The notes beneath the pieces are model-generated. The model searched no databases and was not told the origin of the DNA. It saw nothing but the letters and a program-made list of their open reading frames with translations. A stretch of DNA of 64,000 nt, from the NCBI GenBank assembly GCA_000023405.1, contig CP001643.1:3472001-3536000 (forward strand), written 5' to 3'. Positions within the stretch are counted from its first letter, which is position 1. Each line of letters begins with the position of its first letter. Below are positions 1-64,000 of this stretch, in pieces. Origin of the DNA: Brachybacterium faecium DSM 4810. GTDB taxonomy: Bacteria; Actinomycetota; Actinomycetes; Actinomycetales; Dermabacteraceae. Made by a program: the position numbers and the translations under genes.

Positions 1-1359
1 CCACAGCACCACGAGGTGGCCCACGTGCACCGGGATGCGGGTGGCGAGGACCGAGGGGACCAGCGCCGAGAAGAACACGATCTGGGAGACGGCGGTGACG
101 CCCACGGTGAAGCGCAGCACCTCCGACTCGTGGCCGGAGACGACGGTGGCGGGCAGGAACATCTCGGCGATGCCGACGGCGACCGCCTTGCCGGCCAGCG
201 CCGGATCGGGCAGCTGCACGAGATACGCGACCGGCACGAACAGCCAGCCGACCAGGTCGAACACGGGCGTGTAGGTGGCCAGCAGCAGTCCGGCCAGACC
301 GATCGACAGGATCGAGGGGACGATCGCGGCGGCCATCAGCACGCCGTCCTTGAAGGTCTCCCAGCTGCCGCGCACCACGCCCGGGGCGATGGCCAGCGCA
401 CGCATCGCCTCGTCCCAGGCCTGAGCCACGCGGCTGCCGCGCGAGACCGGCTCGGGCAGGTGCTCGACCCCCTCGAAGGGCACCTCCGGCACGCGGCTCA
501 GCGGCGGGATCCGCACCGTGATCGCGGTGACCGCGAAGGTGATGACCAGGGTGAGGAAGAAGTACAGCGTCCAGTGGTGCATGAGGTCGAGCGTGCTGGC
601 CACGATCACCATGAAGGTCGCGGAGACGGTGGAGAAGCCGGTCGCGATGATCGCGGCCTCCTTCCCGGTGTACCGGCCCTCGCGGTAGACGCGGTCGGTG
701 ATCAGCAGCGCGAGGGAGTAGGAGCCGACGAACGAGGCGACGGCGTCGACGGCGGCCCGGCCGGGGACCTTCCACACCGGGCGCATGATCGGCTGCACGA
801 GCACGCCGATGAACTCCATCAGCCCGTAGTTGATCAGCAGGGCGAGGAACACGGCGCCGACGGGGACGATCAGGCCCACCGGGATCCCGAGCTTCTCCCA
901 CAGGAAGGGGCCGATGTCCGGGTTGGCGAGCGGTCCCGGGTAGTAGCCGAGCGCCGCGCACACCGCGACGCCGAGGCCGACGATGTTCGCGAGCGCGAAA
1001 CCGGTGCGCACCGGTCCGCGGCGCCAGGAGCCGGTGGCGAAGGGGCGCACGGTGCCGAGCAGCACCAGGGCCACCACCACCCACGGCACCGCGGGCCCCA
1101 GCACGGCCATCACGGCGGTCAGGGCGTGGTCGACGAGGATCGTGGAGTCCCCGCCGATGTCGACGGTGACGAAGAACATCGCCAGGCCCATGGCGCTGTA
1201 GACGACGAAGCGCCAGCGGCGCGGCGGGATCGTCCGCTCCGTGCCGTCGGCGCAGATCACGGAGCGGGCGCGGCCGGCGGCGGAGTCGTCGAAGAGCCGC
1301 CGCTCGGGCCTCGAGCCGTCGCCGGCCGGGTCGTTCACTGCATCGGACGTCGTCATCAT
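1..1359 (-). CDS. YjiH-type nucleoside-recognition/Gate-domain membrane permease, C-terminus cut by window edge
   Basis: An open frame runs from an ATGATG start at 1359 to the left edge without a stop, giving about 453 residues in view. The start follows an AGGAGA ribosome site by 7-8 bases. After a polar N-terminus of about 55 residues come repeated hydrophobic helices and the phrase YGLMEFIGVLVQPIMRPVW, typical of the YjiH/nucleoside-recognition (Gate) family. It lies 16 bases after hutI in the same direction, so it is probably the last visible gene of the hut operon. Members of this family often sit beside hut genes and are presumed histidine or urocanate permeases; transport specificity here is inference. 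Family and partial status are secure, substrate is not. Confidence 0.8.
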   Translation of the reverse strand, partial: MMTTSDAVNDPAGDGSRPERRLFDDSAAGRARSVICADGTERTIPPRRWRFVVYSAMGLAMFFVTVDIGGDSTILVDHALTAVMAVLGPAVPWVVVALVLLGTVRPFATGSWRRGPVRTGFALANIVGLGVAVCAALGYYPGPLANPDIGPFLWEKLGIPVGLIVPVGAVFLALLINYGLMEFIGVLVQPIMRPVWKVPGRAAVDAVASFVGSYSLALLITDRVYREGRYTGKEAAIIATGFSTVSATFMVIVASTLDLMHHWTLYFFLTLVITFAVTAITVRIPPLSRVPEVPFEGVEHLPEPVSRGSRVAQAWDEAMRALAIAPGVVRGSWETFKDGVLMAAAIVPSILSIGLAGLLLATYTPVFDLVGWLFVPVAYLVQLPDPALAGKAVAVGIAEMFLPATVVSGHESEVLRFTVGVTAVSQIVFFSALVPSVLATRIPVHVGHLVVLW

Positions 1360-1375
1360 CGACGGTCTCCTCTGG

Positions 1376-2740
1376 TCAGGACTGCGAGGTCGGGGCCTGC
1401 GGGATGCCGTGCCTCCACACGCGGTGGGTGAGCGGCATGCCGGGCCGGTAGGCGAGGTGGATCGCGGCGGGGGCGTCGAGCACGTGCAGATCGGCGCGGG
1501 CGCCGACCCCGAGGTGGCCGACGTCGGTGCGGCGCAGCGCGAGCGCCCCGCCGCGGGTGGCGGCGCGGAGCGCCTCGGCGAGCGAGAGGTGCATCTGCAG
1601 CACCGCGGTGGTGACGCAGAAGGTCATCGCGCTGGTGTAGCTGGTGCCGGGGTTGCAGTTGCTGGCGATCGCGAGCATCGCGCCGGCGTCCAGCAGCTGC
1701 CGGGCGGGGGCCAGGGGTGCGCGGGTGGAGAGGTCGCAGGCCGGCAGCGCGGTCGCGACCGTCGGCCCGGCGCCCACGGCGAGCCGGCCCGGGCCGTCGC
1801 CGGGCGCGGTGGGGCGGGAGGCGGTCGCGGCGAGCGCGTCGACGTCGGCCGGGCCGAGGTGGTTCACGTGGTCCACGCTCGCGGCCCCGAGCTCGGCGGC
1901 GAGCGCGACGCCGCCGCTGCGGCCGAGCTGGTTGCCGTGCACCCGCAGCCCGAGGCCGGCCGCGGCGCCGGCGCGCAGCACCCGGGCGGACTGGGCGGGG
2001 TCGAAGGCGCCCTCCTCGCAGAACACGTCGATCCAGCGCACGTGCGGGGCGACGGCGGCGAGCATCTCCCCGGAGACCAGCTCGACGTACTCCTCGGCGC
2101 CCGGGCGGCCGTCCCGGCCGTCGTACTCCCCGAGCACCAGGTGCGCGCCGAGGAAGGTCGCCTCGTCGAGCTCCCCCGCCGTGACCAGGGAGGAGGCGAG
2201 CTCGGCGGCGCGGAGCTCGTCCGCGATGGTGAGCCCGTAGCCGGTCTTGGTCTCCAGGCAGGTGGTGCCGCCGGCGACCGCTTCCGCGATCCGTCCCCGC
2301 ACCAGGGTGCGCAGGCGCTCGTCGGAGGCGGAGCGGGTGGCGTCGGTGGTGACGCCGATCCCGCCGGCGCTGTAGGACTGCCCGGCCATGCGGGCCTCGA
2401 ACTCGGCGGCGCGGTCGCCGTCGAAGACGAGGTGGCTGTGGGAGTCGACCCAGCCGGGCAGCACGGCGCGACCGCCGAGGTCCTCGGCGGCGTCGGCGGG
2501 AGGCGCCTCGGAGGCCGGGCCGGTCCAGGCGATCCTGCCGTCCTCGATCACCAGGGCGGCGTCGCGCAGCACCTGGTCGCCGGTGACCTCTCCGGGGCGG
2601 GCGGGATCGTCGAGGGCGGGGTCGAGGGTCCACAGCTCGGAGATGCCGGTGAGCAGCGTCGATGCTCCCGCGGGGCGGGCCGCGGAACCTCCGTCGGCGG
2701 GACGGACGGGGCGGGCGGGGTGGGCGGGGGTGTTCGTCAT
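1376..2740 (-). CDS. hutI: Imidazolonepropionase HutI
   Basis: Third step of histidine degradation: hydrolysis of 4-imidazolone-5-propanoate to N-formimino-L-glutamate by a cytoplasmic metal-dependent amidohydrolase. The 454-residue product has the metal motif [11 protein letters not shown] (H101, H103), followed by [10 protein letters not shown] and [10 protein letters not shown], all characteristic of HutI. It is longer than the usual roughly 400 residues because of an Ala/Pro-rich N-terminal extension of about 25 residues and an Ala/Pro/Gly-rich insertion before the C-terminal quarter. The ATG at 2740 overlaps the hutU stop in an ATGA junction, which fixes the start and indicates translational coupling. 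Confidence 0.95.
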
Positions 2741-4425
2741 GGTCGGTCCCGCCGCACCGGGGTCATCGGCACCCGCACGCCGCGCTCGTGGGCGACCTCG
2801 TCGGCGCGCGCGTAGCCGGCGTCCACGTGGCGGATCACGCCCATCGCGGGGTCGTTGGTGAGCAGCCGCTCGAGCTTCTGGCGAGCCAGCTCGGTGCCGT
2901 CGGCCACGCCCACCTGGCCGGCGTGGATCGAGCGGCCGATGCCCACCCCGCCGCCGTGGTGGATCGAGACCCAGGTGGCTCCCGAGCTGGTGGAGGTCAG
3001 GGCGTTCAACAGCGGCCAGTCGGCGATCGCGTCGGAGCCGTCCAGCATCGCCTCGGTCTCTCGGTACGGGGAGGCGACGGAGCCGGAGTCGAGGTGGTCG
3101 CGGCCGATGACGATCGGTGCCTTCACCTTTCCGTCGCGCACCAGGTCGTTGAAGAGCATGCCGGCCTTGTGCCGCTCGCCGTAGCCGAGCCAGCAGATGC
3201 GCGCGGGCAGGCCCTCGAACTCGACGAACTCGCCTGCGGCGTCGAGCCAGCGGTGCAGGTGCTCGTTCTCGGGGAACAGCTCCTTGAGCGCCGCGTCGGT
3301 GACGGCGATGTCCTCGGGGTCGCCGGAGAGGGCCACCCAGCGGAAGGGGCCCAGGCCCTCGCAGAACAGGGGCCGGATGTAGGCGGGCACGAAGCCGGGG
3401 AAGGCGAAGGCGCGGTCGTAGCCGGCGTGGCGGGCCTCGTCGCGGATCGAGTTGCCGTAGTCGAACACCTCGGCGCCGGCATCCTGGAACTCGACCATCG
3501 CCTGCACCTGGCGGGCCATCGCCTCGCGGGCCTTCTTCGTGAAGCCCTCCTCGTCGGCCGCGGCCTCGCGCTGCCAGTCCTCGACGGCGACCTCGGTGGG
3601 CAGGTAGCTCAGCGGGTCGTGGGCGGAGGTCTGGTCGGTGACCACGTCGATCGTGAGGTCTCCGGCCCGGTGCCGTGCGAGCAGGGCGGGGAACACCTCC
3701 GCGGCGTTGCCGACGATGCCGATCGAGAGCCCGCGCTTCTCGGCCTTGGCGGCGTTGGCGCGGGCGATCGCGTCCTCGAGGTCGTCGGCGACCTCGTGCA
3801 GGTAGCGCTTGGCGACGCGGCGCTCGAGGCGGGTGCGGTCCACGTCCACGATGAGGCACACCCCGTCGTTGAGGGTCACGGCCAGCGGCTGGGCGCCGCC
3901 CATGCCGCCGCAGCCGCCGGTGAGGGTGATGGTGCCGGCGAGGGTGCCCCCGAAGCGCTTCGTCGCCACGGCCGCGAAGGTCTCGAAGGTGCCCTGGAGG
4001 ATGCCCTGCGTGGCGATGTAGATCCAGGAGCCGGCCGTCATCTGGCCGTACATCATCAGGCCCTCGGCCTCGAGCTTGCGGAACTCGGGCCAGGTGGCCC
4101 AGTCGCCCACCAGGTTGGAGTTCGCCAGCAACACGCGCGGCGCCCACTCGTGGGTGCGCAGCACGCCGACGGGCTTGCCGGACTGGACCAGCAGCGTCTC
4201 ATCGGCCTCGAGGTCCTTCAGGGTGTCGACGATCGCGTCGAAGGCCTCCCAGGAGCGGGCGGCGCGGCCGGTGCCGCCGTAGACGACCAGGTCGTCGGGG
4301 CGTTCGGCGACCTCGGGATCGAGGTTGTTCATGAGCATCCGCAGCGGCGCCTCGGTCTGCCAGGACTTCGCGCTGAGGCTGGTGCCGCGGGCGGCACGGA
4401 CGGGACGGGCTCCGGGGAGGGACAT
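2737..4425 (-). CDS. hutU: Urocanate hydratase HutU
   Basis: Second step of histidine degradation: NAD-dependent hydration of urocanate to imidazolonepropionate. The 562-residue protein carries [25 protein letters not shown] (NAD site) and the urocanase signature region [19 protein letters not shown], and is of normal family length (about 555). I chose the ATG at 4425 (MSLPGARPV), which has a GCAGGAG ribosome site, over an upstream in-frame ATG at 4476 that has none. It overlaps hutI by four bases and follows the iclR stop by 115 bases, a gap holding two dyads that could be operators. HutH is absent from the window. Confidence 0.97.
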
Positions 4426-4447
4426 CTTCGGCTCCTGCGGTCGGGGG

Positions 4448-4530
4448 CTGTCTCGGTGTTCCCGACAGCTCACCACCGCTGACGAGGCGGGTCGAGGGCT
4501 TCCCCGCCGGTTCTGTCCGGTATCCCGGAC
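4448..4530. promoter_or_regulatory. Two inverted repeats between iclR and hutU (candidate hut operators)
   Basis: GTCCGG-TATC-CCGGAC occupies 4515-4530 as a perfect 6-bp-arm dyad. CTGTC...GACAG occupies 4448-4468 with an 11-base centre. Both lie in the 115-base gap upstream of hutU, where an IclR-family dimer could act. The first could also be a weak hairpin at the end of iclR. Dyads are seen; regulatory function is inferred. Confidence 0.35.
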
Positions 4531-4540
4531 GCCCCGGGGC

Positions 4541-5359
4541 TCACGCGCCGCGCAGCCGTCGGGCGGTCGCCCGCTGCTGGACCCGGCTGAGCCGGACCAC
4601 CCACGGGGCCAGGCGGGCGGCGAGTCCCGGCACGAGGTCGAAGGCCCGGGCCTGCACGCCCCGCCAGCGGGGCACGGAGGTCACGGCGCGGGGGCGCCCG
4701 AGGATGCGCAGCGCCCGCTCGGCGATCTGTTCGGGCTGCAGCAGCACCCCGGAGAAGGACATCGAGGCGCCGGGCTCCTCGAGCTTGTCGAACAGCATCG
4801 GGGTCCACATCCCGTCGGGGCACAGGCAGCTGACGTGCACGTCCTTCTCCCCGGCCAGCCGCAGATCGGTGTCCTCCCGGGTGCCGAACAGGGCCCGCAG
4901 CTGGGCGGGAGGGAGCTCGGCGAGGATCGCGCGGCCGCTCGCGGTGAGGTGGGCGGAGATCCGCACGCCGACGTCGGTGACCAGGCTGGGCCGGTTCCGG
5001 GCCCGCTCCTCGACGACGTAGAGCACGTCGCGGCCGTGCAGCACCGCGAGATGCCCCGATTCGCCGACGTCGTCGACCATCGTCTCGATGACCCGTCGGC
5101 CGAACCGTGCCAGCGGCTCCTGGCGCAGATAGGCGCCGGAGAGCTCCTGCGCCGCGGGCCCCAGCCCGTACAGGCGCTCCTCCCCCAGGTGCATCACGTA
5201 CCCGTGCCCGCTCAGGGTGGCCAGCAGGTCGTAGGTGGTCGAGCGGGCCAGGCCGAGCTGCTGCGCGATCCGGGCCGCGGCGATCGGGGCCCGCTGCGCG
5301 GCGAGGAAGGTGAGCACACGCAGCGTCGCGTCCGCCGCCGGCACTTTCGGGGTGGTCAT
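4541..5359 (-). CDS. IclR-family transcriptional regulator, probable hut regulator
   Basis: A 272-residue DNA-binding regulator. An N-terminal winged helix-turn-helix (about residues 22-45, [19 protein letters not shown]) is followed by an IclR effector domain containing [19 protein letters not shown] and a late LILG-type segment. Start ATG at 5359 ([10 protein letters not shown]) gives the normal IclR length; longer in-frame starts would add low-complexity residues. It is upstream of hutU on the same strand and divergent from hutG across 106 bases, so it sits between the two halves of the pathway. Control of hut genes by urocanate or a later intermediate is inferred from position only. Confidence 0.85.
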
Positions 5360-5391
5360 GGTGAGGCCAGGATGCCATCGCCGGCGAGGCG

Positions 5392-5427
5392 CGGCGGGTG
5401 CCGTGACGGCGGCGGGTGCCATGATGG
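5392..5427. repeat. Tandem 18-bp direct repeat in the iclR-hutG divergent promoter region
   Basis: Two adjacent 18-bp copies (5392-5409 and 5410-5427), beginning CGGCGGGTGCC, agree at 16 of 18 positions. They fill the middle of the 106-base divergent region and end 26 bases before the hutG ribosome site. Tandem copies could bind two regulator dimers on nearly the same helix face; no binding evidence is available. Confidence 0.45.
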
Positions 5428-5465
5428 ACGCCTCCACCCCTCCGAGGCGCACACGAGGAGTCCCG

Positions 5466-6455
5466 ATGACGCTCTCCCCCGGTGCCGGGTCCCCCTGGAC
5501 CGGACGGCACGACGGCGACGGCCCCGGCCATGCCCGCTGGCACCAGGCGGTGCAGCGGACCGACACTGCACCGGATCCGGCCGCCGCGCACGTGGCGCTG
5601 CTGGGGTTCTGCTCCGACGAGGGGGTGCGCCGCAATCGGGGCCGGGTCGGGGCGGCCGACGGGCCCGCCGCGCTGCGCCGTGCGCTCGCCCCGCTCGCGC
5701 TGCACGGGCCGCTCGCCCGCGGCGAGGTGGGTCTGCACGATCTGGGGGACGCCGAGACCGTCGGCGAGGATCTCGAGGGCGGGCAGGCCGCGGCGGCCGC
5801 CCTCACCGCTGCGGCGCTGGACCGCGCCGGGGCACGCCTGACGGTGGTGCTCGGGGGCGGGCACGAGACGGCCTGGTCCTCGTACCAGGGCCTCATGCGC
5901 TCCGGTCTCGGTCCGCGTGCCGGGCAGCGCTGGGGCGTGCTGAACCTCGACGCGCATTTCGATCTGCGCGAGGAGCCGCGGCCCAGCTCCGGCACCCCGT
6001 TCGCGCAGATGGCGGTCGCCGAGCAGGAGGCGGGCCGTGCGCTGCGCTACGCCGTGCTGGGGATCGCGGAGCCGTCGAACACGGGCGTGCTGTTCGAACG
6101 CGCCCGGGAGCTGGGCGTCACCTGGTGGACCGACGAGCAATGCCTCGCGGCCGGGACCGAGGGGATCACGCGCTTCGTCGAGCAGTTCGCCGCCGAGCTG
6201 GACGTCCTGTACCTCACCATCGACCTGGATGTGCTGCCGGCGGCGGTCGCCCCCGGGGTCTCGGCGCCGGCCGCCCACGGGGTGCCGCTGCCGCTGATCG
6301 CCGCCGCGGTGCGCGCGGCCGCCGCGAGCGGGACGCTCGCCCTGCTGGACGTGGTGGAGCTGAACCCGGGCCTGGACGTCGACGGCCGCACCGCCCGGGC
6401 CGCGGCCAGCCTCCTCGACGACGCGGTGCGCACCGTCTGCGGCGCCCGGCCCTGA
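5466..6455 (+). CDS. hutG: Formimidoylglutamase HutG (arginase/agmatinase family)
   Basis: Last step of the four-step histidine route: manganese-dependent hydrolysis of N-formimino-L-glutamate to glutamate and formamide. The 329-residue product has the three ureohydrolase metal motifs: GGGHETA (H133), DAHFD (D162, H164, D166) and TIDLDVLP (D253, D255). All metal-ligand positions are present. Start ATG 5466 (MTLSPGAG) follows a GAGGAG ribosome site. The gene is divergent from iclR. Context with hutU and hutI supports HutG over agmatinase or proclavaminate hydrolase. The coding end is followed by a 7-bp-stem hairpin. Confidence 0.93.
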   Translation: MTLSPGAGSPWTGRHDGDGPGHARWHQAVQRTDTAPDPAAAHVALLGFCSDEGVRRNRGRVGAADGPAALRRALAPLALHGPLARGEVGLHDLGDAETVGEDLEGGQAAAAALTAAALDRAGARLTVVLGGGHETAWSSYQGLMRSGLGPRAGQRWGVLNLDAHFDLREEPRPSSGTPFAQMAVAEQEAGRALRYAVLGIAEPSNTGVLFERARELGVTWWTDEQCLAAGTEGITRFVEQFAAELDVLYLTIDLDVLPAAVAPGVSAPAAHGVPLPLIAAAVRAAAASGTLALLDVVELNPGLDVDGRTARAAASLLDDAVRTVCGARP

Positions 6456-6467
6456 CCTGCGCCGACT

Positions 6468-6487
6468 CCGGCGGCGTGGTCCGCCGG
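6468..6487. terminator. Bidirectional hairpin between hutG and the TauE permease gene
   Basis: CCGGCGG-cgtggt-CCGCCGG, a perfect 7-bp GC stem with a 6-base loop, fills the 40-base gap between two convergent genes. No T-tract is present, as usual for high-GC actinobacteria. Confidence 0.55.
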
Positions 6488-6495
6488 GGAGCCGG

Positions 6496-7416
6496 TCATC
6501 CGGTGAGGGTCTGCACCAGGGTCACGGCCGCGACCCCGCCGAGCAGCGCCGAGAACGCCAGGGTGAGGGTGGAGGGCCGTGCCCTGGCGGACAGCGGCCC
6601 GCCGAGCATGCCGCCCGCTGCGGAGCCCGCGGCGAAGACCAGCGTGGTCACCCAGTCGATCTGCACCTCGGTGCCGATCCGGGCCAGCAGGCTCGCGGCG
6701 GTTGCGATCACCATGACCAGCAGGCTGGTGCCCGAGGCGCGGCGCATCGCCAGGCCCAGCGCGATCACCAGCATCGGCACCACGATGAATCCGCCGCCCA
6801 CCCCGAAGAAGCCGGTGAGGAAGCCGGTGAGCGTGGCCGCGGCGATCACCAGCGGCAGGCGCGGCGAGGCCGGGCGGAGGGGGGTCAGCGGCAGCTCGGC
6901 CTCGCCGTGGTGGCGGCGCACCCCGTCGGCCGCATCGACCATGTCGGGCCCGGGCTGGTCGAGCACGGGGTCGTCGTGCGTGGCCACGGGCTCCTCGCTC
7001 TGTGCGGCCGCGGCCCCGTGCGCGGCCGCCTCGGCCCGCTCCTCCGTGCGGGTGCGCAGGCCGCGGCGCAGCATCGCGACGGCCACGGCCACCAGCATCA
7101 CCCCGAACAGGGTGAGCAGGATGTGGGCGGGCACCAGCGCGGAGAGCCGGGAGCCCAGCACCGCGCCCACCACGGAGACCCCGGCGAACACCAGCCCGTT
7201 GCGCCAGTCCACGTTCCCGTGGCGGGCATGGTGCGGAAGGCTCGCGAGCGCCGTGATCAGCACGATGATCAGGCTCGAGGCGGTCGCGGAGTGCGCGGGC
7301 ATGCCGAGCAGGAACACCAGCACGGGCACCGCGAGGATGCCGCCGCCCGCGCCGAGCGCCCCCACCACGATCCCCACGCCCACACCGACGACGACGGCGA
7401 GCAGCGCAAGTTCCAT
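6496..7416 (-). CDS. TauE/SafE (DUF81) family membrane permease
   Basis: A 306-residue integral membrane protein with two homologous halves, each starting with a glycine-rich loop: VGALGAGGGILAVPVLV near residue 20 and TGFFGVGGGFIVVPMLV near residue 185. About eight helices are predicted, split by a charged His/Asp/Glu-rich cytoplasmic linker (about residues 105-165). The family exports or imports sulfur-containing anions such as sulfite or sulfoacetate; the substrate cannot be assigned here. Start ATG 7416 has GAAGGA eight bases upstream. It converges on hutG and is divergent from the kinase gene at 7666. Confidence 0.88.
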   Translation of the reverse strand: MELALLAVVVGVGVGIVVGALGAGGGILAVPVLVFLLGMPAHSATASSLIIVLITALASLPHHARHGNVDWRNGLVFAGVSVVGAVLGSRLSALVPAHILLTLFGVMLVAVAVAMLRRGLRTRTEERAEAAAHGAAAAQSEEPVATHDDPVLDQPGPDMVDAADGVRRHHGEAELPLTPLRPASPRLPLVIAAATLTGFLTGFFGVGGGFIVVPMLVIALGLAMRRASGTSLLVMVIATAASLLARIGTEVQIDWVTTLVFAAGSAAGGMLGGPLSARARPSTLTLAFSALLGGVAAVTLVQTLTG

Positions 7417-7665
7417 GAGGTGGTGTCCTTCATCGGTGGCGGAGGGGCGATCCGGCAGGCGGCGCGGCCCGGCCGGGCGCGCACCCGGCCGACGCGGCGG
7501 CGCAGGGCGCCGGCCCATCGTATCGGCGGCCCCGGCGCGGGCGGACCCCGTCTCTGCGCCCGCGCATCGACCCCCGTTCGCGAGGCGGCGTGCGCAGGCG
7601 GGACGCGGCGGGCGGGGCATGCCGCCTGCTCGATAGGATCGAAAGCCCCCGCGACAGGAGCGACG
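7417..7665. other. Divergent intergenic region, no gene seen
   Basis: This 249-base very GC-rich region separates the TauE permease from the phosphotransferase. It must contain both promoters. A GATAGGATC stretch 25-35 bases before the kinase start is the only AT-richer element. No convincing operator or small gene was found. Confidence 0.5.
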
Positions 7666-8814
7666 ATGGCCCCCCACCAGAGCGAGCATCCCCCGGCGCT
7701 TCTGGATCCCGCCTCGCCCGCGATGGGCGAGCTGCTCGCCGAGGCCTGGCGCGCCGGCACCCTGGTGCTGCCCCTGCGCGACGAGACCTCCCCGGTGCGG
7801 CTGCCCGGCCTGCACCGCTCCGTGCTGCCGTCCTCGCTGTCGGGCCGGGCACGGGTGGCCCTCGCCGGGGTCGGCGAGCGCTTCGCCGCGTGGCGCGTGA
7901 TCCCGCAGGAGAACGCCCCGGTGATCGTCCGCATCCCCCACGTCGCCCCCGGCGAGCTGCACCAGGACCTCGCGCACGAGATCGCGGCCCTCACCCTGCT
8001 GCCCACCGAGGTGGGGCCCGCACCGATCGCCGTGCACGACGACGCCGCCAGCAGCCCGCTCGGCCATCCGTACGTGGTGACCACGGAGATGCCGGGCACC
8101 GCAGCCGCGCCGCCGGCCTGGACGGCGGCGCACCTGCGAGCCCATGCCGCGCACCTCGCCCGCCTCCACGCCGTCCCCGCACCGGGCCGCGGCCCGGTGA
8201 GCCTCGGCGAGGATCCGTGGGCGGCGGTGCCGGCCGGCCCCCAGCACCTGCTGCCCGAGGTCGAGGCGGAGGTCGCCGCCTGGCGGGCGGCGCACGGCGC
8301 CGTGATCCGGGAGCACGGCCTGTCCCCGCTGCTCGAGGCCGCGCTCGAGACGGTCGCAGCGGTGGAGGGACAGTTCGCGCAGCTGGAGGGTTTCGTCCTC
8401 GCCCACGGGGACCTGTGCGCGACGAACATCCTCTGGGACGGCCGCGACGAGACGACGGGCCTGCCGCGCGTGCAGTACATCGACTTCGAGTGGGCGCAGG
8501 GCGACGACCCCGCCCGCGACCTCGCGATCCTCGGCGGCGCCGTCCACGGCGGCCCCTGGTACGTGCCGCTGGCCGAGGACCAGGTGGGCGAGTTCGTCGC
8601 CGCCTATGTGCGGGCCCGCGGCGAGCAGAGCGAGGTGCCCGCCTCGGTGACCGACGTGCCGTCCCTGCGGGAACGGATGCGGGCGTGGACCGCGTACGAG
8701 CGCACCGCGATGCTGGTCCACGTCGCCTCCCGGGCCGCCACCCGCGCCTCGCACCGGCGGGTGCTGCCCGTGCTGCGCGGCACCCTCGCCGACGAGCTCG
8801 GCGTCCCCGCCTGA
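7666..8814 (+). CDS. Aminoglycoside phosphotransferase/choline kinase-family protein
   Basis: A 382-residue cytoplasmic kinase-fold protein. The catalytic loop HGDLCATNILWD (about residues 245-256) and the metal-binding segment YIDFEWAQGDDPARDLA are both intact. The N-terminal lobe has the expected beta-rich nucleotide-binding region. The substrate is unknown; relatives phosphorylate aminoglycosides, choline, homoserine, macrolides or maltose-like sugars. The start ATG at 7666 is preceded by ACAGGAG. A second kinase of the fructosamine-kinase branch follows 171 bases later on the same strand. Confidence 0.82.
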   Translation: MAPHQSEHPPALLDPASPAMGELLAEAWRAGTLVLPLRDETSPVRLPGLHRSVLPSSLSGRARVALAGVGERFAAWRVIPQENAPVIVRIPHVAPGELHQDLAHEIAALTLLPTEVGPAPIAVHDDAASSPLGHPYVVTTEMPGTAAAPPAWTAAHLRAHAAHLARLHAVPAPGRGPVSLGEDPWAAVPAGPQHLLPEVEAEVAAWRAAHGAVIREHGLSPLLEAALETVAAVEGQFAQLEGFVLAHGDLCATNILWDGRDETTGLPRVQYIDFEWAQGDDPARDLAILGGAVHGGPWYVPLAEDQVGEFVAAYVRARGEQSEVPASVTDVPSLRERMRAWTAYERTAMLVHVASRAATRASHRRVLPVLRGTLADELGVPA

Positions 8815-8833
8815 CCGCGCGCCCGCCCGGCGG

Positions 8834-8853
8834 CGACCCTGCCGCCGGCACCG
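8834..8853 (+). terminator. Hairpin downstream of the phosphotransferase gene
   Basis: GCCGGCA-ccgccc-TGCCGGC gives a 7-bp perfect stem about 20 bases after the stop codon. It probably separates this transcript from the following kinase. Confidence 0.45.
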
Positions 8854-8985
8854 CCCTGCCGGCATCGGATCCGTGCCCCGCGCAGCACTCGACGCGGGCA
8901 GGGCACGGGCCGGGTGAGGGCTTTCCTCGTGCCGCGCACCACCGCGGGTGGCGCGGAGGCCGCCGTCCGTGCATACGGTGGGCCC

Positions 8986-9774
8986 ATGAGTGACTTCGTG
9001 AAGAATGCTGAGAATGCCCCGAAGGGCTTCGTCGCGGCCGAGGCCGCCGGACTGCGCTGGCTCGCCGAACCGCAGGCAGTGCCCGTGGTCGAGGTGCTCA
9101 GCGAGGAGAAGGACTCGCTGCGCCTGGCGCGGCTGGAGTCCGTGCCGCCGACGGCGGAGGCCGCGCGCGCCCTGGGCGAGGGCCTCGCGCAGCTGCACGA
9201 CGCCGGCGCCCCGGGCTTCGGCTGGACCCCGGCCGAGGGCGCCTGGTTCGGTCCGCTCGAGAGCCCCTTCGCCGTCGAGAACACCTCGCGGGACGACTTC
9301 GGCCGCTACTGGGCCGACGACCGCCTGCGACCGCTGGCGGACGCGGTCACCCGCACCCTCGGCGCGGACGGGCACGACACCGTGGACGAGGCGATCGACA
9401 TCATCGCCGACGGCGCCTTCGACGGGGTCAGCGGGCAGGGGCAGGAGGAGCCCGCGCGGGTCCACGGCGACCTGTGGTCCGGGAACCTAATGTGGACGGC
9501 GGAGGGCGCGACCCTCATCGATCCCGCTGCCCACGGCGGGCACCGCCTCGAGGATCTCGCGATGCTGTCCCTGTTCGGGGCGCCGTTCCTCGAGGAGATC
9601 TTCGAGGGCTACGAGGCCGTCCATCCCCTGGCGGGCGACTGGCAGCAGGATCTGCCCGCCCATCTCTTCTTCGGCCTGCTCGCGCACGTGCGGATCTTCG
9701 GCGAGGCCTACGTGGACCAGACCATCGCGACCGCCGAGTCGATCATCGCGCGGGCCGACCAGCTGGGCTTCTGA
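8986..9774 (+). CDS. Fructosamine kinase/ketosamine-3-kinase family protein
   Basis: A 262-residue phosphotransferase-fold enzyme. HGDLWSGNLMW (catalytic loop), LIDPAAHGGHRLEDLAML and LFGAPFLEEIFEGYEAVHPL match the fructosamine/ketosamine kinase branch, whose members repair glycated proteins or free fructosamines. I start at ATG 8986 (MSDFVK) rather than the in-frame ATG at 8914: TACGGT at 8974-8979 ends six bases before 8986 and no ribosome site is present, the pattern of a leaderless transcript. The length agrees with the usual roughly 250-290 residues. A small dyad follows the stop before the convergent aztD gene. Confidence 0.88.
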   Translation: MSDFVKNAENAPKGFVAAEAAGLRWLAEPQAVPVVEVLSEEKDSLRLARLESVPPTAEAARALGEGLAQLHDAGAPGFGWTPAEGAWFGPLESPFAVENTSRDDFGRYWADDRLRPLADAVTRTLGADGHDTVDEAIDIIADGAFDGVSGQGQEEPARVHGDLWSGNLMWTAEGATLIDPAAHGGHRLEDLAMLSLFGAPFLEEIFEGYEAVHPLAGDWQQDLPAHLFFGLLAHVRIFGEAYVDQTIATAESIIARADQLGF

Positions 9775-9792
9775 GCGCTCGGGCCGCGAGGG

Positions 9793-9811
9793 CCTGGAGG
9801 TTCCAGGAACC
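9793..9811. terminator. Short dyads between convergent kinase and aztD genes
   Basis: CCTGGA-ggt-TCCAGG (9793-9807) overlaps GGTTCC-a-GGAACC (9799-9811). Both stems are 6 bp in a 39-base convergent gap. A terminator role is plausible but weakly supported. Confidence 0.3.
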
Positions 9812-9813
9812 GA

Positions 9814-11172
9814 TCAGCGGTCGTGGCCTTCGTGGTCGGCGTGGTCGTCGTGGGCCTCCGCACCGGGGGTGATCTCGTACTCGCCGGAGGCGGTGCCGGT
9901 GGTCACCTGGATCTCGTGCGGGACCACGGGCAGCTCGAGCTCGCGGTAGATCTCGCCGCTGGCCACGTCGACCATGGTGAGCGTCTGCGCGGCAGGGTCG
10001 ACCACGAAGGCGGTGCCGTCGGCCACCGACATCATCGGGCCGGGTTCCTGCCAGTTCTCGGGCTCGCTCCACTTCTCGGCCACCGGCACCTCGTGGAGGA
10101 TCTCGCCGGTCTCGGGGTCCAGGATGTTCAGCTCGCCGTCGGCGGTGAGCACGAGCGCCTCGCCCTCCGGTCCGCGATCCAGGGAGCGGAACCAGTACTC
10201 CGAGCCCAGGTCGACGACCTGCTGAGTGTCCGAGCGGGTGTCGATGAGCGCGATCTCGGTGGGGCGCTCGATGCCGCCGGCGGGGTCTGCCTCGACCTTG
10301 AGATCGGCCAGCACGATCGGGGAGTCCTCGTGCCCCTTCTGGTTGCCGGAGCGCTGGTAGTCGCCCTCGATCTCGACCTTGTGGAACTCGCCGTCGCGGT
10401 AGATCACCGAGCCGTTCTCGCAGCCGAGGCTGATCACGTCGCCGGCGTCGGTGGGCTGGGCGGCGGCTTCGCCGTGCACGCCCGGGCAGTCGTCGGTCTG
10501 TGCGGTGACCTCGCCGTCGGCATCCAGCACCTGGACGGTGCTGCGGGAGTCCTCGGTGCCCTGGGTGGTGAGCAGCCCGCCGTCCTCGAGCGGCACCGCG
10601 ACACCGTGATGGGGATCCTCGGTCGCGGTCTCCTCGAGCACATCGAGCTCTCCCTCGCCCAGTGCGGCGGGGTCGATGAGCGTGATCGCGCCGGTGCCGT
10701 CGGCGAACAGGGCGGTGCGGTCCCCGTGGGGGACGACGTGGCCGGGCATCGGCGCCTCGACGGAGAGGTCGGTCAGCGCGGGGTCCTGCACGTAGTAGTG
10801 GAAGTGGTCGCCGTGGCCCTGGACCAGCAGGCCGGTGTCGTACATGGTGATCGCGTCGGAGGCGCTGACGGCGACGTGGCGGCCGTCGCCGGCCGGGTTC
10901 AGCCGCACGTAGCCGCCGACCTCCGCAGTGGCGAGGGTCGCGCCGTCGGAGGAGTCCAGGGTGGTCACCCCGCCTTCGTGGGCCAGGACGATGCGCGGGG
11001 AGAGCGCGCCCACCTCGGTGCGGTCGGAGGCCGGCTGCTCGTCGGCGCCACCGCCGTCGGACGCCCTCGCTCCGCCGTCTGCCCCGCTGCTGCACGCGGC
11101 GAGGGCGAGCACGCCCGCGCCGAGGAGAGCCGCGGCGCGCCGCTTCATGAAAACCGTTCTCATCAGATGCAT
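9814..11172 (-). CDS. aztD: AztD-type zinc metallochaperone lipoprotein
   Basis: A 452-residue exported protein. The leader (RRAAALLGAGVLALAAC) ends in a lipobox with C27, so it should be anchored outside the membrane. The body is a beta-propeller-like repeat rich in His, Asp and Glu (GHGDHFHYY near the middle), and the C-terminus is a His/Asp tail, HDDHADHEGHDR. This matches AztD, the periplasmic zinc chaperone that passes Zn(II) to the AztC binding protein. No aztABC genes are in the window. Start ATG 11172 is chosen because TAATCT ends six bases upstream, giving a leaderless mRNA, with a Zur-like box just before it. A later ATG (11148, MKRR) is the alternative. Confidence 0.85.
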   Translation of the reverse strand: MHLMRTVFMKRRAAALLGAGVLALAACSSGADGGARASDGGGADEQPASDRTEVGALSPRIVLAHEGGVTTLDSSDGATLATAEVGGYVRLNPAGDGRHVAVSASDAITMYDTGLLVQGHGDHFHYYVQDPALTDLSVEAPMPGHVVPHGDRTALFADGTGAITLIDPAALGEGELDVLEETATEDPHHGVAVPLEDGGLLTTQGTEDSRSTVQVLDADGEVTAQTDDCPGVHGEAAAQPTDAGDVISLGCENGSVIYRDGEFHKVEIEGDYQRSGNQKGHEDSPIVLADLKVEADPAGGIERPTEIALIDTRSDTQQVVDLGSEYWFRSLDRGPEGEALVLTADGELNILDPETGEILHEVPVAEKWSEPENWQEPGPMMSVADGTAFVVDPAAQTLTMVDVASGEIYRELELPVVPHEIQVTTGTASGEYEITPGAEAHDDHADHEGHDR

Positions 11173-11178
11173 GTCGGG

Positions 11179-11207
11179 AGATTAGCAGGTACTGATAATC
11201 GTTCGCA
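11179..11207 (-). promoter_or_regulatory. Zur-like box overlapping a leaderless promoter of aztD
   Basis: On the minus strand a -10 element TAATCT (11184 to 11179) ends six bases before the aztD ATG. Directly upstream lies TGATAATCGTTCGCA (11193-11207), which resembles the actinobacterial Zur 7-1-7 box (TGaaAATnATTttCA type): outer TG/CA and the AT-rich left arm fit, the right arm is weaker. The placement between -35 and -10 would allow repression by Zn-loaded Zur. Confidence 0.55.
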
Positions 11208-11281
11208 TCTCACGGGGTTGTGCACTGGGTCACGCCTCGCGCACACGCCGTGCGGGCGGAGCGGGGGACGCGAGTGCAGCG

Positions 11282-11614
11282 GTGGTGACGGTCGCCGGGC
11301 TGCTGCTCGGAGCAGTGATCGTCGCCATCCTGCCGACCCTCGCCGTCACGGACCTGGCCCTCCTGAGGGGCGTCCCCTTCCGCCTCGACTGGCACTGGGC
11401 ATTGATCGCCGCCTGCGGGATCTTCCTCCTGTGGTTCATCCTGTCGACGACGTCGGAGACGGCGATCCGTGCTGCTCTGCACAGGAAGCCGCGAATCCAC
11501 CAGGAGATCGCCACCAACCTGCTCTCCTTCGTGCTCCTCGCGCTCGGGTACAGCCTGATCGTTGAGAGCTTCCGCGCAGGAGCCGCGCAGCTGCGTCAGC
11601 CACGACCCGGATGA
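11282..11614 (+). CDS. Small hypothetical membrane protein
   Basis: A 110-residue protein with three predicted membrane segments: VAGLLLGAVIVAILPTLAV, WALIAACGIFLLWFIL and LLSFVLLALGYSLIVESF. A short basic stretch (LHRKPRIHQEI) lies between the second and third. The start is a GTG at 11282; a second GTG follows at once and no good ribosome site is visible, so the start is uncertain. It is divergent from aztD and ends just before a strong hairpin shared with gdhA. I do not recognise the family. Hydrophobic periodicity and the hairpin after the stop support that it is real. Confidence 0.6.
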   Translation: MVTVAGLLLGAVIVAILPTLAVTDLALLRGVPFRLDWHWALIAACGIFLLWFILSTTSETAIRAALHRKPRIHQEIATNLLSFVLLALGYSLIVESFRAGAAQLRQPRPG

Positions 11615-11617
11615 CGA

Positions 11618-11655
11618 GTCGCCCCGCAGCCTGCCGGTGCAGGCTGCGGGGCGAC
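11618..11655. terminator. Perfect 17-bp-stem bidirectional terminator
   Basis: Arms 11618-11634 and 11639-11655 are exact reverse complements around the tetraloop CGGT. Four more base pairs continue after a one-base bulge. It sits between the small membrane protein gene (+) and gdhA (-), and can end both transcripts. Confidence 0.85.
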
Positions 11656-11677
11656 GTCGTGAGCGGCGCGAGCCGGC

Positions 11678-13329
<1,652 letters not shown>

Positions 13330-14574
13330 ATGCCTACGCCTTCCCCGACGCGGCTGCGGCGCGCCCGCGGCGCCGTCTCGGTCCTCTTCCTCACCAACGG
13401 CGCCCTGATGGCGAACCTCCTGCCCCGCTACCCCGAGATCAAGGCGGAGCTGGGGCTGGCCAACTCCACCTACGGGCTCGTGCTCGCCGCCTTCCCGGCC
13501 GGGGCGATCCTCGCCGGGCTGGGGGCGGCCACGCTGATCCGCCGCTTCGGCTCCGCCCCGGTGGCGGTGGCGACCACGATGCTCACGGCCGCCGGGCTCC
13601 TCGGGGCCGGCTGGGCGCCCACCGCGCTGCTCCTGGCGCCCGTCCTGCTGTTGGCCGGCGCGGCCGATGCGGTGACGGACGTCGCGCAGAACGCCCACGG
13701 CCTGCGCGTGCAGCGCGCCTACGGGCGCTCGATCCTCAACTCCTTCCACGCCGTGTGGTCGATCGGCGCGGTGCTCGGCGGGTCGATGTCGGCGCTCGCG
13801 ATCTCGCTCGAGGTCCCGCTGCGCGTGCATCTGGCCGTCTCCGGCGTGCTCTTCTCCCTCCTCGCGATGTGCGCCCTGCGCTCCACATTGCCGGGCCTCG
13901 ACCCCGCCCCGCCCGCGGAGGCGGCCGGGACTGCGGGGTCGAGGGCGACGGCGACGGGCGGGCCCGTCGACGGGCCGACGCGGGGACGTCTCGTGCTCCT
14001 GCTCGGCGCGCTGGTCGTCATCGCGATCGGCGGCACGCTCGTCGAGGACGCCGGGAACTCGTGGGCGACGCTCTTCCTCTCGCGAGACCTCGGTGCACCG
14101 GCGGCGATCGCGGCGACCGGGTACATCGCGCTGGTGGGTGCGCAGTTCGTGGGCCGGATGCTCGGCGATCCGCTCGTGGACCGCTTCGGGCAGCGCACCG
14201 TGGCCCGCGCGGGCGGTGCGATCATCGCCCTCGGCATGGGCACGGCGCTCCTGCTGCCGACGGTGCCGGGCGTGATCGCGGGCTTCGCGCTGGCCGGGTT
14301 CGGCAGCGCGACGCTGGTGCCGGCGGCGATGCAGTCGGCCGACGAGCTGCCGGGGCTGCGCCCCGGCACGGGCCTGACCGTGGTGTCCTGGCTGATGCGG
14401 CTGGGCTTCCTCGCCTCGCCGCCGCTGGTGGGCCTCGTCGCCGACCAGGCCGGACTGCGGGTGGGCCTGCTGGTGGTGCCGCTGGCCGGGCTGCTCGTGG
14501 TGGCCCTCGCCGGGGTGCTCGAGGGGCGCCGTCAGCCGCGGCCGACCCCGGAGCGGGAGCTGGCGGAGGTCTGA
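13330..14574 (+). CDS. MFS transporter, YbjJ/fucose-permease-like
   Basis: A 414-residue major facilitator with 12 predicted helices. The loop after helix 2 (ATLIRRFGSAPVAVA) and the matching loop in the second half (DPLVDRFGQRTVARAGG) fit the MFS signature. AADAVTDVAQNAHGLRVQR and SILNSFHAVWSIGAVLGG recall YbjJ/FucP-like carriers. The substrate is unknown. I begin at ATG 13330 (MPTPSPTRL): TACGTT ends seven bases before it, and starts further upstream would add residues unlike a membrane protein. The 3' end abuts a degraded stretch on the opposite strand. Confidence 0.85.
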   Translation: MPTPSPTRLRRARGAVSVLFLTNGALMANLLPRYPEIKAELGLANSTYGLVLAAFPAGAILAGLGAATLIRRFGSAPVAVATTMLTAAGLLGAGWAPTALLLAPVLLLAGAADAVTDVAQNAHGLRVQRAYGRSILNSFHAVWSIGAVLGGSMSALAISLEVPLRVHLAVSGVLFSLLAMCALRSTLPGLDPAPPAEAAGTAGSRATATGGPVDGPTRGRLVLLLGALVVIAIGGTLVEDAGNSWATLFLSRDLGAPAAIAATGYIALVGAQFVGRMLGDPLVDRFGQRTVARAGGAIIALGMGTALLLPTVPGVIAGFALAGFGSATLVPAAMQSADELPGLRPGTGLTVVSWLMRLGFLASPPLVGLVADQAGLRVGLLVVPLAGLLVVALAGVLEGRRQPRPTPERELAEV

Positions 14575-14743
14575 GCCTCGTCGCCCTGCTCCGGGGTGAC
14601 GATCTCCTCGATCGGGCACTCGAAGAGCGTGGCGATCGTGAAGGCGAAGATCCAGTTCAGCGGCGGGAGCAGGGAGAGCTCAGCTAAAGCTGCAGCACGC
14701 CGACGGCGAGGATCGTCGCGGTGGAGACCACGAAGTCGAGCAT
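14575..14743 (-). pseudogene. Gene remnants: HTH regulator C-terminus and a short membrane-protein start
   Basis: On the minus strand one frame (14681 down to about 14575) reads ...IFAFTIATLFECPIEEIV followed by TPEQGDE. This resembles the end of short Cro/CI (XRE)-type regulators that usually finish with LAFKIARLFxxPIEEIF. No intact helix-turn-helix precedes it. A second frame starts with ATG at 14743 (MLDFVVSTATILAVGVLQL) and stops at 14684. Together they look like decayed parts of a membrane-protein/HTH pair. The resemblance is by eye only. Confidence 0.35.
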
Positions 14744-14753
14744 CGCACGGCCC

Positions 14754-15494
14754 TCACCCGAGGCGCACGTCGAGCTCCCGCTGGGCCCAGGCCGGGTCGT
14801 CGGTGGTCACGGAATCCGCCTCGCACGCGAGGGCGATCTCGAGCTGCTCGGGCCGGTTGATGGTCCACGGGTTCAGGGCGAGCCCCGCCTCGTGCACGGC
14901 CGCGGCGGCGCGCAGGCAGAGGCCGGCGATCGACGGGCCGAGGGCGGCGGCGCCGAGCTCGCGCGCGGTCTCCAGCACCCTCTCGTCGACCTGCTCGACG
15001 AGGTAGGAGACGGGGGTGTCGGTGCGGCGGCGGACCTCCGCCAGGGCCTCCTCATGGAAGGAGATGACGGTCGAGGCGGCGGCCGGGGAGCCTGCCGGCA
15101 GCGCCTGCAGGTGCTCGGCGACGGCCGCGGCGGCGGTGGCGACCTTGACCTCGATGAACAGCGGGACGGTGGTCATCGCGAGCAGCTCCTCGAGGGAGGG
15201 CACCCTCTCGCCCTCTCCCAGCAGCACGCGGTCCAGCTCGGCGCGGGTGAGCTCGCCGATCGCGCCGCTGCGCAGCGGGGAGTCCGCGGCGGCCGTGCGA
15301 TCGATGGTCCGGTCATGCATGACCACCACGTGCCCGTCGGCGCTCAGGTGCACGTCGCACTCCAGCAGCTGCGCGCCGTCCTCGATCGCCCGGCGGAAGG
15401 CGGCGAGGGTGTTCTCGGGTGCATGGACGGAGGCGCCGCGATGACCGACGATCGCGGGGCGCTGCGGGGTGGACGGGCGGGACTGCGGGGTCAT
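14754..15494 (-). CDS. Glycerophosphodiester phosphodiesterase (first copy)
   Basis: A 246-residue GDPD-family enzyme that hydrolyses glycerophosphodiesters to sn-glycerol 3-phosphate and an alcohol. Catalytic elements are present: VGHRGASVHAPENT (H18, R19, E27), LECDVHLSADG (E45, D47) and MHDRTIDRT (H60). No signal peptide is visible, so it should act in the cytoplasm on imported diesters. A close paralogue lies at 16378-17136 beside ABC importer genes. The ATG at 15494 follows CCAGGAG. Divergent from a lipoprotein gene. Confidence 0.92.
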   Translation of the reverse strand: MTPQSRPSTPQRPAIVGHRGASVHAPENTLAAFRRAIEDGAQLLECDVHLSADGHVVVMHDRTIDRTAAADSPLRSGAIGELTRAELDRVLLGEGERVPSLEELLAMTTVPLFIEVKVATAAAAVAEHLQALPAGSPAAASTVISFHEEALAEVRRRTDTPVSYLVEQVDERVLETARELGAAALGPSIAGLCLRAAAAVHEAGLALNPWTINRPEQLEIALACEADSVTTDDPAWAQRELDVRLG

Positions 15495-15605
15495 GGTTCT
15501 CCTGGGGTGCGGGGACGGAACGGAAAGCGGCGCGAGCAGGGACGGGATGACGCGGGGCGGCGCTCCGGCGGCAGCCGGTCGGTCGACACCTCTGGACCCC
15601 CAGCA

Positions 15606-15636
15606 TGACCGAGGTCACACTGGAGTGCAGAACTCC
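15606..15636. promoter_or_regulatory. Two adjacent dyads upstream of the lipoprotein gene
   Basis: TGACC-GA-GGTCA (15606-15617) is followed by GGAGT-gcaga-ACTCC (15622-15636). They lie within the 215-base region between the divergent GDPD and lipoprotein genes. Candidate operator sites; nothing ties them to a specific regulator. Confidence 0.3.
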
Positions 15637-15709
15637 GACACGAACGCGCTGTGCCGGCCCCGCCCGGGGCGGGCACCGACCGGGCCGCGGGCCCGCGAAG
15701 GGGAGAGCG

Positions 15710-16369
15710 ATGAGCGACGGCGGACGACACCACGGACCGGCGGGCACGCGGGCCGGGAGGCGACACGGCGGTGAGGGCCGGCGAGCGCTCGCCCCGTTCG
15801 CAGGGGCGGCCCTCGCGCTCGCGCTCCTCGCCGGGTGCGGTGATGGCGGCCAGGAGGCCCCCGAGCAGGAGCCTCCCGCCGAGACCACGGCGCAGGACGA
15901 GACCGACGGCACCGCCTCCGAGGAGGAGACCGACAGCGGCGAGGAGGCCGACCCCACCGACGAGAGCACCGCCCCGGAGGGGGACGATCCCACCGATCCC
16001 CCGCCCGGGGACGAGCCGAGCAGCGACGCCCCCACGGATCCTCCCACCAGCGAGGACCCGCCCGAGGAGGAGCCGACCGACGACTCCCCCTCCGGCGAGA
16101 ACCTCTTCGAGGGCACCTGGGGCTTCGGCCACGACTCCAAGGTGCTCAGCGCCGGGGAGCTCTCGGCCCTGCTCGAGCAGGAGGCCGAGGCCCGCGGTCC
16201 CGAGGAGATGAGCCTCTCGGTGGAGTGCGGGGACGGGGTCGACACCGGGGCGGGGGACGACACGGCGGAGTGCATCGCCTACGCCGACGAGGGGGTCGAG
16301 CACCTCTGGGCCATCACCGTCGGCCCCGCCGATGCCGGCCTCGAGATCGAGGTCGAGAACATCGGCTGA
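15710..16369 (+). CDS. Hypothetical acidic lipoprotein
   Basis: A 219-residue exported protein of unknown function. A basic N-terminus and hydrophobic core end in the lipobox LLAGC (C43). A long disordered stretch rich in Glu, Asp, Thr and Pro (about residues 46-130) acts as a spacer. The C-terminal 90 residues (from NLFEGTWGF) form the only likely folded domain, with two cysteines (VECGDG and AECIAY) that could pair. Start ATG 15710 follows AAGGGGAG; an in-frame ATG at 15605 lacks a ribosome site. It lies between two GDPD genes and runs opposite to them, so a link to phosphodiester use is possible but unproven. Confidence 0.75.
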   Translation: MSDGGRHHGPAGTRAGRRHGGEGRRALAPFAGAALALALLAGCGDGGQEAPEQEPPAETTAQDETDGTASEEETDSGEEADPTDESTAPEGDDPTDPPPGDEPSSDAPTDPPTSEDPPEEEPTDDSPSGENLFEGTWGFGHDSKVLSAGELSALLEQEAEARGPEEMSLSVECGDGVDTGAGDDTAECIAYADEGVEHLWAITVGPADAGLEIEVENIG

Positions 16370-16377
16370 CCCGCCTC

Positions 16378-17136
16378 TCAGGCGGCGGCCCGGCGCGCGA
16401 TCTGCTCGCGCGCCCAGGCCGGGTCATCGACGGTGAGCGTGTCGCAGCCCAGCTCGAGGGCCCGGTCGAGCTCCTCCTCGGTGCGCGCGGTCCAGAGGTT
16501 CAGCGAGGCGCCGATCTCCGCGGCCCGCTCCACGTCGGCCTGGCGGGCGTCGGCGATCCGCACCCCCACGTGCGCGACCCCGAGGTCGCGGCAGGACTGC
16601 CACCACTGCGGGGAGGTGGCCTTCGTGGTGCGCATCAGCGGGATCTGCGGGGCGAGCTCGCGGGTGCGGCGCAGCGGCTCCTCGTGGAAGGAGAGCACGA
16701 GCGCGGGCGCGCCGGAGGAGTCCTGCCAGGAGGAGGGCTCGAAGCGCTCCTGGAGGATGCGCACCACCAGGTCCGCGGCCTCCGGGGCCTTGATCTCCAC
16801 CATCACGGGCACGCGGGTGCCGTCCTCGCGCACCGCCGCGTCGAGCACCTGCGGCAGCGTGGGGATGTGCTGGTCCTCGCCCACCAGCACCCGGTCCAGC
16901 TGGGCGCGGGTGAGGTCGGAGACCGCGCCGGTGCGCAGCGGGGACTCCGCCTGGGCGGTGCGGTCGAGGGTGGCGTCGTGGATGATCGCGTCCTGTCCGT
17001 CGGCGCTGAGGTGCACATCGCACTCGAGCCAGTGCGAGCCCTCGGCGACGCCGCGACGGAAGGAGGTCACGGTGTTCTCGGGCGTCACGGCGGCGGCGCC
17101 GCGGTGCCCGACGATCACGGGGTGGTGGGGTGTCAT
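16378..17136 (-). CDS. Glycerophosphodiester phosphodiesterase (second copy)
   Basis: A 252-residue paralogue of the GDPD at 14754-15494. VGHRGAAAVTPENT (H11, R12), LECDVHLSADG (E39, D41) and IIHDATLDRT (H53) supply the GDPD catalytic set. No export signal. It follows the ABC binding-protein gene by 47 bases on the same strand, so it is probably the last gene of that operon, much as ugpQ follows ugpBAEC. That arrangement suggests cytoplasmic cleavage of imported glycerophosphodiesters. ATG 17136 has GAGGAGA upstream. Confidence 0.93.
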   Translation of the reverse strand: MTPHHPVIVGHRGAAAVTPENTVTSFRRGVAEGSHWLECDVHLSADGQDAIIHDATLDRTAQAESPLRTGAVSDLTRAQLDRVLVGEDQHIPTLPQVLDAAVREDGTRVPVMVEIKAPEAADLVVRILQERFEPSSWQDSSGAPALVLSFHEEPLRRTRELAPQIPLMRTTKATSPQWWQSCRDLGVAHVGVRIADARQADVERAAEIGASLNLWTARTEEELDRALELGCDTLTVDDPAWAREQIARRAAA

Positions 17137-17183
17137 GGTCTCGGTCTCCTCGAAGGGTGGGGCGGTCCGCAGCATCCGGTGGC

Positions 17184-18575
17184 TCAGTTCCAGCCCTCGA
17201 ACGCGACGGCCTCGTAGTCCTCGCGGTTGTCGTCCAGTGTCTCCTGAAGCGTGGCGGCGAGGGTGTCCAGCACCTCCTGCGGGTCGGCGGCGTCGCCGAA
17301 GACCTGCCCCATGGCGGCACCGATCTCGGTGATGGAGCCCTGGTCCCAGTTGGTGTAGTCGGCGGTGCGGGCGTTCTCCAGCTGCGCGAGGGCGACCCCG
17401 TAGTTGGGGTTCGCGGCGACCTGGTCCTTGACCGCCTGGACCTCCTGCGCCGCCTGGACCACGGGCACGTAGCCGGTGCCGAGGTGCCAGGTGGCGGACT
17501 GCTCGGGCTGGGCGAGGAAGCGGAACAGCTCGGCGCAGGCGTCCTGTCGGTCCTGGGAGTCGGAGCGCACCAGGGAGAGGCCGGAGCCGCCGGTGGGCAC
17601 CTGCTTCTCCTCCCCCTCGCGGGCGAGCATGTAGGCGGTGCCGATCTCGAAGACCCCTTCGGTCGCGTCGGTCTGGCCGGTCAGCGAGGCGGTCGAGCCG
17701 CGCCAGCCGGCGGCGAGGCCGGAGGCGAAGTCGGTCGCGGAATCCTGGGCGAGGTAGCCGTAGCCGTCGTCGTGGATGAAGGAGCGCATCCACTCCAGCC
17801 ACTCCGCACCGCGCTCGTCCTGGATCGTGACCTGGAAGTCCTCGGTCGCGTTCGCCCCGCCGAAGCCCCACAGATCGGCCTGGCCGAGCCAGGCGTCGCC
17901 GCTGAACGCCATCGCGGACAGCGGCCGGCCCTCCACCTGGATCGCGGCGAGCTCGGGGGCGAATTCGGCGAGGTCCTCCCAGGTCTCGGGCCCCTCCTCG
18001 GGCAGACCGGCCTCGATGTAGCGGGTCTTGTTGTAGTAGAAGAGCGGGGTGGAGCGGGCGAAGGGCACCACGTACGTCTCCCCCGCGGCCTTGCCCTCGG
18101 CGACGTAGCTCTCGATGAAGATGTCGAGGTTCCAGTCCTCGTCGAAGTAGCCGTCCAGCGGCGCGAGCGCGCCGGCCTGGTGGAACTGCAGCCACTGCAT
18201 CTCGGGGAAGCAGACGATGTCCGGGACGGTGCGGGCCTGCAGGGAGGCGGTGAACTTCTGGTTGAGGTCCTCGTAGCTGCCCACCGATTCGGCGATCGCG
18301 ACGATCTCGTCCTGGGACTCGTTGAACTCGGCGAACAGGGTCGAGAGCACCTCGTAGTTCTCGCCGGTGAAGGGGGCCCAGAACAGGATCGGGGTGCGGT
18401 CCTGGTACTCGGAGGGCACGGTGAGATCGGCCTGGGAGAAGCCGTCGCGGACGGGGCTCTCGGAATCGCCGCCCCCGCCGGGGGCGCCGCAGGCGGCGAG
18501 GCCGGCCGCGCCGGCGCCGAGCCCCAGAGCGGCGAGCAGGCTGCGACGGGAGGGGGTGAGAGGGCTGCGGGACAT
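17184..18575 (-). CDS. ABC importer extracellular solute-binding lipoprotein (family 1)
   Basis: A 463-residue lipoprotein with a twin-arginine-like leader (SRRSLLAALGLGAG) ending in the lipobox LAAC (C29). The mature part has the type 1 carbohydrate-binding-protein pattern: FTASLQARTVPDIVCFPEM, PFARSTPLFYYNKTRY and SAMAFSGDAWLG. It should capture a sugar or glycerophosphodiester and deliver it to the two permeases encoded just upstream. UgpB-like or MsmE-like assignment cannot be decided by eye. The downstream GDPD favours a Ugp-type role, whereas the CebR-like operator favours a sugar. ATG 18575 is preceded by AAGGAG. Confidence 0.88.
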   Translation of the reverse strand: MSRSPLTPSRRSLLAALGLGAGAAGLAACGAPGGGGDSESPVRDGFSQADLTVPSEYQDRTPILFWAPFTGENYEVLSTLFAEFNESQDEIVAIAESVGSYEDLNQKFTASLQARTVPDIVCFPEMQWLQFHQAGALAPLDGYFDEDWNLDIFIESYVAEGKAAGETYVVPFARSTPLFYYNKTRYIEAGLPEEGPETWEDLAEFAPELAAIQVEGRPLSAMAFSGDAWLGQADLWGFGGANATEDFQVTIQDERGAEWLEWMRSFIHDDGYGYLAQDSATDFASGLAAGWRGSTASLTGQTDATEGVFEIGTAYMLAREGEEKQVPTGGSGLSLVRSDSQDRQDACAELFRFLAQPEQSATWHLGTGYVPVVQAAQEVQAVKDQVAANPNYGVALAQLENARTADYTNWDQGSITEIGAAMGQVFGDAADPQEVLDTLAATLQETLDDNREDYEAVAFEGWN

Positions 18576-18658
18576 GTCGGTGGCTCCTTGGGAGGGTGCG
18601 GGATCGTGCACGGGCGGGGGTGCGGCGCGGAGCCGACGGGACGGCGCGGCCGCGGGGC

Positions 18659-19606
18659 TCACTTCATGGCGCCGGCGGCGAGGCCGCCGATGATGCGCTT
18701 CTGGGCGAGGAAGAAGAGGATCAGCATCGGCAGGGAGACGAACACGGCGCCGGCCATGATCACGCCCCAGTTGCTGTAGCCCTCCTGGCTGCGCAGGAAG
18801 AGCAGGCCGATGGGCAGGGTGCGCATGTCCGCCGTGGAGGTGACGATCAGCGGCCACACGTACTCGTTCCACTTGCCGATCATCACGATCAGCGTGGCGG
18901 TGAGGATCATCGGGCTGGACAGCGGCACCACGATGGTGACCATCCGCCGCAGGTGCCCGGCGCCGTCGATCTCCGCGGCCTGCAGGATGTCCTTGTCGAT
19001 CGTGCGCATGTACTGGAACAGCAGGAACATCGCGAAGGCGCTGGCGATGCCCGGCAGGATGATGCCGGCGTAGGAGTTCAGCCAGCCCAGGTTCGCCACC
19101 GTGATGTAGTTGACGATCAGGGTGACGTGGCCCGGAAGCATGAGCGAGCCGACGATCAGCACGAACGCGACCTTCTTGAACCGGAACTCGACGAACACGA
19201 AGGCGTAGGCGCACAGGATCGCGAGCGTGAGCTCGAGAGCGGTGCCCACCGAGGTGGTGATGATCGAGTTGAGGAAGAAGCGGTCGAAGGGTGCGCTGTT
19301 CCAGGCCTGGGTGAAGTTCTCGAGGGTCAGCGCCTCGGGGATCCAGCGCAGGGGCCAGGTGTAGATCTGCTGGTGCGGCTTGAGCGCGGAGGAGAACAGC
19401 CAGTACAGCGGCACGAGGAACACCGCGATGGTGGCGAGCACGCCGCCGATCAGCAGGCCGGTCGCCCAGCGCGGGCGTCGCGGGCCGCGATCACGGCCGC
19501 GGTTGCGCACGGCGCCGCCGGGGGCGGGGGCGCTGCCGGTCGAGGAGTCGTCGCCGGGGGCGGAGGGGGTCCCGTGCGGGTCCTGGCCGAGGGTCAGAGT
19601 GCTCAT
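18659..19606 (-). CDS. ABC importer permease, MalG/UgpE type
   Basis: A 315-residue inner-membrane permease with six predicted helices after an unusually long Gly/Pro/Arg-rich cytoplasmic N-terminus (about 45 residues). The EAA loop that contacts the ATPase is QAAEIDGAGHLRRMVTIV followed by VPLSSP. The C-terminus AQKRIIGGLAAGAMK is typical of MalG-type subunits. Its ATG (19606) overlaps the stop of the MalF-type gene in an ATGA junction, so the two are translationally coupled. A separate ATPase must energise the pair; none is encoded nearby. Confidence 0.93.
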   Translation of the reverse strand: MSTLTLGQDPHGTPSAPGDDSSTGSAPAPGGAVRNRGRDRGPRRPRWATGLLIGGVLATIAVFLVPLYWLFSSALKPHQQIYTWPLRWIPEALTLENFTQAWNSAPFDRFFLNSIITTSVGTALELTLAILCAYAFVFVEFRFKKVAFVLIVGSLMLPGHVTLIVNYITVANLGWLNSYAGIILPGIASAFAMFLLFQYMRTIDKDILQAAEIDGAGHLRRMVTIVVPLSSPMILTATLIVMIGKWNEYVWPLIVTSTADMRTLPIGLLFLRSQEGYSNWGVIMAGAVFVSLPMLILFFLAQKRIIGGLAAGAMK

Positions 19607-20655
19607 GAGTCGTAGTTCACCTTCTTGTCGCCGTAGCGGACCTGCACGTACGTGATGATCAGCAGCAGCATCAGCAGCACGGTGGCGGCGGCCGAGGCGG
19701 AGCCGATGTCGAACTTCTGGAACGCCTCCTCGTAGACCATCCAGCTGAGGGTGCTGGAGGAGGTCCCGGGGCCGCCGCCGGTCATGATCGAGATGATGTC
19801 GAAGGCCTGCGCGGCGGAGATGATCCCGGTGATGGACAGGAAGAACGTGATCGGGCTCAGCAGCGGCAGGGTGAGGTGGCGGAACAGCTTCCACCCGTGC
19901 GCGCCGTCGAGCGCCGCCGCCTCGTAGACGTCCCGGGGAAGGTCGAGGATCGCGGTGTAGCAGATGACGGTCACGAAGCCGAGCCGCTGCCAGGTGTAGG
20001 CGATGGTGATCGCCCACAGCGACCAGTCCGAGGTGGTCGTCCACGCCGGTGAGTCGGCGCCGAACAGGGAGAACGCCCAGCGGGAGAGGCCGTAGTTCGG
20101 ATCGAACATGAACAGCCACAGGATGCCGACGGCCGCGCCGGGCAGCATGTGCGGGGCGAAGGCCATGGTCTGGGCGAAGCCTGTCAGCGGCACCTTCGTG
20201 GCCAGCAGGCTGCCCAGCAGCAGGCCGAGCACGAGGGAGCCCACCACGCTCACGCCGGTGAAGATCAGCGTGTTCTTCAGGACCTGGCCGAAGCTCGCGT
20301 CGGTGAACAGGTCGGTGTAGTTCTCCAGGCCCACCCATTCGGGGGCGGGGGCGACGAAGTCCCACTCGAAGAAGCTCAGCCCGATGTTGTACAGCGCCGG
20401 GTAGTAGGAGAAGACGAGGATCGCCAGCAGGTTCGGGGCGATCAGCGCGCAGAAGAGCAGGGCCTCGCGGCGGGTGCGCCGGCGGCGCTGCGGGGAGCGG
20501 CGGCGCGGGGTCGCACGGCCGGGAGCCGACGCGCGCCGCGCCTCGTCCCGGTGTGCGGGGCCGCCGGATCCGGGCGGGCCGGCGGGGGCCTCGGCCTGCG
20601 CGGCCCCGGCGGGGACCGCGGGGTCCGTGCGGGGGCTGCGGACGGTGATCGACAT
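19603..20655 (-). CDS. ABC importer permease, MalF/UgpA type
   Basis: A 350-residue permease and first gene of the importer operon. A basic, low-complexity N-terminus of about 60 residues precedes six predicted helices. The EAA loop is EAAALDGAHGWKLFRHLTL followed by PLLSP, and GGGPGTSSSTLSWMVYEEAF is characteristic of MalF-type subunits. ATG 20655 has GGGAGC upstream. The 443-base region between it and the divergent LacI gene holds a perfect CebR-like operator. Confidence 0.93.
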   Translation of the reverse strand: MSITVRSPRTDPAVPAGAAQAEAPAGPPGSGGPAHRDEARRASAPGRATPRRRSPQRRRRTRREALLFCALIAPNLLAILVFSYYPALYNIGLSFFEWDFVAPAPEWVGLENYTDLFTDASFGQVLKNTLIFTGVSVVGSLVLGLLLGSLLATKVPLTGFAQTMAFAPHMLPGAAVGILWLFMFDPNYGLSRWAFSLFGADSPAWTTTSDWSLWAITIAYTWQRLGFVTVICYTAILDLPRDVYEAAALDGAHGWKLFRHLTLPLLSPITFFLSITGIISAAQAFDIISIMTGGGPGTSSSTLSWMVYEEAFQKFDIGSASAAATVLLMLLLIITYVQVRYGDKKVNYDS

Positions 20656-21098
20656 GGTGCGCTCCCGGGTTCCTGATCGGGCGAGGGCGGAGGCCGTCGC
20701 GAGGGTGAGGGCGGTGGCGGCGGGGGGCCGCGCCGACGGAGCGGGACGGGCCGGCTGGGACCCTCCCGGCCTCGTCGACAGCCACACCGTAGAGAGCCGC
20801 GGGCCGTGCCGCCACACGGGCATCCGTGCAGGTGAACCGGGTATGAACACGGTCTGTCAGCGCTGGTGGGAGCGCTCCCACAGGCGGGCTCGAGGGGGCT
20901 CCGCCGCCCCCTGGGATCCTTCGTGGGGGTGGGTGTCACCGGATGTTCATCGCGTGCTGGCCAAGAGTTCCCCGCTGCCTGGACCCCGGCTCGCGCGGCC
21001 GCACCCGGACTTCACCCGGCCGTCACCCGCCCGCCCCGCGAGGGGCTCTCGGGCGGGCTATCCTGCGCCGACGCGCCGCCCGTGAGGAAGGACAGATC
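20656..21098. promoter_or_regulatory. Divergent importer/LacI control region
   Basis: This 443-base gap has no gene. Its main element is the operator at 20866-20881. A second AGCGCT core lies 13 bases away inside CAGCGCTG (20858-20865). On the minus strand TACGGT (20791 to 20786) is a possible -10 for the importer operon, leaving a leader of about 125 bases. The LacI gene has a clear AGGAAGGA ribosome site at 21083-21092. Confidence 0.5.
20866..20881. promoter_or_regulatory. Perfect CebR/CelR-like LacI-family operator
   Basis: GTGGGAGCGCTCCCAC is a 16-bp perfect palindrome. Its inner 14 bases TGGGAGCGCTCCCA are identical to the operator known for CebR of Streptomyces and CelR of Thermobifida, LacI-family repressors of cellobiose/cellulose genes. 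Position between the ABC importer and a LacI gene makes the adjacent regulator the likely ligand. Which sugar releases it is not shown. Confidence 0.8.
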
Positions 21099-22175
21099 AT
21101 GGCCCGATCCCCGACGATGGAGGACGTCGCGCGCGAGGCCGGCGTCTCCCGCTCCACGGTCTCGCGGGTGTTCCACAACGGCGGCGAGCGCGTCTCGGCG
21201 GATGCGCTGCTCACGGTCCATGCCGCCGCGAAGCGACTGGGCTACGTGCACAACCTCGTGGCCAGCGGTCTCGCGGCGCGGAGCGGGCGCGAGCTGGGGC
21301 TGCTGCTGCGCGATGCGACCAATCCCGCCTACGGCCACCTCCACGCCGAGATGCATCGCGCGGCGCAGGCCCGCGGGCGCACCCTGATCTCGGTGACGGC
21401 CTTCCGCCATGGTGACGGCACCGCCGAGGTCGAGGGGCTGAACCGCCTCATCGGGCAGCGCGTGGCGGGGGTGTTCGCGGGCACCGGGGTGACCGCGGCG
21501 GAGGATCTGGCCCGCACCGTCACCGCGACGCCGATGATGATCGTCGGCCGTCCCAACGAGCACCCGCAGATCGAGTCGGTGAGCTACGACGAGCGCACCC
21601 ACGGGCGCTGGATGGCCGAGGCGATCGCCGCGCAGGGGCACCGCCGGATCGCGGCGCTCACCGCCCCGCTGCTCTACTCGCGGGTGTTCGACCTGCGGAT
21701 GCGCAGCCTCGTCGCGCGCTGCCGGGAGCTGGGCATCGCCGCGCTGCCGGTGGAGCTGCTGCCGGTCGAGCACGGTGTGATCCGCGCCCTCGAGGCCGCC
21801 CGTGAGGAGAGCCTGACCTGCATCGCCTGCCCGGTGGACTATGTCGCGCTCGAGCTGCTGCGGGCCGCCGGCGCTCGCGGGGTGCGGATCCCCGAGGAGG
21901 TGAGCACCGTCGGCTTCGACGGCCTGGGCGACGGGCTGGACCTCCTGGGCCTCGCCACGATCCGGCTCCCGGTGGCCGAGGTGGCGCGGGCGGCCGTGGC
22001 GCGGATGGAGGACCTGCTGGTCGCGGCGCAGCACGGGGCCGAGGACGGCGAGCGATCGTCCGGCGCCGCCCCGCGCCGACGCACCGGTCCGGAGGCATCC
22101 GGCGCGCGCCATACGGTCCTCCCCGGCCGCCTGGTCCCCGGCCGCACGCTGGGCCCGCCCCCGCCGCGGGCCTGA
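21099..22175 (+). CDS. LacI-family transcriptional regulator of the adjacent ABC importer
   Basis: A 358-residue repressor-type protein. The N-terminal helix-turn-helix and hinge (TMEDVAREAGVSRSTVSRVF, residues 6-25, then LASGLAARSGREL) are standard. A periplasmic-binding-protein-like effector domain follows, ending with the usual STVGFDGLGDGLDLLGLATI. A roughly 45-residue Arg/Gly/Pro-rich tail beyond the normal end is unusual. It is divergent from the MalF-type gene and most likely binds the 16-bp palindrome between them. Start ATG 21099 has AGGAAGGA. Confidence 0.92.
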   Translation: MARSPTMEDVAREAGVSRSTVSRVFHNGGERVSADALLTVHAAAKRLGYVHNLVASGLAARSGRELGLLLRDATNPAYGHLHAEMHRAAQARGRTLISVTAFRHGDGTAEVEGLNRLIGQRVAGVFAGTGVTAAEDLARTVTATPMMIVGRPNEHPQIESVSYDERTHGRWMAEAIAAQGHRRIAALTAPLLYSRVFDLRMRSLVARCRELGIAALPVELLPVEHGVIRALEAAREESLTCIACPVDYVALELLRAAGARGVRIPEEVSTVGFDGLGDGLDLLGLATIRLPVAEVARAAVARMEDLLVAAQHGAEDGERSSGAAPRRRTGPEASGARHTVLPGRLVPGRTLGPPPPRA

Positions 22176-22217
22176 GAGCGGCGTCCCCGGCGCCCGGGAA
22201 CCGGCTCGCGGAGCCGG

Positions 22218-22300
22218 TCAGGTTAGCCTGCCCGAAGTGCATCAATGCAGGTCAGGGCAGCCTTTCCATGGGTGACAAGGCCGTCGCGGAGGACTACCGT
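22218..22300 (+). promoter_or_regulatory. IdeR/DtxR iron box and promoter of the ferritin gene
   Basis: At 22218-22236 TCAGGTTAGCCTGCCCGAA matches 15 of 19 positions of the IdeR/DtxR consensus; the left half AGGTTAGCCT is nearly perfect. A promoter GTGACA (22272-22277), 17-base spacer, TACCGT (22295-22300) ends seven bases before the ferritin ATG. The box lies about 35 bases upstream of the -35, where IdeR would be expected to activate rather than block. Confidence 0.6.
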
Positions 22301-22307
22301 CATCCCC

Positions 22308-22829
22308 ATGAAGATGAGCAATGACCTTGAGAAGAAGTTCCAGGACCAGATCACCCTCGAGTTCGCCGCGTCGATCACGTACCGGCAGCTCGCCATCGAA
22401 GCGGACGAGCAGGACCTCCCCGGCATCGCCGCCTGGCTGCGGCACCAGGCCGATGAGGAGATCGTGCACGCCAACAAGTTCATCCAGCACGTCTCGGATC
22501 GCGGCAACCACGCCGCGATCGGCGCCCTCCCCGCGCCCGGCGTGGCTCCCGGCCTGACGGTGCTGGAGATCTTCGAGGCGGCGCTCGCCCATGAGGAGAA
22601 GGTCTCCGAGTCGATCCGCGAGCTGTACCGCAGCGCCGACAAGGAGGGCGACTACGACGCCCGCCCGCTGCTGAACTGGTTCGTGGACGAGCAGATCGAG
22701 GAGGAGGCCACCGTCTCCGAGATCATCGGCCGCGTGAAGCTGGTCGGCGAGGACGGCTCCGGGCTGCTGCGCCTGGACGCCGAGCTGGGCCGCCGCCCCG
22801 CCGAGTCCACCGAGGCCGACGAGGGCTGA
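22308..22829 (+). CDS. Ferritin
   Basis: A 173-residue cytoplasmic iron-storage protein. The di-iron ferroxidase residues are recognisable along the four-helix bundle: E18 (ITLEFAASITYRQL), E51 and H54 (DEEIVHANKF), the HEEKVSESI glutamates near 96-97, and FVDEQIEEEATV with Q129 and E132. No haem-ligand pattern of bacterioferritin is seen. The ATG 22308 (MKMSN) follows TACCGT by seven bases, implying a leaderless mRNA; ATG 22314 is an alternative. An iron box upstream suggests activation by iron-loaded IdeR, as described for mycobacterial bfrB. Confidence 0.92.
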   Translation: MKMSNDLEKKFQDQITLEFAASITYRQLAIEADEQDLPGIAAWLRHQADEEIVHANKFIQHVSDRGNHAAIGALPAPGVAPGLTVLEIFEAALAHEEKVSESIRELYRSADKEGDYDARPLLNWFVDEQIEEEATVSEIIGRVKLVGEDGSGLLRLDAELGRRPAESTEADEG

Positions 22830-22840
22830 TCCCGCCACGC

Positions 22841-22878
22841 AGGAGCGCGCGCCCCCGCTTCGGGTGGCGCGCGCTCCT
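22841..22878. terminator. Bidirectional terminator between ferritin and BCCT genes
   Basis: Arms 22841-22853 and 22866-22878 (AGGAGCGCGCGCC and its exact reverse complement) form a 13-bp stem. A further short stem CCC...GGG lies inside. It separates two convergent genes. Confidence 0.8.
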
Positions 22879-22892
22879 CGTCGGGCGGCGGC

Positions 22893-24611
22893 TCAGCCGG
22901 CGCGGACCAGCGGGTCGCGGCGCAGCATCATCACCAGGGAGACCGCGAGCGCGAGGATCACGAAGATGAACGGCGCCGCGGAGAGCATCACCGCCGTCTG
23001 CAGCGCCTCCAGCCCGCCGGCGTAGAGCAGCACCGCGGCTGTCGCCCCGGTGAGCACGCCCCACAGGCCCATCAGCGGGCGGCTGGGGTGCAGGCGCCCG
23101 TCGGAGGAGATCACCGCGAGCACGTAGGTGTTCGAGTCCGCGCTGGTCACGAAGTACATGATCACCAGGACCACGGCGACCACCGAGGTGAGCCCCGTCA
23201 GCGGCAGCTGGTCGAGCAGGGCGAAGAAGGCGGTGTTGACGTTCTCCGTCGCGGCCTCGCCGATCCCGGCGTCGCGCTCGAGGTCCAGGAACATCGCCGA
23301 GCCGCCGAACACGGTGAACCAGGCGGAGAAGATCAGGCTCGGCACGCCGAGCACCACCAGCACGAACTGCCGGATGGTGCGGCCGCGCGAGATGCGGGCC
23401 AGGAAGATCCCCACGAAGGCGCCCCAGGAGATCCACCAGGCCATCATGAAGTAGGTCCACCCCTGCATCCAGGCCAGGTCCGCGCCGTCGGTGGGCAGCA
23501 GCAGGCTGATCTCGACGAATCCGCCGGCGTACCCGCCGAGCGAGCGGAGGAAGAGGTTGATCAGCCAGCTGGTGGGGCCGGTGGCCAGGACGAACAGCAG
23601 CAGCGCCGCGGCGATCACCATCGTGGCCTGGCTCAGGTAGCGGATCCCGCGCCCGATCCCGCTCATCGCCGAGGCGGTGAACAGCACGGTGACCAGCGCG
23701 ATGATGATCAGCTGCACGCCGGTGGTGGTGAGGTCGAGGCCGGTCATCCGGCTCATCCCCTGGCTGATCTGGGCGGCTCCGAGTCCGAGCGAGGTGGTGG
23801 TGCCGAACAGGGTGGACAGGATGACCAGCACGTCGATCGCCTTGCCCGCGGGGCCGTCGGCGTGACGTCCGAGCAGGGGCCGCAGGATCGGCGAGACCAG
23901 GCCCTTGTTCCCGAGGCGGTGGGTGGAGTAGCCGATCGCCAGGCCGAAGGTGGCGAACACGGCCCAGGCGTGCAGGCCCCAGTCCAGGAAGGTGAAGCGC
24001 AGGGCGTCGACCACGGCCTCCCGGCTGCCGGGCTCGGTGAGGCCGTGCGGCGGGGTGACCAGGTGGGAGACCGGTTCGGCGACGCCGTAGGTGACCATCC
24101 CGATGCCCATCACCGCGCCCAGCAGCATCGCGATCCACGCGAAGGTGGGGTATTCGGGCCGGGAGTCGTCCGGGCCCAGGCGGAGGTCGCCGAAGCGGGT
24201 GCAGGCCAGGACCAGCAGCAGCGCGATCAGGCACAGCGGGATCAGCAGCAGGGACCAGCCGCCGGTGGTGGTCACCCACTGCATCGCCGCGTCGGCGGCG
24301 GAGGTCATCTGCGCCGGCCAGAAGCCGGCGGCGGCGAGGAGGGCGAGGATGAGCGCCACGGCCACCCACACCACGGCGCCGCTCGCGCTGCCGGGGACCT
24401 GCGGGGCGCTGGGGAAGCGGTCGGCCAGGCGCCGGGCGCGGCGCGGTCCCGGGTCGTCGTCGGCCTCGGCGAGGTGGTCGTCGTCGGCCTCGGCGGGGTG
24501 GTCGTCGTCAGCCTCGGCGGAGAGGTCGCCGGTCGGGGGATCGGCGAGATCGACCTCGCTTCCCGGACGAGGCTCGGCGGGAAGGGGGTCCAAGGGGGCG
24601 TCCAGCGGCAT
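22893..24611 (-). CDS. BCCT-family betaine/carnitine/choline transporter
   Basis: A 572-residue membrane transporter with about 12 helices, expected to import glycine betaine, choline or related osmolytes with sodium or protons. The family signature is clear in MAWWISWGAFVGIFLARISR, and GIGMVTYGVAEPVSHL contains the conserved early motif. The acidic N-terminus contains three copies of an EADDDH-type octapeptide. I chose ATG 24611 (MPLDAPLDP) because residues from the upstream in-frame ATG (24845) are low-complexity and unlike a transporter; no strong ribosome site is visible for either. Convergent with ferritin, divergent from a luciferase-like gene. Confidence 0.9.
   Translation of the reverse strand: MPLDAPLDPLPAEPRPGSEVDLADPPTGDLSAEADDDHPAEADDDHLAEADDDPGPRRARRLADRFPSAPQVPGSASGAVVWVAVALILALLAAAGFWPAQMTSAADAAMQWVTTTGGWSLLLIPLCLIALLLVLACTRFGDLRLGPDDSRPEYPTFAWIAMLLGAVMGIGMVTYGVAEPVSHLVTPPHGLTEPGSREAVVDALRFTFLDWGLHAWAVFATFGLAIGYSTHRLGNKGLVSPILRPLLGRHADGPAGKAIDVLVILSTLFGTTTSLGLGAAQISQGMSRMTGLDLTTTGVQLIIIALVTVLFTASAMSGIGRGIRYLSQATMVIAAALLLFVLATGPTSWLINLFLRSLGGYAGGFVEISLLLPTDGADLAWMQGWTYFMMAWWISWGAFVGIFLARISRGRTIRQFVLVVLGVPSLIFSAWFTVFGGSAMFLDLERDAGIGEAATENVNTAFFALLDQLPLTGLTSVVAVVLVIMYFVTSADSNTYVLAVISSDGRLHPSRPLMGLWGVLTGATAAVLLYAGGLEALQTAVMLSAAPFIFVILALAVSLVMMLRRDPLVRAG
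24453..24524 (-). repeat. Three tandem 24-bp repeats inside the BCCT gene
   Basis: Copies at 24453-24476, 24477-24500 and 24501-24524 differ at few positions. They encode successive EADDD(H/P)xA units in the cytoplasmic N-terminus. Copy number could vary by slippage without frame loss, since the unit is eight codons. Confidence 0.85.
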
Positions 24612-24865
24612 GGCGCGGTCCGTTCGGTGAGGGTGCCGCCCGCGAGGGCTGCAGCAGGGCGGGGGGCATGGCGGCGGAAGACGAGGGGCTGCCGCGGTCG
24701 ACTTGCCTGCATGGGTGCGGCGCGGTTCCGGCGGCGAAGCGCCCCACCCTACGGGGAGGGCAGCCGTGCACCGGGTGCTCCGGCGGGGCATTGGGGCGCA
24801 GGTCTCGTCCGCACCGGCGTGCCGCATGACTACTTTATTTATCAATCATCGAGTAGGGTGGCGGC

Positions 24866-25930
24866 ATGCGAGCCTTCGGATTCCTCAGCTTCGGCCACTA
24901 CGGCGGCAGCCCCGCGCAGGGCGGGCTCAGCGCCCGCCAGATGCTCCACGACGCGATCGACATCTCCGTCGGCGCGGACGAGCTCGGCGTGAACGGCGCC
25001 TACTTCCGCGTCCACCACTTCGCCCAGCAGTCCGCCTCCCCGATGCCGCTGCTCTCCGCGGTCGCGGCGCGCACGCAGCGGATCGAGGTGGGCACGGGCG
25101 TGATCGACATGCGCTACGAGAACCCGCTGTATTTCGCCGAGGAGGCCGCGGCGCTCGATCTCATCGCCGACGGGCGGGTGGCGCTCGGCGTCTCGCGCGG
25201 CAGCCCCGAGCCGGCGGACCGCGGCTGGGAGTCCTTCGGCTACACCGGGTCGACGGACCCGCGCGGGGCGGACATCGCGCGCGAGAAGTTCGACGTGTTC
25301 CTGCGGGCCATCCAGGGCGAAGGCATGGCCCGCGCCGCGGAGCGGCCCTACATGTCCCCCGCCGCGCCGGGCTCCGATCTGCGGATCGAGCCCCACTCCC
25401 CCGAGCTGATCCGCCGGATCTGGTGGGGCGCGGGCTCGCGCGATTCCGCCGAGAGCACGGGCCGGCAGGGACTGAACCTCATGAGCTCGACCCTGCTCAC
25501 CGAGGCGACCGGCGCCTCCTTCGGCGACCTGCAGGCCGAACAGATCGAGCGCTACCGCACCGCCTTCCGCGAGGCCGGGCACACGCACGCCCCGCGCGTC
25601 TCCGTCTCGCGCAGCGTGTTCCCGATCGTGACCGCCCAGGACCGCATGCTCTTCGGCATGCGCCCCGGGGAGGATGCGGACCAGATCGGCATCATCGACG
25701 GGCACCGCTCCACCTTCGGCCGCACCTACGCCGGGGAGCCGGATCAGCTCATCGAGCAGCTGAAGGCCGACGCCGCCGTCCAGGCCGCCGACACCCTCAT
25801 GCTCACGATCCCCTCGCAGGCAGGTGTGGACCTCAACCTCCACATCCTGCAGAACTTCGCCGAGCACGTCGCCCCCGCGCTGGGCTGGAAGCCGAACACC
25901 GAGGGCCCGGTCCTGGGGGACACCGCCTGA
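24866..25930 (+). CDS. Luciferase-like (LLM class) flavin-dependent oxidoreductase
   Basis: A 354-residue cytoplasmic TIM-barrel flavoenzyme of the bacterial-luciferase superfamily. ELGVNGAYFRVHHFAQQSASPMP, VGTGVIDMRYENPLYFAEEAA and LALGVSRGSPEP-like segments (VALGVSRGSPEP) are typical. Members oxidise varied small molecules with FMN or F420; the substrate is unknown. ATG 24866 is six bases after TAGGGT (24854-24859), so the mRNA is probably leaderless. An AT-rich block (24829-24852) precedes it, rare for this genome, and may contain an operator. A hairpin follows the gene. Confidence 0.85.
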   Translation: MRAFGFLSFGHYGGSPAQGGLSARQMLHDAIDISVGADELGVNGAYFRVHHFAQQSASPMPLLSAVAARTQRIEVGTGVIDMRYENPLYFAEEAAALDLIADGRVALGVSRGSPEPADRGWESFGYTGSTDPRGADIAREKFDVFLRAIQGEGMARAAERPYMSPAAPGSDLRIEPHSPELIRRIWWGAGSRDSAESTGRQGLNLMSSTLLTEATGASFGDLQAEQIERYRTAFREAGHTHAPRVSVSRSVFPIVTAQDRMLFGMRPGEDADQIGIIDGHRSTFGRTYAGEPDQLIEQLKADAAVQAADTLMLTIPSQAGVDLNLHILQNFAEHVAPALGWKPNTEGPVLGDTA

Positions 25931-25942
25931 CAGCCCCTCCGC

Positions 25943-25957
25943 CCCCGAAGCTCGGGG
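25943..25957. terminator. Hairpin between convergent LLM and DUF418 genes
   Basis: CCCCGA-agc-TCGGGG gives a 6-bp stem with a three-base loop in the 31-base convergent gap. Confidence 0.45.
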
Positions 25958-25961
25958 CCGG

Positions 25962-27140
25962 TCAGGAGCCGGGCCGCCGCCACATGGTGCACCACCGCAG
26001 CACATGCTCCGCCGGGCCGTAGCGGTGGCGCTTCAGCCACCAGGTGCTCACCGCCACCTGAGCGGCGAAGACGACGAGCGTGAGCACGAGCAGCATCGGC
26101 GGGGACACCTGCCCGGCGAGGCCGAGGCCGACGCCGGTGAACAGGAGGACCCCCACGGCCGACTGGGCCAGGTAGTTCGTCAGCGCGATGCGCCCGACGG
26201 GCGCCAGGGCCGTGCGCAGCCACGCGCCCCGGGACGTGTGCATCAGCCGGACCAGGGTCGCCACGTAGGCGGCGGTCAGGAACGGGGCGGTCAGGACGCT
26301 CACCGTGGTCCCCCAGGTGCTGCCGTCGGCTCCGAGCGCGGCATAGACCGCTCCGCCGGCGAGGCCCACCGGGAAGCCGATCCACTGCATCCGTCGCATC
26401 AGCCGCCTGTGTCCGTCCACGGTGGAGAACAGGCGCCGGCGGGCGGCGACCATGCCGAGCAGGAACATCGCCAGCGCCGTCGGCCCCTGGAGGGACACCG
26501 CCTGGAGGACGAGCAGTCCGAGCCCTCCGACGTTGTGGCCGATGACGTCCGCCGGAGAGCCGAGCATGGCCTGGGTCTGTGCGGCCGCCGCGGCGAGCGC
26601 CTCCTCGGGGGCCGGCATGATCGCGGAGCGGTCGAGGAACAGGGCGCTGCCGACGAGGGAGGCGACCACCACCGCGTAGATCCCGGCGGCCGTGGTCAGC
26701 GCCGTCCGGTCCCGCACCCGGTGCAGGGCCAGCAGCACGAGGCTCACCACCGCGTAGGTGGTCAGGACATCCCCGCCGTACAGCAGGACGATGTGTCCCG
26801 CTCCGAGCGCGAAGAGACCCACCGCTCGGCGCAGCATGCGCGGCGCGAACGCTGCGCCGGCGCGCTCGGCGGCGTCTTCCTGCAGGACGAAGCTGTATCC
26901 GAAGAGGAACGAGAAGAGCAGGTAGAACTTCATCGAGAACAGGGCTGCGACCGCGAACCGGGCCGCCCCGTCCAGGGGCGAGGAGAACGCCGGGTCGTCG
27001 ACCAGGTTGCCGGGATAGGCCGAGGCCATGAACGTGATGTTGACGGCGAAGATCCCCAGGAGGGCGAACCCGCGGAGGGCGTCGACGTCGTGGACGCGCT
27101 GGGCCGCCCGGGGTCGTCCTGCGACTGTGTGAGTGGTCAT
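25962..27140 (-). CDS. DUF418-domain membrane protein
   Basis: A 392-residue protein with roughly ten membrane helices. The N-terminal RVHDVDALRGFALLGIFAVNI and the C-terminal PVGRIALTNYLAQSAVGVLLF are the hallmark ends of DUF418 proteins, whose function is unknown but which are related to acyltransferase-3-like membrane proteins. ATG 27140 (MTTHTV) is chosen because TACGTT ends seven bases before it. The start region overlaps one arm of a 41-bp palindrome shared with the divergent TetR gene, so this gene is very probably repressed by that TetR protein, and it may export or modify the inducer. Confidence 0.87.
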   Translation of the reverse strand: MTTHTVAGRPRAAQRVHDVDALRGFALLGIFAVNITFMASAYPGNLVDDPAFSSPLDGAARFAVAALFSMKFYLLFSFLFGYSFVLQEDAAERAGAAFAPRMLRRAVGLFALGAGHIVLLYGGDVLTTYAVVSLVLLALHRVRDRTALTTAAGIYAVVVASLVGSALFLDRSAIMPAPEEALAAAAAQTQAMLGSPADVIGHNVGGLGLLVLQAVSLQGPTALAMFLLGMVAARRRLFSTVDGHRRLMRRMQWIGFPVGLAGGAVYAALGADGSTWGTTVSVLTAPFLTAAYVATLVRLMHTSRGAWLRTALAPVGRIALTNYLAQSAVGVLLFTGVGLGLAGQVSPPMLLVLTLVVFAAQVAVSTWWLKRHRYGPAEHVLRWCTMWRRPGS

Positions 27141-27149
27141 GCGCCAGAA

Positions 27150-27190
27150 CGTACCACGTAAACTATATGCCGTATAGTTTACGTGGTACG
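27150..27190. promoter_or_regulatory. 41-bp near-perfect palindrome, TetR operator over two divergent promoters
   Basis: Arms 27150-27167 and 27173-27190 are exact 18-base reverse complements around TGCCG (27168-27172). Each arm holds TATAGT, so a -10 exists in both directions, and the left arm overlaps TACGTT, the leaderless -10 of the DUF418 gene. Such a long, exact dyad in AT-rich sequence between a TetR gene and its neighbour is a very strong operator candidate. Confidence 0.85.
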
Positions 27191-27232
27191 CGACGTGTAG
27201 GCTCGCCACATGCCCACCGGAGGAGTGATCGC

Positions 27233-28033
27233 ATGAACGACGCGGCCGTGCCCGCCGCCCTCCGGCGGCTCTGGCGCCTGCCGGTCACCCCATCGCGGAG
27301 AGGCCGCAGGTCCACGCTGGATGTCGAGATGGTGGTCGGCACCGCCGTGCGGCTGGCCGATGAGGGCGGGCTCGACGCCGCCACACTGCCCAAGGTCGCC
27401 GAGGAGCTGGGGGTGACGGCCATGTCGCTGTACCGGCACGTCGGCTCCAAGCACGAGCTGCTCCAGCTCATGATGGACGCCGCGAGCGAGCCGGTCGCCC
27501 CCGCGCCGGAGGGGCCCGTCGGCTGGCGCGCCGGGCTGAGGCGATGGGCCACCGACCTCTGGTCCCTCTACCGGGACCGGCCCTGGATCCCGCGCGTGCC
27601 CCTCCACAGCGCGCCGTCGGGCCCTCACCAGATCGCCTGGCTCGAGAGGGGGTTCGAGCAGCTGGCGTCCACGGATCTCGACTGGGACGAGAAGCTCACG
27701 GCGCTCACCCTGCTGAGCGGTTTCGTGCGCCAGTCCTCGCTGCTCCAGCACGAGCTGGAGGAGGGGCGCGAGGAGGGCCAGGCCCAGTCCGAGAGCGAGC
27801 GCGAGTACGGGCAGGCCCTCCATCACCTCGTCGAGGCGGAACGCTTCCCGCACACGGCGGCGATGCTCGCCTCGCAGGTGCTCGCGGCGGAGAGGTCCGG
27901 GCGGGACGACACCGATCGGGACTTCCTCGCGGGGCTGGAGATCCTCCTGGACGGGCTGGCGGCGCGGATCACCGCGGGCCGGGTGGGGGCGCCGGGAACG
28001 GAGGGGACCGTCGTCGACGAACCGCCGTCCTGA
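27233..28033 (+). CDS. TetR-family transcriptional regulator (TetR/AcrR with TetR C-terminal domain)
   Basis: A 266-residue regulator. A short N-terminal extension precedes the helix-turn-helix (LPKVAEELGVTAMSLYRHVG followed by SKHELL, about residues 46-72). The larger ligand domain contains WIPRVPLHSAPSGPHQIAWL and a late EILLDGLAARI, as in TetR-class drug-responsive proteins. ATG 27233 follows CCGGAGGAG. It is divergent from the DUF418 gene and probably controls both promoters through the palindrome. The ligand is unknown. Confidence 0.88.
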   Translation: MNDAAVPAALRRLWRLPVTPSRRGRRSTLDVEMVVGTAVRLADEGGLDAATLPKVAEELGVTAMSLYRHVGSKHELLQLMMDAASEPVAPAPEGPVGWRAGLRRWATDLWSLYRDRPWIPRVPLHSAPSGPHQIAWLERGFEQLASTDLDWDEKLTALTLLSGFVRQSSLLQHELEEGREEGQAQSESEREYGQALHHLVEAERFPHTAAMLASQVLAAERSGRDDTDRDFLAGLEILLDGLAARITAGRVGAPGTEGTVVDEPPS

Positions 28034-28053
28034 CCGGCACGTACCCTCGGGCC

Positions 28054-28980
28054 ATGCTCCGCATCGCCACCGCCAACATCAACGGGATCCGCGCCGCGCA
28101 CCGTCGGGGCTTCGGCCACTGGCTGGCCGAGCGCGGCTGCGACGTGATCGCGCTGCAGGAGGTCAGGGCCCAGGCGGAGAAGATCCCCGCCGACGCCTTC
28201 GGCGACCACCACGTCGCCCTCGACACCGGCACGCTCCCGGGCCGCAACGGCGTCGCGGTGCTCACGCGCGAACCTCCGGCGGCGGTGCGCACCTGGTCCG
28301 GCACCGCGCTGGTGGGCGGCCCGGCGTCCGGCGGCCCCGCGCTCGCCGAGGTCCCCGCCTCGGATCATGTGCCGCTCACCCGGGGGCTCGGCCCTTTCGT
28401 CGACCAGGGCCGCTACCTCGAGGTCGATCTCGCGGACGCGCCGCTCACCATCGCCAGCCTCTACCTGCCCAAGGGCGGCCTGCCCGCCCATCTGCAGCGG
28501 CCCGAACGCATGCGGGAGGCGCCCGACGGCGGGGCCCGCTACGCGCGGAAGATGGGCTTCATGGCGGCGTTCGCCCGCCACCTCACCCGCACCCGCCGGG
28601 CCGCGGCGGCCCAGGGTCGCCAGTTCCTGCTGATGGGGGACCTCAACATCGCCCACACCCGGCAGGACCTCGCCGCGTGGCGGCGCAACCAGAACAACGA
28701 CGGCTTCCTGCCCGAGGAGCGGGAGTGGCTGGGCGCGCAGCTCTCGCCGCGCACGCTGGTGGACGTGGTGCGCCGCCTCCATCCCCAGGAGGACGGCCCG
28801 TACTCGTGGTGGTCGTGGCTCGGGCAGTCCTTCGCCAAGGACGCCGGGTGGCGCATCGACTACCACCTGGCCACGCCCCGCCTGGCGCGCAGCGCTCTGC
28901 GGGCCGAGGTCGATCGGGAGGTGCGCGGGGTGCGGCTCTCGGATCACGCCCCCGTGGTCGTGGACTACGACCTGCGCTGA
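28054..28980 (+). CDS. xth: Exodeoxyribonuclease III (AP endonuclease family)
   Basis: A 308-residue DNA-repair nuclease that cleaves abasic sites and resects 3' ends. Conserved metal and catalytic blocks are present: MLRIATANINGIRAA (N8, N10), VIALQEVRAQ (E36), LMGDLNIAHT and the terminal RLSDHAPVVVDYDL. It carries a roughly 30-residue Ala/Gly/Pro-rich insertion after TGTLPGRNGVAVL compared with E. coli Xth. ATG 28054 is six bases after TACCCT (28042-28047), so a leaderless start is likely. Confidence 0.94.
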   Translation: MLRIATANINGIRAAHRRGFGHWLAERGCDVIALQEVRAQAEKIPADAFGDHHVALDTGTLPGRNGVAVLTREPPAAVRTWSGTALVGGPASGGPALAEVPASDHVPLTRGLGPFVDQGRYLEVDLADAPLTIASLYLPKGGLPAHLQRPERMREAPDGGARYARKMGFMAAFARHLTRTRRAAAAQGRQFLLMGDLNIAHTRQDLAAWRRNQNNDGFLPEEREWLGAQLSPRTLVDVVRRLHPQEDGPYSWWSWLGQSFAKDAGWRIDYHLATPRLARSALRAEVDREVRGVRLSDHAPVVVDYDLR

Positions 28981-29134
28981 GACGCGCACCGGCTCGGGGG
29001 CGGCACGCGCGGACCGCCGCGGACCGGCAGGATCACGCCCGCCGACCCTGGCCCCGACCCCGAGGTTCCCCTAGAGTAAGAAGCTGTGGGGCGCCGACCG
29101 GTGCGCTCGTTCAGCACCACCGTGAAGGACCACG

Positions 29135-30100
29135 ATGCCCTCGCCGCAGCCCGCCGCCGCCCCGGCCGCGCCTGCTGCACCCCTGCCGGCGGAGGGGACC
29201 TCGTCCCGGCCCGGCACGGACTCCTCCCGTCGGCTGCTCGCCCCCGAGGCGGAGGCGCGCCCGCTGACCCTGTGGGGCTCCTCCTCGATGAGCTCGGAGG
29301 GCGGTGCCGCCGCAACCCCGCTCGCCGTGCGGATCCATGAGCATCTCGCGCTCGCGGCCGCACCCGCGGTGGTGCATGCCTACGGAGTGGGGGCCACCCG
29401 CTCGGAGCACACCCTGCTGATGCGCGGCCTGGACACCCCGCAGCTGCGCCGTCTCGGCGACCCCGCGCCGCAGACCGGTGCGGTGAGGGTCTCCCTCGAC
29501 TCGGACCTCTCCCCCGTCGGCACCCTGCAGATCCCGGGGGACCTGGCCGGGGTGCCCGGGGTGCTCGACGGCCGCGACCACGCCTGGCACTTCACCCCCG
29601 ACGATCCCGCCCAGCCGCTCACCGACGGCACCTTCCGCTCGGCGCTCGCGGATGTCGCCGCGGGCTCCCGGCAGGTGCTGTGGGTCGGCAAGAACAACAT
29701 CCTCGACGTCTCCGCCGTGCTCGAGCACACCCAGCGCCTGTGGGACGCCGCCGCGGAGCCCGCCCACGACACCCTGGTGCTCGGCCAGTGGCCCACGCCC
29801 CACGACCCGGTCGGCTCCTCGACGGCGGAGGCGGTCGCGGCGGTCAACGAGGAGCAGGAGCGCCGCTACGGCGAGCACTTCCTGGACCTGGGCGGGCTGC
29901 TCACCTCCGACGAGGGGCTCTGCTGCCCGCCGCTCGCCCCGCTGCGGCTGCTCGAGCAGGCCACCACGCAGGAGGCGCTCGCGCAGCAGATCGTGCCGGC
30001 GGCCCTGCGCGCCCCGGATGACATCCACCTCAACGGCTGGGGGAACCTCGCCGTGAGCTGGGCGATCGTGCGGCGGATGCGGGAGCTGGGGTGGCTGTGA
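29135..30100 (+). CDS. SGNH-like hydrolase-fold protein, cytoplasmic
   Basis: A 321-residue protein of uncertain function. After a roughly 40-residue Pro/Ala-rich segment comes LTLWGSSSMSSEGG, resembling block I of SGNH/GDSL hydrolases with serine as nucleophile; VLWVGKNNILD could serve as the block III Asn region; and DDIHLNGWGNLAVSWAIV resembles block V with Asp and His. No signal peptide is seen. The ATG follows GTGAAGGAC. The end overlaps the start of the SLH-like gene, suggesting joint translation. Esterase or deacylase activity is inference. Confidence 0.65.
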   Translation: MPSPQPAAAPAAPAAPLPAEGTSSRPGTDSSRRLLAPEAEARPLTLWGSSSMSSEGGAAATPLAVRIHEHLALAAAPAVVHAYGVGATRSEHTLLMRGLDTPQLRRLGDPAPQTGAVRVSLDSDLSPVGTLQIPGDLAGVPGVLDGRDHAWHFTPDDPAQPLTDGTFRSALADVAAGSRQVLWVGKNNILDVSAVLEHTQRLWDAAAEPAHDTLVLGQWPTPHDPVGSSTAEAVAAVNEEQERRYGEHFLDLGGLLTSDEGLCCPPLAPLRLLEQATTQEALAQQIVPAALRAPDDIHLNGWGNLAVSWAIVRRMRELGWL

Positions 30101-30993
30101 GGCGACCTCCCGCACCGCATCTGCGCGCCGGCCGTCCCGGCACGCCGGTCCGCCCGGGACCGGCCGCTCCGGCACCGCTGAAGACCCCGGCACCGCCGAC
30201 GACGCCCGCGCCGGCCCCCGCGGCACCGGCAGCAGGCCCGGCATGGCCCGGCCCCGCCCGCACGGGGCGCCGCGCCCTGCTGCTCGGCGGCGCCGCGGCG
30301 GCCGTCGGCGGCGCGGTGGGGGCCGGTGCCCTGCTGCGCCGCGGCGAGGAGGCGCTCCCCACCGCCGCCTCGCTGGGTGCCCCCGCCCCCGGGAGCACGG
30401 CCCGCGCCCCCTTCGACGACGTCCCCGCCGACGACCCGGCCGCCGACGCGATCCGCTGGGCGGACGAGACCGGTGTGCAGCCCGCGCTGAGCCCCGCCGA
30501 GTACTCCCCGCGCGGCACGGTGACCCGCGCCGACGTGGCGCTCGCGCTCCACCGCCTGGCCGGCGCGCCGCCGGTGGACGTCGACGCCGCCCCGGTGCTG
30601 CTGGCCGATCTGGGCGAGGACCCGGACCAGGTCGCGGCGCTGCTGTGGCTGCACGGCCGCGGCGCGCTGTGGGGCGACGCCGAGCTGCGGGTCCACCCCG
30701 AGGGGCCCGCCACCCGCGACTGCACCGCCTCGATGCTCACCGGGCTCGTGCGCCCCGCTCTCGCCGGCAGGGGCGTCACCTGGGACGCCTCGGCCGAGGC
30801 GTCCGTGCCGCAGGCGGAGGATCCCGGCTCCGCCGTGGCGGACGTCGCCTGGCTCGAGGCCGCCGGGATCGCGCCCGCCTCGCTCTCCCTCGCGGACTGG
30901 TCCGGCGAGGACGCCGTCACCCGTGCCGAGCTCGCGCTCTCGCTGCACCGCGCGGACACGGTGATCACCGAGGCGCTCGGCGCGGACGACTGA
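30091..30993 (+). CDS. Membrane-anchored protein with S-layer-homology-like repeats
   Basis: A 300-residue protein. A Pro/Ala-rich N-terminus (about 55 residues) leads to a twin-arginine-like, single membrane segment RRALLLGGAAAAVGGAVGAG. The outside part has SLH-like repeats: PFDDVPADDPAADAIRWADE then TRADVALALHRLAG, and later VADVAWLEAAGIAPASL then TRAELALSLHRAD. SLH domains normally bind secondary cell-wall polymers. The start is GTG 30091 or GTG 30097; the latter makes a GTGA overlap with the preceding gene. Likely partner of the upstream SGNH-like protein at the cell envelope, which is inference. Confidence 0.65.
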   Translation: MAVRRPPAPHLRAGRPGTPVRPGPAAPAPLKTPAPPTTPAPAPAAPAAGPAWPGPARTGRRALLLGGAAAAVGGAVGAGALLRRGEEALPTAASLGAPAPGSTARAPFDDVPADDPAADAIRWADETGVQPALSPAEYSPRGTVTRADVALALHRLAGAPPVDVDAAPVLLADLGEDPDQVAALLWLHGRGALWGDAELRVHPEGPATRDCTASMLTGLVRPALAGRGVTWDASAEASVPQAEDPGSAVADVAWLEAAGIAPASLSLADWSGEDAVTRAELALSLHRADTVITEALGADD

Positions 30994-31067
30994 TCCCCGG
31001 ACCGGCCCTCCCCTCGGCCGCGAGAATCCGGTGTGCGCTGTCCCACGGCGGACATACAGTGGGAGGC

Positions 31068-34000
31068 ATGTCGACGACGCCTGCCCATGCCGCGTACCTC
31101 CGCCACCCCGATGTGCGCGGGGACCTGCTCACCTTCACCGCTGCGAACGACGTCTGGCTGGCCCCGCTGGCCGGCGGCCGCGCCTGGCGCCTGACCGACG
31201 AGGGCGCACCGGTCGCCTACCCCCGCTTCTCGCCCGACGGCGAGCACATCGCGTACACCTCCCGCACCTCCGGCGGCCCGGAGGTGTGGGTGACCGCCGC
31301 CGAGGGCGACACCGCCCCGCGCCGGCTCACGGCATGGGGCCGGCCGGCCACGAAGGTCGTCGGCTGGCTGCCGGACGGCCGCATCGTCGCCTCCACCAGC
31401 TACGGCGCCCCGATCGCGCGGGACGCGCAGCTGTGGGCGATCGATCTCGAGGGCGAGACCGAGCTGCTGCCGCTGGGGCGCAGCGGCGAGGTCGCGATCC
31501 ACTCCTCCGGCACCACCGTGGTCTCCACCCCGTGGCGCCGCGACCAGGCCTCCTGGAAGCACTACCAGGGCGGGACCGCGGTGAAGCTCTGGATCTCCCG
31601 GCAGGACGTCCCGCTGGACGCCCCGACGGCGGCGCACGCGGACCGTGCCTGGGAGCCGCTGCTGGACGAGATCCTCGCCTCGAAGCTGCGGATCGCCTGG
31701 TACGGCGACCGGCTGCTGTTCGCCTCGGACACCCCCGGCCCCGGGGCGGCGCTCACCGACCGCGCGTCCGCGAACCTGTGGTCGATCGCGCTGGACGGCT
31801 CCGATCTGCGCGCCCACACCTCCTTCAGCTCCGCGCAGGGGTATCTGCGCGAGCCGGCGACGGACGGCTCGACCATCGTGTTCAGCTCGCGCGGGCGCCT
31901 GTTCGCGATGGACTCGCTGGACGCGGAGCCGCGCGAGATCGAGATCCTCGCCTCCGGCGTCGGCGCCTCGCGGCTGCCGCGCCCCGCCTCGGCGAGCGAG
32001 AACCTGCTGGCCATGCGGCCGCTGCACGACGCCCGGGCGAGCGTGGTCGAGTGGCGGGGCAGCGCCCACGCCCTCACCCACCGCGGCGGCCCCTCCCGCC
32101 TGCTGGCCGGGGCCTGCGGGCTGCGGCTGCGCGAGGTGCGCCCGCTGGGCCGCACCCCCTTCGCCCTGTTCGTCTCCGACGCCGAGGCGCTGCGCGACCG
32201 GGAGGACGGCGGCGTCGGCTCCGACGTGCTGGCCCTCGCACGGCTGGACGGCGGCGGGGAGGAGATCCGGCTCGACGTCGGCGACGTGGGCCGCATCCTC
32301 CATGCGATCCCCTCGCCCGACGGCGCGAAGATCGCGATCTCCACGCACGACAACGTGGTGCGCCTGGTGACGCTGCGCGGCCTCGAGGACCCGGCCCGCA
32401 GCTCCGCCCCCGGGCCCCGCACCGGCGCGGCCGCGGCCGCGAGCGCCTGGGAGCAGGACGCCGAGCACGCCGTCCCCGCCCCGCAGCTGGACCACGTGCG
32501 CGAGGTGGGCCGCTCCACGGGCGGGGAGGTGCGCGACCTCGCCTGGTCCCCGGACGGCCGGTGGCTGGTGTGGGCGGAGCCGAACTCCTGGCAGCTCAGC
32601 CGCCTGATGCTCTCGGACACCGAGGACGCCGAGCCCACGGGCCGCGCGCTCACCTCGGGCAAGTTCCAGGACTCCGCCCCGGCGTTCAGCGCCGACGGGA
32701 AGCACCTGGCGCTGCTGAGCCTGCGCACCTTCGAGACGGTCTACGACGACATGGTCTTCGACCTCGGCTTCGTCAACGCCGAGCGGCCGTTCCTGCTGCC
32801 GCTCGAGCGCACCACCCCCGATCCCTTCGGCCCGCACCCCGACGGCTGGGGCGCCGCGGCGGAGAAGGACGCGAAGGACGGCGCAGGCGACACGGGCGGC
32901 GAGGGGAAGGACAGCCGCAGCACCGGCGAGGGCGGGACGGGCCCGTCGGCCGCCCGGCCGGTCTCCGCCCAGGGGGATGCCGCGCAGGCGGCTTCCGCGC
33001 AGCCGGCCACCTCCCACAGCGTCGCCGGCGCGGACGAGGCCTCGCGCCCGCCCGCGACCCGCATCGATCTCGAGGCGATCGAGTCGCGCCTGGTGCCGTT
33101 CCCGGTGGTCTCGGGCTACTACTCGCACCTCACCGCGGTCAGCGGCGGCTTCGTCTGGCTGCGCCACCCGCAGCAGGGGGTGCTGGGCAGCGCCCGCGCC
33201 GGGGTGAAGGACGACGCGCCGAAGCCGACGCTCGAGCACTGGAGCCTCGCCGACCGCAGGCTCACCGTGCTCGCCGAAGGGGTCACCGACCTGGCCGCCT
33301 CCGGCGATGGCGAGACCCTGGTCATCACGCAGGGCGAGCAGCGGGTGCAGGTGCCCGCCGCCCGCAAGGTCGAGGACGAGGACCCGGCGCGGATCGTCAT
33401 CGACACCTCGCGGATGCGGCTGACGGTGGACCCGGTCAAGGAACGGCGCGGCATGCTCTGGGACAACTACCGGATCATGGCCCAGCAGTACTGGCGCGCG
33501 GACATGGACGGCATGGACTGGTATGCGATGACCTCCTGGTACGACCCGGTCATCGAGCGCCTGGTCACCGATGACGACTTCCAGGACATGATGTGGGAGG
33601 TGCAGGGCGAGCTCGGCACCTCGCACGCCTACGTGCAGGGGAAGGTGTACAAGGCCGATCCGCCGATGCTCCCCGCCTACCTGGGCGCGGACTTCGAGCT
33701 GCGCGACGGCCGCTGGGTGATCACCCGGATCCTGCCCGGCGACTCCTCCGATCCGGACGCCCGCTCGCCGCTGCTCGCCCCCGGCGTGGGCGCGCAGGTG
33801 GGCGACGCGGTGCTCCGCGTGGACGGCCGTCCGGTGCACCGCGAGGGCGTGGAGGCCGCGCTCATCGGCGCGGCGGACAAGCCCACCGAGCTGGTGCTGC
33901 TGCGCGACGGGGCCGAGCACCGGGTGGCGGTCACGCCGCTCGCCGACGACTCCGCCCTGCGCTACCAGGCCTGGGTCGCCTCGCGCCGTGCCCGGGTCGA

Positions 34001-34628
34001 GGAGCTCTCGGACGGCCGGCTCGGCTACCTGCACATCCCGGACATGGTCTCCTCCGGCTGGGCGCAGATGCACCGCGACCTGCGGGAGGCGACCACGAAG
34101 GAGGGGCTGGTGGTGGATGTGCGCTACAACAGCGGCGGCCACACCTCGCAGCTGGTCACCGACCGGATCGCCCGGCGGGTGCTGTCCTGGGACTACCCGC
34201 GCCACGAGCGGCCCGGCACCTACCCCGCCTTCGCGCCGCGCGGCGCGGTGGTGCTGGTGACGAACCAGGAGGCCGGCTCCGACGGCGACATCGTGAACGC
34301 CGTCTCCCGCGCTCTCGAGGTGGGCCCGATCATCGGCACCCGCACCTGGGGCGGGGTGATCGGCATCGACGGCCGCTACGACCTGGTCGACGGCACCGGG
34401 GTCACGCAGCCGAAGTACGCCAGCTGGTTCGAGGGCGAGGACTGGGCGATCGAGAACTACGGCGTCGAGCCGGACATCGAGGTGCCGCTGCCGCCGAACG
34501 CCTGGGTCGCCGGGCAGGATCCGCAGCTCGAGCGCGGCGTCACCGAGGCGCTCGCCCTGCTCGCACAGAAGCCCGCCGCGGTCGCGCCCCCGCTGCCCGC
34601 TCCGCGCTTCGGCCACCGGGAGAGCTGA
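31068..34628 (+). CDS. Tricorn-type protease (S41 family)
   Basis: An 1186-residue cytoplasmic peptidase that trims oligopeptides left by other proteases. Order: N-terminal beta-propeller with repeated PRFSPDGEHIAYTS-type strands, a second propeller (about residues 290-680) interrupted by a low-complexity Glu/Gly/Ser/Ala insert near 600-660, a PDZ-like segment (AYLGADFELRDGRWVIT), and the C-terminal S41 domain. Catalytic residues align with Tricorn: S852-H853 in LGTSHAY, nucleophile S1071 in QEAGSDGDI, and a glutamate near 1129-1134 (ENYGVEPD). ATG 31068 is seven bases after TACAGT (31055-31060), implying a leaderless mRNA. Confidence 0.95.
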   Translation: MSTTPAHAAYLRHPDVRGDLLTFTAANDVWLAPLAGGRAWRLTDEGAPVAYPRFSPDGEHIAYTSRTSGGPEVWVTAAEGDTAPRRLTAWGRPATKVVGWLPDGRIVASTSYGAPIARDAQLWAIDLEGETELLPLGRSGEVAIHSSGTTVVSTPWRRDQASWKHYQGGTAVKLWISRQDVPLDAPTAAHADRAWEPLLDEILASKLRIAWYGDRLLFASDTPGPGAALTDRASANLWSIALDGSDLRAHTSFSSAQGYLREPATDGSTIVFSSRGRLFAMDSLDAEPREIEILASGVGASRLPRPASASENLLAMRPLHDARASVVEWRGSAHALTHRGGPSRLLAGACGLRLREVRPLGRTPFALFVSDAEALRDREDGGVGSDVLALARLDGGGEEIRLDVGDVGRILHAIPSPDGAKIAISTHDNVVRLVTLRGLEDPARSSAPGPRTGAAAAASAWEQDAEHAVPAPQLDHVREVGRSTGGEVRDLAWSPDGRWLVWAEPNSWQLSRLMLSDTEDAEPTGRALTSGKFQDSAPAFSADGKHLALLSLRTFETVYDDMVFDLGFVNAERPFLLPLERTTPDPFGPHPDGWGAAAEKDAKDGAGDTGGEGKDSRSTGEGGTGPSAARPVSAQGDAAQAASAQPATSHSVAGADEASRPPATRIDLEAIESRLVPFPVVSGYYSHLTAVSGGFVWLRHPQQGVLGSARAGVKDDAPKPTLEHWSLADRRLTVLAEGVTDLAASGDGETLVITQGEQRVQVPAARKVEDEDPARIVIDTSRMRLTVDPVKERRGMLWDNYRIMAQQYWRADMDGMDWYAMTSWYDPVIERLVTDDDFQDMMWEVQGELGTSHAYVQGKVYKADPPMLPAYLGADFELRDGRWVITRILPGDSSDPDARSPLLAPGVGAQVGDAVLRVDGRPVHREGVEAALIGAADKPTELVLLRDGAEHRVAVTPLADDSALRYQAWVASRRARVEELSDGRLGYLHIPDMVSSGWAQMHRDLREATTKEGLVVDVRYNSGGHTSQLVTDRIARRVLSWDYPRHERPGTYPAFAPRGAVVLVTNQEAGSDGDIVNAVSRALEVGPIIGTRTWGGVIGIDGRYDLVDGTGVTQPKYASWFEGEDWAIENYGVEPDIEVPLPPNAWVAGQDPQLERGVTEALALLAQKPAAVAPPLPAPRFGHRES

Positions 34629-34645
34629 CCGCCCGCGCCGGGCGG
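34629..34645 (+). terminator. Hairpin after the Tricorn gene
   Basis: CCGCCCG-cgc-CGGGCGG, a 7-bp perfect stem with a three-base loop, starts immediately after the stop codon. Confidence 0.6.
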
Positions 34646-34726
34646 GGGCGCGATGCGCCGAAGGTCCTCACCCCCGCGCGGAACACAGGAGCACAATGGC
34701 AGCACGACGCCCCGGAAGGACTGCCC

Positions 34727-35254
34727 GTGAACACCTCTGCCATCGACCAGCGCATCGCCGACCTCCCCGTCGCCGTCGACCGCACCGAGGACGCCGTGAT
34801 CCTCGAAGTCGACCTCGCCGGCACCGGTGCGCAGATCTGGAATCACCTCACCGACCCGGAGCTGCTGGCGACGTGGTCCCCGCTCGTGCCCGAACGGCCC
34901 CTCACCGGGGTGGGGCCGGTGCTCGCCCGGACCACTCCCGAGGAGGACCCCGTCGCGGCCGACGTCCTCGCGACCGCCGGCGATCACGCGCTCACGCACC
35001 GGTGGGGAGATGACCTGTTGGAATGGCTCATCGACGAGGCGCGGCTGACCCTGCTGCTGAGACTCGCCGAGCCGGCGCACGCCCCCGCGCACCTGGCGGG
35101 CTGGCAGGTGTGCCTCGCGGTGCTCGATGCCCGGCTCGAGGGGCTCGACCAGGAGCGGATCGTGGGCCGGGACGCGCTCGCCCACGGCTGGGAGGCCCTG
35201 CGCGATCGGTACGCGGCGGAGCTCGGCCTCCCCGTCGGCCCCGAGGCCGGCTGA
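34727..35254 (+). CDS. SRPBCC/AHSA1-type domain protein
   Basis: A 175-residue cytoplasmic protein. VILEVDLAGTGAQIWNHLTD followed by PELLATWSP is the usual opening of START/SRPBCC (AHSA1-like) ligand-binding domains, and the C-terminal helix includes GWEALRDRYAAEL. The start is GTG 34727, supported by GGAAGGA. Such proteins bind hydrophobic ligands or act beside ArsR regulators; no ArsR gene is adjacent here, so no role can be given. Confidence 0.75.
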   Translation: MNTSAIDQRIADLPVAVDRTEDAVILEVDLAGTGAQIWNHLTDPELLATWSPLVPERPLTGVGPVLARTTPEEDPVAADVLATAGDHALTHRWGDDLLEWLIDEARLTLLLRLAEPAHAPAHLAGWQVCLAVLDARLEGLDQERIVGRDALAHGWEALRDRYAAELGLPVGPEAG

Positions 35255-35378
35255 GGAGCGGATCCGGACCTTCGGCCCGTCCGCCGCCCGCCCGCGGGCC
35301 TACGATGGGGCCACCGGCGATGGTGGTTCCCGGGGCGGCATCGTCGGCTCCGCCGCACCCCCGATGCAGGAGGTCGAG

Positions 35379-36383
35379 ATGCACGACGACGGCTTCACCT
35401 CGCAGGTCCCGATCCCGGAGAGCCCCGACGCGCGCCCGCTCGGCGTGCTCGTCGGCTACGACGGCTCGGACCAGGCCGTCCGCGCCCTGCTGTACGCGGC
35501 CCGCGCCGCGCAGCGCCTGGACACCATGCTCACCGTCGTCACCGCTTACACGGTGCCGACCCTCGCCTATGCCGACGCCGCCCTCGTCCCCACGGTGCCT
35601 GCGGCGGTGGCCCGCCTGGCCGCCGCGCAGACCCAGCTCGAGGAGGCGCAGGAGCATCTTCGCGGCTACCCCGGAGAGGTCGATCTGCGCACCGAGCACG
35701 GCGACGCCGCCGGGGTGCTGGTGAAGCTCTCCGACCAGGCGCAGCTCGCGGTGGTCGGCTCCCGCGGCCGCGGCGGCTTCTTCGGCCGGATGCTCGGCTC
35801 CGTCTCCTCGGCGCTGCCGGCCCACGCGCACTGCCCCACCGTGGTGGTCCCCCGCCAGTACGAGATGGGCGCCGCCGAGGGCGCGGCCCGCTTCACGCCG
35901 GTCGACGAGGACACCCCCGTGGTGGCCGGGGTGGACCGCTCCCCGGCCAGCCGGGACACGGCACGGCACGCCGCCATCGCCGCCCGCACCCGCACCGCGC
36001 CGCTGCACCTGCTGATGGTGATGCCGCTGCTGGAGGACTGGGGCGGCGCCTCGATGGCCTGGCTGCCGGACCCGGATCTCCTCGAACGCCACCGCCGCGA
36101 GCTCGCCGATCAGCTCGAGGCCGATGCGGAGACGCTGCGGGGCGAGTTCCCGGAGCTGACGATCACCAGCGAGACGGTGCTGGCCGAGCCGGTCTCGGCC
36201 CTGCTCGAACGGACTGCGACCTCCCAGCTCACGGTGCTCGGCACGCGCGGGCACGGGCGCGTGGCCAGCACGCTACTGGGCTCGGTCTCGCGCGCGGTGC
36301 TGCAGCGTGCGGAGGGCCCGGTGATGGTGGTGCCCGCCCCCGTGCCCGGCGATGCGGCGACGGAGCCCGCACCCACACGCTGA
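35379..36383 (+). CDS. Tandem universal stress protein
   Basis: A 334-residue protein with two Usp domains in tandem (about 25-160 and 175-320). Both keep the ATP-binding pattern G-x2-G-x9-G-S: VGSRGRGGFFGRMLGSVSSA in the first and LGTRGHGRVASTLLGSVSRA in the second. ATG 35379 follows AGGAGGT; an in-frame ATG 15 bases upstream has none. In actinobacteria such proteins are linked to dormancy and redox stress, but no regulator is evident here. Confidence 0.93.
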   Translation: MHDDGFTSQVPIPESPDARPLGVLVGYDGSDQAVRALLYAARAAQRLDTMLTVVTAYTVPTLAYADAALVPTVPAAVARLAAAQTQLEEAQEHLRGYPGEVDLRTEHGDAAGVLVKLSDQAQLAVVGSRGRGGFFGRMLGSVSSALPAHAHCPTVVVPRQYEMGAAEGAARFTPVDEDTPVVAGVDRSPASRDTARHAAIAARTRTAPLHLLMVMPLLEDWGGASMAWLPDPDLLERHRRELADQLEADAETLRGEFPELTITSETVLAEPVSALLERTATSQLTVLGTRGHGRVASTLLGSVSRAVLQRAEGPVMVVPAPVPGDAATEPAPTR

Positions 36384-36436
36384 GCCGGGACGTGAGCGGA
36401 TCCGCGCTGCGCAGGAAAGCGGGGCAGACTGAGGGC

Positions 36437-37084
36437 ATGACCTCGAGCCGCTCCCCGCTGCGCCTGCTGCGCGGCGGCATGGCCGCCTCGCTCGCCACCG
36501 CGGTCGCCCTCGGCGGGCACGTGGTGGGCGGCGGGGCGATGCCCTCGTGGCTCGGGGTGGCGGTGCCGTGGTGGCTCGCGGTGACGGTCTGCACGGTGCT
36601 GGCCGGCACCCGCTTCTCACTGCCCCGGATGGGGGCGGCGGTGCTCGCCAGCCAGGCGCTGTTCCACGGCCTGTTCGCCGCCGGCACGCCCGGCGGCGGC
36701 CACCTCGCGCTCGTGGACCCGCCGGGCGCGCACCTGGGCCACGGCGGGCATGCCGGGCACGGGGCCGACGGGGTCATGACGGCCACCGCCCCGGCCCTGC
36801 ACGGCGGTCACGCGGATCTGCGGATGCTGCTGTGGCATCTCGTCGCCGCCGCGGTCACCACGGTGCTGCTGCAGCGGGGAGAGAGCGTCCTGCTGCGCTG
36901 CGCCGGGCTGGTCGGCGCGGTCCTGGACACGCTGCGCACCCCGCCGGGCGCCCTCGCGGTCCCGGTGCTGGTGCTGCCCCGCCGTCCCCAGCCGGTGCCG
37001 CCCAGCTCCCCGCTGCGCCATATCCGACGGGCGGTCCTCGCCCCGCAGCTGCGGCGCGGTCCTCCCCCGGTCCCGGCCGTCTGA
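36437..37084 (+). CDS. Hypothetical membrane protein with His-rich loop
   Basis: A 215-residue protein with about four to five predicted helices. Between helices three and four a loop reads AHLGHGGHAGHGADG, and nearby stretches add further His and Met, a composition seen in copper-handling proteins. The C-terminus (RRPQPVPPSSPLRHIRR) is basic and proline-rich. ATG 36437 is not preceded by a clear ribosome site. It lies 208 bases before the PCu(A)C gene on the same strand; a shared role in copper supply is inferred from this and from the His-rich loop. No family recognised. Confidence 0.65.
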   Translation: MTSSRSPLRLLRGGMAASLATAVALGGHVVGGGAMPSWLGVAVPWWLAVTVCTVLAGTRFSLPRMGAAVLASQALFHGLFAAGTPGGGHLALVDPPGAHLGHGGHAGHGADGVMTATAPALHGGHADLRMLLWHLVAAAVTTVLLQRGESVLLRCAGLVGAVLDTLRTPPGALAVPVLVLPRRPQPVPPSSPLRHIRRAVLAPQLRRGPPPVPAV

Positions 37085-37292
37085 CCCGTCGTCCCCTCCA
37101 CGGTCCTGCCCCGGCGCCTGCGGCCCGGGCCCTGAGCGTGCCCGCGGCACGACGGTCGCCCTCGCGCGCCTGTGCGGACGGCCCCGCCGGATGACATTCC
37201 CGCGCGCTCCGCCGCGCGGCTCCCCCTCGCGCCCTGCCGCCGCGCGCATTCCTCGCCCTCGGCCGCCGGCGCCCCCGAGACAAGGACCTCTC

Positions 37293-37991
37293 ATGTCCCG
37301 CAGCACCTCCCTGCCCACCTCCACCCGCCGCGCGGCCTCTCTGCTCTCCGCGCCCCTCCCGCGCCGCGCAGCCCTCGCGGCGCTCCTGCTCCCCCTCGCG
37401 GCCTGCACGGGCGGCGCCCCGGACAGCACCGCCGACGGCGACGACACGGACTCCGCCGCCGACGGGGACGCCGGCCCCGAGACCGCGCTCACCGTCTCCG
37501 ATCCCTGGGTGAAGGCCGGCGAGGAGGGCATGACCTCCGCCTTCGGCACCCTCACCAACGACACCGACCGCGACCTGCTGCTCATCGGCGCGCGGACGGA
37601 GGCCAGCGCGCACGTCGAGCTGCACGAGACGACCGACGACGGCAGCGGCGGCATGAGCATGCAGGAGAAGGAGGGCGGGTTCCCTCTCGCCGCCGGTGAG
37701 CAGCTGGTGCTCGAACCCGGCGGCCATCACCTCATGCTCATGGACCTCACCGCGCCCCTGCTCCCGGGCGACGAGGTGGAGCTGATCCTCGAGTTCGAGG
37801 ACGGCACCGAGCACCCCCTCACCGCCACCGTGAAGGACTTCGCCGGCGCCCAGGAGCACTACGCCCCCGAGGACTCGGCAGGCTCCGACGCCTCCGACGG
37901 CGGCGGCGCGCACGACGGGCACGACGACCACGACGACCACGACGACCACGACGGGCACGACGGGCATGACGCTGATGGCGGTGACCGTTGA
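37293..37991 (+). CDS. PCu(A)C copper chaperone lipoprotein with His/Asp-rich tail
   Basis: A 232-residue exported lipoprotein (lipobox LAAC, C38). The PCu(A)C domain (about 65-185) carries the Cu(I) motif H...M...HxM: H111 in VELHETTDDG, M121/M123 in GGMSMQEK and H146-L-M148 in GGHHLMLMD. A C-terminal run of HDGHDDHDDHDD-type repeats adds many potential metal ligands. Such proteins deliver copper to cytochrome oxidase or other cuproenzymes. ATG 37293 follows ACAAGGA. The stop overlaps the TTG start of the Dyp-type peroxidase, so the two are coupled. Confidence 0.93.
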   Translation: MSRSTSLPTSTRRAASLLSAPLPRRAALAALLLPLAACTGGAPDSTADGDDTDSAADGDAGPETALTVSDPWVKAGEEGMTSAFGTLTNDTDRDLLLIGARTEASAHVELHETTDDGSGGMSMQEKEGGFPLAAGEQLVLEPGGHHLMLMDLTAPLLPGDEVELILEFEDGTEHPLTATVKDFAGAQEHYAPEDSAGSDASDGGGAHDGHDDHDDHDDHDGHDGHDADGGDR

Positions 37992-39232
37992 CCGCCCCGG
38001 ATCCCTCCCCGCACCGGCTCGGCCGGCGGCATCTGCTGCGCGCCGGGTCCCTCGGAGCGGGAGCGCTCGGCGTCGGCGCCGCCTCCGTGGGCCTGGACCG
38101 CTCGCTGCGCCGCCGCGGCGCGGAGACCGGACCGGCGGGGGACGGGCCCGCCCCGCACGCCGCCGCGGTCATCCCCTTCCACGGCCCGCACCAGGCGGGG
38201 ATCGAGACCCCGGCCCCGGCGGCGGCGACGTTCCTCGGCCTGGACCTGCGCGAGGAGGTGGACCGTGAGGGCGTGCTGCGCCTGCTGCGGCTCCTCACCG
38301 ATGACGCCGCCCGCCTCACCCGCGGCCAGAGCGCCCTGGCGGACACCGAACCGGAGATGGCCGCGGAACCGGCGGCGCTGACGGTGACCGTCGGCTTCGG
38401 GCCCGGGCTGATGGAGCGGGCCGAGCGCGCCGTGCCGGACTGGCTGGCTCCCCTGCCGCCCTTCGGCATCGACCAGCTCGAGGAGCGCTTCACCGGTGGT
38501 GACCTGCTGCTGCAGGTTGCGGCCGAGGATCCGCTCACCGTCTCCCACGCGGCGCGGATGCTGCTCAAGGACGCCCGCGCCTTCACCCGGGTGCGCTGGG
38601 TGCAGCCGGGCTTCCGGCGCTCCCCGGGCACGCAGGCGCCGGGCACCACCATGCGCAACCTCTTCGGGCAACTCGACGGCAGCGCGAACCCGCGCCCGGG
38701 CAGCGACCACTTCGCGAAGGTGGTGTGGATCGACGAGGGCCCGTTCACGGGAGGCACCTCGATGGTGCTCCGTCGGATCCGGATGGACCTCGACGGCTGG
38801 GACGAGGCGGATCGCAGCGCCCGGGAGCAGTCCACCGGCACCCGGATGGACAGCGGTGCCCCGCTCACCGGCGGCACCGAGTTCTCGCCCCCGGATTTCA
38901 CGCAGGTCTCCGCGAACGGGTTCCCGGTGATCGGGGAGTTCTCGCACGTGCGCCGCGCCCGCGGCGTCGACGAGGGCGAGCACCAGGAGATCTTCCGCCG
39001 GCCGTACAACTACGACGAGGCGCCGCCGCCCGGCAGCACGGCGCTCTCCGAGGCCGGGCAGATCTTCGTGTCCTTCCAGGCGGACGTGCTGGGCCAGTTC
39101 GTCCCGATCCAGCAGCGGCTGGACGCGCTGGACCTGCTGAACCAGTGGACCACCCCGATCGGTTCGGCGGTGTTCGCGATCCCTCCCGGCTGCGCCGAGG
39201 GGGAGCATCTCGGGCAGTCCGTGCTCGAGTGA
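37988..39232 (+). CDS. Tat-exported Dyp-type haem peroxidase (EfeB/DyP-A-like)
   Basis: A 414-residue peroxidase. The leader RRHLLRAGSLGAGALGVGAA is a twin-arginine signal. The Dyp fingerprint GQLDGSANPRPGS (GxxDG) and the proximal haem-ligand region EFSHVRRARG are intact, as is TMRNLFG before the motif. The start is the rare codon TTG at 37988, overlapping the PCu(A)C stop as TTGA; no other start gives the complete leader. Exported haem peroxidases of this type can take iron from haem (EfeB) or oxidise dyes and phenolics. Translational coupling to a copper chaperone is uncommon. Confidence 0.92.
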   Translation: MTAPDPSPHRLGRRHLLRAGSLGAGALGVGAASVGLDRSLRRRGAETGPAGDGPAPHAAAVIPFHGPHQAGIETPAPAAATFLGLDLREEVDREGVLRLLRLLTDDAARLTRGQSALADTEPEMAAEPAALTVTVGFGPGLMERAERAVPDWLAPLPPFGIDQLEERFTGGDLLLQVAAEDPLTVSHAARMLLKDARAFTRVRWVQPGFRRSPGTQAPGTTMRNLFGQLDGSANPRPGSDHFAKVVWIDEGPFTGGTSMVLRRIRMDLDGWDEADRSAREQSTGTRMDSGAPLTGGTEFSPPDFTQVSANGFPVIGEFSHVRRARGVDEGEHQEIFRRPYNYDEAPPPGSTALSEAGQIFVSFQADVLGQFVPIQQRLDALDLLNQWTTPIGSAVFAIPPGCAEGEHLGQSVLE

Positions 39233-39380
39233 TCACGGGGCGGGGCCTGGCAACCGGTGGCGAAGCCTCGGCCGGGCCCCGCCCCCCTCGTATGCTGGCC
39301 GGACCGCCCGCGGCGCCGCGTCCCGGCACCGGCTCGACGCCCCGTGAGCACCCACGCACCGACCAGCGCAGGAGACCCCG

Positions 39381-40871
39381 ATGCCCCGATTCCACATCTC
39401 GGCCGAGGACGCCCAGGGACCGCTCGTGGTCGGGGTCGACATCGGCTCGGGCGGCACGCGCGCCGCCGTCTACGACGTCTCCGGCCGGGAGGTGGGGGCG
39501 CTGCACCACAAGGTCTCCCACACCTTCACCGTGGACGACGACGGCACCAGCACCATCGACGCCGATCAGGTCGTCGAGGAGATCCGCACGGCGCTGGCCG
39601 CGGTGCTCACCGCCGGGCCGCTGCCCGGGCAGGTGCGCGCGATCGGGTTCGACACCTTCGCCTCCTCCCTCGTCGCGGTCGATGCCTCCGGCGCGGCGCT
39701 GACCCCGTGCATCACCTACGCCGACACCCGCTGCCAGCCGCAGATCGAGCGCCTCGCCGCGACCCTCGACGTCGACGACCTCCATGAGCGCACCGGCGCG
39801 CGGCTGCATTCCTCGTACACCGCGCCGCGCCTGGCCTGGCTGCGCGAGGAGCACCCCGAGGTGTTCGCGCGCACCGAGCGGTTCATGGCCCTCGGCGAGT
39901 ACGCGGCGCTGAAGCTGCTGGGCACGGCCGCGCTGGGCACCGCCTCGGCCGCCTGGTCCGGCATGATCGACCGCCGCACCGGGCTGTACGAGCCCGAGCT
40001 GCTCGAGGCCGCGGGGGTGGGCGCCTCCGCGATGGGGCCGGCGCTGGATCCCTCCGATGCGCTGCCCGTGGACGGCACCCCGCTCGCGGCCGAGTTCCCG
40101 CAGCTGAAGGACGCCGTGTGGCTGCCGGTGATCGGCGACGGGCTCGCCGCGAACCTCGGCATCGGGGCGCTCGGCTCCGGCACCTGGGGCATCTCCACCG
40201 CGACCTCCGGTGCGATCCGCCAGCTGCTCTCCACGGAGATCCCCACCCTGCCCAGCGGGCTGTGGGCGTACCGCGTCGACCAGCAGCGCACCCTCGTCGG
40301 CTCGGCGATGAGCGACTGCGGCCGGGTGCTCGACTGGTGCCGCACCGAGCTGGCGATGCCGCACGACGTGGGCAAGACGGACACCGCGTCCCTGTTCTCC
40401 GGTCCGCCCTCCGACGGGACCCCGCTGGTGATCCCGTTCTTCTCCGGCGAGCGGGGTACGAAGTGGCGCGGCGACTCCCGGGCCGTGTTCGCGAACGTCG
40501 GCGCCTCCACCACCTGGAAGGACATGCTGCGCGGGGCGATGGAGGGCGTGGCCCTGTCGTTCCTGCGCATCGCCGATCAGATGCGGGAGGCCGGCGGGGA
40601 GCCGGAGCGGATCGTGCTCTCCGGCGGCATGACCGGTGTGGTCCCCGAGTGGCTGCACCTGCTCTCCGATGCGCTCGGGATGCCGATCGACCACGTCGCC
40701 GTCTCCCGCTCCACGATGCGCGGCGCTGCCGTGATGGCCCTCGAGCAGGCCGCGCCGGGTGAGGCCGTCGCCGAGGCGCCGGTGCTGACCCATGTCGAGC
40801 CGGTCGCCGCCCACCAGGACTACTACCGCGAGCGCCTCGAGCGCTTCGAGAAGCTCGCCGACCTGGCCTGA
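39381..40871 (+). CDS. FGGY-family carbohydrate kinase, gluconokinase/xylulokinase-like
   Basis: A 496-residue cytoplasmic sugar kinase. The phosphate-1 region VGVDIGSGGTRAAVYD, AIGFDTFASSLVAVD, the substrate-binding EYAALKLLGTA and the C-terminal adenosine region VLSGGMTGVVPEWLHLLSDA place it in the FGGY family. Gluconate, xylulose or a related sugar acid is most likely. ATG 39381 follows GCAGGAG. With the uxaC-uxuB and LacI genes 1.6 kb away it could belong to uronate or gluconate catabolism, though the genes run in opposite directions. Confidence 0.88.
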   Translation: MPRFHISAEDAQGPLVVGVDIGSGGTRAAVYDVSGREVGALHHKVSHTFTVDDDGTSTIDADQVVEEIRTALAAVLTAGPLPGQVRAIGFDTFASSLVAVDASGAALTPCITYADTRCQPQIERLAATLDVDDLHERTGARLHSSYTAPRLAWLREEHPEVFARTERFMALGEYAALKLLGTAALGTASAAWSGMIDRRTGLYEPELLEAAGVGASAMGPALDPSDALPVDGTPLAAEFPQLKDAVWLPVIGDGLAANLGIGALGSGTWGISTATSGAIRQLLSTEIPTLPSGLWAYRVDQQRTLVGSAMSDCGRVLDWCRTELAMPHDVGKTDTASLFSGPPSDGTPLVIPFFSGERGTKWRGDSRAVFANVGASTTWKDMLRGAMEGVALSFLRIADQMREAGGEPERIVLSGGMTGVVPEWLHLLSDALGMPIDHVAVSRSTMRGAAVMALEQAAPGEAVAEAPVLTHVEPVAAHQDYYRERLERFEKLADLA

Positions 40872-40967
40872 CGCACCCGCGAGCGGGCGCCCCGCCCCCG
40901 CCCCACCCCACCCTCGCCACCCCGCACCTCACCCCCTCACCCCCTCACCCCAGGGGGCTACCGGCCA
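40872..40967. other. C-rich spacer between the sugar kinase gene and the DUF559 unit
   Basis: About 95 bases with almost no G on the plus strand after 40895, including three tandem copies of CTCACCCC. No gene or hairpin recognised; it marks the boundary before the left inverted repeat. Confidence 0.6.
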
Positions 40968-41013
40968 GTTATGTGCAACTGGGAGCCGCGAACGGAACTG
41001 AGCGACACATAAC
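40968..41013 (+). repeat. Left 46-bp inverted terminal repeat of the DUF559 unit
   Basis: This copy starts GTTATGTGCA and matches the reverse complement of 42261-42306 at 32 of 46 positions with no gap. It also has an internal dyad, GTTATGTG (40968-40975) with CACATAAC (41006-41013), so the left repeat can fold on itself. Confidence 0.7.
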
Positions 41014-41066
41014 CCGACGCGGCACGTCGCCGACGAGGGTGCGAGGCTCTGCGAGTGCTGGTCCTC

Positions 41067-41212
41067 GGTCTCGAAGCACGGGACTCACGCCCCGCGCCAC
41101 ACCCCGACCTCGAGACACGCGACTCGCGCACACCGCGCGCCCTGGCCTCAGTACACGGGACTCACGCTCGCCACGCCCCGACCTCAGTAGGCGGGACGCG
41201 CGCGCCGCTTCC
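41067..41212. repeat. Degenerate tandem repeats of 31-40 bp inside the DUF559 unit
   Basis: Four diverged copies start near 41067, 41108, 41146 and 41182. Each contains a variant of CCTCAGTACACGGGACTCAC, followed by a CG-rich part ending CACCCCGA or similar. The array fills most of the 320 bases between the left inverted repeat and the DUF559 start. No coding role is evident. Confidence 0.55.
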
Positions 41213-41333
41213 ACGACCGCTTGGCGTCGCTCCCGATCCGCCACCGCGTCACCTGCCCTCCCCACGCCCCGACCGTCCCCATCCCCGTGCGATGCTCCGT
41301 CGGCTGGGGCGCGCCCCGGTACGGTTCGCGGGC

Positions 41334-42275
41334 ATGGCTCCTCGCTGGTCACCGAATCCCCACAGCCTGCACAGCCGTGCAGAGCTGAGGCAGCGCGGGG
41401 TGCACGCGCGCCGCCTCGCCTCCGACGAGTTCCGGGAAGCGGTGCCTGGATTCTGCACTCCTGCGGCGGCGCCGGCCACGCTCGAGCTCGCGGCGCGCAC
41501 GCTGCAGCGCAAGGTGCTCCCCGGGGCGGTGATCAGCCACGCCTCGGCCGCAGAGCTGCTCGGCATCCCGCTGCCCAGGGAGCACGAGTACTCCGCCTCG
41601 AAAACCGTGCACTGCTCGCTGCCGCACGATCGGCGTCGGCGGCCGGGACGCGGCATCCACGTCCACAACAGCACCGATGCCTCGACGATGCGGCTCCGCG
41701 GAATCGTGGTCAGCGGCCCGGTGCAGCTGTTGTGCGAACTGGCGAAGGACCTGGGGCATGATCAGCTGGTCGCCTGCTGCGACCACCTCGTGGGCCCCGC
41801 CTCCCGCGCCCGGCCCGCACTCTCCCTGGCACGCCTGCGCGCGCTCGTCGCGGACGCGGGCCCGCGCTACCGGATCGCCGCGGTCAGGGCCGCCGTCGCC
41901 GACGCCCGGGAGCGGGTCGAATCGCCGAAGGAGACGCAGACCAGGCTCCTCCTGCGCCGCGCTGGTTTCGCCGAGCCGGAGGTGAACCGCACGCTCCGGG
42001 CGCCGGGGAGCGACGAGACGTTCCGGCTCGACCTGTCCTACCCCGCCCTCCGCGTCGCGATCGAGTACGACGGCATCTGGCACTCCACCGACCGGAGTCG
42101 CCACCGCCGGGATCGGCGGAAGGACGACGTCCTCCATCAGCTCGGCTGGCGCGTGGTGCGCCTCGCGGACTCGGACCTGCTGTCCCCACGACACCTCCTG
42201 GACCGCCTGGTCTCGCTGGGTGCCCCCGGCCAGCCCGGCATCGTCCCCGGTTACCACCGGGTTTTGAACCCGTGA
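41334..42275 (+). CDS. DUF559/Vsr-like endonuclease-domain protein with AbiEi-type N-terminus
   Basis: A 313-residue protein. The N-terminal half resembles proteins annotated as AbiEi-type antitoxin/HTH plus DUF559: SRAELRQRGVHARRL, then VISHASAAELLGIPLP and a middle part with VHNSTDASTMRLRGIVVSGP. The C-terminal 90 residues form a Vsr/PD-(D/E)xK-like nuclease: D233 in FRLDLSYP, E244 and D246 in VAIEYDGIWH, then RKDDVLHQLGWRVVRL. ATG 41334 is eight bases after TACGGT (41320-41325). The last residues are encoded inside the right inverted repeat. Nuclease activity is predicted, not shown. It separates the FGGY kinase from the uronate genes. Confidence 0.8.
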   Translation: MAPRWSPNPHSLHSRAELRQRGVHARRLASDEFREAVPGFCTPAAAPATLELAARTLQRKVLPGAVISHASAAELLGIPLPREHEYSASKTVHCSLPHDRRRRPGRGIHVHNSTDASTMRLRGIVVSGPVQLLCELAKDLGHDQLVACCDHLVGPASRARPALSLARLRALVADAGPRYRIAAVRAAVADARERVESPKETQTRLLLRRAGFAEPEVNRTLRAPGSDETFRLDLSYPALRVAIEYDGIWHSTDRSRHRRDRRKDDVLHQLGWRVVRLADSDLLSPRHLLDRLVSLGAPGQPGIVPGYHRVLNP

Positions 42276-42306
42276 GTGCCGTTGACGGTACCCATCTGCA
42301 CATAAC
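42261..42306 (-). repeat. Right 46-bp inverted terminal repeat of the DUF559 unit
   Basis: Read on the minus strand it begins GTTATGTGCA and aligns with the left repeat at 32 of 46 positions. The first ten bases are identical, and the mismatches are scattered in pairs. It contains the stop codon of the DUF559 gene (42273-42275). Confidence 0.7.
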
Positions 42307-42365
42307 CAGGCAGTAACCGCCTGGGGGTGCGCCTGGGGGTGCGCAGGGAGCCTGGCGACGGGCTC

Positions 42366-42507
42366 CGCGAGCACGGGCGAAGCCGGGAGCTCGCACACGT
42401 TCCGCGAGCACGGGCGAGACCGGGGAGCTCGGGCACGCTCAGGGAACACGAGCGATGCCGGAGAGCACGGGCATGCGCAGGGAGCAGGCGAGCTCCTCGA
42501 GCTCGGG
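42366..42507. repeat. Degenerate 37-39-bp tandem repeats right of the DUF559 unit
   Basis: Three units at 42366-42402, 42403-42441 and 42442-42479, plus a partial fourth, share GCGAGCACGGGCGA and GGAGCTCG cores. The 237-base space between the DUF559 stop and the uxuB stop holds no gene. The GCACGGG/ACACGGG core recalls the array on the left side of the DUF559 gene. Confidence 0.6.
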
Positions 42508-42512
42508 AGCGG

Positions 42513-43784
42513 TCAGGGGCGGGGCAGGCGCTGCTCCTCGGCGAGGACGGCGTCCACGAGGGGGTCGATGGCCGGGACGTCGAGCAGGGCGAGCAGGGAG
42601 CTCACGCGCTCGGTGGTGTCCTCGAGCGAGGCGGCGGCCGCGATCGCCTCGGACTTCGGGTCCTGCACCTCTTCGCCGGCGCGCACGCGGTCGGTGACCC
42701 AGGCGGTCCAGGCCGCGACGGCCGCGACCTCGCCGGGGGCCTGCTCCGGGCCGCCGCGCTCGGCGATCACGGGCAGGGCGCGCACCGGCAGCTTCACCGA
42801 ACCATCGGCCGCGATGCGGATGAGGTTGTCCGCCAGGCGCGGGTTGCGGAACCGCTCCTCGAGGGCGGCGGTGTAGGCGTCGAGCTCGGCGGCCGGCAGC
42901 GGCAGCGTCGCGCGGGCCTCGGCCCACAGCTGCTCCACCAGGGCCCGCACCTCGCGGTGCGCGATCGCCTCGTCCACGCGCTGCACCCCGGCCACCTGCC
43001 CGGCATATGCCATGAGGGTGTGGGCGCCGTTGAGCAGGCGCAGCTTGCGCAGCTCGTGCACCTCGAGGTCGTCGGTGAACTGCACGCCGGCCTTCTCCCA
43101 CTCGGGGCGGCGGCCGCGGAAGCGATCCTCGATGACCCACTCGGTGAAGGGCTCGGTGACCACCGGGACGCTGTCGGCGAGACCGGTCTGGGCGCGCACG
43201 GTCTCCGAGGCGTTCTCGTCGGCCGAGGGGGTGATGCGGTCGACCATGGAGGAGATGACGTCGACGTGGTCCGGGAACCAGGCCTTGGTCTCCTCGTCGA
43301 GCTCGGCGAGCACGGCCTGGCCCAGCACCTCGCCGTTGCCGGTGAGGTTGTCGCAGGAGACCAGGGCGATCGGCTCGGTGACCCCGGCCTCGCGGCGGGC
43401 CTTCAGGCCCAAGGCGATGCGGGCGGGGGCGGAGGTGGCGGGGTCGCTGCCGGCCGCGTAGCCCTTCTCGGTGATGGTCAGGGTGACCACGGCGGTGAAG
43501 GGGTCGGCGAGCAGTCGCACCAGGGTGTCGACGTCGGAGGCGGGGTGCACCTCGTCGATGACGTCGACCAGGCTGACCTCGTCACCCTCCGCGCCGCGCA
43601 CGATCAGGCCGTACCGGCCGCCCTGGGCGTTGAGCGCATCAGCCATCGTGGCCGAGCGGCCGGTGAAGGCCACGACCGACCAGCCGCCGGCCACGTCGGT
43701 GGCGTGCAGGGTGTGGGCGCGGGCGAAGTTGCCGATGCCGAGGTGGACCAGGCGGCCGACGTCGGAGGGGCTGGGGCTGTTCAT
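42513..43784 (-). CDS. uxuB: Mannitol dehydrogenase-family oxidoreductase, probable fructuronate reductase
   Basis: A 423-residue NAD-dependent dehydrogenase of the long-chain mannitol/fructuronate branch. VHLGIGNFARAH is the N-terminal nucleotide-binding motif, LVSCDNLTGNGEVL and the catalytic-lysine region ELRKLRLLNGAHTLMAYAG are intact. With uxaC directly upstream it most likely reduces D-fructuronate or tagaturonate to the aldonate. ATG 43784 shares one base with the uxaC stop (TGATG), and AGGAGAG precedes it. Mannitol dehydrogenase activity is the alternative. Confidence 0.87.
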   Translation of the reverse strand: MNSPSPSDVGRLVHLGIGNFARAHTLHATDVAGGWSVVAFTGRSATMADALNAQGGRYGLIVRGAEGDEVSLVDVIDEVHPASDVDTLVRLLADPFTAVVTLTITEKGYAAGSDPATSAPARIALGLKARREAGVTEPIALVSCDNLTGNGEVLGQAVLAELDEETKAWFPDHVDVISSMVDRITPSADENASETVRAQTGLADSVPVVTEPFTEWVIEDRFRGRRPEWEKAGVQFTDDLEVHELRKLRLLNGAHTLMAYAGQVAGVQRVDEAIAHREVRALVEQLWAEARATLPLPAAELDAYTAALEERFRNPRLADNLIRIAADGSVKLPVRALPVIAERGGPEQAPGEVAAVAAWTAWVTDRVRAGEEVQDPKSEAIAAAASLEDTTERVSSLLALLDVPAIDPLVDAVLAEEQRLPRP

Positions 43785-45226
43785 CAGTTCTTCTCTCCTG
43801 CGGTGTCGAGGCGGAAGACCTCGCGCGGCTGCTGATCGGGCAGGGTGGCCACGAGCTCCTCGGCGTCCTGGAGCCGCATGCGGTGCTCGGCGACCAGGCC
43901 CGCGAGGTGCGTCGCATCGAGGCGGCGGGACATGTCGTGCCGTGCCGGGATCGAGCAGAAGGCGCGGGTGTCGTCGATGAAGCCGCTGGTGCGCGAGTAG
44001 CCGATGGTCTCGGAGACGGCGCGGCGGTAGCGCAGGATCGCGTCCGGCGCGTCGATGAACCACCAGGGCGCTCCGGCGTACACGGAGGGGTACACGCCGG
44101 CCAGCGGGGCGATCTCGCGGGAGAACACGGTCTCGTCGATCGTGAACAGCACGGTGCGGAAGTTCGGCGAGTGGCCCACGTCGTTGAGCATCGGGCGCAG
44201 GTGGTGGACGTAGTCCACGGCGACGGGGATGTCGAAGCCGACGTCGGGCCCGAACTTCTCGAAGACCCAGTCGCTGTGGTTGCGGTGCACGGCGGGGTGG
44301 AGGGTCATGACCAGGCCGTCCTCGGCCGCCAGGCGCGCCTGATCGCCCAGCAGGTGGCGGCGCAGCGCCACGGCCTCGTCGGCCCCGATCGCGCCGTCGC
44401 GCGCGGCGGAGTAGAGGCGGCGGGCGTCCTCGTCGCTCAGGCGTGCGGTGCCGGGATCCATGTGCGCGTGGTCGGAGGAGACCGCGCCGTGGTCGCGGAA
44501 GTACAGGCGGCGGGCGCGCATGGCCTCGTGGTAGCCGTCGTAGGTGCCGGTGTCGATCCCGGCGGCCTCGCCGAGCGCGTCGGCGAGCTCGCGGAAGTCG
44601 GCGCGGCCGGCCTCGAGGTACTTGTCGGGGCGGAAGGTGGGGATCACGCGGCCGGTGAAGGAGTCGTCGGCGGCGAGCGCGGCGTGCGGGGCGAGGTCGT
44701 CGACGGGGTCGTCGGTGGTCGCCATGACGGTGATCTTGAACTGGTCGAACAGCGCGCGGGGGCGGAACTCGGGGCGGGCGAGCTTCTCGGCGATCGCGTC
44801 GTACATCGCGTCGGCGGTGCGCGGGTTCAGCACGGTCTCGAGGCCGAAGACCTCGTGGAACTCGTGCTCCATCCAGTAGCGGGAGGGGGTGCCGGCGTAG
44901 GCGTGCCAGTGCTCGGCCAGCAGGTGCCAGGCCGCGCGGGAGGCGGATTCGTCCAGCGGGCCCTGGCCGACGCCGAGATCGGCGAGGTCCACGCCGCGGG
45001 AGTGCAGCAGGCGGTTGACGTAGTGATCCGGGGTGATGAAGAGCGAGGTCGGGTCGCGGAACGGCTCGTCGTCGAGCAGCAGCCGAGGATCGACGTGGCC
45101 GTGCGGGGAGACGATCGGCTGGTCCTTCTCCAGCTCGTACAGGCCGCGGGCGATGTCGCGGACGGCCGGGTCCGCGGGCAGGAGGCGGTCGGGGTGCGGG
45201 ACGTAGGCGTCGGCGTCGTTGCTCAT
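43784..45226 (-). CDS. uxaC: Glucuronate isomerase
   Basis: A 480-residue cytoplasmic isomerase converting D-glucuronate to D-fructuronate (or galacturonate to tagaturonate). IVSPHGHVDPRLLLDDEPF carries the metal-binding HGH motif of the amidohydrolase-like fold, and HRNHSDWVFEKFGPDVGFDIP and IGYSRTSGFIDDTRAFCSIPARHD are UxaC hallmarks. Length is normal (about 470). First gene of a two-gene operon with uxuB. The start ATG 45226 has a weak GCGAGGA before it. A LacI-type operator candidate is 41-54 bases upstream. Confidence 0.95.
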   Translation of the reverse strand: MSNDADAYVPHPDRLLPADPAVRDIARGLYELEKDQPIVSPHGHVDPRLLLDDEPFRDPTSLFITPDHYVNRLLHSRGVDLADLGVGQGPLDESASRAAWHLLAEHWHAYAGTPSRYWMEHEFHEVFGLETVLNPRTADAMYDAIAEKLARPEFRPRALFDQFKITVMATTDDPVDDLAPHAALAADDSFTGRVIPTFRPDKYLEAGRADFRELADALGEAAGIDTGTYDGYHEAMRARRLYFRDHGAVSSDHAHMDPGTARLSDEDARRLYSAARDGAIGADEAVALRRHLLGDQARLAAEDGLVMTLHPAVHRNHSDWVFEKFGPDVGFDIPVAVDYVHHLRPMLNDVGHSPNFRTVLFTIDETVFSREIAPLAGVYPSVYAGAPWWFIDAPDAILRYRRAVSETIGYSRTSGFIDDTRAFCSIPARHDMSRRLDATHLAGLVAEHRMRLQDAEELVATLPDQQPREVFRLDTAGEKN

Positions 45227-45266
45227 GGCGCCATCCTCGCAAGACGGCCCTGCTCCTGCCCGCCGT

Positions 45267-45280
45267 TGTCATCGGTTGCC
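45267..45280. promoter_or_regulatory. LacI-type operator candidate upstream of uxaC
   Basis: TGTCATCGGTTGCC fits the general LacI-family pattern TGnnAnCGnTnnCA at all fixed positions except the last. It lies 41 bases before the uxaC ATG and downstream of a LacI gene, the expected place for autonomous control of this operon. Single occurrence, so moderate weight. Confidence 0.4.
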
Positions 45281-45325
45281 GGTGCGGCGAGGCCCGGACC
45301 AGCACGGCGAGGTCGAGGAGCGGGG

Positions 45326-45381
45326 TCGGCGCACGGTCCGACGGGCGGACTCAGCGGGCGGCGTCGGCGCACGGTCCGACG
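45326..45381. repeat. Two copies of a 19-bp repeat between uxaC and the LacI gene
   Basis: GTCGGCGCACGGTCCGACG occurs at 45326-45344 and 45363-45381, within a longer stretch of GCGG/GTCAGC repeats. The unit contains the dyad GTCGG...CCGAC, so transcripts could form small hairpins between the two genes. Confidence 0.55.
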
Positions 45382-45414
45382 AGCGGGGTCAGCAGGCAGG
45401 GTCAGCCGACGGCG

Positions 45415-46419
45415 TCAGCGGGCGGCGTCGCGCGGGCCGGTCGTGCCGCGGGGCACGAGCCGCACCGGCAGGGAGCCCTCGACCGGGGTGCGGTGTGCGG
45501 AGGGGTTCTCGATCCGCCGCACGAGCCGTTCGATCGCGGCGCGGCCCTGGGCCCGCTTGGGGGTGACGACGGTGGTGAGCCCTCCGCCGACGAGCCGCGA
45601 GAGGTGGATGTCATCGTGCCCCATCACGGACAGCTCCCCGGGCACCCGGATCCCGGCGCGCAGCGCGGAGACCAGGAATCCGAAGGCGACGAGGTCGTTG
45701 TAGCAGACCACCGAGTGCGGGAGGGAGTCGCGCAGCTCCTCGAAGGCCTGCTCGCCGCCCGTGGTGGTGGGGGCGAAGGGACCGTGGCGCTGGATCTGCA
45801 GGCCGTGCTGCCGGGCGGCGACGCGGGCCGCGCGCCAGCGCTCCCCGTCGGACCACGAGTTCACCGGGCCGGCCACGTAGGTGACGGTGCGGATCCCGTT
45901 CTCCACCAGATGCGCCATCGCCTGGCCCATCCCGTGCTCGAAGTCAGGGGTGACCGAGTCGAGCCCGGCGACCCGACGGTTCAGCACGACCAGCGGTATG
46001 CGCTTGGTGAGGTGGTTGAGCGTCGCGTCGGAGAGGCGGGAGCCGGAGAGCACGATCCCGTCGACCACGTTGATGGCGCTCTCGAGGCTCGAGCGTTCGC
46101 GCACCTCGTCCTCGACGGTGTCGAGCAGGAGCAGCAGGAGGTCCTGCTCGTGGGCGGCCTCCTGCATGCCGGAGACGAGCTCGGCGAAGTAGGGGTTGGT
46201 GAGGTCGGGGACCTCGATGCCGAGGCGGTGGTGGCGCTCGGGACGCTCCTGCACGGCCGGGGAGGAGGTGCGGTAGTCGAGCTGTTTCGCGGCGGCCATC
46301 ACGGTGGCGTGGGTGGCGGCGCTGACGCGTCCGGGGCGGGAGAAGGCGCGGGAGACGGTCGAGGGGGCGACGCCCGCGAGCTCGGCGACGTCGTAGATCG
46401 TCACTCGCTTCTCGGCCAT
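45415..46419 (-). CDS. LacI-family regulator, probable uronate regulator
   Basis: A 334-residue protein. VTIYDVAELAGVAPSTVSRA is the N-terminal helix-turn-helix (about residues 6-25), followed by the hinge RVSAATHATVMAAAKQLDYR. The effector domain has IPLVVLNRRVAGLDSVTPDF and VMGHDDIHLSRLVGGGLTTV. ATG 46419 (MAEKRV) gives the standard length. It is upstream of uxaC-uxuB on the same strand with a 188-base gap containing repeats, so it may have its own transcript. Glucuronate or fructuronate as inducer is inferred from context. Confidence 0.9.
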   Translation of the reverse strand: MAEKRVTIYDVAELAGVAPSTVSRAFSRPGRVSAATHATVMAAAKQLDYRTSSPAVQERPERHHRLGIEVPDLTNPYFAELVSGMQEAAHEQDLLLLLLDTVEDEVRERSSLESAINVVDGIVLSGSRLSDATLNHLTKRIPLVVLNRRVAGLDSVTPDFEHGMGQAMAHLVENGIRTVTYVAGPVNSWSDGERWRAARVAARQHGLQIQRHGPFAPTTTGGEQAFEELRDSLPHSVVCYNDLVAFGFLVSALRAGIRVPGELSVMGHDDIHLSRLVGGGLTTVVTPKRAQGRAAIERLVRRIENPSAHRTPVEGSLPVRLVPRGTTGPRDAAR

Positions 46420-46602
46420 CCTGCGGGCTCCGTCCTCGCCGCTGCCGGCGCTGCCTCGGTGCGGGCGCGCTGCGCCCTGGTGTCCAGGTCGAAGCCTACC
46501 CCGCCGATGGGCAACCGGCGGCAACCGGCCCGGGAAGCGGCGCGGCGACAAGTGGCGAGGAACGACGCGGCCGTGCAGCGCGCGCAGACCGTCGCGCCGA
46601 GG

Positions 46603-46923
46603 TCAGTGCGCCCCGCCGAGCTCGATGAGCAGCACGCCGAGGGCGATCAGGCCCATCCCGCCGAGCATCACCGGGGTGAGCGCCTCCTGGAACAGGGCCC
46701 GCGAGATCAGGGCGGTGAGCACGATCCCGATCGCGGCCCACAGCCCGTAGGCCACCCCGAGCGGCATCCCGGCCGCGAGTGCGCCGGACAGCAGCGCGAA
46801 GGCCAGCAGGTATCCGAGCACCACCAGCGCGCACCAAGCGCGTCGGCCATCGGTGGCCAGGCGCAGGGAGAGGGTGCCGACCACCTCTGCGAGGATCGCC
46901 CCGCCCAGCAGGAGCGCGCTCAT
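46603..46923 (-). CDS. SMR-family small multidrug resistance protein (second of pair)
   Basis: A 106-residue protein with four helices. AEVVGTLSLRLA has the membrane glutamate (E13) that binds protons and cationic drugs, followed by GVAYGLWAAIGIVLTAL and LFQEALTPVMLGGMGLIALG, the SMR family core. Its ATG overlaps the stop of the other SMR gene by four bases. Two different SMR subunits in one operon usually form a heterodimeric exporter, as in EbrAB or YkkCD. Confidence 0.93.
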   Translation of the reverse strand: MSALLLGGAILAEVVGTLSLRLATDGRRAWCALVVLGYLLAFALLSGALAAGMPLGVAYGLWAAIGIVLTALISRALFQEALTPVMLGGMGLIALGVLLIELGGAH

Positions 46924-47261
46924 CCCGCCTCCTCCGCCCGTGCGGTGCGGGAGCCGAGCTCGACGACCGCGACCCCGGCGGCGACGAGCACGATCCCGGC
47001 GATCTTGAGGGCGGTGAACGCCTCACCGAACAGCGCGGCGGAGAGCAACGCGGTGAGCACCACTCCGCAGGCGCCCCAGAGCCCGTAGGCGACGCCGAGG
47101 CCCATTCCGCGCTTGAGCACCTGCGCGAGCAGCACGAAGGAGATCGCATAGCCCGTCACGACGACGACGTAGAGGGCGGGGTGGTCGAGCGCGCCGCGCA
47201 GAGAGAGGGTCGCGGTCACCTCGCTGAGGATCGCGCCGAGCAGCAGCATCCACGGGATCAT
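46920..47261 (-). CDS. SMR-family small multidrug resistance protein (first of pair)
   Basis: A 113-residue four-helix protein. The key glutamate is in GAILSEVTATLSLRGA (E14), and GVAYGLWGACGVVLTALLSA and LFGEAFTALKIAGIVLVAAG follow the SMR pattern. A short charged tail (SRTARAEEAG) is longer than in its partner. It overlaps both neighbours by four bases (ATGA), so TetR regulator, SMR and SMR are translated as one coupled unit. Confidence 0.93.
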   Translation of the reverse strand: MIPWMLLLGAILSEVTATLSLRGALDHPALYVVVVTGYAISFVLLAQVLKRGMGLGVAYGLWGACGVVLTALLSAALFGEAFTALKIAGIVLVAAGVAVVELGSRTARAEEAG

Positions 47262-47842
47262 GCCGTCTCTCCGAGCAGATCGAGGGCCAGGCGACGCAGG
47301 GAGTCCGCCTCCGGCGCGGAGATCTCCAGCAGCCCCGAGGCCCGGTCGAACCAGGCGCCGTCGGCCAGGAGACGCACGGCGAGCAGTCGGCGGCGGCTGT
47401 CCTGACCGGTCCCGGCGGGCACCTCGAGCCACCGCTCCAGCTGCGCCTGCCAGCGCTCGGTGAGGGGGACGCGCAGCTTGGGGTCGGCGAAGATGACGAG
47501 GTCCGCCGCGGAGAGCGCGGCGTCGCAGGCCCAGTCGAGGTAGGCGAGGTGGCGCTGGGCGGCGGGGACGTCGGGCAGATCCGCGGCGCCGTCCCCGGCC
47601 CGGCGCCGGACGACCTCGAGCAGTTCGCTCTCGTACCGCTGCATGAGGTGTTCGAGCACGGCGGCGAGCAGCTCCTCCTTGGTGGGGAAGTGATACATCA
47701 GTCCGGCTTTGGTGACGCCGGCCGCGCGAGCGGCGGTCTCGAGGGTGAGGGTGCCGCCGGCGCCGAGATGGACCTCCGCGGCCGCGAGCATCGCCTCTCG
47801 GCCGGAGGGGCGGTGCGCTGGGCGCGGGGTGCGGGCGGACAT
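47258..47842 (-). CDS. TetR-family regulator of the SMR pair
   Basis: A 194-residue repressor-type protein. The helix-turn-helix TLETAARAAGVTKAGLMYHF followed by PTKEELL occupies about residues 32-59; the ligand domain is of the TetR_C type seen in efflux regulators. TAAAGT ends six bases before ATG 47842, so the mRNA is probably leaderless. An inverted repeat covering that -10 should allow self-repression of the whole TetR-SMR-SMR operon. Confidence 0.9.
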   Translation of the reverse strand: MSARTPRPAHRPSGREAMLAAAEVHLGAGGTLTLETAARAAGVTKAGLMYHFPTKEELLAAVLEHLMQRYESELLEVVRRRAGDGAADLPDVPAAQRHLAYLDWACDAALSAADLVIFADPKLRVPLTERWQAQLERWLEVPAGTGQDSRRRLLAVRLLADGAWFDRASGLLEISAPEADSLRRLALDLLGETA

Positions 47843-47845
47843 GCA

Positions 47846-47875
47846 CTTACTTTACCCACCGGATGGTGAAGTAAG
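47846..47875. promoter_or_regulatory. TetR operator over the TetR-SMR-SMR promoter
   Basis: Arms CTTACTTTACC (47846-47856) and GGTGAAGTAAG (47865-47875) pair at 10 of 11 positions around an 8-base centre. The left arm overlaps the -10 (TAAAGT on the minus strand). The sequence is AT-rich against its surroundings. Confidence 0.7.
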
Positions 47876-47979
47876 GGAAGTTGTGGTGGGCGACCGCATT
47901 CATCCAGGTCTACGATCACGGCCAAGAGTCCCGAGCAGCGGGCACGCCAGCTCGGGCGGCCTGAGGAGGCGCCGAGCGG

Positions 47980-48591
47980 ATGACGGTGGTGCGGATAGTG
48001 CCTGCGACAGCTGAGAGGTGGCCGGACCTGGGGCGGGCCTTCGGGCCGCGGGAGAAGAATCGCCACTCGTGCTGGTGCCAGCGGTTCCTCCGCCACGAGG
48101 AGCCCGACAACCAGAGCGCGCTCCAGCGTGAGATCCAGGATGCCGGGGAGCCCGTCGGCCTGTTGGCCTACTGCGGCGACGAGGTGGTCGGCTGGACCCG
48201 GGTCGTGCCCCGCTCGACGCTTCCGGGGATCACCACCAATCGGGCATTGACCAGGATTCTTGACGATGACCCGCGCGCATGGTGGGTGTCCTGCTTCGTG
48301 GTGCGGCGCGAGAACCGTGGGAGCGGCGTCGGGGGCTCGCTGCTCGGCGCTGCGGTGGACTGGGCTGCACAGCACGGCGCTTCCGTCCTGGACGGTCACC
48401 CCGTCGACGTGGACGGGCTGACGGGCACCCCCTCGCCCTCTGCCCTCTTCACGGGAACGCTCGCCATGTTCCAGCGGGCCGGGTTCACCGAGATCGGGCG
48501 CACCTACCGCACCCGCCCCGTGATGAGACACCAGCTCCAACACCACGCGCGAATCCGCTCTGCGAGCCAGCGCGATCGGCTCGCCACGTAG
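47980..48591 (+). CDS. GNAT-family N-acetyltransferase
   Basis: A 203-residue protein. WWVSCFVVRRENRGSGVGGSLL carries the acetyl-CoA motif A (RxxGxG), and LAMFQRAGFTEIGRTY is the usual C-terminal strand-helix. RHSCWCQRF near the N-terminus resembles GNATs of the DUF-associated small-molecule type. The substrate is unknown. ATG 47980 follows GAGGAGGC. It is divergent from the TetR-SMR operon and converges on larB, with only 15 bases between stops. Confidence 0.85.
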   Translation: MTVVRIVPATAERWPDLGRAFGPREKNRHSCWCQRFLRHEEPDNQSALQREIQDAGEPVGLLAYCGDEVVGWTRVVPRSTLPGITTNRALTRILDDDPRAWWVSCFVVRRENRGSGVGGSLLGAAVDWAAQHGASVLDGHPVDVDGLTGTPSPSALFTGTLAMFQRAGFTEIGRTYRTRPVMRHQLQHHARIRSASQRDRLAT

Positions 48592-48606
48592 CAGCGGGCC
48601 CGGAGA

Positions 48607-49341
48607 TCAGCGTTCCGGCGGGGGCGCCCAGCGCGCGATCTGAGCGGCGAGATGCCCTGCGCCGTAGCCGTTGTCGATGTTCACCACGCCGATGCCGGGC
48701 GCACAGGCGGAGAGCATGGTGAGCGCCGCGGTGACGCCGCCGCTGGCGACGCCGTAGCCCAAGGAGGTGGGCAGGGCCACCACGGGAGCGCTGATCTGGC
48801 CCGCGACCACGGTGGGCAGGGCGCCGTCCATGCCGGCGGCGACCACCACGCAGGCGGCCTCGCGCAGCTCGGGCAGCCGGGACTGGAGGCGGTGCAGCCC
48901 GGCGATGCCGATGTCGGCGATGAGCCGGGTGGGGCGGCCGAGGTGGCGGGCGGTGAGCTCGGCCTCGCGCGCCACGGGCAGATCGCTCGTGCCGGCGCAG
49001 GCCACGATCACGAGGCCCCCCGTCGGCTCCGGGGGTGCGGCGGGCCAGGCGAGCAGTCGGGCCGAGGGGTCGTGGTGCGCCTCCGGCAGCTCGGCGAGTA
49101 TCGCCTCGGCCCGCTCCGCGTCGGCGCGGGTGAACAGCACCGGGCCGAGATCCTCGCGGCCGTCGGCCTGCAGTCGCGCGTACTCCGCGGCGATCGCCGC
49201 GACCTGCTCGACGCTCTTGGCGTCGCAGAGCACCGCCTCGGGGGCGCCGCGGCGGGAGGCACGGTCCAGGTCGAGGTCGAGGAACCCCTCGATCCGCCCG
49301 TCGGCCGCGCCGGTGTCTGCGCCGCCTGCGGGCTCAGCCAT
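48607..49341 (-). CDS. larB: LarB, pyridinium-3,5-biscarboxylic acid mononucleotide synthase
   Basis: A 244-residue enzyme that carboxylates and hydrolyses nicotinate adenine dinucleotide in the first step of nickel-pincer nucleotide synthesis. The C-terminal PurE-like domain is clear: CAGTSDLPVAREAELTARHL, VVAAGMDGALPTVVAGQISA and TSLGYGVASGGVTAALTMLS, then GIGVVNIDNGYGAGHLAAQI. Length is normal. The ATG at 49341 overlaps the larE stop by eight bases, the last gene of a larA-larE-larB operon. Confidence 0.93.
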   Translation of the reverse strand: MAEPAGGADTGAADGRIEGFLDLDLDRASRRGAPEAVLCDAKSVEQVAAIAAEYARLQADGREDLGPVLFTRADAERAEAILAELPEAHHDPSARLLAWPAAPPEPTGGLVIVACAGTSDLPVAREAELTARHLGRPTRLIADIGIAGLHRLQSRLPELREAACVVVAAGMDGALPTVVAGQISAPVVALPTSLGYGVASGGVTAALTMLSACAPGIGVVNIDNGYGAGHLAAQIARWAPPPER

Positions 49342-50320
49342 GCCCGCCCTTGCCCACGATCTGCAGCGAGAACAGACCCGAGCGGATGCCGTCGAGGTCG
49401 ATCGTGACGTGCCGGAACCCGGTCTCCTTGCCGGCCGCGACGAGTGCGGTGCGGATCTCGGGCTCCATGGCGCGCGGCAGCTCCTCGGTGGGCAGTTCGA
49501 TGCGGCCCACGGCGCCGTGGTGGCGCACGCGGCAGTCGCTGAAGCCCTGCTCGTACACGGCGTCCTCGAGGTCGTCGATCTGGCGCAGCTTCTCGGGCGT
49601 GACTTCCTGGCCGAAGGGGATCCGGGAGGCGAGGCAGGGGGCGGCGGGCTTGTCCGCCACCGGCAGGGAGAGCTGCCGCGCCACCTCCCGCACCTGCGAC
49701 TTCGTCATGCCCACGACGGACAGCGGCCGCAGCACCTGGTGCCGGGTGGCGGCGCCGGCGCCGGGGCGGTCGTGGCGGGTGGCGTCGTCGGCGTTCTCGC
49801 CGTAGGCGACCGCGTCGAGCTGCTGCGCGCCGACGACGTCGTCGTCGATGCGGGTGAACAGCTCGTCCTTGCAGTGGAAGCAGCGGGTGCCGTCGTTCTT
49901 CTGGTAGTCCGGGTTCTCGCCCTCCCGGGTGGGGACCTCGAGCACTCGTGCGCCGATCACGTCGGCGACCTGGTGGGCGAGGCGCCGTTCGCGCCGGGCG
50001 AGGGACGGGGAGACGCCGAGCAGGGCGACGACGCTGTCCGCACCGAGTGCCCGCACCGCGAGGGCGAGCAGGCACGCGGAGTCGACACCGCCGGAATAGG
50101 CGACGCCGAGGCGCTGCACCCCCGCGAGTTCGTCGGAGACGGCGTCGGCGAGCGCGAGCGCCTCTCCGTTCAGCGCCTCGGGGGTCATCGCGGTGACCTC
50201 GAAGCCGGGATGACCGGGCGAGAACAGCGAGGCGGGGGCCGACGGGGCGGTGCCGAGGGTGAGCGGCACGGGCTGCGGGCGCTCGGCGGTGCGGTCCGTG
50301 GTCTGTGCGGAGGTCGTCAC
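49334..50320 (-). CDS. larE: LarE, pyridinium-biscarboxylate sulfurtransferase
   Basis: A 328-residue PP-loop ATP-pyrophosphatase that converts the two carboxylates of the pincer precursor to thiocarboxylates. The PP-loop is AYSGGVDSACLL (residues 74-85). Three cysteines stand out: C147 and C150 in RCFHCKDELF and C229 in APCLASRIPFG. C229 is the position of the sulfur-donating Cys of LarE; the extra pair is known from LarE forms that carry a [4Fe-4S] cluster, so this one may recycle. GTG 50320 overlaps the larA stop as GTGA; an internal ATG at 50188 would cut off a disordered N-terminus. Confidence 0.93.
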   Translation of the reverse strand: MTTSAQTTDRTAERPQPVPLTLGTAPSAPASLFSPGHPGFEVTAMTPEALNGEALALADAVSDELAGVQRLGVAYSGGVDSACLLALAVRALGADSVVALLGVSPSLARRERRLAHQVADVIGARVLEVPTREGENPDYQKNDGTRCFHCKDELFTRIDDDVVGAQQLDAVAYGENADDATRHDRPGAGAATRHQVLRPLSVVGMTKSQVREVARQLSLPVADKPAAPCLASRIPFGQEVTPEKLRQIDDLEDAVYEQGFSDCRVRHHGAVGRIELPTEELPRAMEPEIRTALVAAGKETGFRHVTIDLDGIRSGLFSLQIVGKGGHG

Positions 50321-51678
50321 CTGTTCTGCTCCTCTCCCCCGTCGCGCTCCGCGGCGAGGCGGAACAGCACCTCGCCGGCGTGATCGATGACGAGGGTGTC
50401 GGGGTCCTTGCGCAGCGCGTCGATGTCCAGGGAGGCCGGGTCCATGTAGGGCACGTTGTACGCCGCGCACTCTTCGGGGGAGATCGAGGTGGCGAAGTAG
50501 CGGTTCACGCGCTGCTTCTCCTCCCCGGTGGCGGGGTCGTAGGTGCCCAGGCCCGTCACATGCGTGGAATGGGCGAGCTCGCCCCAGGGGTGGTCCTTGA
50601 ACCGCTCCCACTGCTTCGTGAAGTACTCGATGTTGTGGTAGCCGATGTCGCGCAGTCCGGGGTGCATCGCGGCGACCTCGGTGATGTGCGGGGCGTAGAT
50701 GATCACGTCACCGCCGTCGGCGCAGACGGGCTCGGACTTGTAGAAGCCCTTCGCCCCGGTCCACATGTCGTCGTACATCTCCGGCACCAGGGCGACGATG
50801 CGTTTGTACGGCTTGTCGACGTAGGTGATGTGGGTCTGTGCGGAGATCTTCGCCATCGCGGCCCAGGCGGCCTGCGGGTCGCCGAAGGCGATGGCGTTGA
50901 GCTCCTCGCCGCCGGAGAGGACGTCCATGGTGAAGGCGAGCTTCTCGGTGTCGATGAGCTCGCTCGCGGCGTCGATGAGCTGGCGCACCGGGGTGATGCC
51001 GAGCGTGCCGATGATGCGGCTGGCGGTGATGAGCGCGCCCACCCAGTGGGAGATGTCGATGACGTCGTGCACCGAGCACCCGGGGAAGAAGTACTTGTTG
51101 CCGCCGGAGAAGCCGACCACCTCGTGCGGGAAGACGGGGCCGACGATGAGGTTGACGTCGCTGTCGACGACGAGCTTGTTGATCTGCACCCGCATCGGGA
51201 TGTCGGTGAGCAGCCCGCCGGTGAGCTCGGCGATCTGGGCGGCGGGGATCTCGCCGAGGTCGGCGATCTGGTCCGGGTCGTCCCAGGCGTGGTTGAGGAC
51301 CGTCCATTCGGGGTAGGTCGCGGCGGCGCCCTTCTCGCTCGCGCCGAGGAGCCGGTCGATCGCGGCCTCGCTCATCGCGGCGTGGGTGCCGAGCGCGATG
51401 AGCACGGTGACGGAGGCGGCGCGGCCGGCGAGCGCGTCGTGGATCGCGGGCAGCACCTTGGGCAGCGGGACGGAACGGGTGCCGTCGGGGATGATCAGGC
51501 AGACGCTCTTGCCGTCGAGATCCTGGGCCGCGAGCTGCTCGGCGACGAAGCCGCGGATCTGCTCATCGCTGAGCACACCCTCGGGACCTCCGAGCAGGGA
51601 AGCCCGTTCGGCCAGCCCTTCGGGGATCGGATCGATGGTCGGACCCGGGCTCTGCGGCTGCGTCGTCGTCTGGCTCAT
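50317..51678 (-). CDS. larA: LarA-type nickel-pincer racemase/epimerase
   Basis: A 453-residue cytoplasmic enzyme of the lactate racemase family that interconverts 2-hydroxyacid stereoisomers by hydride transfer. The cofactor-anchoring lysine is K195 in FSGGNKYFFPGCS; H185 ten residues before and H211 sixteen residues after keep the spacing of H174, K184 and H200 in Lactobacillus LarA; H99 (ALGTHAAMS) matches the other catalytic histidine. The motif NKYFFPG differs from the RKSxxPG of classical lactate racemase, so another 2-hydroxyacid is possible. ATG 51678 follows GGAG. Heads the operon larA-larE-larB; larC is not in the window. Confidence 0.9.
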   Translation of the reverse strand: MSQTTTQPQSPGPTIDPIPEGLAERASLLGGPEGVLSDEQIRGFVAEQLAAQDLDGKSVCLIIPDGTRSVPLPKVLPAIHDALAGRAASVTVLIALGTHAAMSEAAIDRLLGASEKGAAATYPEWTVLNHAWDDPDQIADLGEIPAAQIAELTGGLLTDIPMRVQINKLVVDSDVNLIVGPVFPHEVVGFSGGNKYFFPGCSVHDVIDISHWVGALITASRIIGTLGITPVRQLIDAASELIDTEKLAFTMDVLSGGEELNAIAFGDPQAAWAAMAKISAQTHITYVDKPYKRIVALVPEMYDDMWTGAKGFYKSEPVCADGGDVIIYAPHITEVAAMHPGLRDIGYHNIEYFTKQWERFKDHPWGELAHSTHVTGLGTYDPATGEEKQRVNRYFATSISPEECAAYNVPYMDPASLDIDALRKDPDTLVIDHAGEVLFRLAAERDGGEEQNR

Positions 51679-51819
51679 CGCTCCACTATGCGCCGTCCCG
51701 GCTGAGCAGGACAAGGATGGCCAGGCTGTTGCCATGGGGGCGTGCGGCCGGCGGGCGCGACCTTCCGCGGACGCCGGTGCTCACGCGACGCCTCGCCGCG
51801 CACCGATAGGCTCGACGCC

Positions 51820-52422
51820 ATGCAGCGCCGCAGCTCGAACCGGGATTTCTCGGCATGCAACGCCGCCCAGCAGGAACGGCCAGTGCGGCCCCTCGCCCGC
51901 CGCGCCGCGGAGCTGGCCGCAGACCGCTCGCGGGCCGACGCGCCGGCGACCGCGGTGGAGCTCGGATGCGGCATCGGCATCGAGGCGCGCTTCCTGGCCG
52001 CCAGCGGCTTCACCGTGCACACCGTGGACGAGGACGCCAGCATCGAGCAAGCCATGGCGACGCTCTCCACGCAGCTGCCGATCCATCACACCAGAGCCGA
52101 CCTCGCCCAGCTGCCCGAGCTGCCGCGCACGGATCTCCTCCTGTCCTGCGCCACGCTGCCGTTCGTCCCCGAGCCCGCCTTCGGTGCTCTCTGGGCGAGG
52201 ATCCGTGAAGCTCTCCGGCCCCGCGGGATCCTCGCCGTCGACCTCTTCGGAGAGCGTGACGACTGGGCGGGCACCGACGGCACCTACCTGCGCCGCGCCG
52301 ACGTGGAGGCGCTCCTCGACGGGCTCGAGATCCTCGAGCTCACCGAGGAGGAGCGCGACGGCCGCTCCTTCAGCGGCCCCAAGCACTGGCACACCTTCCG
52401 CGTGATCGCCCGCGCGCGCTGA
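51820..52422 (+). CDS. Class I SAM-dependent methyltransferase
   Basis: A 200-residue cytoplasmic protein. Motif I VELGCGIGIEARFL, the acidic loop TVDEDASIEQAM and a post-motif PEPAFGALWARIREALRPRG place it in the Rossmann-type methyltransferases. Substrate unknown. ATG 51820 (MQRRSS) is seven bases after TAGGCT (51807-51812), implying a leaderless transcript; an in-frame ATG at 51742 would add a basic stretch with no ribosome site. Divergent from larA and convergent with the arsenic operon. Confidence 0.82.
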   Translation: MQRRSSNRDFSACNAAQQERPVRPLARRAAELAADRSRADAPATAVELGCGIGIEARFLAASGFTVHTVDEDASIEQAMATLSTQLPIHHTRADLAQLPELPRTDLLLSCATLPFVPEPAFGALWARIREALRPRGILAVDLFGERDDWAGTDGTYLRRADVEALLDGLEILELTEEERDGRSFSGPKHWHTFRVIARAR

Positions 52423-52486
52423 CGGGAGGCGTCACCGCGCACAGGGACCGCCGTCGGAAGCGCCCCACCCCACGCCCGCTGACGGC

Positions 52487-53827
52487 CTACCGACCGGCCG
52501 ACAGCTCGATCAGCTCCGGGTCGCTGCAGCAGCTCTCCGCAGCAGGCGCGAGGGCGTCGCAGCTGCCAAGGAGGTCTGTGGTGCAGACGCCGGTCTCCGG
52601 CAGATCGAGGTGGACCGCCTCAGCTGCCTCGTGGTCGCCGGCGAGCGCTGCCGCGATGGAACGGACCTGTTCGTAGCCGGTGGCCATGAGGAAGGTGGGG
52701 GCGCGGCCATAGCTCTTCATGCCCACGATGTAGAAGTTCGCCTCCGGGTGGGCGAGGACTCGCTCCCCGTGGGGCTCGACAGATCCGCACGAGTGGAACT
52801 CAGGATCGATCAGCGGCCCCAGCCGTGCGGGCGCTTCGACAGCCGGATCCAGGCTATGACGGAGCTCGGAGAGCATGGCGAGATCGGGTCGGAACCCGGT
52901 TGCGGGGATCAGCACATCCACGTCCACGGCTCGCTCACCGTCCGGGGTGAGGGCGCGGACCGTCAACGCGTCGCCGACGTCGAAGCGGGTGATGGTGAAG
53001 GAGGTGAGGACCTCGATGCGTCCGGAATCGACCAGCCGGCGCAGTCGGGAGCCGAGCGCTCCCCGCGCTGCGAGCTCGTCCTGGTCACCGCCCCCGTAGA
53101 CGCGAGTGAGTTCCGCGGTGCGGACGGCCCAGATGATCGTGGTGGCAGCGTCCAGTTCTGCGAGGTCCAGCAGGGTGTTGGCGGCCGAGTGTCCGGCACC
53201 CGTCACCATGACGCGCCTGCCGGTGAAGCGGTCGCGATCACGGCCCTGCACATCGGGTAGCGGCGGTGTGATGTGCCCTGCTGTGAGGGCCTGCAGCTCA
53301 CCAGGAGCGAGGAGCCCCGCCTGGCCCAAAGGGTTGGGCGCGGACCAGGTGCCGGACGCATCGATGACGGCGGACGCGAGGACGTCTTCGTTGTGCCCGT
53401 CAGCGGTCTCGATCCGGACGAGGAAGGGCGTCTCCTCGCGACGTGCAGTGCGGGTTTTATCCATGCCGGCGCGGGAGACGGCGGTGACACGCGCGTTATA
53501 GCGGATCGACTCGGCGAGCTGAGGCAGCTGCGCGAGAGGTTCGAGGTACTGCTCGCGCAGTTCGTGACCGGTCGGCAGAGCGTCGCTCTCGGGGGCGATC
53601 CAGCCGCTGGCCTCGAGGAGACGCTGTGCGGCGGCGTCGAGGTTGTACTGCCACGGGGAGAACAGCCGGGTGTGGCCCCAGTCGGAGATCGCCGCTGCTG
53701 CCGTGGACCCGGCCTCGAGGACGACGAAAGACAGGCCACGTTCGGAGAGTTGGGCGGCTGCGGCCAAGCCGATGGGGCCGGCACCGATGATGACCACGGG
53801 ATGCGAGCTCGTTGCGGTGGTGAGCAC
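52487..53827 (-). CDS. ArsO-like FAD-dependent monooxygenase with cysteine-rich tail
   Basis: A 446-residue flavoprotein of the class B monooxygenase/ArsO type. The FAD motif VVIIGAGPIGLAAAAQL is at residues 11-27, a second dinucleotide motif VMVTGAGHSAANTLLDL near 205-221, and VLIPATGFRPDLAML supplies the late ATG motif. The last 35 residues hold four cysteines, including a vicinal pair in AESCCSDPEL, which may bind As(III). GTG 53827 follows AAGGAGA. It is the third gene after acr3 and arsC. Role in arsenic metabolism (oxidation of organoarsenicals or As(III)) is inferred from context. Confidence 0.82.
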   Translation of the reverse strand: MLTTATSSHPVVIIGAGPIGLAAAAQLSERGLSFVVLEAGSTAAAAISDWGHTRLFSPWQYNLDAAAQRLLEASGWIAPESDALPTGHELREQYLEPLAQLPQLAESIRYNARVTAVSRAGMDKTRTARREETPFLVRIETADGHNEDVLASAVIDASGTWSAPNPLGQAGLLAPGELQALTAGHITPPLPDVQGRDRDRFTGRRVMVTGAGHSAANTLLDLAELDAATTIIWAVRTAELTRVYGGGDQDELAARGALGSRLRRLVDSGRIEVLTSFTITRFDVGDALTVRALTPDGERAVDVDVLIPATGFRPDLAMLSELRHSLDPAVEAPARLGPLIDPEFHSCGSVEPHGERVLAHPEANFYIVGMKSYGRAPTFLMATGYEQVRSIAAALAGDHEAAEAVHLDLPETGVCTTDLLGSCDALAPAAESCCSDPELIELSAGR

Positions 53828-53853
53828 GATGGGTCTCCTTGCTGCTGGTGAGG

Positions 53854-54309
53854 TCAGTTCGAGGTCTGGGTGAGGTCGGTCAGGAGCGCGCGGACGTGGG
53901 CGTCGATGTCGTCGCGGACCAGGCGCATGCGCTCCATCCCTTCGATGCCGCGTTGGGAGGGTTCATCGGTGTGCCAGGTGGTCACCGGAGCGGTCATCCC
54001 GTCGACCGGCTCGATGACGGCTTCGCCACCGATGACGATCACCTGATCGACGCTGCGCAGCAGGTCCGGGGTGACCTGCTGCGGAACAGCGGAGGACATG
54101 TCCGCACCGACCTCGGCGATCGCCTCGGCCGATTGAGCGTTGAGGGCAGCGCCGGGCCGGGTGCCGGCGGAGTGGACCTCGACGGCGTCTCCGGCGTGAT
54201 GGCGCATGAGGGCGGCCGCCATCTGGGACTTGCCGCCGTTCTTCACGCACACGAACAGGACTGCTGGTCGATCGGTGCTCACCATGGGGTCGCTCTTCTG
54301 CTGGGTCAT
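53854..54309 (-). CDS. arsC: Arsenate reductase, low-molecular-weight phosphatase type (mycothiol-dependent class likely)
   Basis: A 151-residue cytoplasmic enzyme reducing arsenate to arsenite for export by Acr3. The active loop is [16 protein letters not shown] with C21 as nucleophile; the usual CX5R arginine is replaced by K27. The same [11 protein letters not shown] form is known from the corynebacterial ArsC1/ArsC2 enzymes that use mycothiol and mycoredoxin. [11 protein letters not shown] resembles the DP-containing late loop. ATG 54309 overlaps the acr3 stop as ATGA; ATG 54285 is a possible later start. Confidence 0.9.
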
Positions 54310-55397
54310 CGGGTGGGGACGGTGGTGTCGCCGGGGAACAGACGACGCCCCATTGCGATGGCGACGTAGACGAGGGCGACGAGGACGGGGACCTCGATCA
54401 GCGGGCCGACGACGCCGGCGAGAGCCTGACCGGAGGTGACGCCGAAGGTCCCGATGGCGACCGCGATGGCGAGCTCGAAGTTGTTGCCCGAGGCGGTGAA
54501 GGCCACCGTCGTGGACTTCGCGTAGTTCAGTCCGATCGCGCGTCCGAGCAGGAACGCGCCGAGGAACATGCCCACGAAGTAGATCAGCAGCGGCACGGCG
54601 ATGCGGGCCACGTCCCCTGGGGCGGAGAGGATCGCGTCGCCCTGGAGGGCGAACAGCAGCACGATCGTGAACAGCAGCCCGTACAGCGCCCAGGGTCCGA
54701 TCTTCGGGAGGAACCGCTCCTCGTACCAGGCCCTGCCCTTCGCCCGCTCCCCGAGGACACGGGTGAGGAACCCGGCGATCAGCGGGATGCCGAGGAAGAT
54801 CAGCACACTGAGGACGATGGCGCCGATCGAGAACTCGGCAGAGGTGGTGGGCAGGCCCAGCCACGACGGCAGCGCCTGGAGGTAGAACCAGCCCAGCGCA
54901 CCGAAGGCGAGGACCTGGAAGACCGAGTTGATCGCCACCAGCACGGCGGCTGCTTCGCGGTCACCGCAGGCGAGGTCGTTCCAGATGAGCACCATCGCGA
55001 TGCAGCGCGCGAGCCCGACGATGATCAGTCCCGTCCGGTACTCCGGCAGGTCGGCCAGGAAGATCCACGCGAGCGCGAACATCAGGGCCGGGCCGATCAA
55101 CCAGTTCAGCACCAGCGAGGAGACCATGAGCCGTCGATCCGCACCGATCCTGCGTGTCTCGTCATAGCGGACCTTCGCAAGGACCGGGTACATCATCACC
55201 AGCAGCCCGATCGCGATGGGCAGGGAGACGGAACCGATCTTCACCGCCTCCAGCGCCGTGTTCAGGCCGGGGATGAACCGCCCCAGCAGAAGCCCCGCAG
55301 CCATCGCGGCCAGGATCCATACCGGGAGCCAGCGGTCGAGGAAGGACATCTCCTCCATCACGCGCGGCTGGTCCACGTCCTTGGTGGTCGTGCTCAT
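54306..55397 (-). CDS. acr3: Acr3-family arsenite efflux permease
   Basis: A 363-residue transporter with ten predicted helices that exports As(III). The conserved cysteine and lysine-bearing helices are present: [19 protein letters not shown] (catalytic Cys of helix 4), [11 protein letters not shown], and [22 protein letters not shown] with the helix 9 glutamate. First gene of acr3-arsC-monooxygenase. ATG 55397 is divergent from arsR, with an 81-base shared control region containing an ArsR-type dyad. Confidence 0.95.
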
Positions 55398-55447
55398 GAG
55401 GGTGGTTCGCCTTCCATCGATGGTTGTCGATCCGAACGCTATGCTTC

Positions 55448-55472
55448 ACATTGATGACTGTCAATGTAAGGT
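55448..55472. promoter_or_regulatory. ArsR operator and leaderless arsR promoter
   Basis: ACATTGA (55448-55454) and TCAATGT (55461-55467) form a perfect 7-bp-arm inverted repeat with a six-base centre. TAAGGT (55467-55472) touches the right arm and ends six bases before the arsR ATG. Binding would block arsR and, across the 81-base gap, probably acr3. Confidence 0.7.
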
Positions 55473-55478
55473 GGTGGC

Positions 55479-55844
55479 ATGCCCACGACCACCGCACCCA
55501 CCGATCCCGGGGCCACACCGATGGCTGGTCCCGGCGAATGCTGCACGCTGTCCGCGGGCCCCGTCGGCAGCGCCGACGCGGAGCGGATCGCCTCGGTGCT
55601 GAAAGCACTGTCCGATCCCACCCGCCTCCGACTCCTCTCCCGCGTCGTCGCCCAAGGGTGCGATTCGGTCTGCGCGTGCGACCTCACCGAACCGCTCGGC
55701 ATCAGCCAGCCCACCGTCAGCCACCACATGAAGAAGCTCGTCGACGCCGGCCTGCTCACGCGTGAACAGAAGGGCCGCTGGGCGCACTACTCCGTCGTGC
55801 CGTCGGCCTTCGCCGAGCTGCGCGCGTTCCTCGACCTCACCTGA
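55479..55844 (+). CDS. arsR: ArsR-family metalloid-sensing repressor
   Basis: A 121-residue winged-helix repressor. The DNA-recognition helix is LGISQPTVSHHMKKLVDAGL. Possible As(III) ligands are C21-C22 in GECCTL near the N-terminus and C61, C65, C67 in GCDSVCACDL. An N-terminal vicinal Cys pair plus a mid-domain Cys is the arrangement described for Corynebacterium ArsR (C15, C16, C55), different from the E. coli CxCxxC sensor. ATG 55479 follows TAAGGT by six bases (leaderless). Expected to release the divergent acr3 operon on arsenite binding. Confidence 0.93.
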   Translation: MPTTTAPTDPGATPMAGPGECCTLSAGPVGSADAERIASVLKALSDPTRLRLLSRVVAQGCDSVCACDLTEPLGISQPTVSHHMKKLVDAGLLTREQKGRWAHYSVVPSAFAELRAFLDLT

Positions 55845-55927
55845 GCCGCGCCCGGCGCGGCCGCAGCCGCCTACGCGTCGTCGTGAGGACAGAGCGTCGG
55901 CAGCGAGTTCCGCACCTCGTACGAGGG

Positions 55928-56210
55928 TCACCACGCGAGGACGGATCGGCTGAAGCGTCGGCAGACGTAGACGCGCGAGAACCGTTCGCGCAGATCGGCC
56001 TCGTCCTCGAGCCTCGCGTGGCAGAACGCCGCAACCGGGGCGGAGAGGGGAGCGGGGCTCGCCCAGCCCGCGTCCGGATCCCCCCCCAGGTCTTGTAGAC
56101 GTGGAGGTAGTGCTCCGATTCGGCGAATCCCCGGGCGCGGTACCAGGCCAGTGCGGGCACGTCCTCCCGGGTCCAGGCGTCGATGACGGTCACCGCCGTG
56201 CGCTGTGTGT
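55928..56210 (-). pseudogene. Broken GNAT-type acetyltransferase
   Basis: On the minus strand the frame entering at about 56205 reads AVTVIDAWTREDVPALAWY then RARGFAESEHYLHVYKTWG, the second half of a GNAT domain. At a run of eight G (56080-56087) the frame is lost. Removing two bases gives W-GDPDAGWASPAPLSAPVAA and FCHARLEDEADLRERF then SRVYVCRRFSRSVLAW with a stop at 55928, a coherent GNAT C-terminus. The N-terminal half is missing. It fills most of the 415-base gap after arsR. Confidence 0.7.
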
Positions 56211-56259
56211 CAGGGCGTTTCCGGCACGCTGTCGAGCCCTCGGGAGGCATGATCGAGGG

Positions 56260-56820
56260 ATGATCCCCGAGCGCTGCGTCTTCCATGCCCGCACGACGCA
56301 CAATGCCGACGCCCGCGATCTGCACCCCCTCAGCGTGCTCGAGCGGACGGACCCTCGCGCCTTCGCGTCCGCGATCGCGAAGCACGACGACACCCCCGAA
56401 CGCCAGCGGCTCCGCGAGACTTGGATCCCGGTTCTCGAGGCGACGTGGACCGAGGTGGTCTTCCTCTCTCCCGTGCAGCCGCGTGCGATCTGGGAGGCAT
56501 GGCGCACCATCGCCGGGGTCGAGCTGCCGGGGCAGGAGTTCTGGGCGATCCCCGTCGAGGATCTCGGCCCCGCGGTCGTCTTCGATCGACACCTGAGCCG
56601 CACGGGTGATCCGATCGACCCGCGCGAGATCGACGCCCTCGACGTCGCCGCCTACCGCTCCTCGGCTGAGACGACGCCACGGAATGCTCGGTGGATCGAC
56701 GAACTCGCCAGAGCGGGCAGGCGCGGGGCCTGGTTCAACGGGACCCCGCACATCCTGACTCAAGGCCCGGTTCCGCTCCGCTCGGCAGAGGTGATCGACT
56801 GGCGGCCGAAGAACGGTTGA
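56260..56820 (+). CDS. Hypothetical protein
   Basis: A 186-residue protein I do not recognise. It has no signal peptide or membrane segment. Notable stretches are CVFHARTTHNADARDLHPLS, FASAIAKHDDTPERQRLRET and the aromatic-rich IWEAWRTIAGVELPGQEFWA. Composition and third-position GC match the neighbours. The start ATG 56260 is preceded by a weak CGAGGG. It lies between a broken acetyltransferase and an intact GNAT gene; no link is evident. Confidence 0.6.
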   Translation: MIPERCVFHARTTHNADARDLHPLSVLERTDPRAFASAIAKHDDTPERQRLRETWIPVLEATWTEVVFLSPVQPRAIWEAWRTIAGVELPGQEFWAIPVEDLGPAVVFDRHLSRTGDPIDPREIDALDVAAYRSSAETTPRNARWIDELARAGRRGAWFNGTPHILTQGPVPLRSAEVIDWRPKNG

Positions 56821-56851
56821 CCCAGGACGATCGCGGCCGGAGCATGACGGC

Positions 56852-57703
56852 ATGCTCATGACGTCGCAGGACATCGACCCCCAGGCGGTCCTCGGCTTCA
56901 TCGTCCGCCGACAGCAGACCCCGGAGACGGCGTGCGCGTACCTCGGCACGGATCCGTCGGAGATCCGTGCTGACCTGGAGGGCCTGGACCAGCACTGGCT
57001 GGAGACAGTCCGCATCTCCGCCTCGGCGGACGGCCGGATCCACGGTGCGGCCGTCGTCGAGTGGGACGAGGAGCTGGACCGTTCCTGGGTGCACGGCCCC
57101 TGGGTGGAGGAGGACGCGCTGCGCACGGCGGGCCCTGAGCTGCTCGCCGCGGTGACGGCGCAGGCCCCGGTCACCGCTCACGAGATGTACGCGGACGTCG
57201 CCCACGACGGCTTGGCGTGGCTCGCGCAGCACTGCGGGTGGCGCGCAGGCGAAGCCAACTTCGAGTACAGCCGCACCTCTCCCCCGCCCGCCGGTCCGCA
57301 GGCCTCCGACGCGCGTGCGGCCACCGGCGCGGACGAGCCGACGCTCCGCGAGCTCCACGAGCGCGAGTTCCCCGGAACCTACGCCACCACCGAGCAGCTC
57401 CTGGACCCGGACGGCACCTATTCGACGTCCGTGATCGACGGAGAGCGCGCGCCGGTCGGCTACGTGTCCTGGCAGCTGCAGGGCGAGGCCGCCGTGTACA
57501 TCGACTTCCTCGCCGTGCACCCGGGCGCGCGACGGAAGGGGCTCGGACAGCGCCTGATCGCCGCCGCCCAGGAGGCCTCGGGCAGGAGCACGGTCGCACT
57601 GACGGTGGATGAGCACCGCCCCGACGCACGGGCGTTCTACGCCGCGCTCGGCTTCACGGTCACCGCCGCGACCCGGCCCTACCGGCTGCAGAGACCCGCC
57701 TGA
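56852..57703 (+). CDS. GNAT-family acetyltransferase with an extra N-terminal domain
   Basis: A 283-residue protein. The C-terminal GNAT domain (about 150-280) has VYIDFLAVHPGARRKGLGQRL with acetyl-CoA motif A (RRKGLGQRL) and DARAFYAALGFTVTA. The N-terminal 140 residues resemble a second, degenerate GNAT half (VEWDEELDRSWVHGPWVEED, MYADVAHDGLAWLAQHCGWR), giving the tandem layout known in mycothiol synthase-like proteins, though the length is shorter. ATG 56852 has no clear ribosome site; a second ATG follows at 56858. Converges on the MFS gene with a four-base gap. Confidence 0.82.
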   Translation: MLMTSQDIDPQAVLGFIVRRQQTPETACAYLGTDPSEIRADLEGLDQHWLETVRISASADGRIHGAAVVEWDEELDRSWVHGPWVEEDALRTAGPELLAAVTAQAPVTAHEMYADVAHDGLAWLAQHCGWRAGEANFEYSRTSPPPAGPQASDARAATGADEPTLRELHEREFPGTYATTEQLLDPDGTYSTSVIDGERAPVGYVSWQLQGEAAVYIDFLAVHPGARRKGLGQRLIAAAQEASGRSTVALTVDEHRPDARAFYAALGFTVTAATRPYRLQRPA

Positions 57704-57707
57704 CCCC

Positions 57708-59063
57708 TCAGGCCGGTACGGGCTCGGGAGCGCTCTCCGCGGCGGCAGCGCGGGCCCCGATATGGACGGGCCGGCTCGCGACGATGCCCGCCGCGAGCTG
57801 CGCGATCAGCAGGGCACCGAGCACGACGAGGGGCACGTCCCAGCCGCCGGTGAGGGCGTGCACGGCCCCGAGCGCGAGGGGGCCGAGGCCCGCCAGGAGG
57901 TACCCGAATCCCTGCGCCATGGTGGACAGGTGCCCGGTGTGGTGCGTATCCGGCGAGCGCCACACGATGTACGTGAGCGACAGGCTGATCGAGGCACCCT
58001 GCCCGAGCCCCATCACCGTCATCCACGCCCAGGTGGCGCTGGTCGGGGCGAGCCCGAGGCCGAGGTACGCGGCCCCGATGAGCAGCACGGCGATCAGCAC
58101 GGGGAGCCACCGGGGCTGCAGGCGCCGTGCGATCGCCGGCGTCACCAGAGCGGCGAGGATGCCCGGGAAGGCGGAGTAGGACAGCAGCCACCCGGCCGGC
58201 CCGGATGCCATCCCGGCGTCCTGGAGGATCGTGGGGACCCAGGTGAGCGCCGCGTAGTAGCTGGTGCTCTGCAATCCCATGAGCGCGGTCACCGCGAGCG
58301 CGGTCGGATCGGTGAACAGCGAGCGCAGCGGCGGCTCCCCCTGCTCGGAGGGCGCATCCGCGACGTCGCCGCTCGTCTTCATGCGGCCCGGAGCGCGCCG
58401 GATCTGCGGGATCCAGATCACGGCGGCGAGCACGGCCGGCACCGACCAGAGCGCCAGCGCGGCACGCCAGTCACCGCCCGCGAGCGGGAGCATCGGCACC
58501 GTCAGGCCGGAGGCGGCGGCCGCCCCGACGAACAGCGCCGTCGAATACAGCCCCATCATCAGGCCCGCCCGGTGCGAGAAGTCCTGCTTGATCGCGGGAG
58601 GCATCACGACGTTGCCGATCGCGATCGCCGCGCCCACGATCACGGTGCCCAGGAACAGGGCGAGGAGGCTGGGGTGCAGGCGCAGCAGGATCCCGGCGGC
58701 GAGCGCGAGGATCATCACGCCCAGCAGCCGGTGCATCCCGATGCGGCGCGTCAGCGCGGGCGTGAAGAAGGCGAAGGCCCCGAAGGCGAAGACGGGGATC
58801 GTGGTGAGGAGGCTGGCCATGGTCGCCGACAGCCCGAGCGAGGCGCGGATGTCGCCGAGCACCGGTCCGATGGAGGCGACTCCGATGCGCAGGTTCAGGC
58901 CGATGAGGATCAGCCCGGTCCCGAGCAGCAGGAGCCCCCGTCGGCCGCGCACGGGCTCGGGCGGGAGGCCGATCTCCGCAGGTTCCGGCGGCTGCCCGCC
59001 CGGGATGGGCTGGTCCTCCAGCGGGGAGAGCTCCTCGCTCGGCGAGGGGTCGTCAGCGGGCAC
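57708..59063 (-). CDS. MFS transporter, CynX/NimT type
   Basis: A 451-residue permease with 12 predicted helices after a roughly 45-residue acidic, proline-rich N-terminus. GLNLRIGVASIGPVLGDIRA and the conserved IGNVVMPPAIKQDFSHRAGL are diagnostic of the CynX/NimT (cyanate, 2-nitroimidazole) subfamily. The start is GTG 59063, with AAGGAG nine bases upstream. It is divergent from an AraC regulator, the same gene pairing as nimT-nimR of E. coli. Confidence 0.9.
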   Translation of the reverse strand: MPADDPSPSEELSPLEDQPIPGGQPPEPAEIGLPPEPVRGRRGLLLLGTGLILIGLNLRIGVASIGPVLGDIRASLGLSATMASLLTTIPVFAFGAFAFFTPALTRRIGMHRLLGVMILALAAGILLRLHPSLLALFLGTVIVGAAIAIGNVVMPPAIKQDFSHRAGLMMGLYSTALFVGAAAASGLTVPMLPLAGGDWRAALALWSVPAVLAAVIWIPQIRRAPGRMKTSGDVADAPSEQGEPPLRSLFTDPTALAVTALMGLQSTSYYAALTWVPTILQDAGMASGPAGWLLSYSAFPGILAALVTPAIARRLQPRWLPVLIAVLLIGAAYLGLGLAPTSATWAWMTVMGLGQGASISLSLTYIVWRSPDTHHTGHLSTMAQGFGYLLAGLGPLALGAVHALTGGWDVPLVVLGALLIAQLAAGIVASRPVHIGARAAAAESAPEPVPA

Positions 59064-59206
59064 GGATGGGGCTCCTTGTCGGACGTGAAGGCCACGGATG
59101 CTGCCGGCGGCGACGCCCGGACCCACTGGGCCTCACATGACGACCCCAGCGGCCCCTCCATTGGACCTCTCCAGCGCGAGGCGTTCCACCGGTACGCTGA
59201 CCGGCG

Positions 59207-59992
59207 ATGCTCGAATACCGCCTCCATTCTCTCGCGCCGGAGCAGATCCACCTGCTCGGGCACGACGAGCGCACGCCCTCACATGTCCATGAGCAGGGCC
59301 ACCTCGTCTATCCCGCCAGCGGCGTGCTGTCGATCGTCACGGAGGACGGCTCGTGGATCGCGCCGCCGAACCGCGCGGCCTGGATCCCGGCCGGGTCGTT
59401 CCATCAGCATCGTGCGCACGGCGCGACGGACATGCGCATCGTGTTCATGGCGGATGCCGCCGCGGGGCTCCTGCCCGCGCACCCCTCCGTGCTCGCGGTG
59501 ACACCTCTCGCCCGCGAGGCCACCCTCGCCCTGACCAGCGACGTCCCGCGCACTGCGGAGAGCCGGGAGCGGCTGCGGCGAGTGATCATCGACGATCTCA
59601 CCGCCGCCCCGGAGCAGCCGCTCCACCTTCCCGAGCCCCGCGACGAGCGGCTCCGGGCGCTCACCCACCTCGTGGAGCAGGAGATGGAGGACCCGGCCAC
59701 GCTGGAACAGCTCGGTCGGCGCATCGGGGCCGGGGAGCGCACCCTCAGCCGCCTGTTCCAGCAGACCACAGGCATGAGCTTCCGCCAGTGGCGCATCCAG
59801 CTGCGGATCCACCGCGCACTGCTGCTGCTCACCGACGGCCTCTCCGTGGTGGACACGGCGACCGCCTGCGGCTGGGCCAACCCCAGCGCCTTCATCGACG
59901 CCTTCACCGCGCTGGTGGGCCAGACCCCGGGCCGCTACCAGCGATCGCTGCGCGGCGCCTCGAGCCCGCTGCCGGAGACGCCGCCCCGCTGA
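59207..59992 (+). CDS. AraC-family regulator, NimR-like
   Basis: A 261-residue regulator. The N-terminal cupin region (HVHEQGHLVYPASGVLSIVT, WIPAGSFHQHRAHG) is followed by two C-terminal helix-turn-helices: LEQLGRRIGAGERTLSRLFQ and VDTATACGWANPSAFIDAFT, then GQTPGRYQRS. NimR-like length and architecture, together with the divergent CynX/NimT-type carrier, suggest it controls that carrier. TACGCT (59193-59198) ends eight bases before ATG 59207, so it may be leaderless. Confidence 0.9.
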   Translation: MLEYRLHSLAPEQIHLLGHDERTPSHVHEQGHLVYPASGVLSIVTEDGSWIAPPNRAAWIPAGSFHQHRAHGATDMRIVFMADAAAGLLPAHPSVLAVTPLAREATLALTSDVPRTAESRERLRRVIIDDLTAAPEQPLHLPEPRDERLRALTHLVEQEMEDPATLEQLGRRIGAGERTLSRLFQQTTGMSFRQWRIQLRIHRALLLLTDGLSVVDTATACGWANPSAFIDAFTALVGQTPGRYQRSLRGASSPLPETPPR

Positions 59993-60062
59993 GGAGCAGG
60001 CAGCCTCACCAGCATGTCCTCCTCCGCCGGGCGCGCGGCGAGCACGGCGGGGTCAGCTCCCC

Positions 60063-60944
60063 TCAGGCCTCCGGGATCTCGCGGTCGAAGGTCTCCGGCG
60101 TGATCGAGGCCGGTTCCGGGCCGCCGCGCACACCGGTGTCCAGCGCGTCGATCCGCGCGAGCTCGTCGGCGGTGAGCTCGAACCCGGCGACGTCGAAGTT
60201 CTCCGCGATGCGCTCGGGCCGGACGGATTTCGGGATCGCGGAGCGCCCCTGCTGGAGGTGCCACCGCAGCATCACCTGCGCCCGCGTCCTGCCGTGCGCC
60301 TCGGCGATCTCGCCGAGCACGGGGTCCTCGAAGGTGGAGCGGGGGCTGTCGCCGCGGTAGCTGGTGATGCCGCCGATCGGGGACCAGGCCTGGGTGAGGA
60401 TGCCGTGCTCGGCGTCGGCCGCCTGCACGTCGGCCTGGGTGAAGTAGGGGTGCACCTCGACCTGGTTGACGGCCGGGACGACCGAGGTCTCCGCGAGCAG
60501 GCGATCCAGCACATCGGGCATCACGTTGCTGATGCCGATCGCGCGCACCCGCCCGTCGGCCAGGAGGGTTTCGAGCGCCTTGTACGCGCCGATGGTGCGT
60601 TCGAAGTCGGTGGGCACCGGCTGGTGCAGCAGGAGCAGATCGATCTGGTCCACGCCGAGCTTTCCCGCGCTCTTGTCGAAGCCGTGCAGGGCGCCGTCGT
60701 AGCCGTAGTCCGTGATCCACAGCTTCGTCTCTAGGAACACCTCGGAGCGGTCCATCTCGGCGCGGCGGAGGGCCTCGCCCACCTCCCGCTCGTTGCCGTA
60801 GGCGGCGGCGGTGTCGATCAGGCGATACCCGACGCGCAGCGCCTCGGCGACCGCGGAGATCGTCTCCTCCGGCGGGGTCTGGAAGACGCCGAAGCCCAGC
60901 GCGGGCATCCGGACGCCGTTGTTCAGGGTGAGGGTGGTGGTCAT
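60063..60944 (-). CDS. Aldo/keto reductase
   Basis: A 293-residue NADPH-dependent carbonyl reductase of the AKR5/2,5-diketo-gluconate reductase type. The catalytic tetrad is complete: D44 and Y49 in LIDTAAAYGNE, K74 in FLETKLWITD and H107 in DLLLLHQP. Late motifs IPKSVRPERIAENFDVAGFE bind the cofactor. ATG 60944 overlaps the stop of the upstream XRE regulator as ATGA, so regulator and enzyme are co-translated. Substrate unknown. Confidence 0.94.
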   Translation of the reverse strand: MTTTLTLNNGVRMPALGFGVFQTPPEETISAVAEALRVGYRLIDTAAAYGNEREVGEALRRAEMDRSEVFLETKLWITDYGYDGALHGFDKSAGKLGVDQIDLLLLHQPVPTDFERTIGAYKALETLLADGRVRAIGISNVMPDVLDRLLAETSVVPAVNQVEVHPYFTQADVQAADAEHGILTQAWSPIGGITSYRGDSPRSTFEDPVLGEIAEAHGRTRAQVMLRWHLQQGRSAIPKSVRPERIAENFDVAGFELTADELARIDALDTGVRGGPEPASITPETFDREIPEA

Positions 60945-61813
60945 GTCGTGCTCCTGGGTGAGATGTCCTGGTCGGTGACGGCGAGGCTGCCGAGCAGCCG
61001 GATCCGCTCCTCGGTGGGGCTGCCGGGCTCCGCGGTGTAGGCGAACATGAACCAGTCCGGGTTCGCGGGCAGGTCCATCGCCTCGTAGCTGAGCTCGAGA
61101 TCCCCCACCACGGGGTGGTGGATCCGCTTCGCTCCGGCGCGGTGGTGGCGCACGTCGTGCACGGACCAGCGCTGCCGGAAGGCGTCGCTGCGGGTGACGA
61201 GCTCGCCGATCAGGTCCGTCAGCCCCTTGTCCAGCGGGTTCTGCCCGGCATAGGTGCGCATGGTCGCCACGATGCCGTCCGCGTTCGCCTCCCAGTCGGG
61301 GAAGAAGAGGCGCGCGGCGGGATCGAGGAAGGTGAACCGTGCCGTGTTCGCCCGGCCGGAGGGGTCCTCGAACAGCGGCACGTACAGGGCGCGGCCCAGT
61401 GCGTTCGCGGCCACGAAGTCCATCCGGCGGTCCCGCACCCACACCGGAGCGCCGGTGACCGCGTCGAGGAAGCGCTGGAAGGCCGGGGTGACGCCCTTCT
61501 CGCAGGCCTTCTTGCGCCTGCGCATCGGGCGGGGTCCGGCCGCGCGGGCCAGATCGTCCAGGTGGTCCCTCTCCGCCTCGTCGAGCCGGAGAGCCTGTGC
61601 GACGGAGTCGAGCACCTCGGCGGAGACCCCGGCGAGGTCCCCGCGCTCCATCCGCGCGTAGTACTCGACGCTCACGCCGGCGAGCATCGCGACCTCCTCG
61701 CGGCGCAGGCCGGGCACCCGACGGCGGGAGCCGCCGATGATGCCCGCCTGCTCCGGGGTGATCCGGTCCCTGCGCGTGCGCAGGAAGTCCGAGACCGCTG
61801 TTCGATGATCCAT
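60941..61813 (-). CDS. XRE-family regulator with MmyB-like ligand-binding domain
   Basis: A 290-residue regulator. The N-terminal helix-turn-helix ends with RRVPGLRREEVAMLAGVSVE followed by YYARMERG, a highly conserved actinobacterial form, and the C-terminal 200 residues are of the MmyB-like (PAS-like) ligand domain: FVAANALGRALYVPLFEDPS and FFPDWEANADGIVATMRTYA. Proteins of this type often sit next to one oxidoreductase gene and control it; here the coupled aldo/keto reductase is the obvious target. ATG 61813. Confidence 0.93.
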   Translation of the reverse strand: MDHRTAVSDFLRTRRDRITPEQAGIIGGSRRRVPGLRREEVAMLAGVSVEYYARMERGDLAGVSAEVLDSVAQALRLDEAERDHLDDLARAAGPRPMRRRKKACEKGVTPAFQRFLDAVTGAPVWVRDRRMDFVAANALGRALYVPLFEDPSGRANTARFTFLDPAARLFFPDWEANADGIVATMRTYAGQNPLDKGLTDLIGELVTRSDAFRQRWSVHDVRHHRAGAKRIHHPVVGDLELSYEAMDLPANPDWFMFAYTAEPGSPTEERIRLLGSLAVTDQDISPRSTT

Positions 61814-61949
61814 GCGCCCACGGTAGGACCGGTCCCGTGCGGGAAGGAGGAACTGTCAGTACACGGATCAGCGGCCCCTCCCTCCTCCGGCGGCATCGCG
61901 CATAGAGTTCCCGGACCATCCCCGACCCCGTCCCGAGGACCTCTCCCCC

Positions 61950-63128
61950 GTGAACCGTCTCCTGGTGCCGACCTCCGCGCTGATGTGGGGGCTGCAGATC
62001 GCCTTCCTCAGCCCGTCTCTCGCGCTGATCCTGGCCACCCTCTACGGGGCCGGCACCACCGAGATCGGGTGGGTGCTGGCGATCTACAACGCGAGCGGCT
62101 TCCTCGCCTCGCTGGTGGTGCCCGCCTGGGCGGACCGCCGCCAGGAGTATCTGGGGCCGATGCTGCTCAGCGGCGTGCTCACGGTGCTGCTGGTGCTGCT
62201 GCTGGCCCTGGTCACCACCCTGCCCCTGGTGACCATCGTGCTGGTGGTGGTGGGCGGACCGGCCGGGGTGGGGGTCTCGCTGCTGTGGGCGCATCTGCGC
62301 CATGCCGGGGCGCGGCCCGCGCAGATCGTGAACACGCGCGCGATCGTCTCGGTCGCGTGGGTCGCGGGGCCTCCGCTCGCGACGCTCATCATCGGCTGGT
62401 TCGGGCCGCAGGCGATCCTGCTCGCGATCGCTCTGGTGGCGCTGGCGAACATCGGCACCACGATGCTCATGATCCGCGGCCACCGCACCGCCCTCGCCTC
62501 CGGCACCCCGCCGGCCCCCGCGCACGAGGAGGACGACGTCTCCCTCGGCACGGCGGGCATCGTGCTGGTCACCGCCGCGTTCGTGCTGCTGCAGGCCACG
62601 AATGCGACCGCCATGTCGTTCCTGGCCGTGTACGTGCCGCAGACGATGGGCGCGGACGTGGTGTGGGCCGGTGTCGCGCTCGGGGTCGCCGCCGGCCTCG
62701 AGGTGCCGGCGCTCATGATCGTCGCGCGGCTGACCACGCGGCACTCGAGCCTCGGCCTGATCCTCACCAGCTGCGTGGCCGGGATCGCCTACTACCTGGG
62801 CGTCGCCGTGGCGTCCGGGCCGATCCTGCTGATCGCGCTGCAGGTGCTCAACGCCTGGTGCTTCGCGGGGATCGGTGGGGTGGGGCTCACCCTGTTCCAG
62901 CAGATGATCCGTCGGCCGGGCCTGTCCACCGGGCTGTACATGAACACCCGGCGGGTGGGCGCGATCCTCTCCGGCCCGCTCATCGTGCTCGGCGGGGCGA
63001 CCGTCCTCGGCCAACGCGCCACGTTCCTCGCCTGCGCCCTGCTGACCCTGGTGGGCCTGCTGATCATCGCCGTGGCGGGCCGGCGCAGCTCTCAGATCGT
63101 GGCCACCGAGCCCGCGTCGACCCGGTAG
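61950..63128 (+). CDS. MFS transporter, SetA-like sugar-efflux type
   Basis: A 392-residue permease with 12 predicted helices. Features recall the sugar-efflux (SET) group: WGLQIAFLSPSLALILATLY, VSLLWAHLRHAGARPAQIVN followed by TRAIVSVAWVAGPPLA, and FNQ/QQMI-type late loop FQQMIRRPGLSTGLYMNTRR. The start is GTG 61950 with GAGGA upstream. Divergent from the XRE regulator. Its 3' end overlaps the convergent SDR gene by 37 bases. Confidence 0.87.
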   Translation: MNRLLVPTSALMWGLQIAFLSPSLALILATLYGAGTTEIGWVLAIYNASGFLASLVVPAWADRRQEYLGPMLLSGVLTVLLVLLLALVTTLPLVTIVLVVVGGPAGVGVSLLWAHLRHAGARPAQIVNTRAIVSVAWVAGPPLATLIIGWFGPQAILLAIALVALANIGTTMLMIRGHRTALASGTPPAPAHEEDDVSLGTAGIVLVTAAFVLLQATNATAMSFLAVYVPQTMGADVVWAGVALGVAAGLEVPALMIVARLTTRHSSLGLILTSCVAGIAYYLGVAVASGPILLIALQVLNAWCFAGIGGVGLTLFQQMIRRPGLSTGLYMNTRRVGAILSGPLIVLGGATVLGQRATFLACALLTLVGLLIIAVAGRRSSQIVATEPASTR

Positions 63129-63892
63129 TTCGAGCCGGTGACGAAGGAGGCGCGGTCCGAGCACAGGAACGCGACCACGGCCGCGACCTCCTCGGGCTCG
63201 CCCCGGCGCTCGAGCTCGAGGTGCGGCCGCTGCTCCTGGAGGAAGGAGCGGATGGCCTCGTCCCGGTCGACGCCGAGCTGCGCGGCGCGCTTGTCCATCA
63301 TCGCGTCGGTCATCGGCGTGTGGATGAACGCCGGGGAGACCGCGTTGACCAGCAGGCCCTCGCGCGCATAGGTGCGCGAGAGGCCCTTGGACAGCGCGAG
63401 CAGCCCGGCCTTGGAGGCGCAGTAGGGCAGCTCGTCGTCGTAGGGCTGCACGGCATCCTCCGAGGTGAGGAACACCAGGCGGCCCCAGCCGCCGCGCCGC
63501 AGGGCCGGCAGGAACTGCCGGGTGATGCGCACGGCGCCGAGCAGGTCCGTGGTCAGCGTGTCCACCCACCCCTGGTCGTCGATCTCGTGGAACAGCCCCT
63601 GCGCCCCGGTGACCCCGGCGGCGTGGACGAGGATGTCGATGTCGCCGATCGCCTCCTGGACCGCCGCGCCGAGCGCTTCGATCTCCTCGAGGCGCGTGAC
63701 GTCGGCGGCGTGGTGCAGCACTCGGCCCGCGGAGGGGTCGAGGGAGTCCGCGGCGCGGGCGAGCTCCTCGGGGTCGCGGTCGGTGAGGAACACCGTGACC
63801 CCCGCGTGCAGGAGCTCCTGCGCGCTGTGCCAGCCGATCCCGGAGTCGCCCCCGGTGATCAGCGCCTTCTTCCCGGTGATGTGCAGGTCCAT
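63092..63892 (-). CDS. Short-chain dehydrogenase/reductase
   Basis: A 266-residue classical SDR. The cofactor motif TGGDSGIG (residues 13-20), VHAAGVTG, and the catalytic S144, Y157 and K161 (FLTSEDAV, PYCASKAG) are all present. The C-terminal FLCSDRASFVTGSNYRVDAG is standard. Asp at position 38 in the FLTDRDPE region suggests NAD preference. Substrate unknown. It starts two bases after the stop of another gene that runs off the right edge, so they form an operon. Confidence 0.93.
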   Translation of the reverse strand: MDLHITGKKALITGGDSGIGWHSAQELLHAGVTVFLTDRDPEELARAADSLDPSAGRVLHHAADVTRLEEIEALGAAVQEAIGDIDILVHAAGVTGAQGLFHEIDDQGWVDTLTTDLLGAVRITRQFLPALRRGGWGRLVFLTSEDAVQPYDDELPYCASKAGLLALSKGLSRTYAREGLLVNAVSPAFIHTPMTDAMMDKRAAQLGVDRDEAIRSFLQEQRPHLELERRGEPEEVAAVVAFLCSDRASFVTGSNYRVDAGSVATI

Positions 63893-63894
63893 GG

Positions 63895-64000
63895 TCAGCC
63901 GATGCTCCCTCGCAGCAGGTCCCGGTCGGTGATCCGGTCGGCGATGACCGTGCGGGCGGCGTCCCGCGCGCCGTCGATCTGCCACATCAGCACGCCGACG
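63895..64000 (-). CDS. C-terminal end of an unidentified gene, cut by window edge
   Basis: The minus-strand frame from the right edge reads VGVLMWQIDGARDAARTVIA then DRITDRDLLRGSIG before a stop at 63895. Only 34 residues are visible. The two-base gap to the SDR start and the same direction indicate an operon. Too little is present to name the product. Confidence 0.6.
   Translation of the reverse strand, partial: VGVLMWQIDGARDAARTVIADRITDRDLLRGSIG

What the first reader, a model, noticed from the sequence alone, without database searches (positions are those of the whole stretch)
40968..42306. Single-gene unit: DUF559 nuclease-like gene bounded by 46-bp inverted repeats
Positions 40968-41013 and the reverse complement of 42261-42306 align without gaps at 32 of 46 positions, starting with the identical GTTATGTGCA. 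The only gene between them encodes an AbiEi/DUF559 Vsr-like endonuclease whose stop codon lies inside the right repeat. The unit separates an FGGY kinase from the uxaC-uxuB-LacI uronate genes, as an insertion would. No transposase is present and I see no clear target duplication. A self-contained, nuclease-only mobile or homing-like unit, or a nuclease gene flanked by its own recognition sites, would both explain it. DUF559 and Vsr relatedness is established knowledge; mobility is inference.
Basis: partly seen in the sequence, partly recalled or inferred. Interest (0 to 1): 0.75.

Follow-up and report, generated by a model that had tools for sequence, protein, structure and literature searches.

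The report
Nuclease gene bracketed by matching palindromes
A bacterial gene for a DNA-cutting type of protein sits between two copies of a DNA palindrome that also lies scattered elsewhere in the same genome, and related genes in other bacteria often have their own, different matching palindromes, which suggests a nuclease that works on, and perhaps spreads, its own sites.

Summary
The repeats are real, but each 46-bp arm is itself a palindrome (about 70 bp with outer arms). Of nine found in this Brachybacterium chromosome, two bracket the DUF559 gene and seven stand alone. The gene encodes an AbiEi-like part plus a Vsr/I-Bth0305I-type nuclease domain. The arrangement recurs: the 9 fetched full-length homologs of 53% identity or more have such palindromes on both sides. 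Many distant homologs carry other palindromes, and the two at one gene match each other (permutations 0/5000, in two sets). In another genus at least 17 cognate palindromes with covarying arms lie in one genome, 2 beside the nuclease gene. Palindrome type follows the nuclease rather than the flanking genes, and nuclease and flanking-gene trees reject each other although the gene mostly keeps one slot. No Y1/RAYT transposase was found in 12 genomes. Best reading: a REP/RAYT-like partnership built on an unrelated, Vsr-like endonuclease, exchanged between species in homing-like fashion. Binding, cutting and copying are inferred. Against it: members with a ruined active site keep matched palindromes; 24 of 40 distant loci show no matched pair; no insertion boundary was resolved; at one site relatives carry ordinary hairpins in the same gap, so a terminator role stays open.

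The parts
40956..41025 (.). left palindromic element (core 40968-41013, outer arms about 12 bp each side)
   Evidence: covariance model R1 match, 59.7 bits (it is part of the training set A1); core verified
41334..42275 (+). nuclease gene, 313 aa: AbiEi-like N-terminal part (about residues 1-192) and Vsr/I-Bth0305I-type nuclease domain (about residues 194-298)
   Evidence: Pfam DUF559 20.8 bits (cut-off 20.6) and MTES_1575 29.9 bits, below its cut-off 38.2 (on the longer ORF); weak Vsr and AbiEi model matches; AlphaFold model mean pLDDT 85; VIA-align Z 10.0 to 3r3p, 8.7 to Vsr 1cw0, 8.4 to AbiEi 6y8q
42249..42318 (.). right palindromic element (core 42261-42306); its left arm encodes the last 8 residues and the stop codon of the nuclease
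   Evidence: R1 match, 65.6 bits (part of the training set); close homologs are 300-307 aa long
39381..40871 (+). FGGY carbohydrate kinase, left neighbour (not part of the unit)
   Evidence: Pfam FGGY_N and FGGY_C
   Evidence: gene call; matches in 36 of 38 genus genomes
   Evidence: gene call; found next to uxuB in 29 of the 30 uxuB loci (not in L254)

Best explanation
The unit is a palindrome-bracketed nuclease: one gene for a two-part protein (AbiEi-like part plus Vsr/EDxHD-type endonuclease) between two copies of a 46-70 bp palindrome, with further solo copies between other genes. Most likely the protein recognises its own palindrome (through the N-terminal part, as a hairpin/cruciform or as two half-sites), nicks or cuts it, and repair copies the palindrome. 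Inside one genome this would spread and homogenise the palindromes; between related chromosomes it would replace the whole palindrome-nuclease-palindrome unit at its resident slot, as homing does. Shown here: the architecture, the matching of palindromes to each nuclease, the dispersed copies, arm covariation, presence/absence of solo copies between relatives, and conflicting trees of nuclease and flanking genes at one slot. Inferred: binding, cutting, repair-driven copying.
For: The 9 fetched full-length genus homologs of 53% identity or more have R1 palindromes on both sides (E 0.007 or better; genes; 4 of these elements trained the model). De novo palindromes on both sides at 19 of 64 homolog loci vs 2 of 59 control genes; upstream 37 of 64 vs 8 of 59. 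Up/down palindromes of one locus match: mean 36.1 vs 9.9 permuted, 0 of 5000, own partner best in 18 of 19. In 40 further loci of other genera: 11 with both, own 35.5 vs 10.5 permuted, 0 of 5000, own partner best in 9 of 11; 16 of 40 pairs score 20 or more. Solo copies: 7 of 9 elements in G000; 15 of 17 palindromes read in G108; G041 and G059 have 27 and 14 half-sites vs 4 and 3 reversed controls. Arm covariation in G108: 27 double-changed cells vs 6.7 shuffled. Palindrome similarity follows the nuclease (rho 0.39, Mantel p 0.017), not the flanking genes (rho -0.16, p 0.81), 8 loci. Nuclease and flanking-gene data reject each other's clades (p-AU below 0.001 in all 4 tests). One orthologous site: element in G000, G026, G004; none in G027, G009, G021, G013. 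No Y1 transposase match in 12 of 12 genomes. Nuclease fold: Z 10.0 to a homing endonuclease domain.
Against: Two homologs (L150, L154; 60% identical to each other) have lost the equivalents of E200, E244, D246 and H250 (D233 kept), yet keep matched palindromes, so cutting by the resident protein is not always needed. 17 of 40 distant loci show no palindrome above threshold on either side and 24 of 40 no matched pair. R1 elements persist in genomes without a close nuclease (G002, G003, G004). At the site above, the four genomes without the element carry GC-rich hairpins in the same gap, as if the element stood in for a terminator. Nothing shows recent hopping: the gaps examined are too diverged to read a boundary or duplication, and the close homologs, G033 apart, sit at one slot. 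The window pair folds poorly as a hairpin (z -2.35 and -1.43). Only Y1 transposases were searched for; other transposase families were not. Nuclease-tree supports are mostly moderate.
Confidence: 0.48

Rival explanations
1. DNA-binding only: the AbiEi-like part binds the palindromes as operators (autoregulation at the gene, regulation or chromosome organisation at the solo sites), and the nuclease domain has another job or is vestigial in some clades.
For: The N-terminal part resembles AbiEi antitoxin (Z 8.4, but rmsd 7.7 over 173 residues) and Rv2827c (Z 6.5), recalled as DNA-binding regulators; members without most active-site residues keep matched palindromes; dyad symmetry suits a dimer.
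Against: Both ends of the gene carry a copy, not only the promoter side; solo copies sit mostly between convergent genes (26 of 38 solo R1 elements, none divergent, counted), an unlikely place for operators; it does not explain dispersal or concerted change.
Confidence: 0.2
2. Transcription terminators or insulators: the palindromes are bidirectional terminators kept at gene ends and homogenised by ordinary gene conversion; the nuclease gene is merely insulated on both sides.
For: Preference for convergent and tandem gaps (51 R1 elements: 33 convergent, 17 tandem, 1 contig edge; G108: 9 convergent, 5 tandem, 2 divergent, 1 edge of 17). At one orthologous convergent gap the four genomes without the R1 element have GC-rich hairpins instead.
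Against: The terminator scan of 40700-42700 finds no stem with a T run in either palindrome, only two short stems beside the left one; 2 of 17 G108 copies lie between divergent genes; at a second orthologous gap 5 of 6 relatives have no palindrome at all; conserved arm sequence at fixed spacing; subfamily-specific sequences; control genes rarely have palindromes on both sides (2 of 59).
Confidence: 0.17
3. Defence or selfish addiction nuclease: the protein attacks foreign or competing DNA and the palindromes serve as sensor or protected marker sites.
For: PADLOC AbiEi, Hhe and mREase models match the family weakly; a DUF559/Vsr-like protein of Caulobacter is tied to an SOS response (PMC12907096, listing abstract and one passage seen).
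Against: No methyltransferase or toxin partner gene between the flanking FGGY and uxuB genes; the window protein matches 1 plasmid record and no phage record; it does not explain matching flanking sites.
Confidence: 0.08
4. Chance or neutral relic: an ordinary gene with diverged repeats inherited at one locus.
For: The close homologs, G033 apart, stay at one slot.
Against: Recurrence in many genera with different matched sequences; conflicting trees.
Confidence: 0.02

Closest known systems
REP sequences and REP-associated tyrosine transposases (RAYT; 'REPtrons', 'TIRtrons')
   Same: gene flanked by two copies of a palindromic repeat, solo copies dispersed between genes, arms keep complementarity (PMC2817692 and PMC3733652, passages seen)
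   Different: the enzyme is an AbiEi-like plus Vsr-type nuclease, not a Y1 HUH transposase; no Y1 match in 12 genomes; low copy number (9 found in G000, at least 17 in G108)
EDxHD homing endonucleases (I-Bth0305I)
   Same: catalytic domain fold (Z 10.0); gene apparently exchanged between species at one chromosomal slot
   Different: the gene stands free between two other genes, not inside one; bracketed by palindromes; solo palindromes elsewhere; AbiEi-like N-terminal part
Vsr very short patch repair endonuclease and DUF559 proteins
   Same: C-terminal fold (Z 8.7, 28% identity to 1cw0) and weak profile matches
   Different: extra N-terminal part; no methyltransferase gene between the flanking genes; flanking palindromes
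AbiEi antitoxins / Rv2827c
   Same: N-terminal two thirds resemble them
   Different: fused to a nuclease domain; the neighbours are FGGY and uxuB genes, not an AbiEii toxin
MITEs
   Same: short dispersed symmetric repeats of common sequence
   Different: no parent transposon identified (only Y1 transposases were searched for); no target duplication seen

Membership tests
REP/RAYT | enzyme with Pfam01797 Y1 HUH transposase domain | tested here: not met
   0 of 12 genomes match PF01797 at E 0.001; the control rings in 5 of 14 known genomes
REP/RAYT | gene flanked on both sides by the palindromic repeat | tested here: met
   9 of 9 fetched full-length close homologs; 19 of 64 loci de novo vs 2 of 59 controls
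REP/RAYT | solo repeats dispersed in intergenic regions of the same genome | tested here: met
   7 solo of 9 in G000; 15 of 17 read in G108
REP/RAYT | usually high copy number (over 100 per genome; PMC2817692 abstract as seen in the listing) | tested here: not met
   9 in G000 and at least 17 in G108
REP/RAYT | enzyme cleaves the single-stranded repeat | not testable with these tools
   needs purified protein
EDxHD homing endonuclease | Vsr-like catalytic domain with conserved E, D, H, D | tested here: met
   Z 10.0 to 3r3p; near-invariant E200, D233, H250, D260 in 28 rows; that these are the residues of the named motif is inferred
EDxHD homing endonuclease | cuts an allele lacking the gene so that the gene is copied there | tested here: inconclusive
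   conflicting trees at one slot and an empty slot in G027; no cutting or copying observed
DUF559 | Pfam score over the curated cut-off | tested here: met
   20.8 bits vs 20.6
MTES_1575 | Pfam score over the curated cut-off | tested here: not met
   29.9 bits vs 38.2
MITE / classical transposon | target site duplication and sharp insertion boundary | tested here: inconclusive
   copies in G108 share sequence only within the palindrome; no duplication could be read; orthologous gaps too diverged
Type IV toxin-antitoxin AbiE | adjacent AbiEii toxin gene | tested here: not met
   neighbours are FGGY and uxuB-like genes

The most novel reading that the evidence does not exclude
A widespread actinobacterial class of selfish nucleases, unrelated to any transposase, that recognise, cut and thereby propagate and homogenise their own palindromes, each subfamily with its own palindrome sequence: a REP-like system invented independently around a Vsr-type enzyme, and a function for many AbiEi-like/DUF559 proteins.
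Probability: 0.38. Interest if true: 0.9.

Novelty: new variant of a known kind. Interest (0 to 1): 0.8.

Why it matters
A profile of these AbiEi-like/DUF559 proteins finds a member in 138 of 198 genomes sampled from this order, and I found no paper that gives this family a function (searches listed under Tried and rejected). Finding that many of them carry a private, matching pair of palindromes turns an unknown nuclease family into a testable enzyme-site system, offers a source for dispersed palindromes in genomes where no RAYT was found, and supplies many natural enzyme-target pairs for learning how such proteins read long palindromic sites.

Tried and rejected
Ordinary terminal inverted repeats of a transposon: rejected, each arm is a palindrome, also a direct repeat, with solo copies. 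A RAYT elsewhere driving the repeats: no Y1 match in 12 genomes; other transposase families were not searched. Known structured RNA: no Rfam match at gathering score in 38000-46000. Arm symmetry with and without the nuclease: considered, not run, since the structure-based model would bias it. The plain flank comparison (44 loci, 75 control genes) was a weaker test; two of its loci (L130, L147, contig ends) gave false scores of 500 that entered its p value and were dropped from then on. A gene of G029 split over two contig ends is not among the 9 close homologs; its two pieces have weak R1 matches nearby. One search left out L222, a genus locus. The control (far stretches) is mostly coding sequence. 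In one search only 1 control gene fitted, so that call rests on the permutation test. Foldseek against PDB gave no match under E 0.001; fold statements rest on VIA-align, where two mitoribosomal proteins also score Z 9.1 and 8.9. Insertion boundaries: tried at one G000 site, unreadable. The scan with A3 failed for lack of conserved stretches; the narrower A4 scan found 34 loci, 22 of which (L169-L190) went into, one (L189) without a hit; the 7 Corallococcus loci, Citreicoccus, Pseudonocardia and one Bifidobacterium (L184) among them show no nearby palindrome. Two hits at contig ends (G092 C19, G169 C67) were not fetched. Genes in fetched stretches were called by my own codon-composition script; it misses genes, for instance the nucleases in L054 and L089, and puts the L054 FGGY gene on the wrong strand, so classes there are approximate. 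Literature: ten searches listed no paper that links DUF559/Vsr-like nucleases to flanking or dispersed palindromes; the library holds open-licence PMC papers only and listings were capped. Papers: passages of PMC3733652, PMC12306157, PMC2817692, PMC3710099 and PMC12907096 seen; others only in listings.

Full report
What is there. The window lies at 3,472,001-3,536,000 of a 3.61-Mb single-contig genome. Its genus is Brachybacterium, judged from named records: contig lengths and positions of B. alimentarium NZ_NRGS01000011 and B. squillarum NZ_AGBX01000001 agree with handles G001 and G033 of the same genus. Each arm is also a palindrome of the form GTTATGTGC..GAGTGCC-N5-GGCACT..GCACATAAC, and a weaker outer arm of the type GGTnACC extends it to about 70 bp. 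The 8-mer GTTATGTG occurs 13 times in the genome against 2 for the reversed control, and 4 inverted pairs span exactly 46 bp. A covariance model (R1) from 10 copies (8 of this genome, 1 each from G001 and G026) gives 18 matches, that is 9 elements on both strands, in this genome, one of them (85859) new to the model, and matches in 28 of 38 genomes of the genus. Two of the nine bracket the DUF559 gene; seven stand alone.

The gene. The conserved reading frame is 41334-42275, 313 aa. Residues about 1-192 resemble AbiEi antitoxin (Z 8.4, rmsd 7.7 over 173 residues) and Rv2827c (Z 6.5). Residues about 194-298 resemble the catalytic domain of homing endonuclease I-Bth0305I (Z 10.0) and Vsr (Z 8.7, 28% identity); two mitoribosomal proteins also score 9.1 and 8.9 (on a model with mean pLDDT 85). 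Sequence models agree: DUF559 just over its cut-off, MTES_1575 below its own, Vsr and AbiEi weakly. Near-invariant residues of 28 family members include E200, D233, E244, D246, H250, D260 and K263. The last 8 residues and the stop codon are written in the right palindrome; close homologs are 300-307 aa long.

It is not peculiar to this genome. Of 38 genus genomes, 36 hold a homolog at E 1e-15 or better. I fetched 46 homolog loci. The 9 full-length ones with 53% identity or more have R1 palindromes on both sides (E 0.007 or better); 4 of these elements (both of the window, one of G001, one of G026) trained the model. Below that identity R1 rarely matches, but a search for palindromes of any sequence shows many with other letters: 41 above score 14 within 700 bp of the 46 genes (about 69 kb) against 9 in 238 kb farther away, which is mostly coding. 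A stricter test used 64 loci (44 of the genus after dropping two at contig ends, 20 of other genera): palindromes at score 11 or more on both sides at 19 of 64 against 2 of 59 control genes; upstream 37 of 64 against 8 of 59; downstream 29 of 64 against 7 of 59.

The two palindromes of a gene match each other. In those 19 loci the similarity of the upstream to the downstream palindrome averages 36.1, against 9.9 (sd 1.7) when partners are permuted, 0 of 5000 permutations reaching it, and the own partner is the best match in 18 of 19. Forty further loci from other genera (the next 42 listed non-genus hits, less two at contig ends) gave 11 with both palindromes, own mean 35.5 against 10.5 (sd 3.2), 0 of 5000, own partner best in 9 of 11, and a pair scoring 20 or more in 16 of 40; 23 of 40 had a palindrome on at least one side and 17 had none. 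Between loci the similarity falls quickly: of pairs with at least 55% protein identity 7 of 20 reach 20, below 50% only 1 of 225 (28 proteins). So palindromes change fast, but the two at one gene change together. Named actinobacteria of other families show nearby palindromes too (Micromonospora, some Bifidobacterium, Tomitella, Modestobacter), others none.

Solo copies belong to the local nuclease. In G108, of another family, the half-site of its nuclease gene occurs 37 times against 1 in the reversed control. In the 30 stretches fetched, 17 palindromes of 60-61 bp could be read, 2 beside the nuclease gene and 15 elsewhere, with unrelated sequence outside GTTGTGGGC...GCCCACAAC; at least one more listed pair was not fetched. 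Their arms covary: 10 of 27 pairs with changes on both sides, 27 such cells against 6.7 shuffled, 97.2% of cells paired against 91.0% shuffled and at most 45.8% when slid. G041 and G059 give 27 and 14 half-sites against 4 and 3 in the control. In G009 the palindrome of a second nuclease (L071) recurs in two other fetched stretches of that genome. In G000 a second DUF559 gene (L152) has a different palindrome pair.

Where they sit. Of 51 R1 elements in fetched stretches, 33 lie between convergent and 17 between tandem genes, 1 at a contig edge, none in divergent gaps or genes; without the 13 beside nuclease genes it is 26, 11 and 1 of 38 (own gene caller). Among gaps of 30-600 bp in the same stretches 55 of 243 are convergent. 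In G108 the split is 9 convergent, 5 tandem, 2 divergent and 1 edge; the two divergent cases look sound from the called proteins. This is REP-like avoidance of promoters and genes; the divergent cases argue against a pure terminator role.

Movement. At one G000 solo site (2141472) the element is also present in G026 and G004 and absent in G027, G009, G021 and G013; those four carry GC-rich hairpins of other sequence in the gap, so the element may have taken the place of, or act as, a terminator. At another site (2800090) only G000 has it; G009, G026, G004, G021 and G013 have no palindrome there (best scores 4.6-5.5), and G027 holds several palindromes of another family. At the FGGY-uxuB slot the gene, or a part of it, is present in G000, G001, G008, G009, G014, G016, G021, G026 and G029; G014 has an internal stop; G033 has the gene elsewhere. 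Among slots without it, G027, whose uxuB is the closest to the window's (95%), has FGGY and uxuB about 50 bp apart, and G023 has a single R1 palindrome. The nuclease tree joins G000, G001 and G026 (100/99); the uxuB-uxaC tree joins G001 with G008 (94/96) and G000 with G026, G009 and G021 (100/99). Clades taken from each tree were tested on the other data: all four were rejected (p-AU 4e-6 and 1e-4 on the nuclease, 4e-57 and 4e-4 on the flanking genes). Nuclease and flank identities do not correlate (rho -0.22 without G033). Palindrome identity follows the nuclease (rho 0.39, Mantel p 0.017) and not the flanking genes (rho -0.16, p 0.81), 8 loci. So nuclease and palindromes seem to travel together between species while the slot stays. 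Homing, or repeated allelic replacement, would give this; ancient coexisting alleles with loss are not excluded.

Mechanism. No Y1 transposase match was found in the 12 genomes searched, so the bracketing nuclease is the natural candidate for the enzyme that acts on the palindromes. A Vsr-type domain nicks or cuts DNA (recalled for Vsr and I-Bth0305I), and an AbiEi-like part can bind DNA (recalled). I therefore propose recognition, nicking or cutting, and repair-driven copying. The main facts against are the members with a ruined active site that still keep matched palindromes (L150, L154), R1 elements in genomes without a close nuclease, the hairpins, and the absence of any observed insertion event. 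Binding-only and terminator readings remain open.

Known systems. The plan is that of REP and RAYT (gene flanked by two palindromic repeats, dispersed repeats, preserved complementarity; PMC2817692, PMC3733652, passages), but the defining enzyme was tested and not found, and copy numbers are low, so it is not filed as a member. The fold is that of EDxHD homing enzymes. Ten literature searches listed no report of the link.

Noticed in passing
window 41095-41203 and 42348-42518: Degenerate tandem repeats of about 36-38 bp lie between the left palindrome and the gene and just outside the right palindrome; local repeats also flank solo elements of the same genome (L076, L078, L079, by eye).
   Followed up: no
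L150 (G016) and L154 (G006): Two homologs, 60% identical to each other, lost most of the conserved active-site positions but keep matched flanking palindromes of nearly the same sequence.
   Followed up: partly
L347 (G027:C1:2798300-2799400): Several palindromes of another family (AAGGTGCCA-n-TGGCACCTT type) in an intergenic gap whose G000 counterpart holds one R1 palindrome.
   Followed up: partly
L244 (G023) between FGGY and uxuB: The slot without nuclease gene holds an R1 palindrome and a second, different palindrome (by eye).
   Followed up: no
L176 (Micromonospora endolithica): Four similar palindromes at roughly regular spacing (47, 206, 376, 528 bp) downstream of the DUF559 gene.
   Followed up: no
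L170, L178 (Bifidobacterium tissieri, B. moraviense): Composite palindromes around the DUF559 gene share an inner stretch like AACGTTGAAATT / AACGTTGCAATT although their outer arms differ.
   Followed up: no
window 42249-42275; L127 4747-4758: The right palindrome overlaps the nuclease gene's 3' end and encodes extra C-terminal residues in the window; a short overlap is also seen in L127.
   Followed up: partly
L353, L354, L355, L356 (gaps orthologous to G000:2141472): Relatives without the R1 element carry GC-rich hairpins of unrelated sequence in the same convergent gap.
   Followed up: partly
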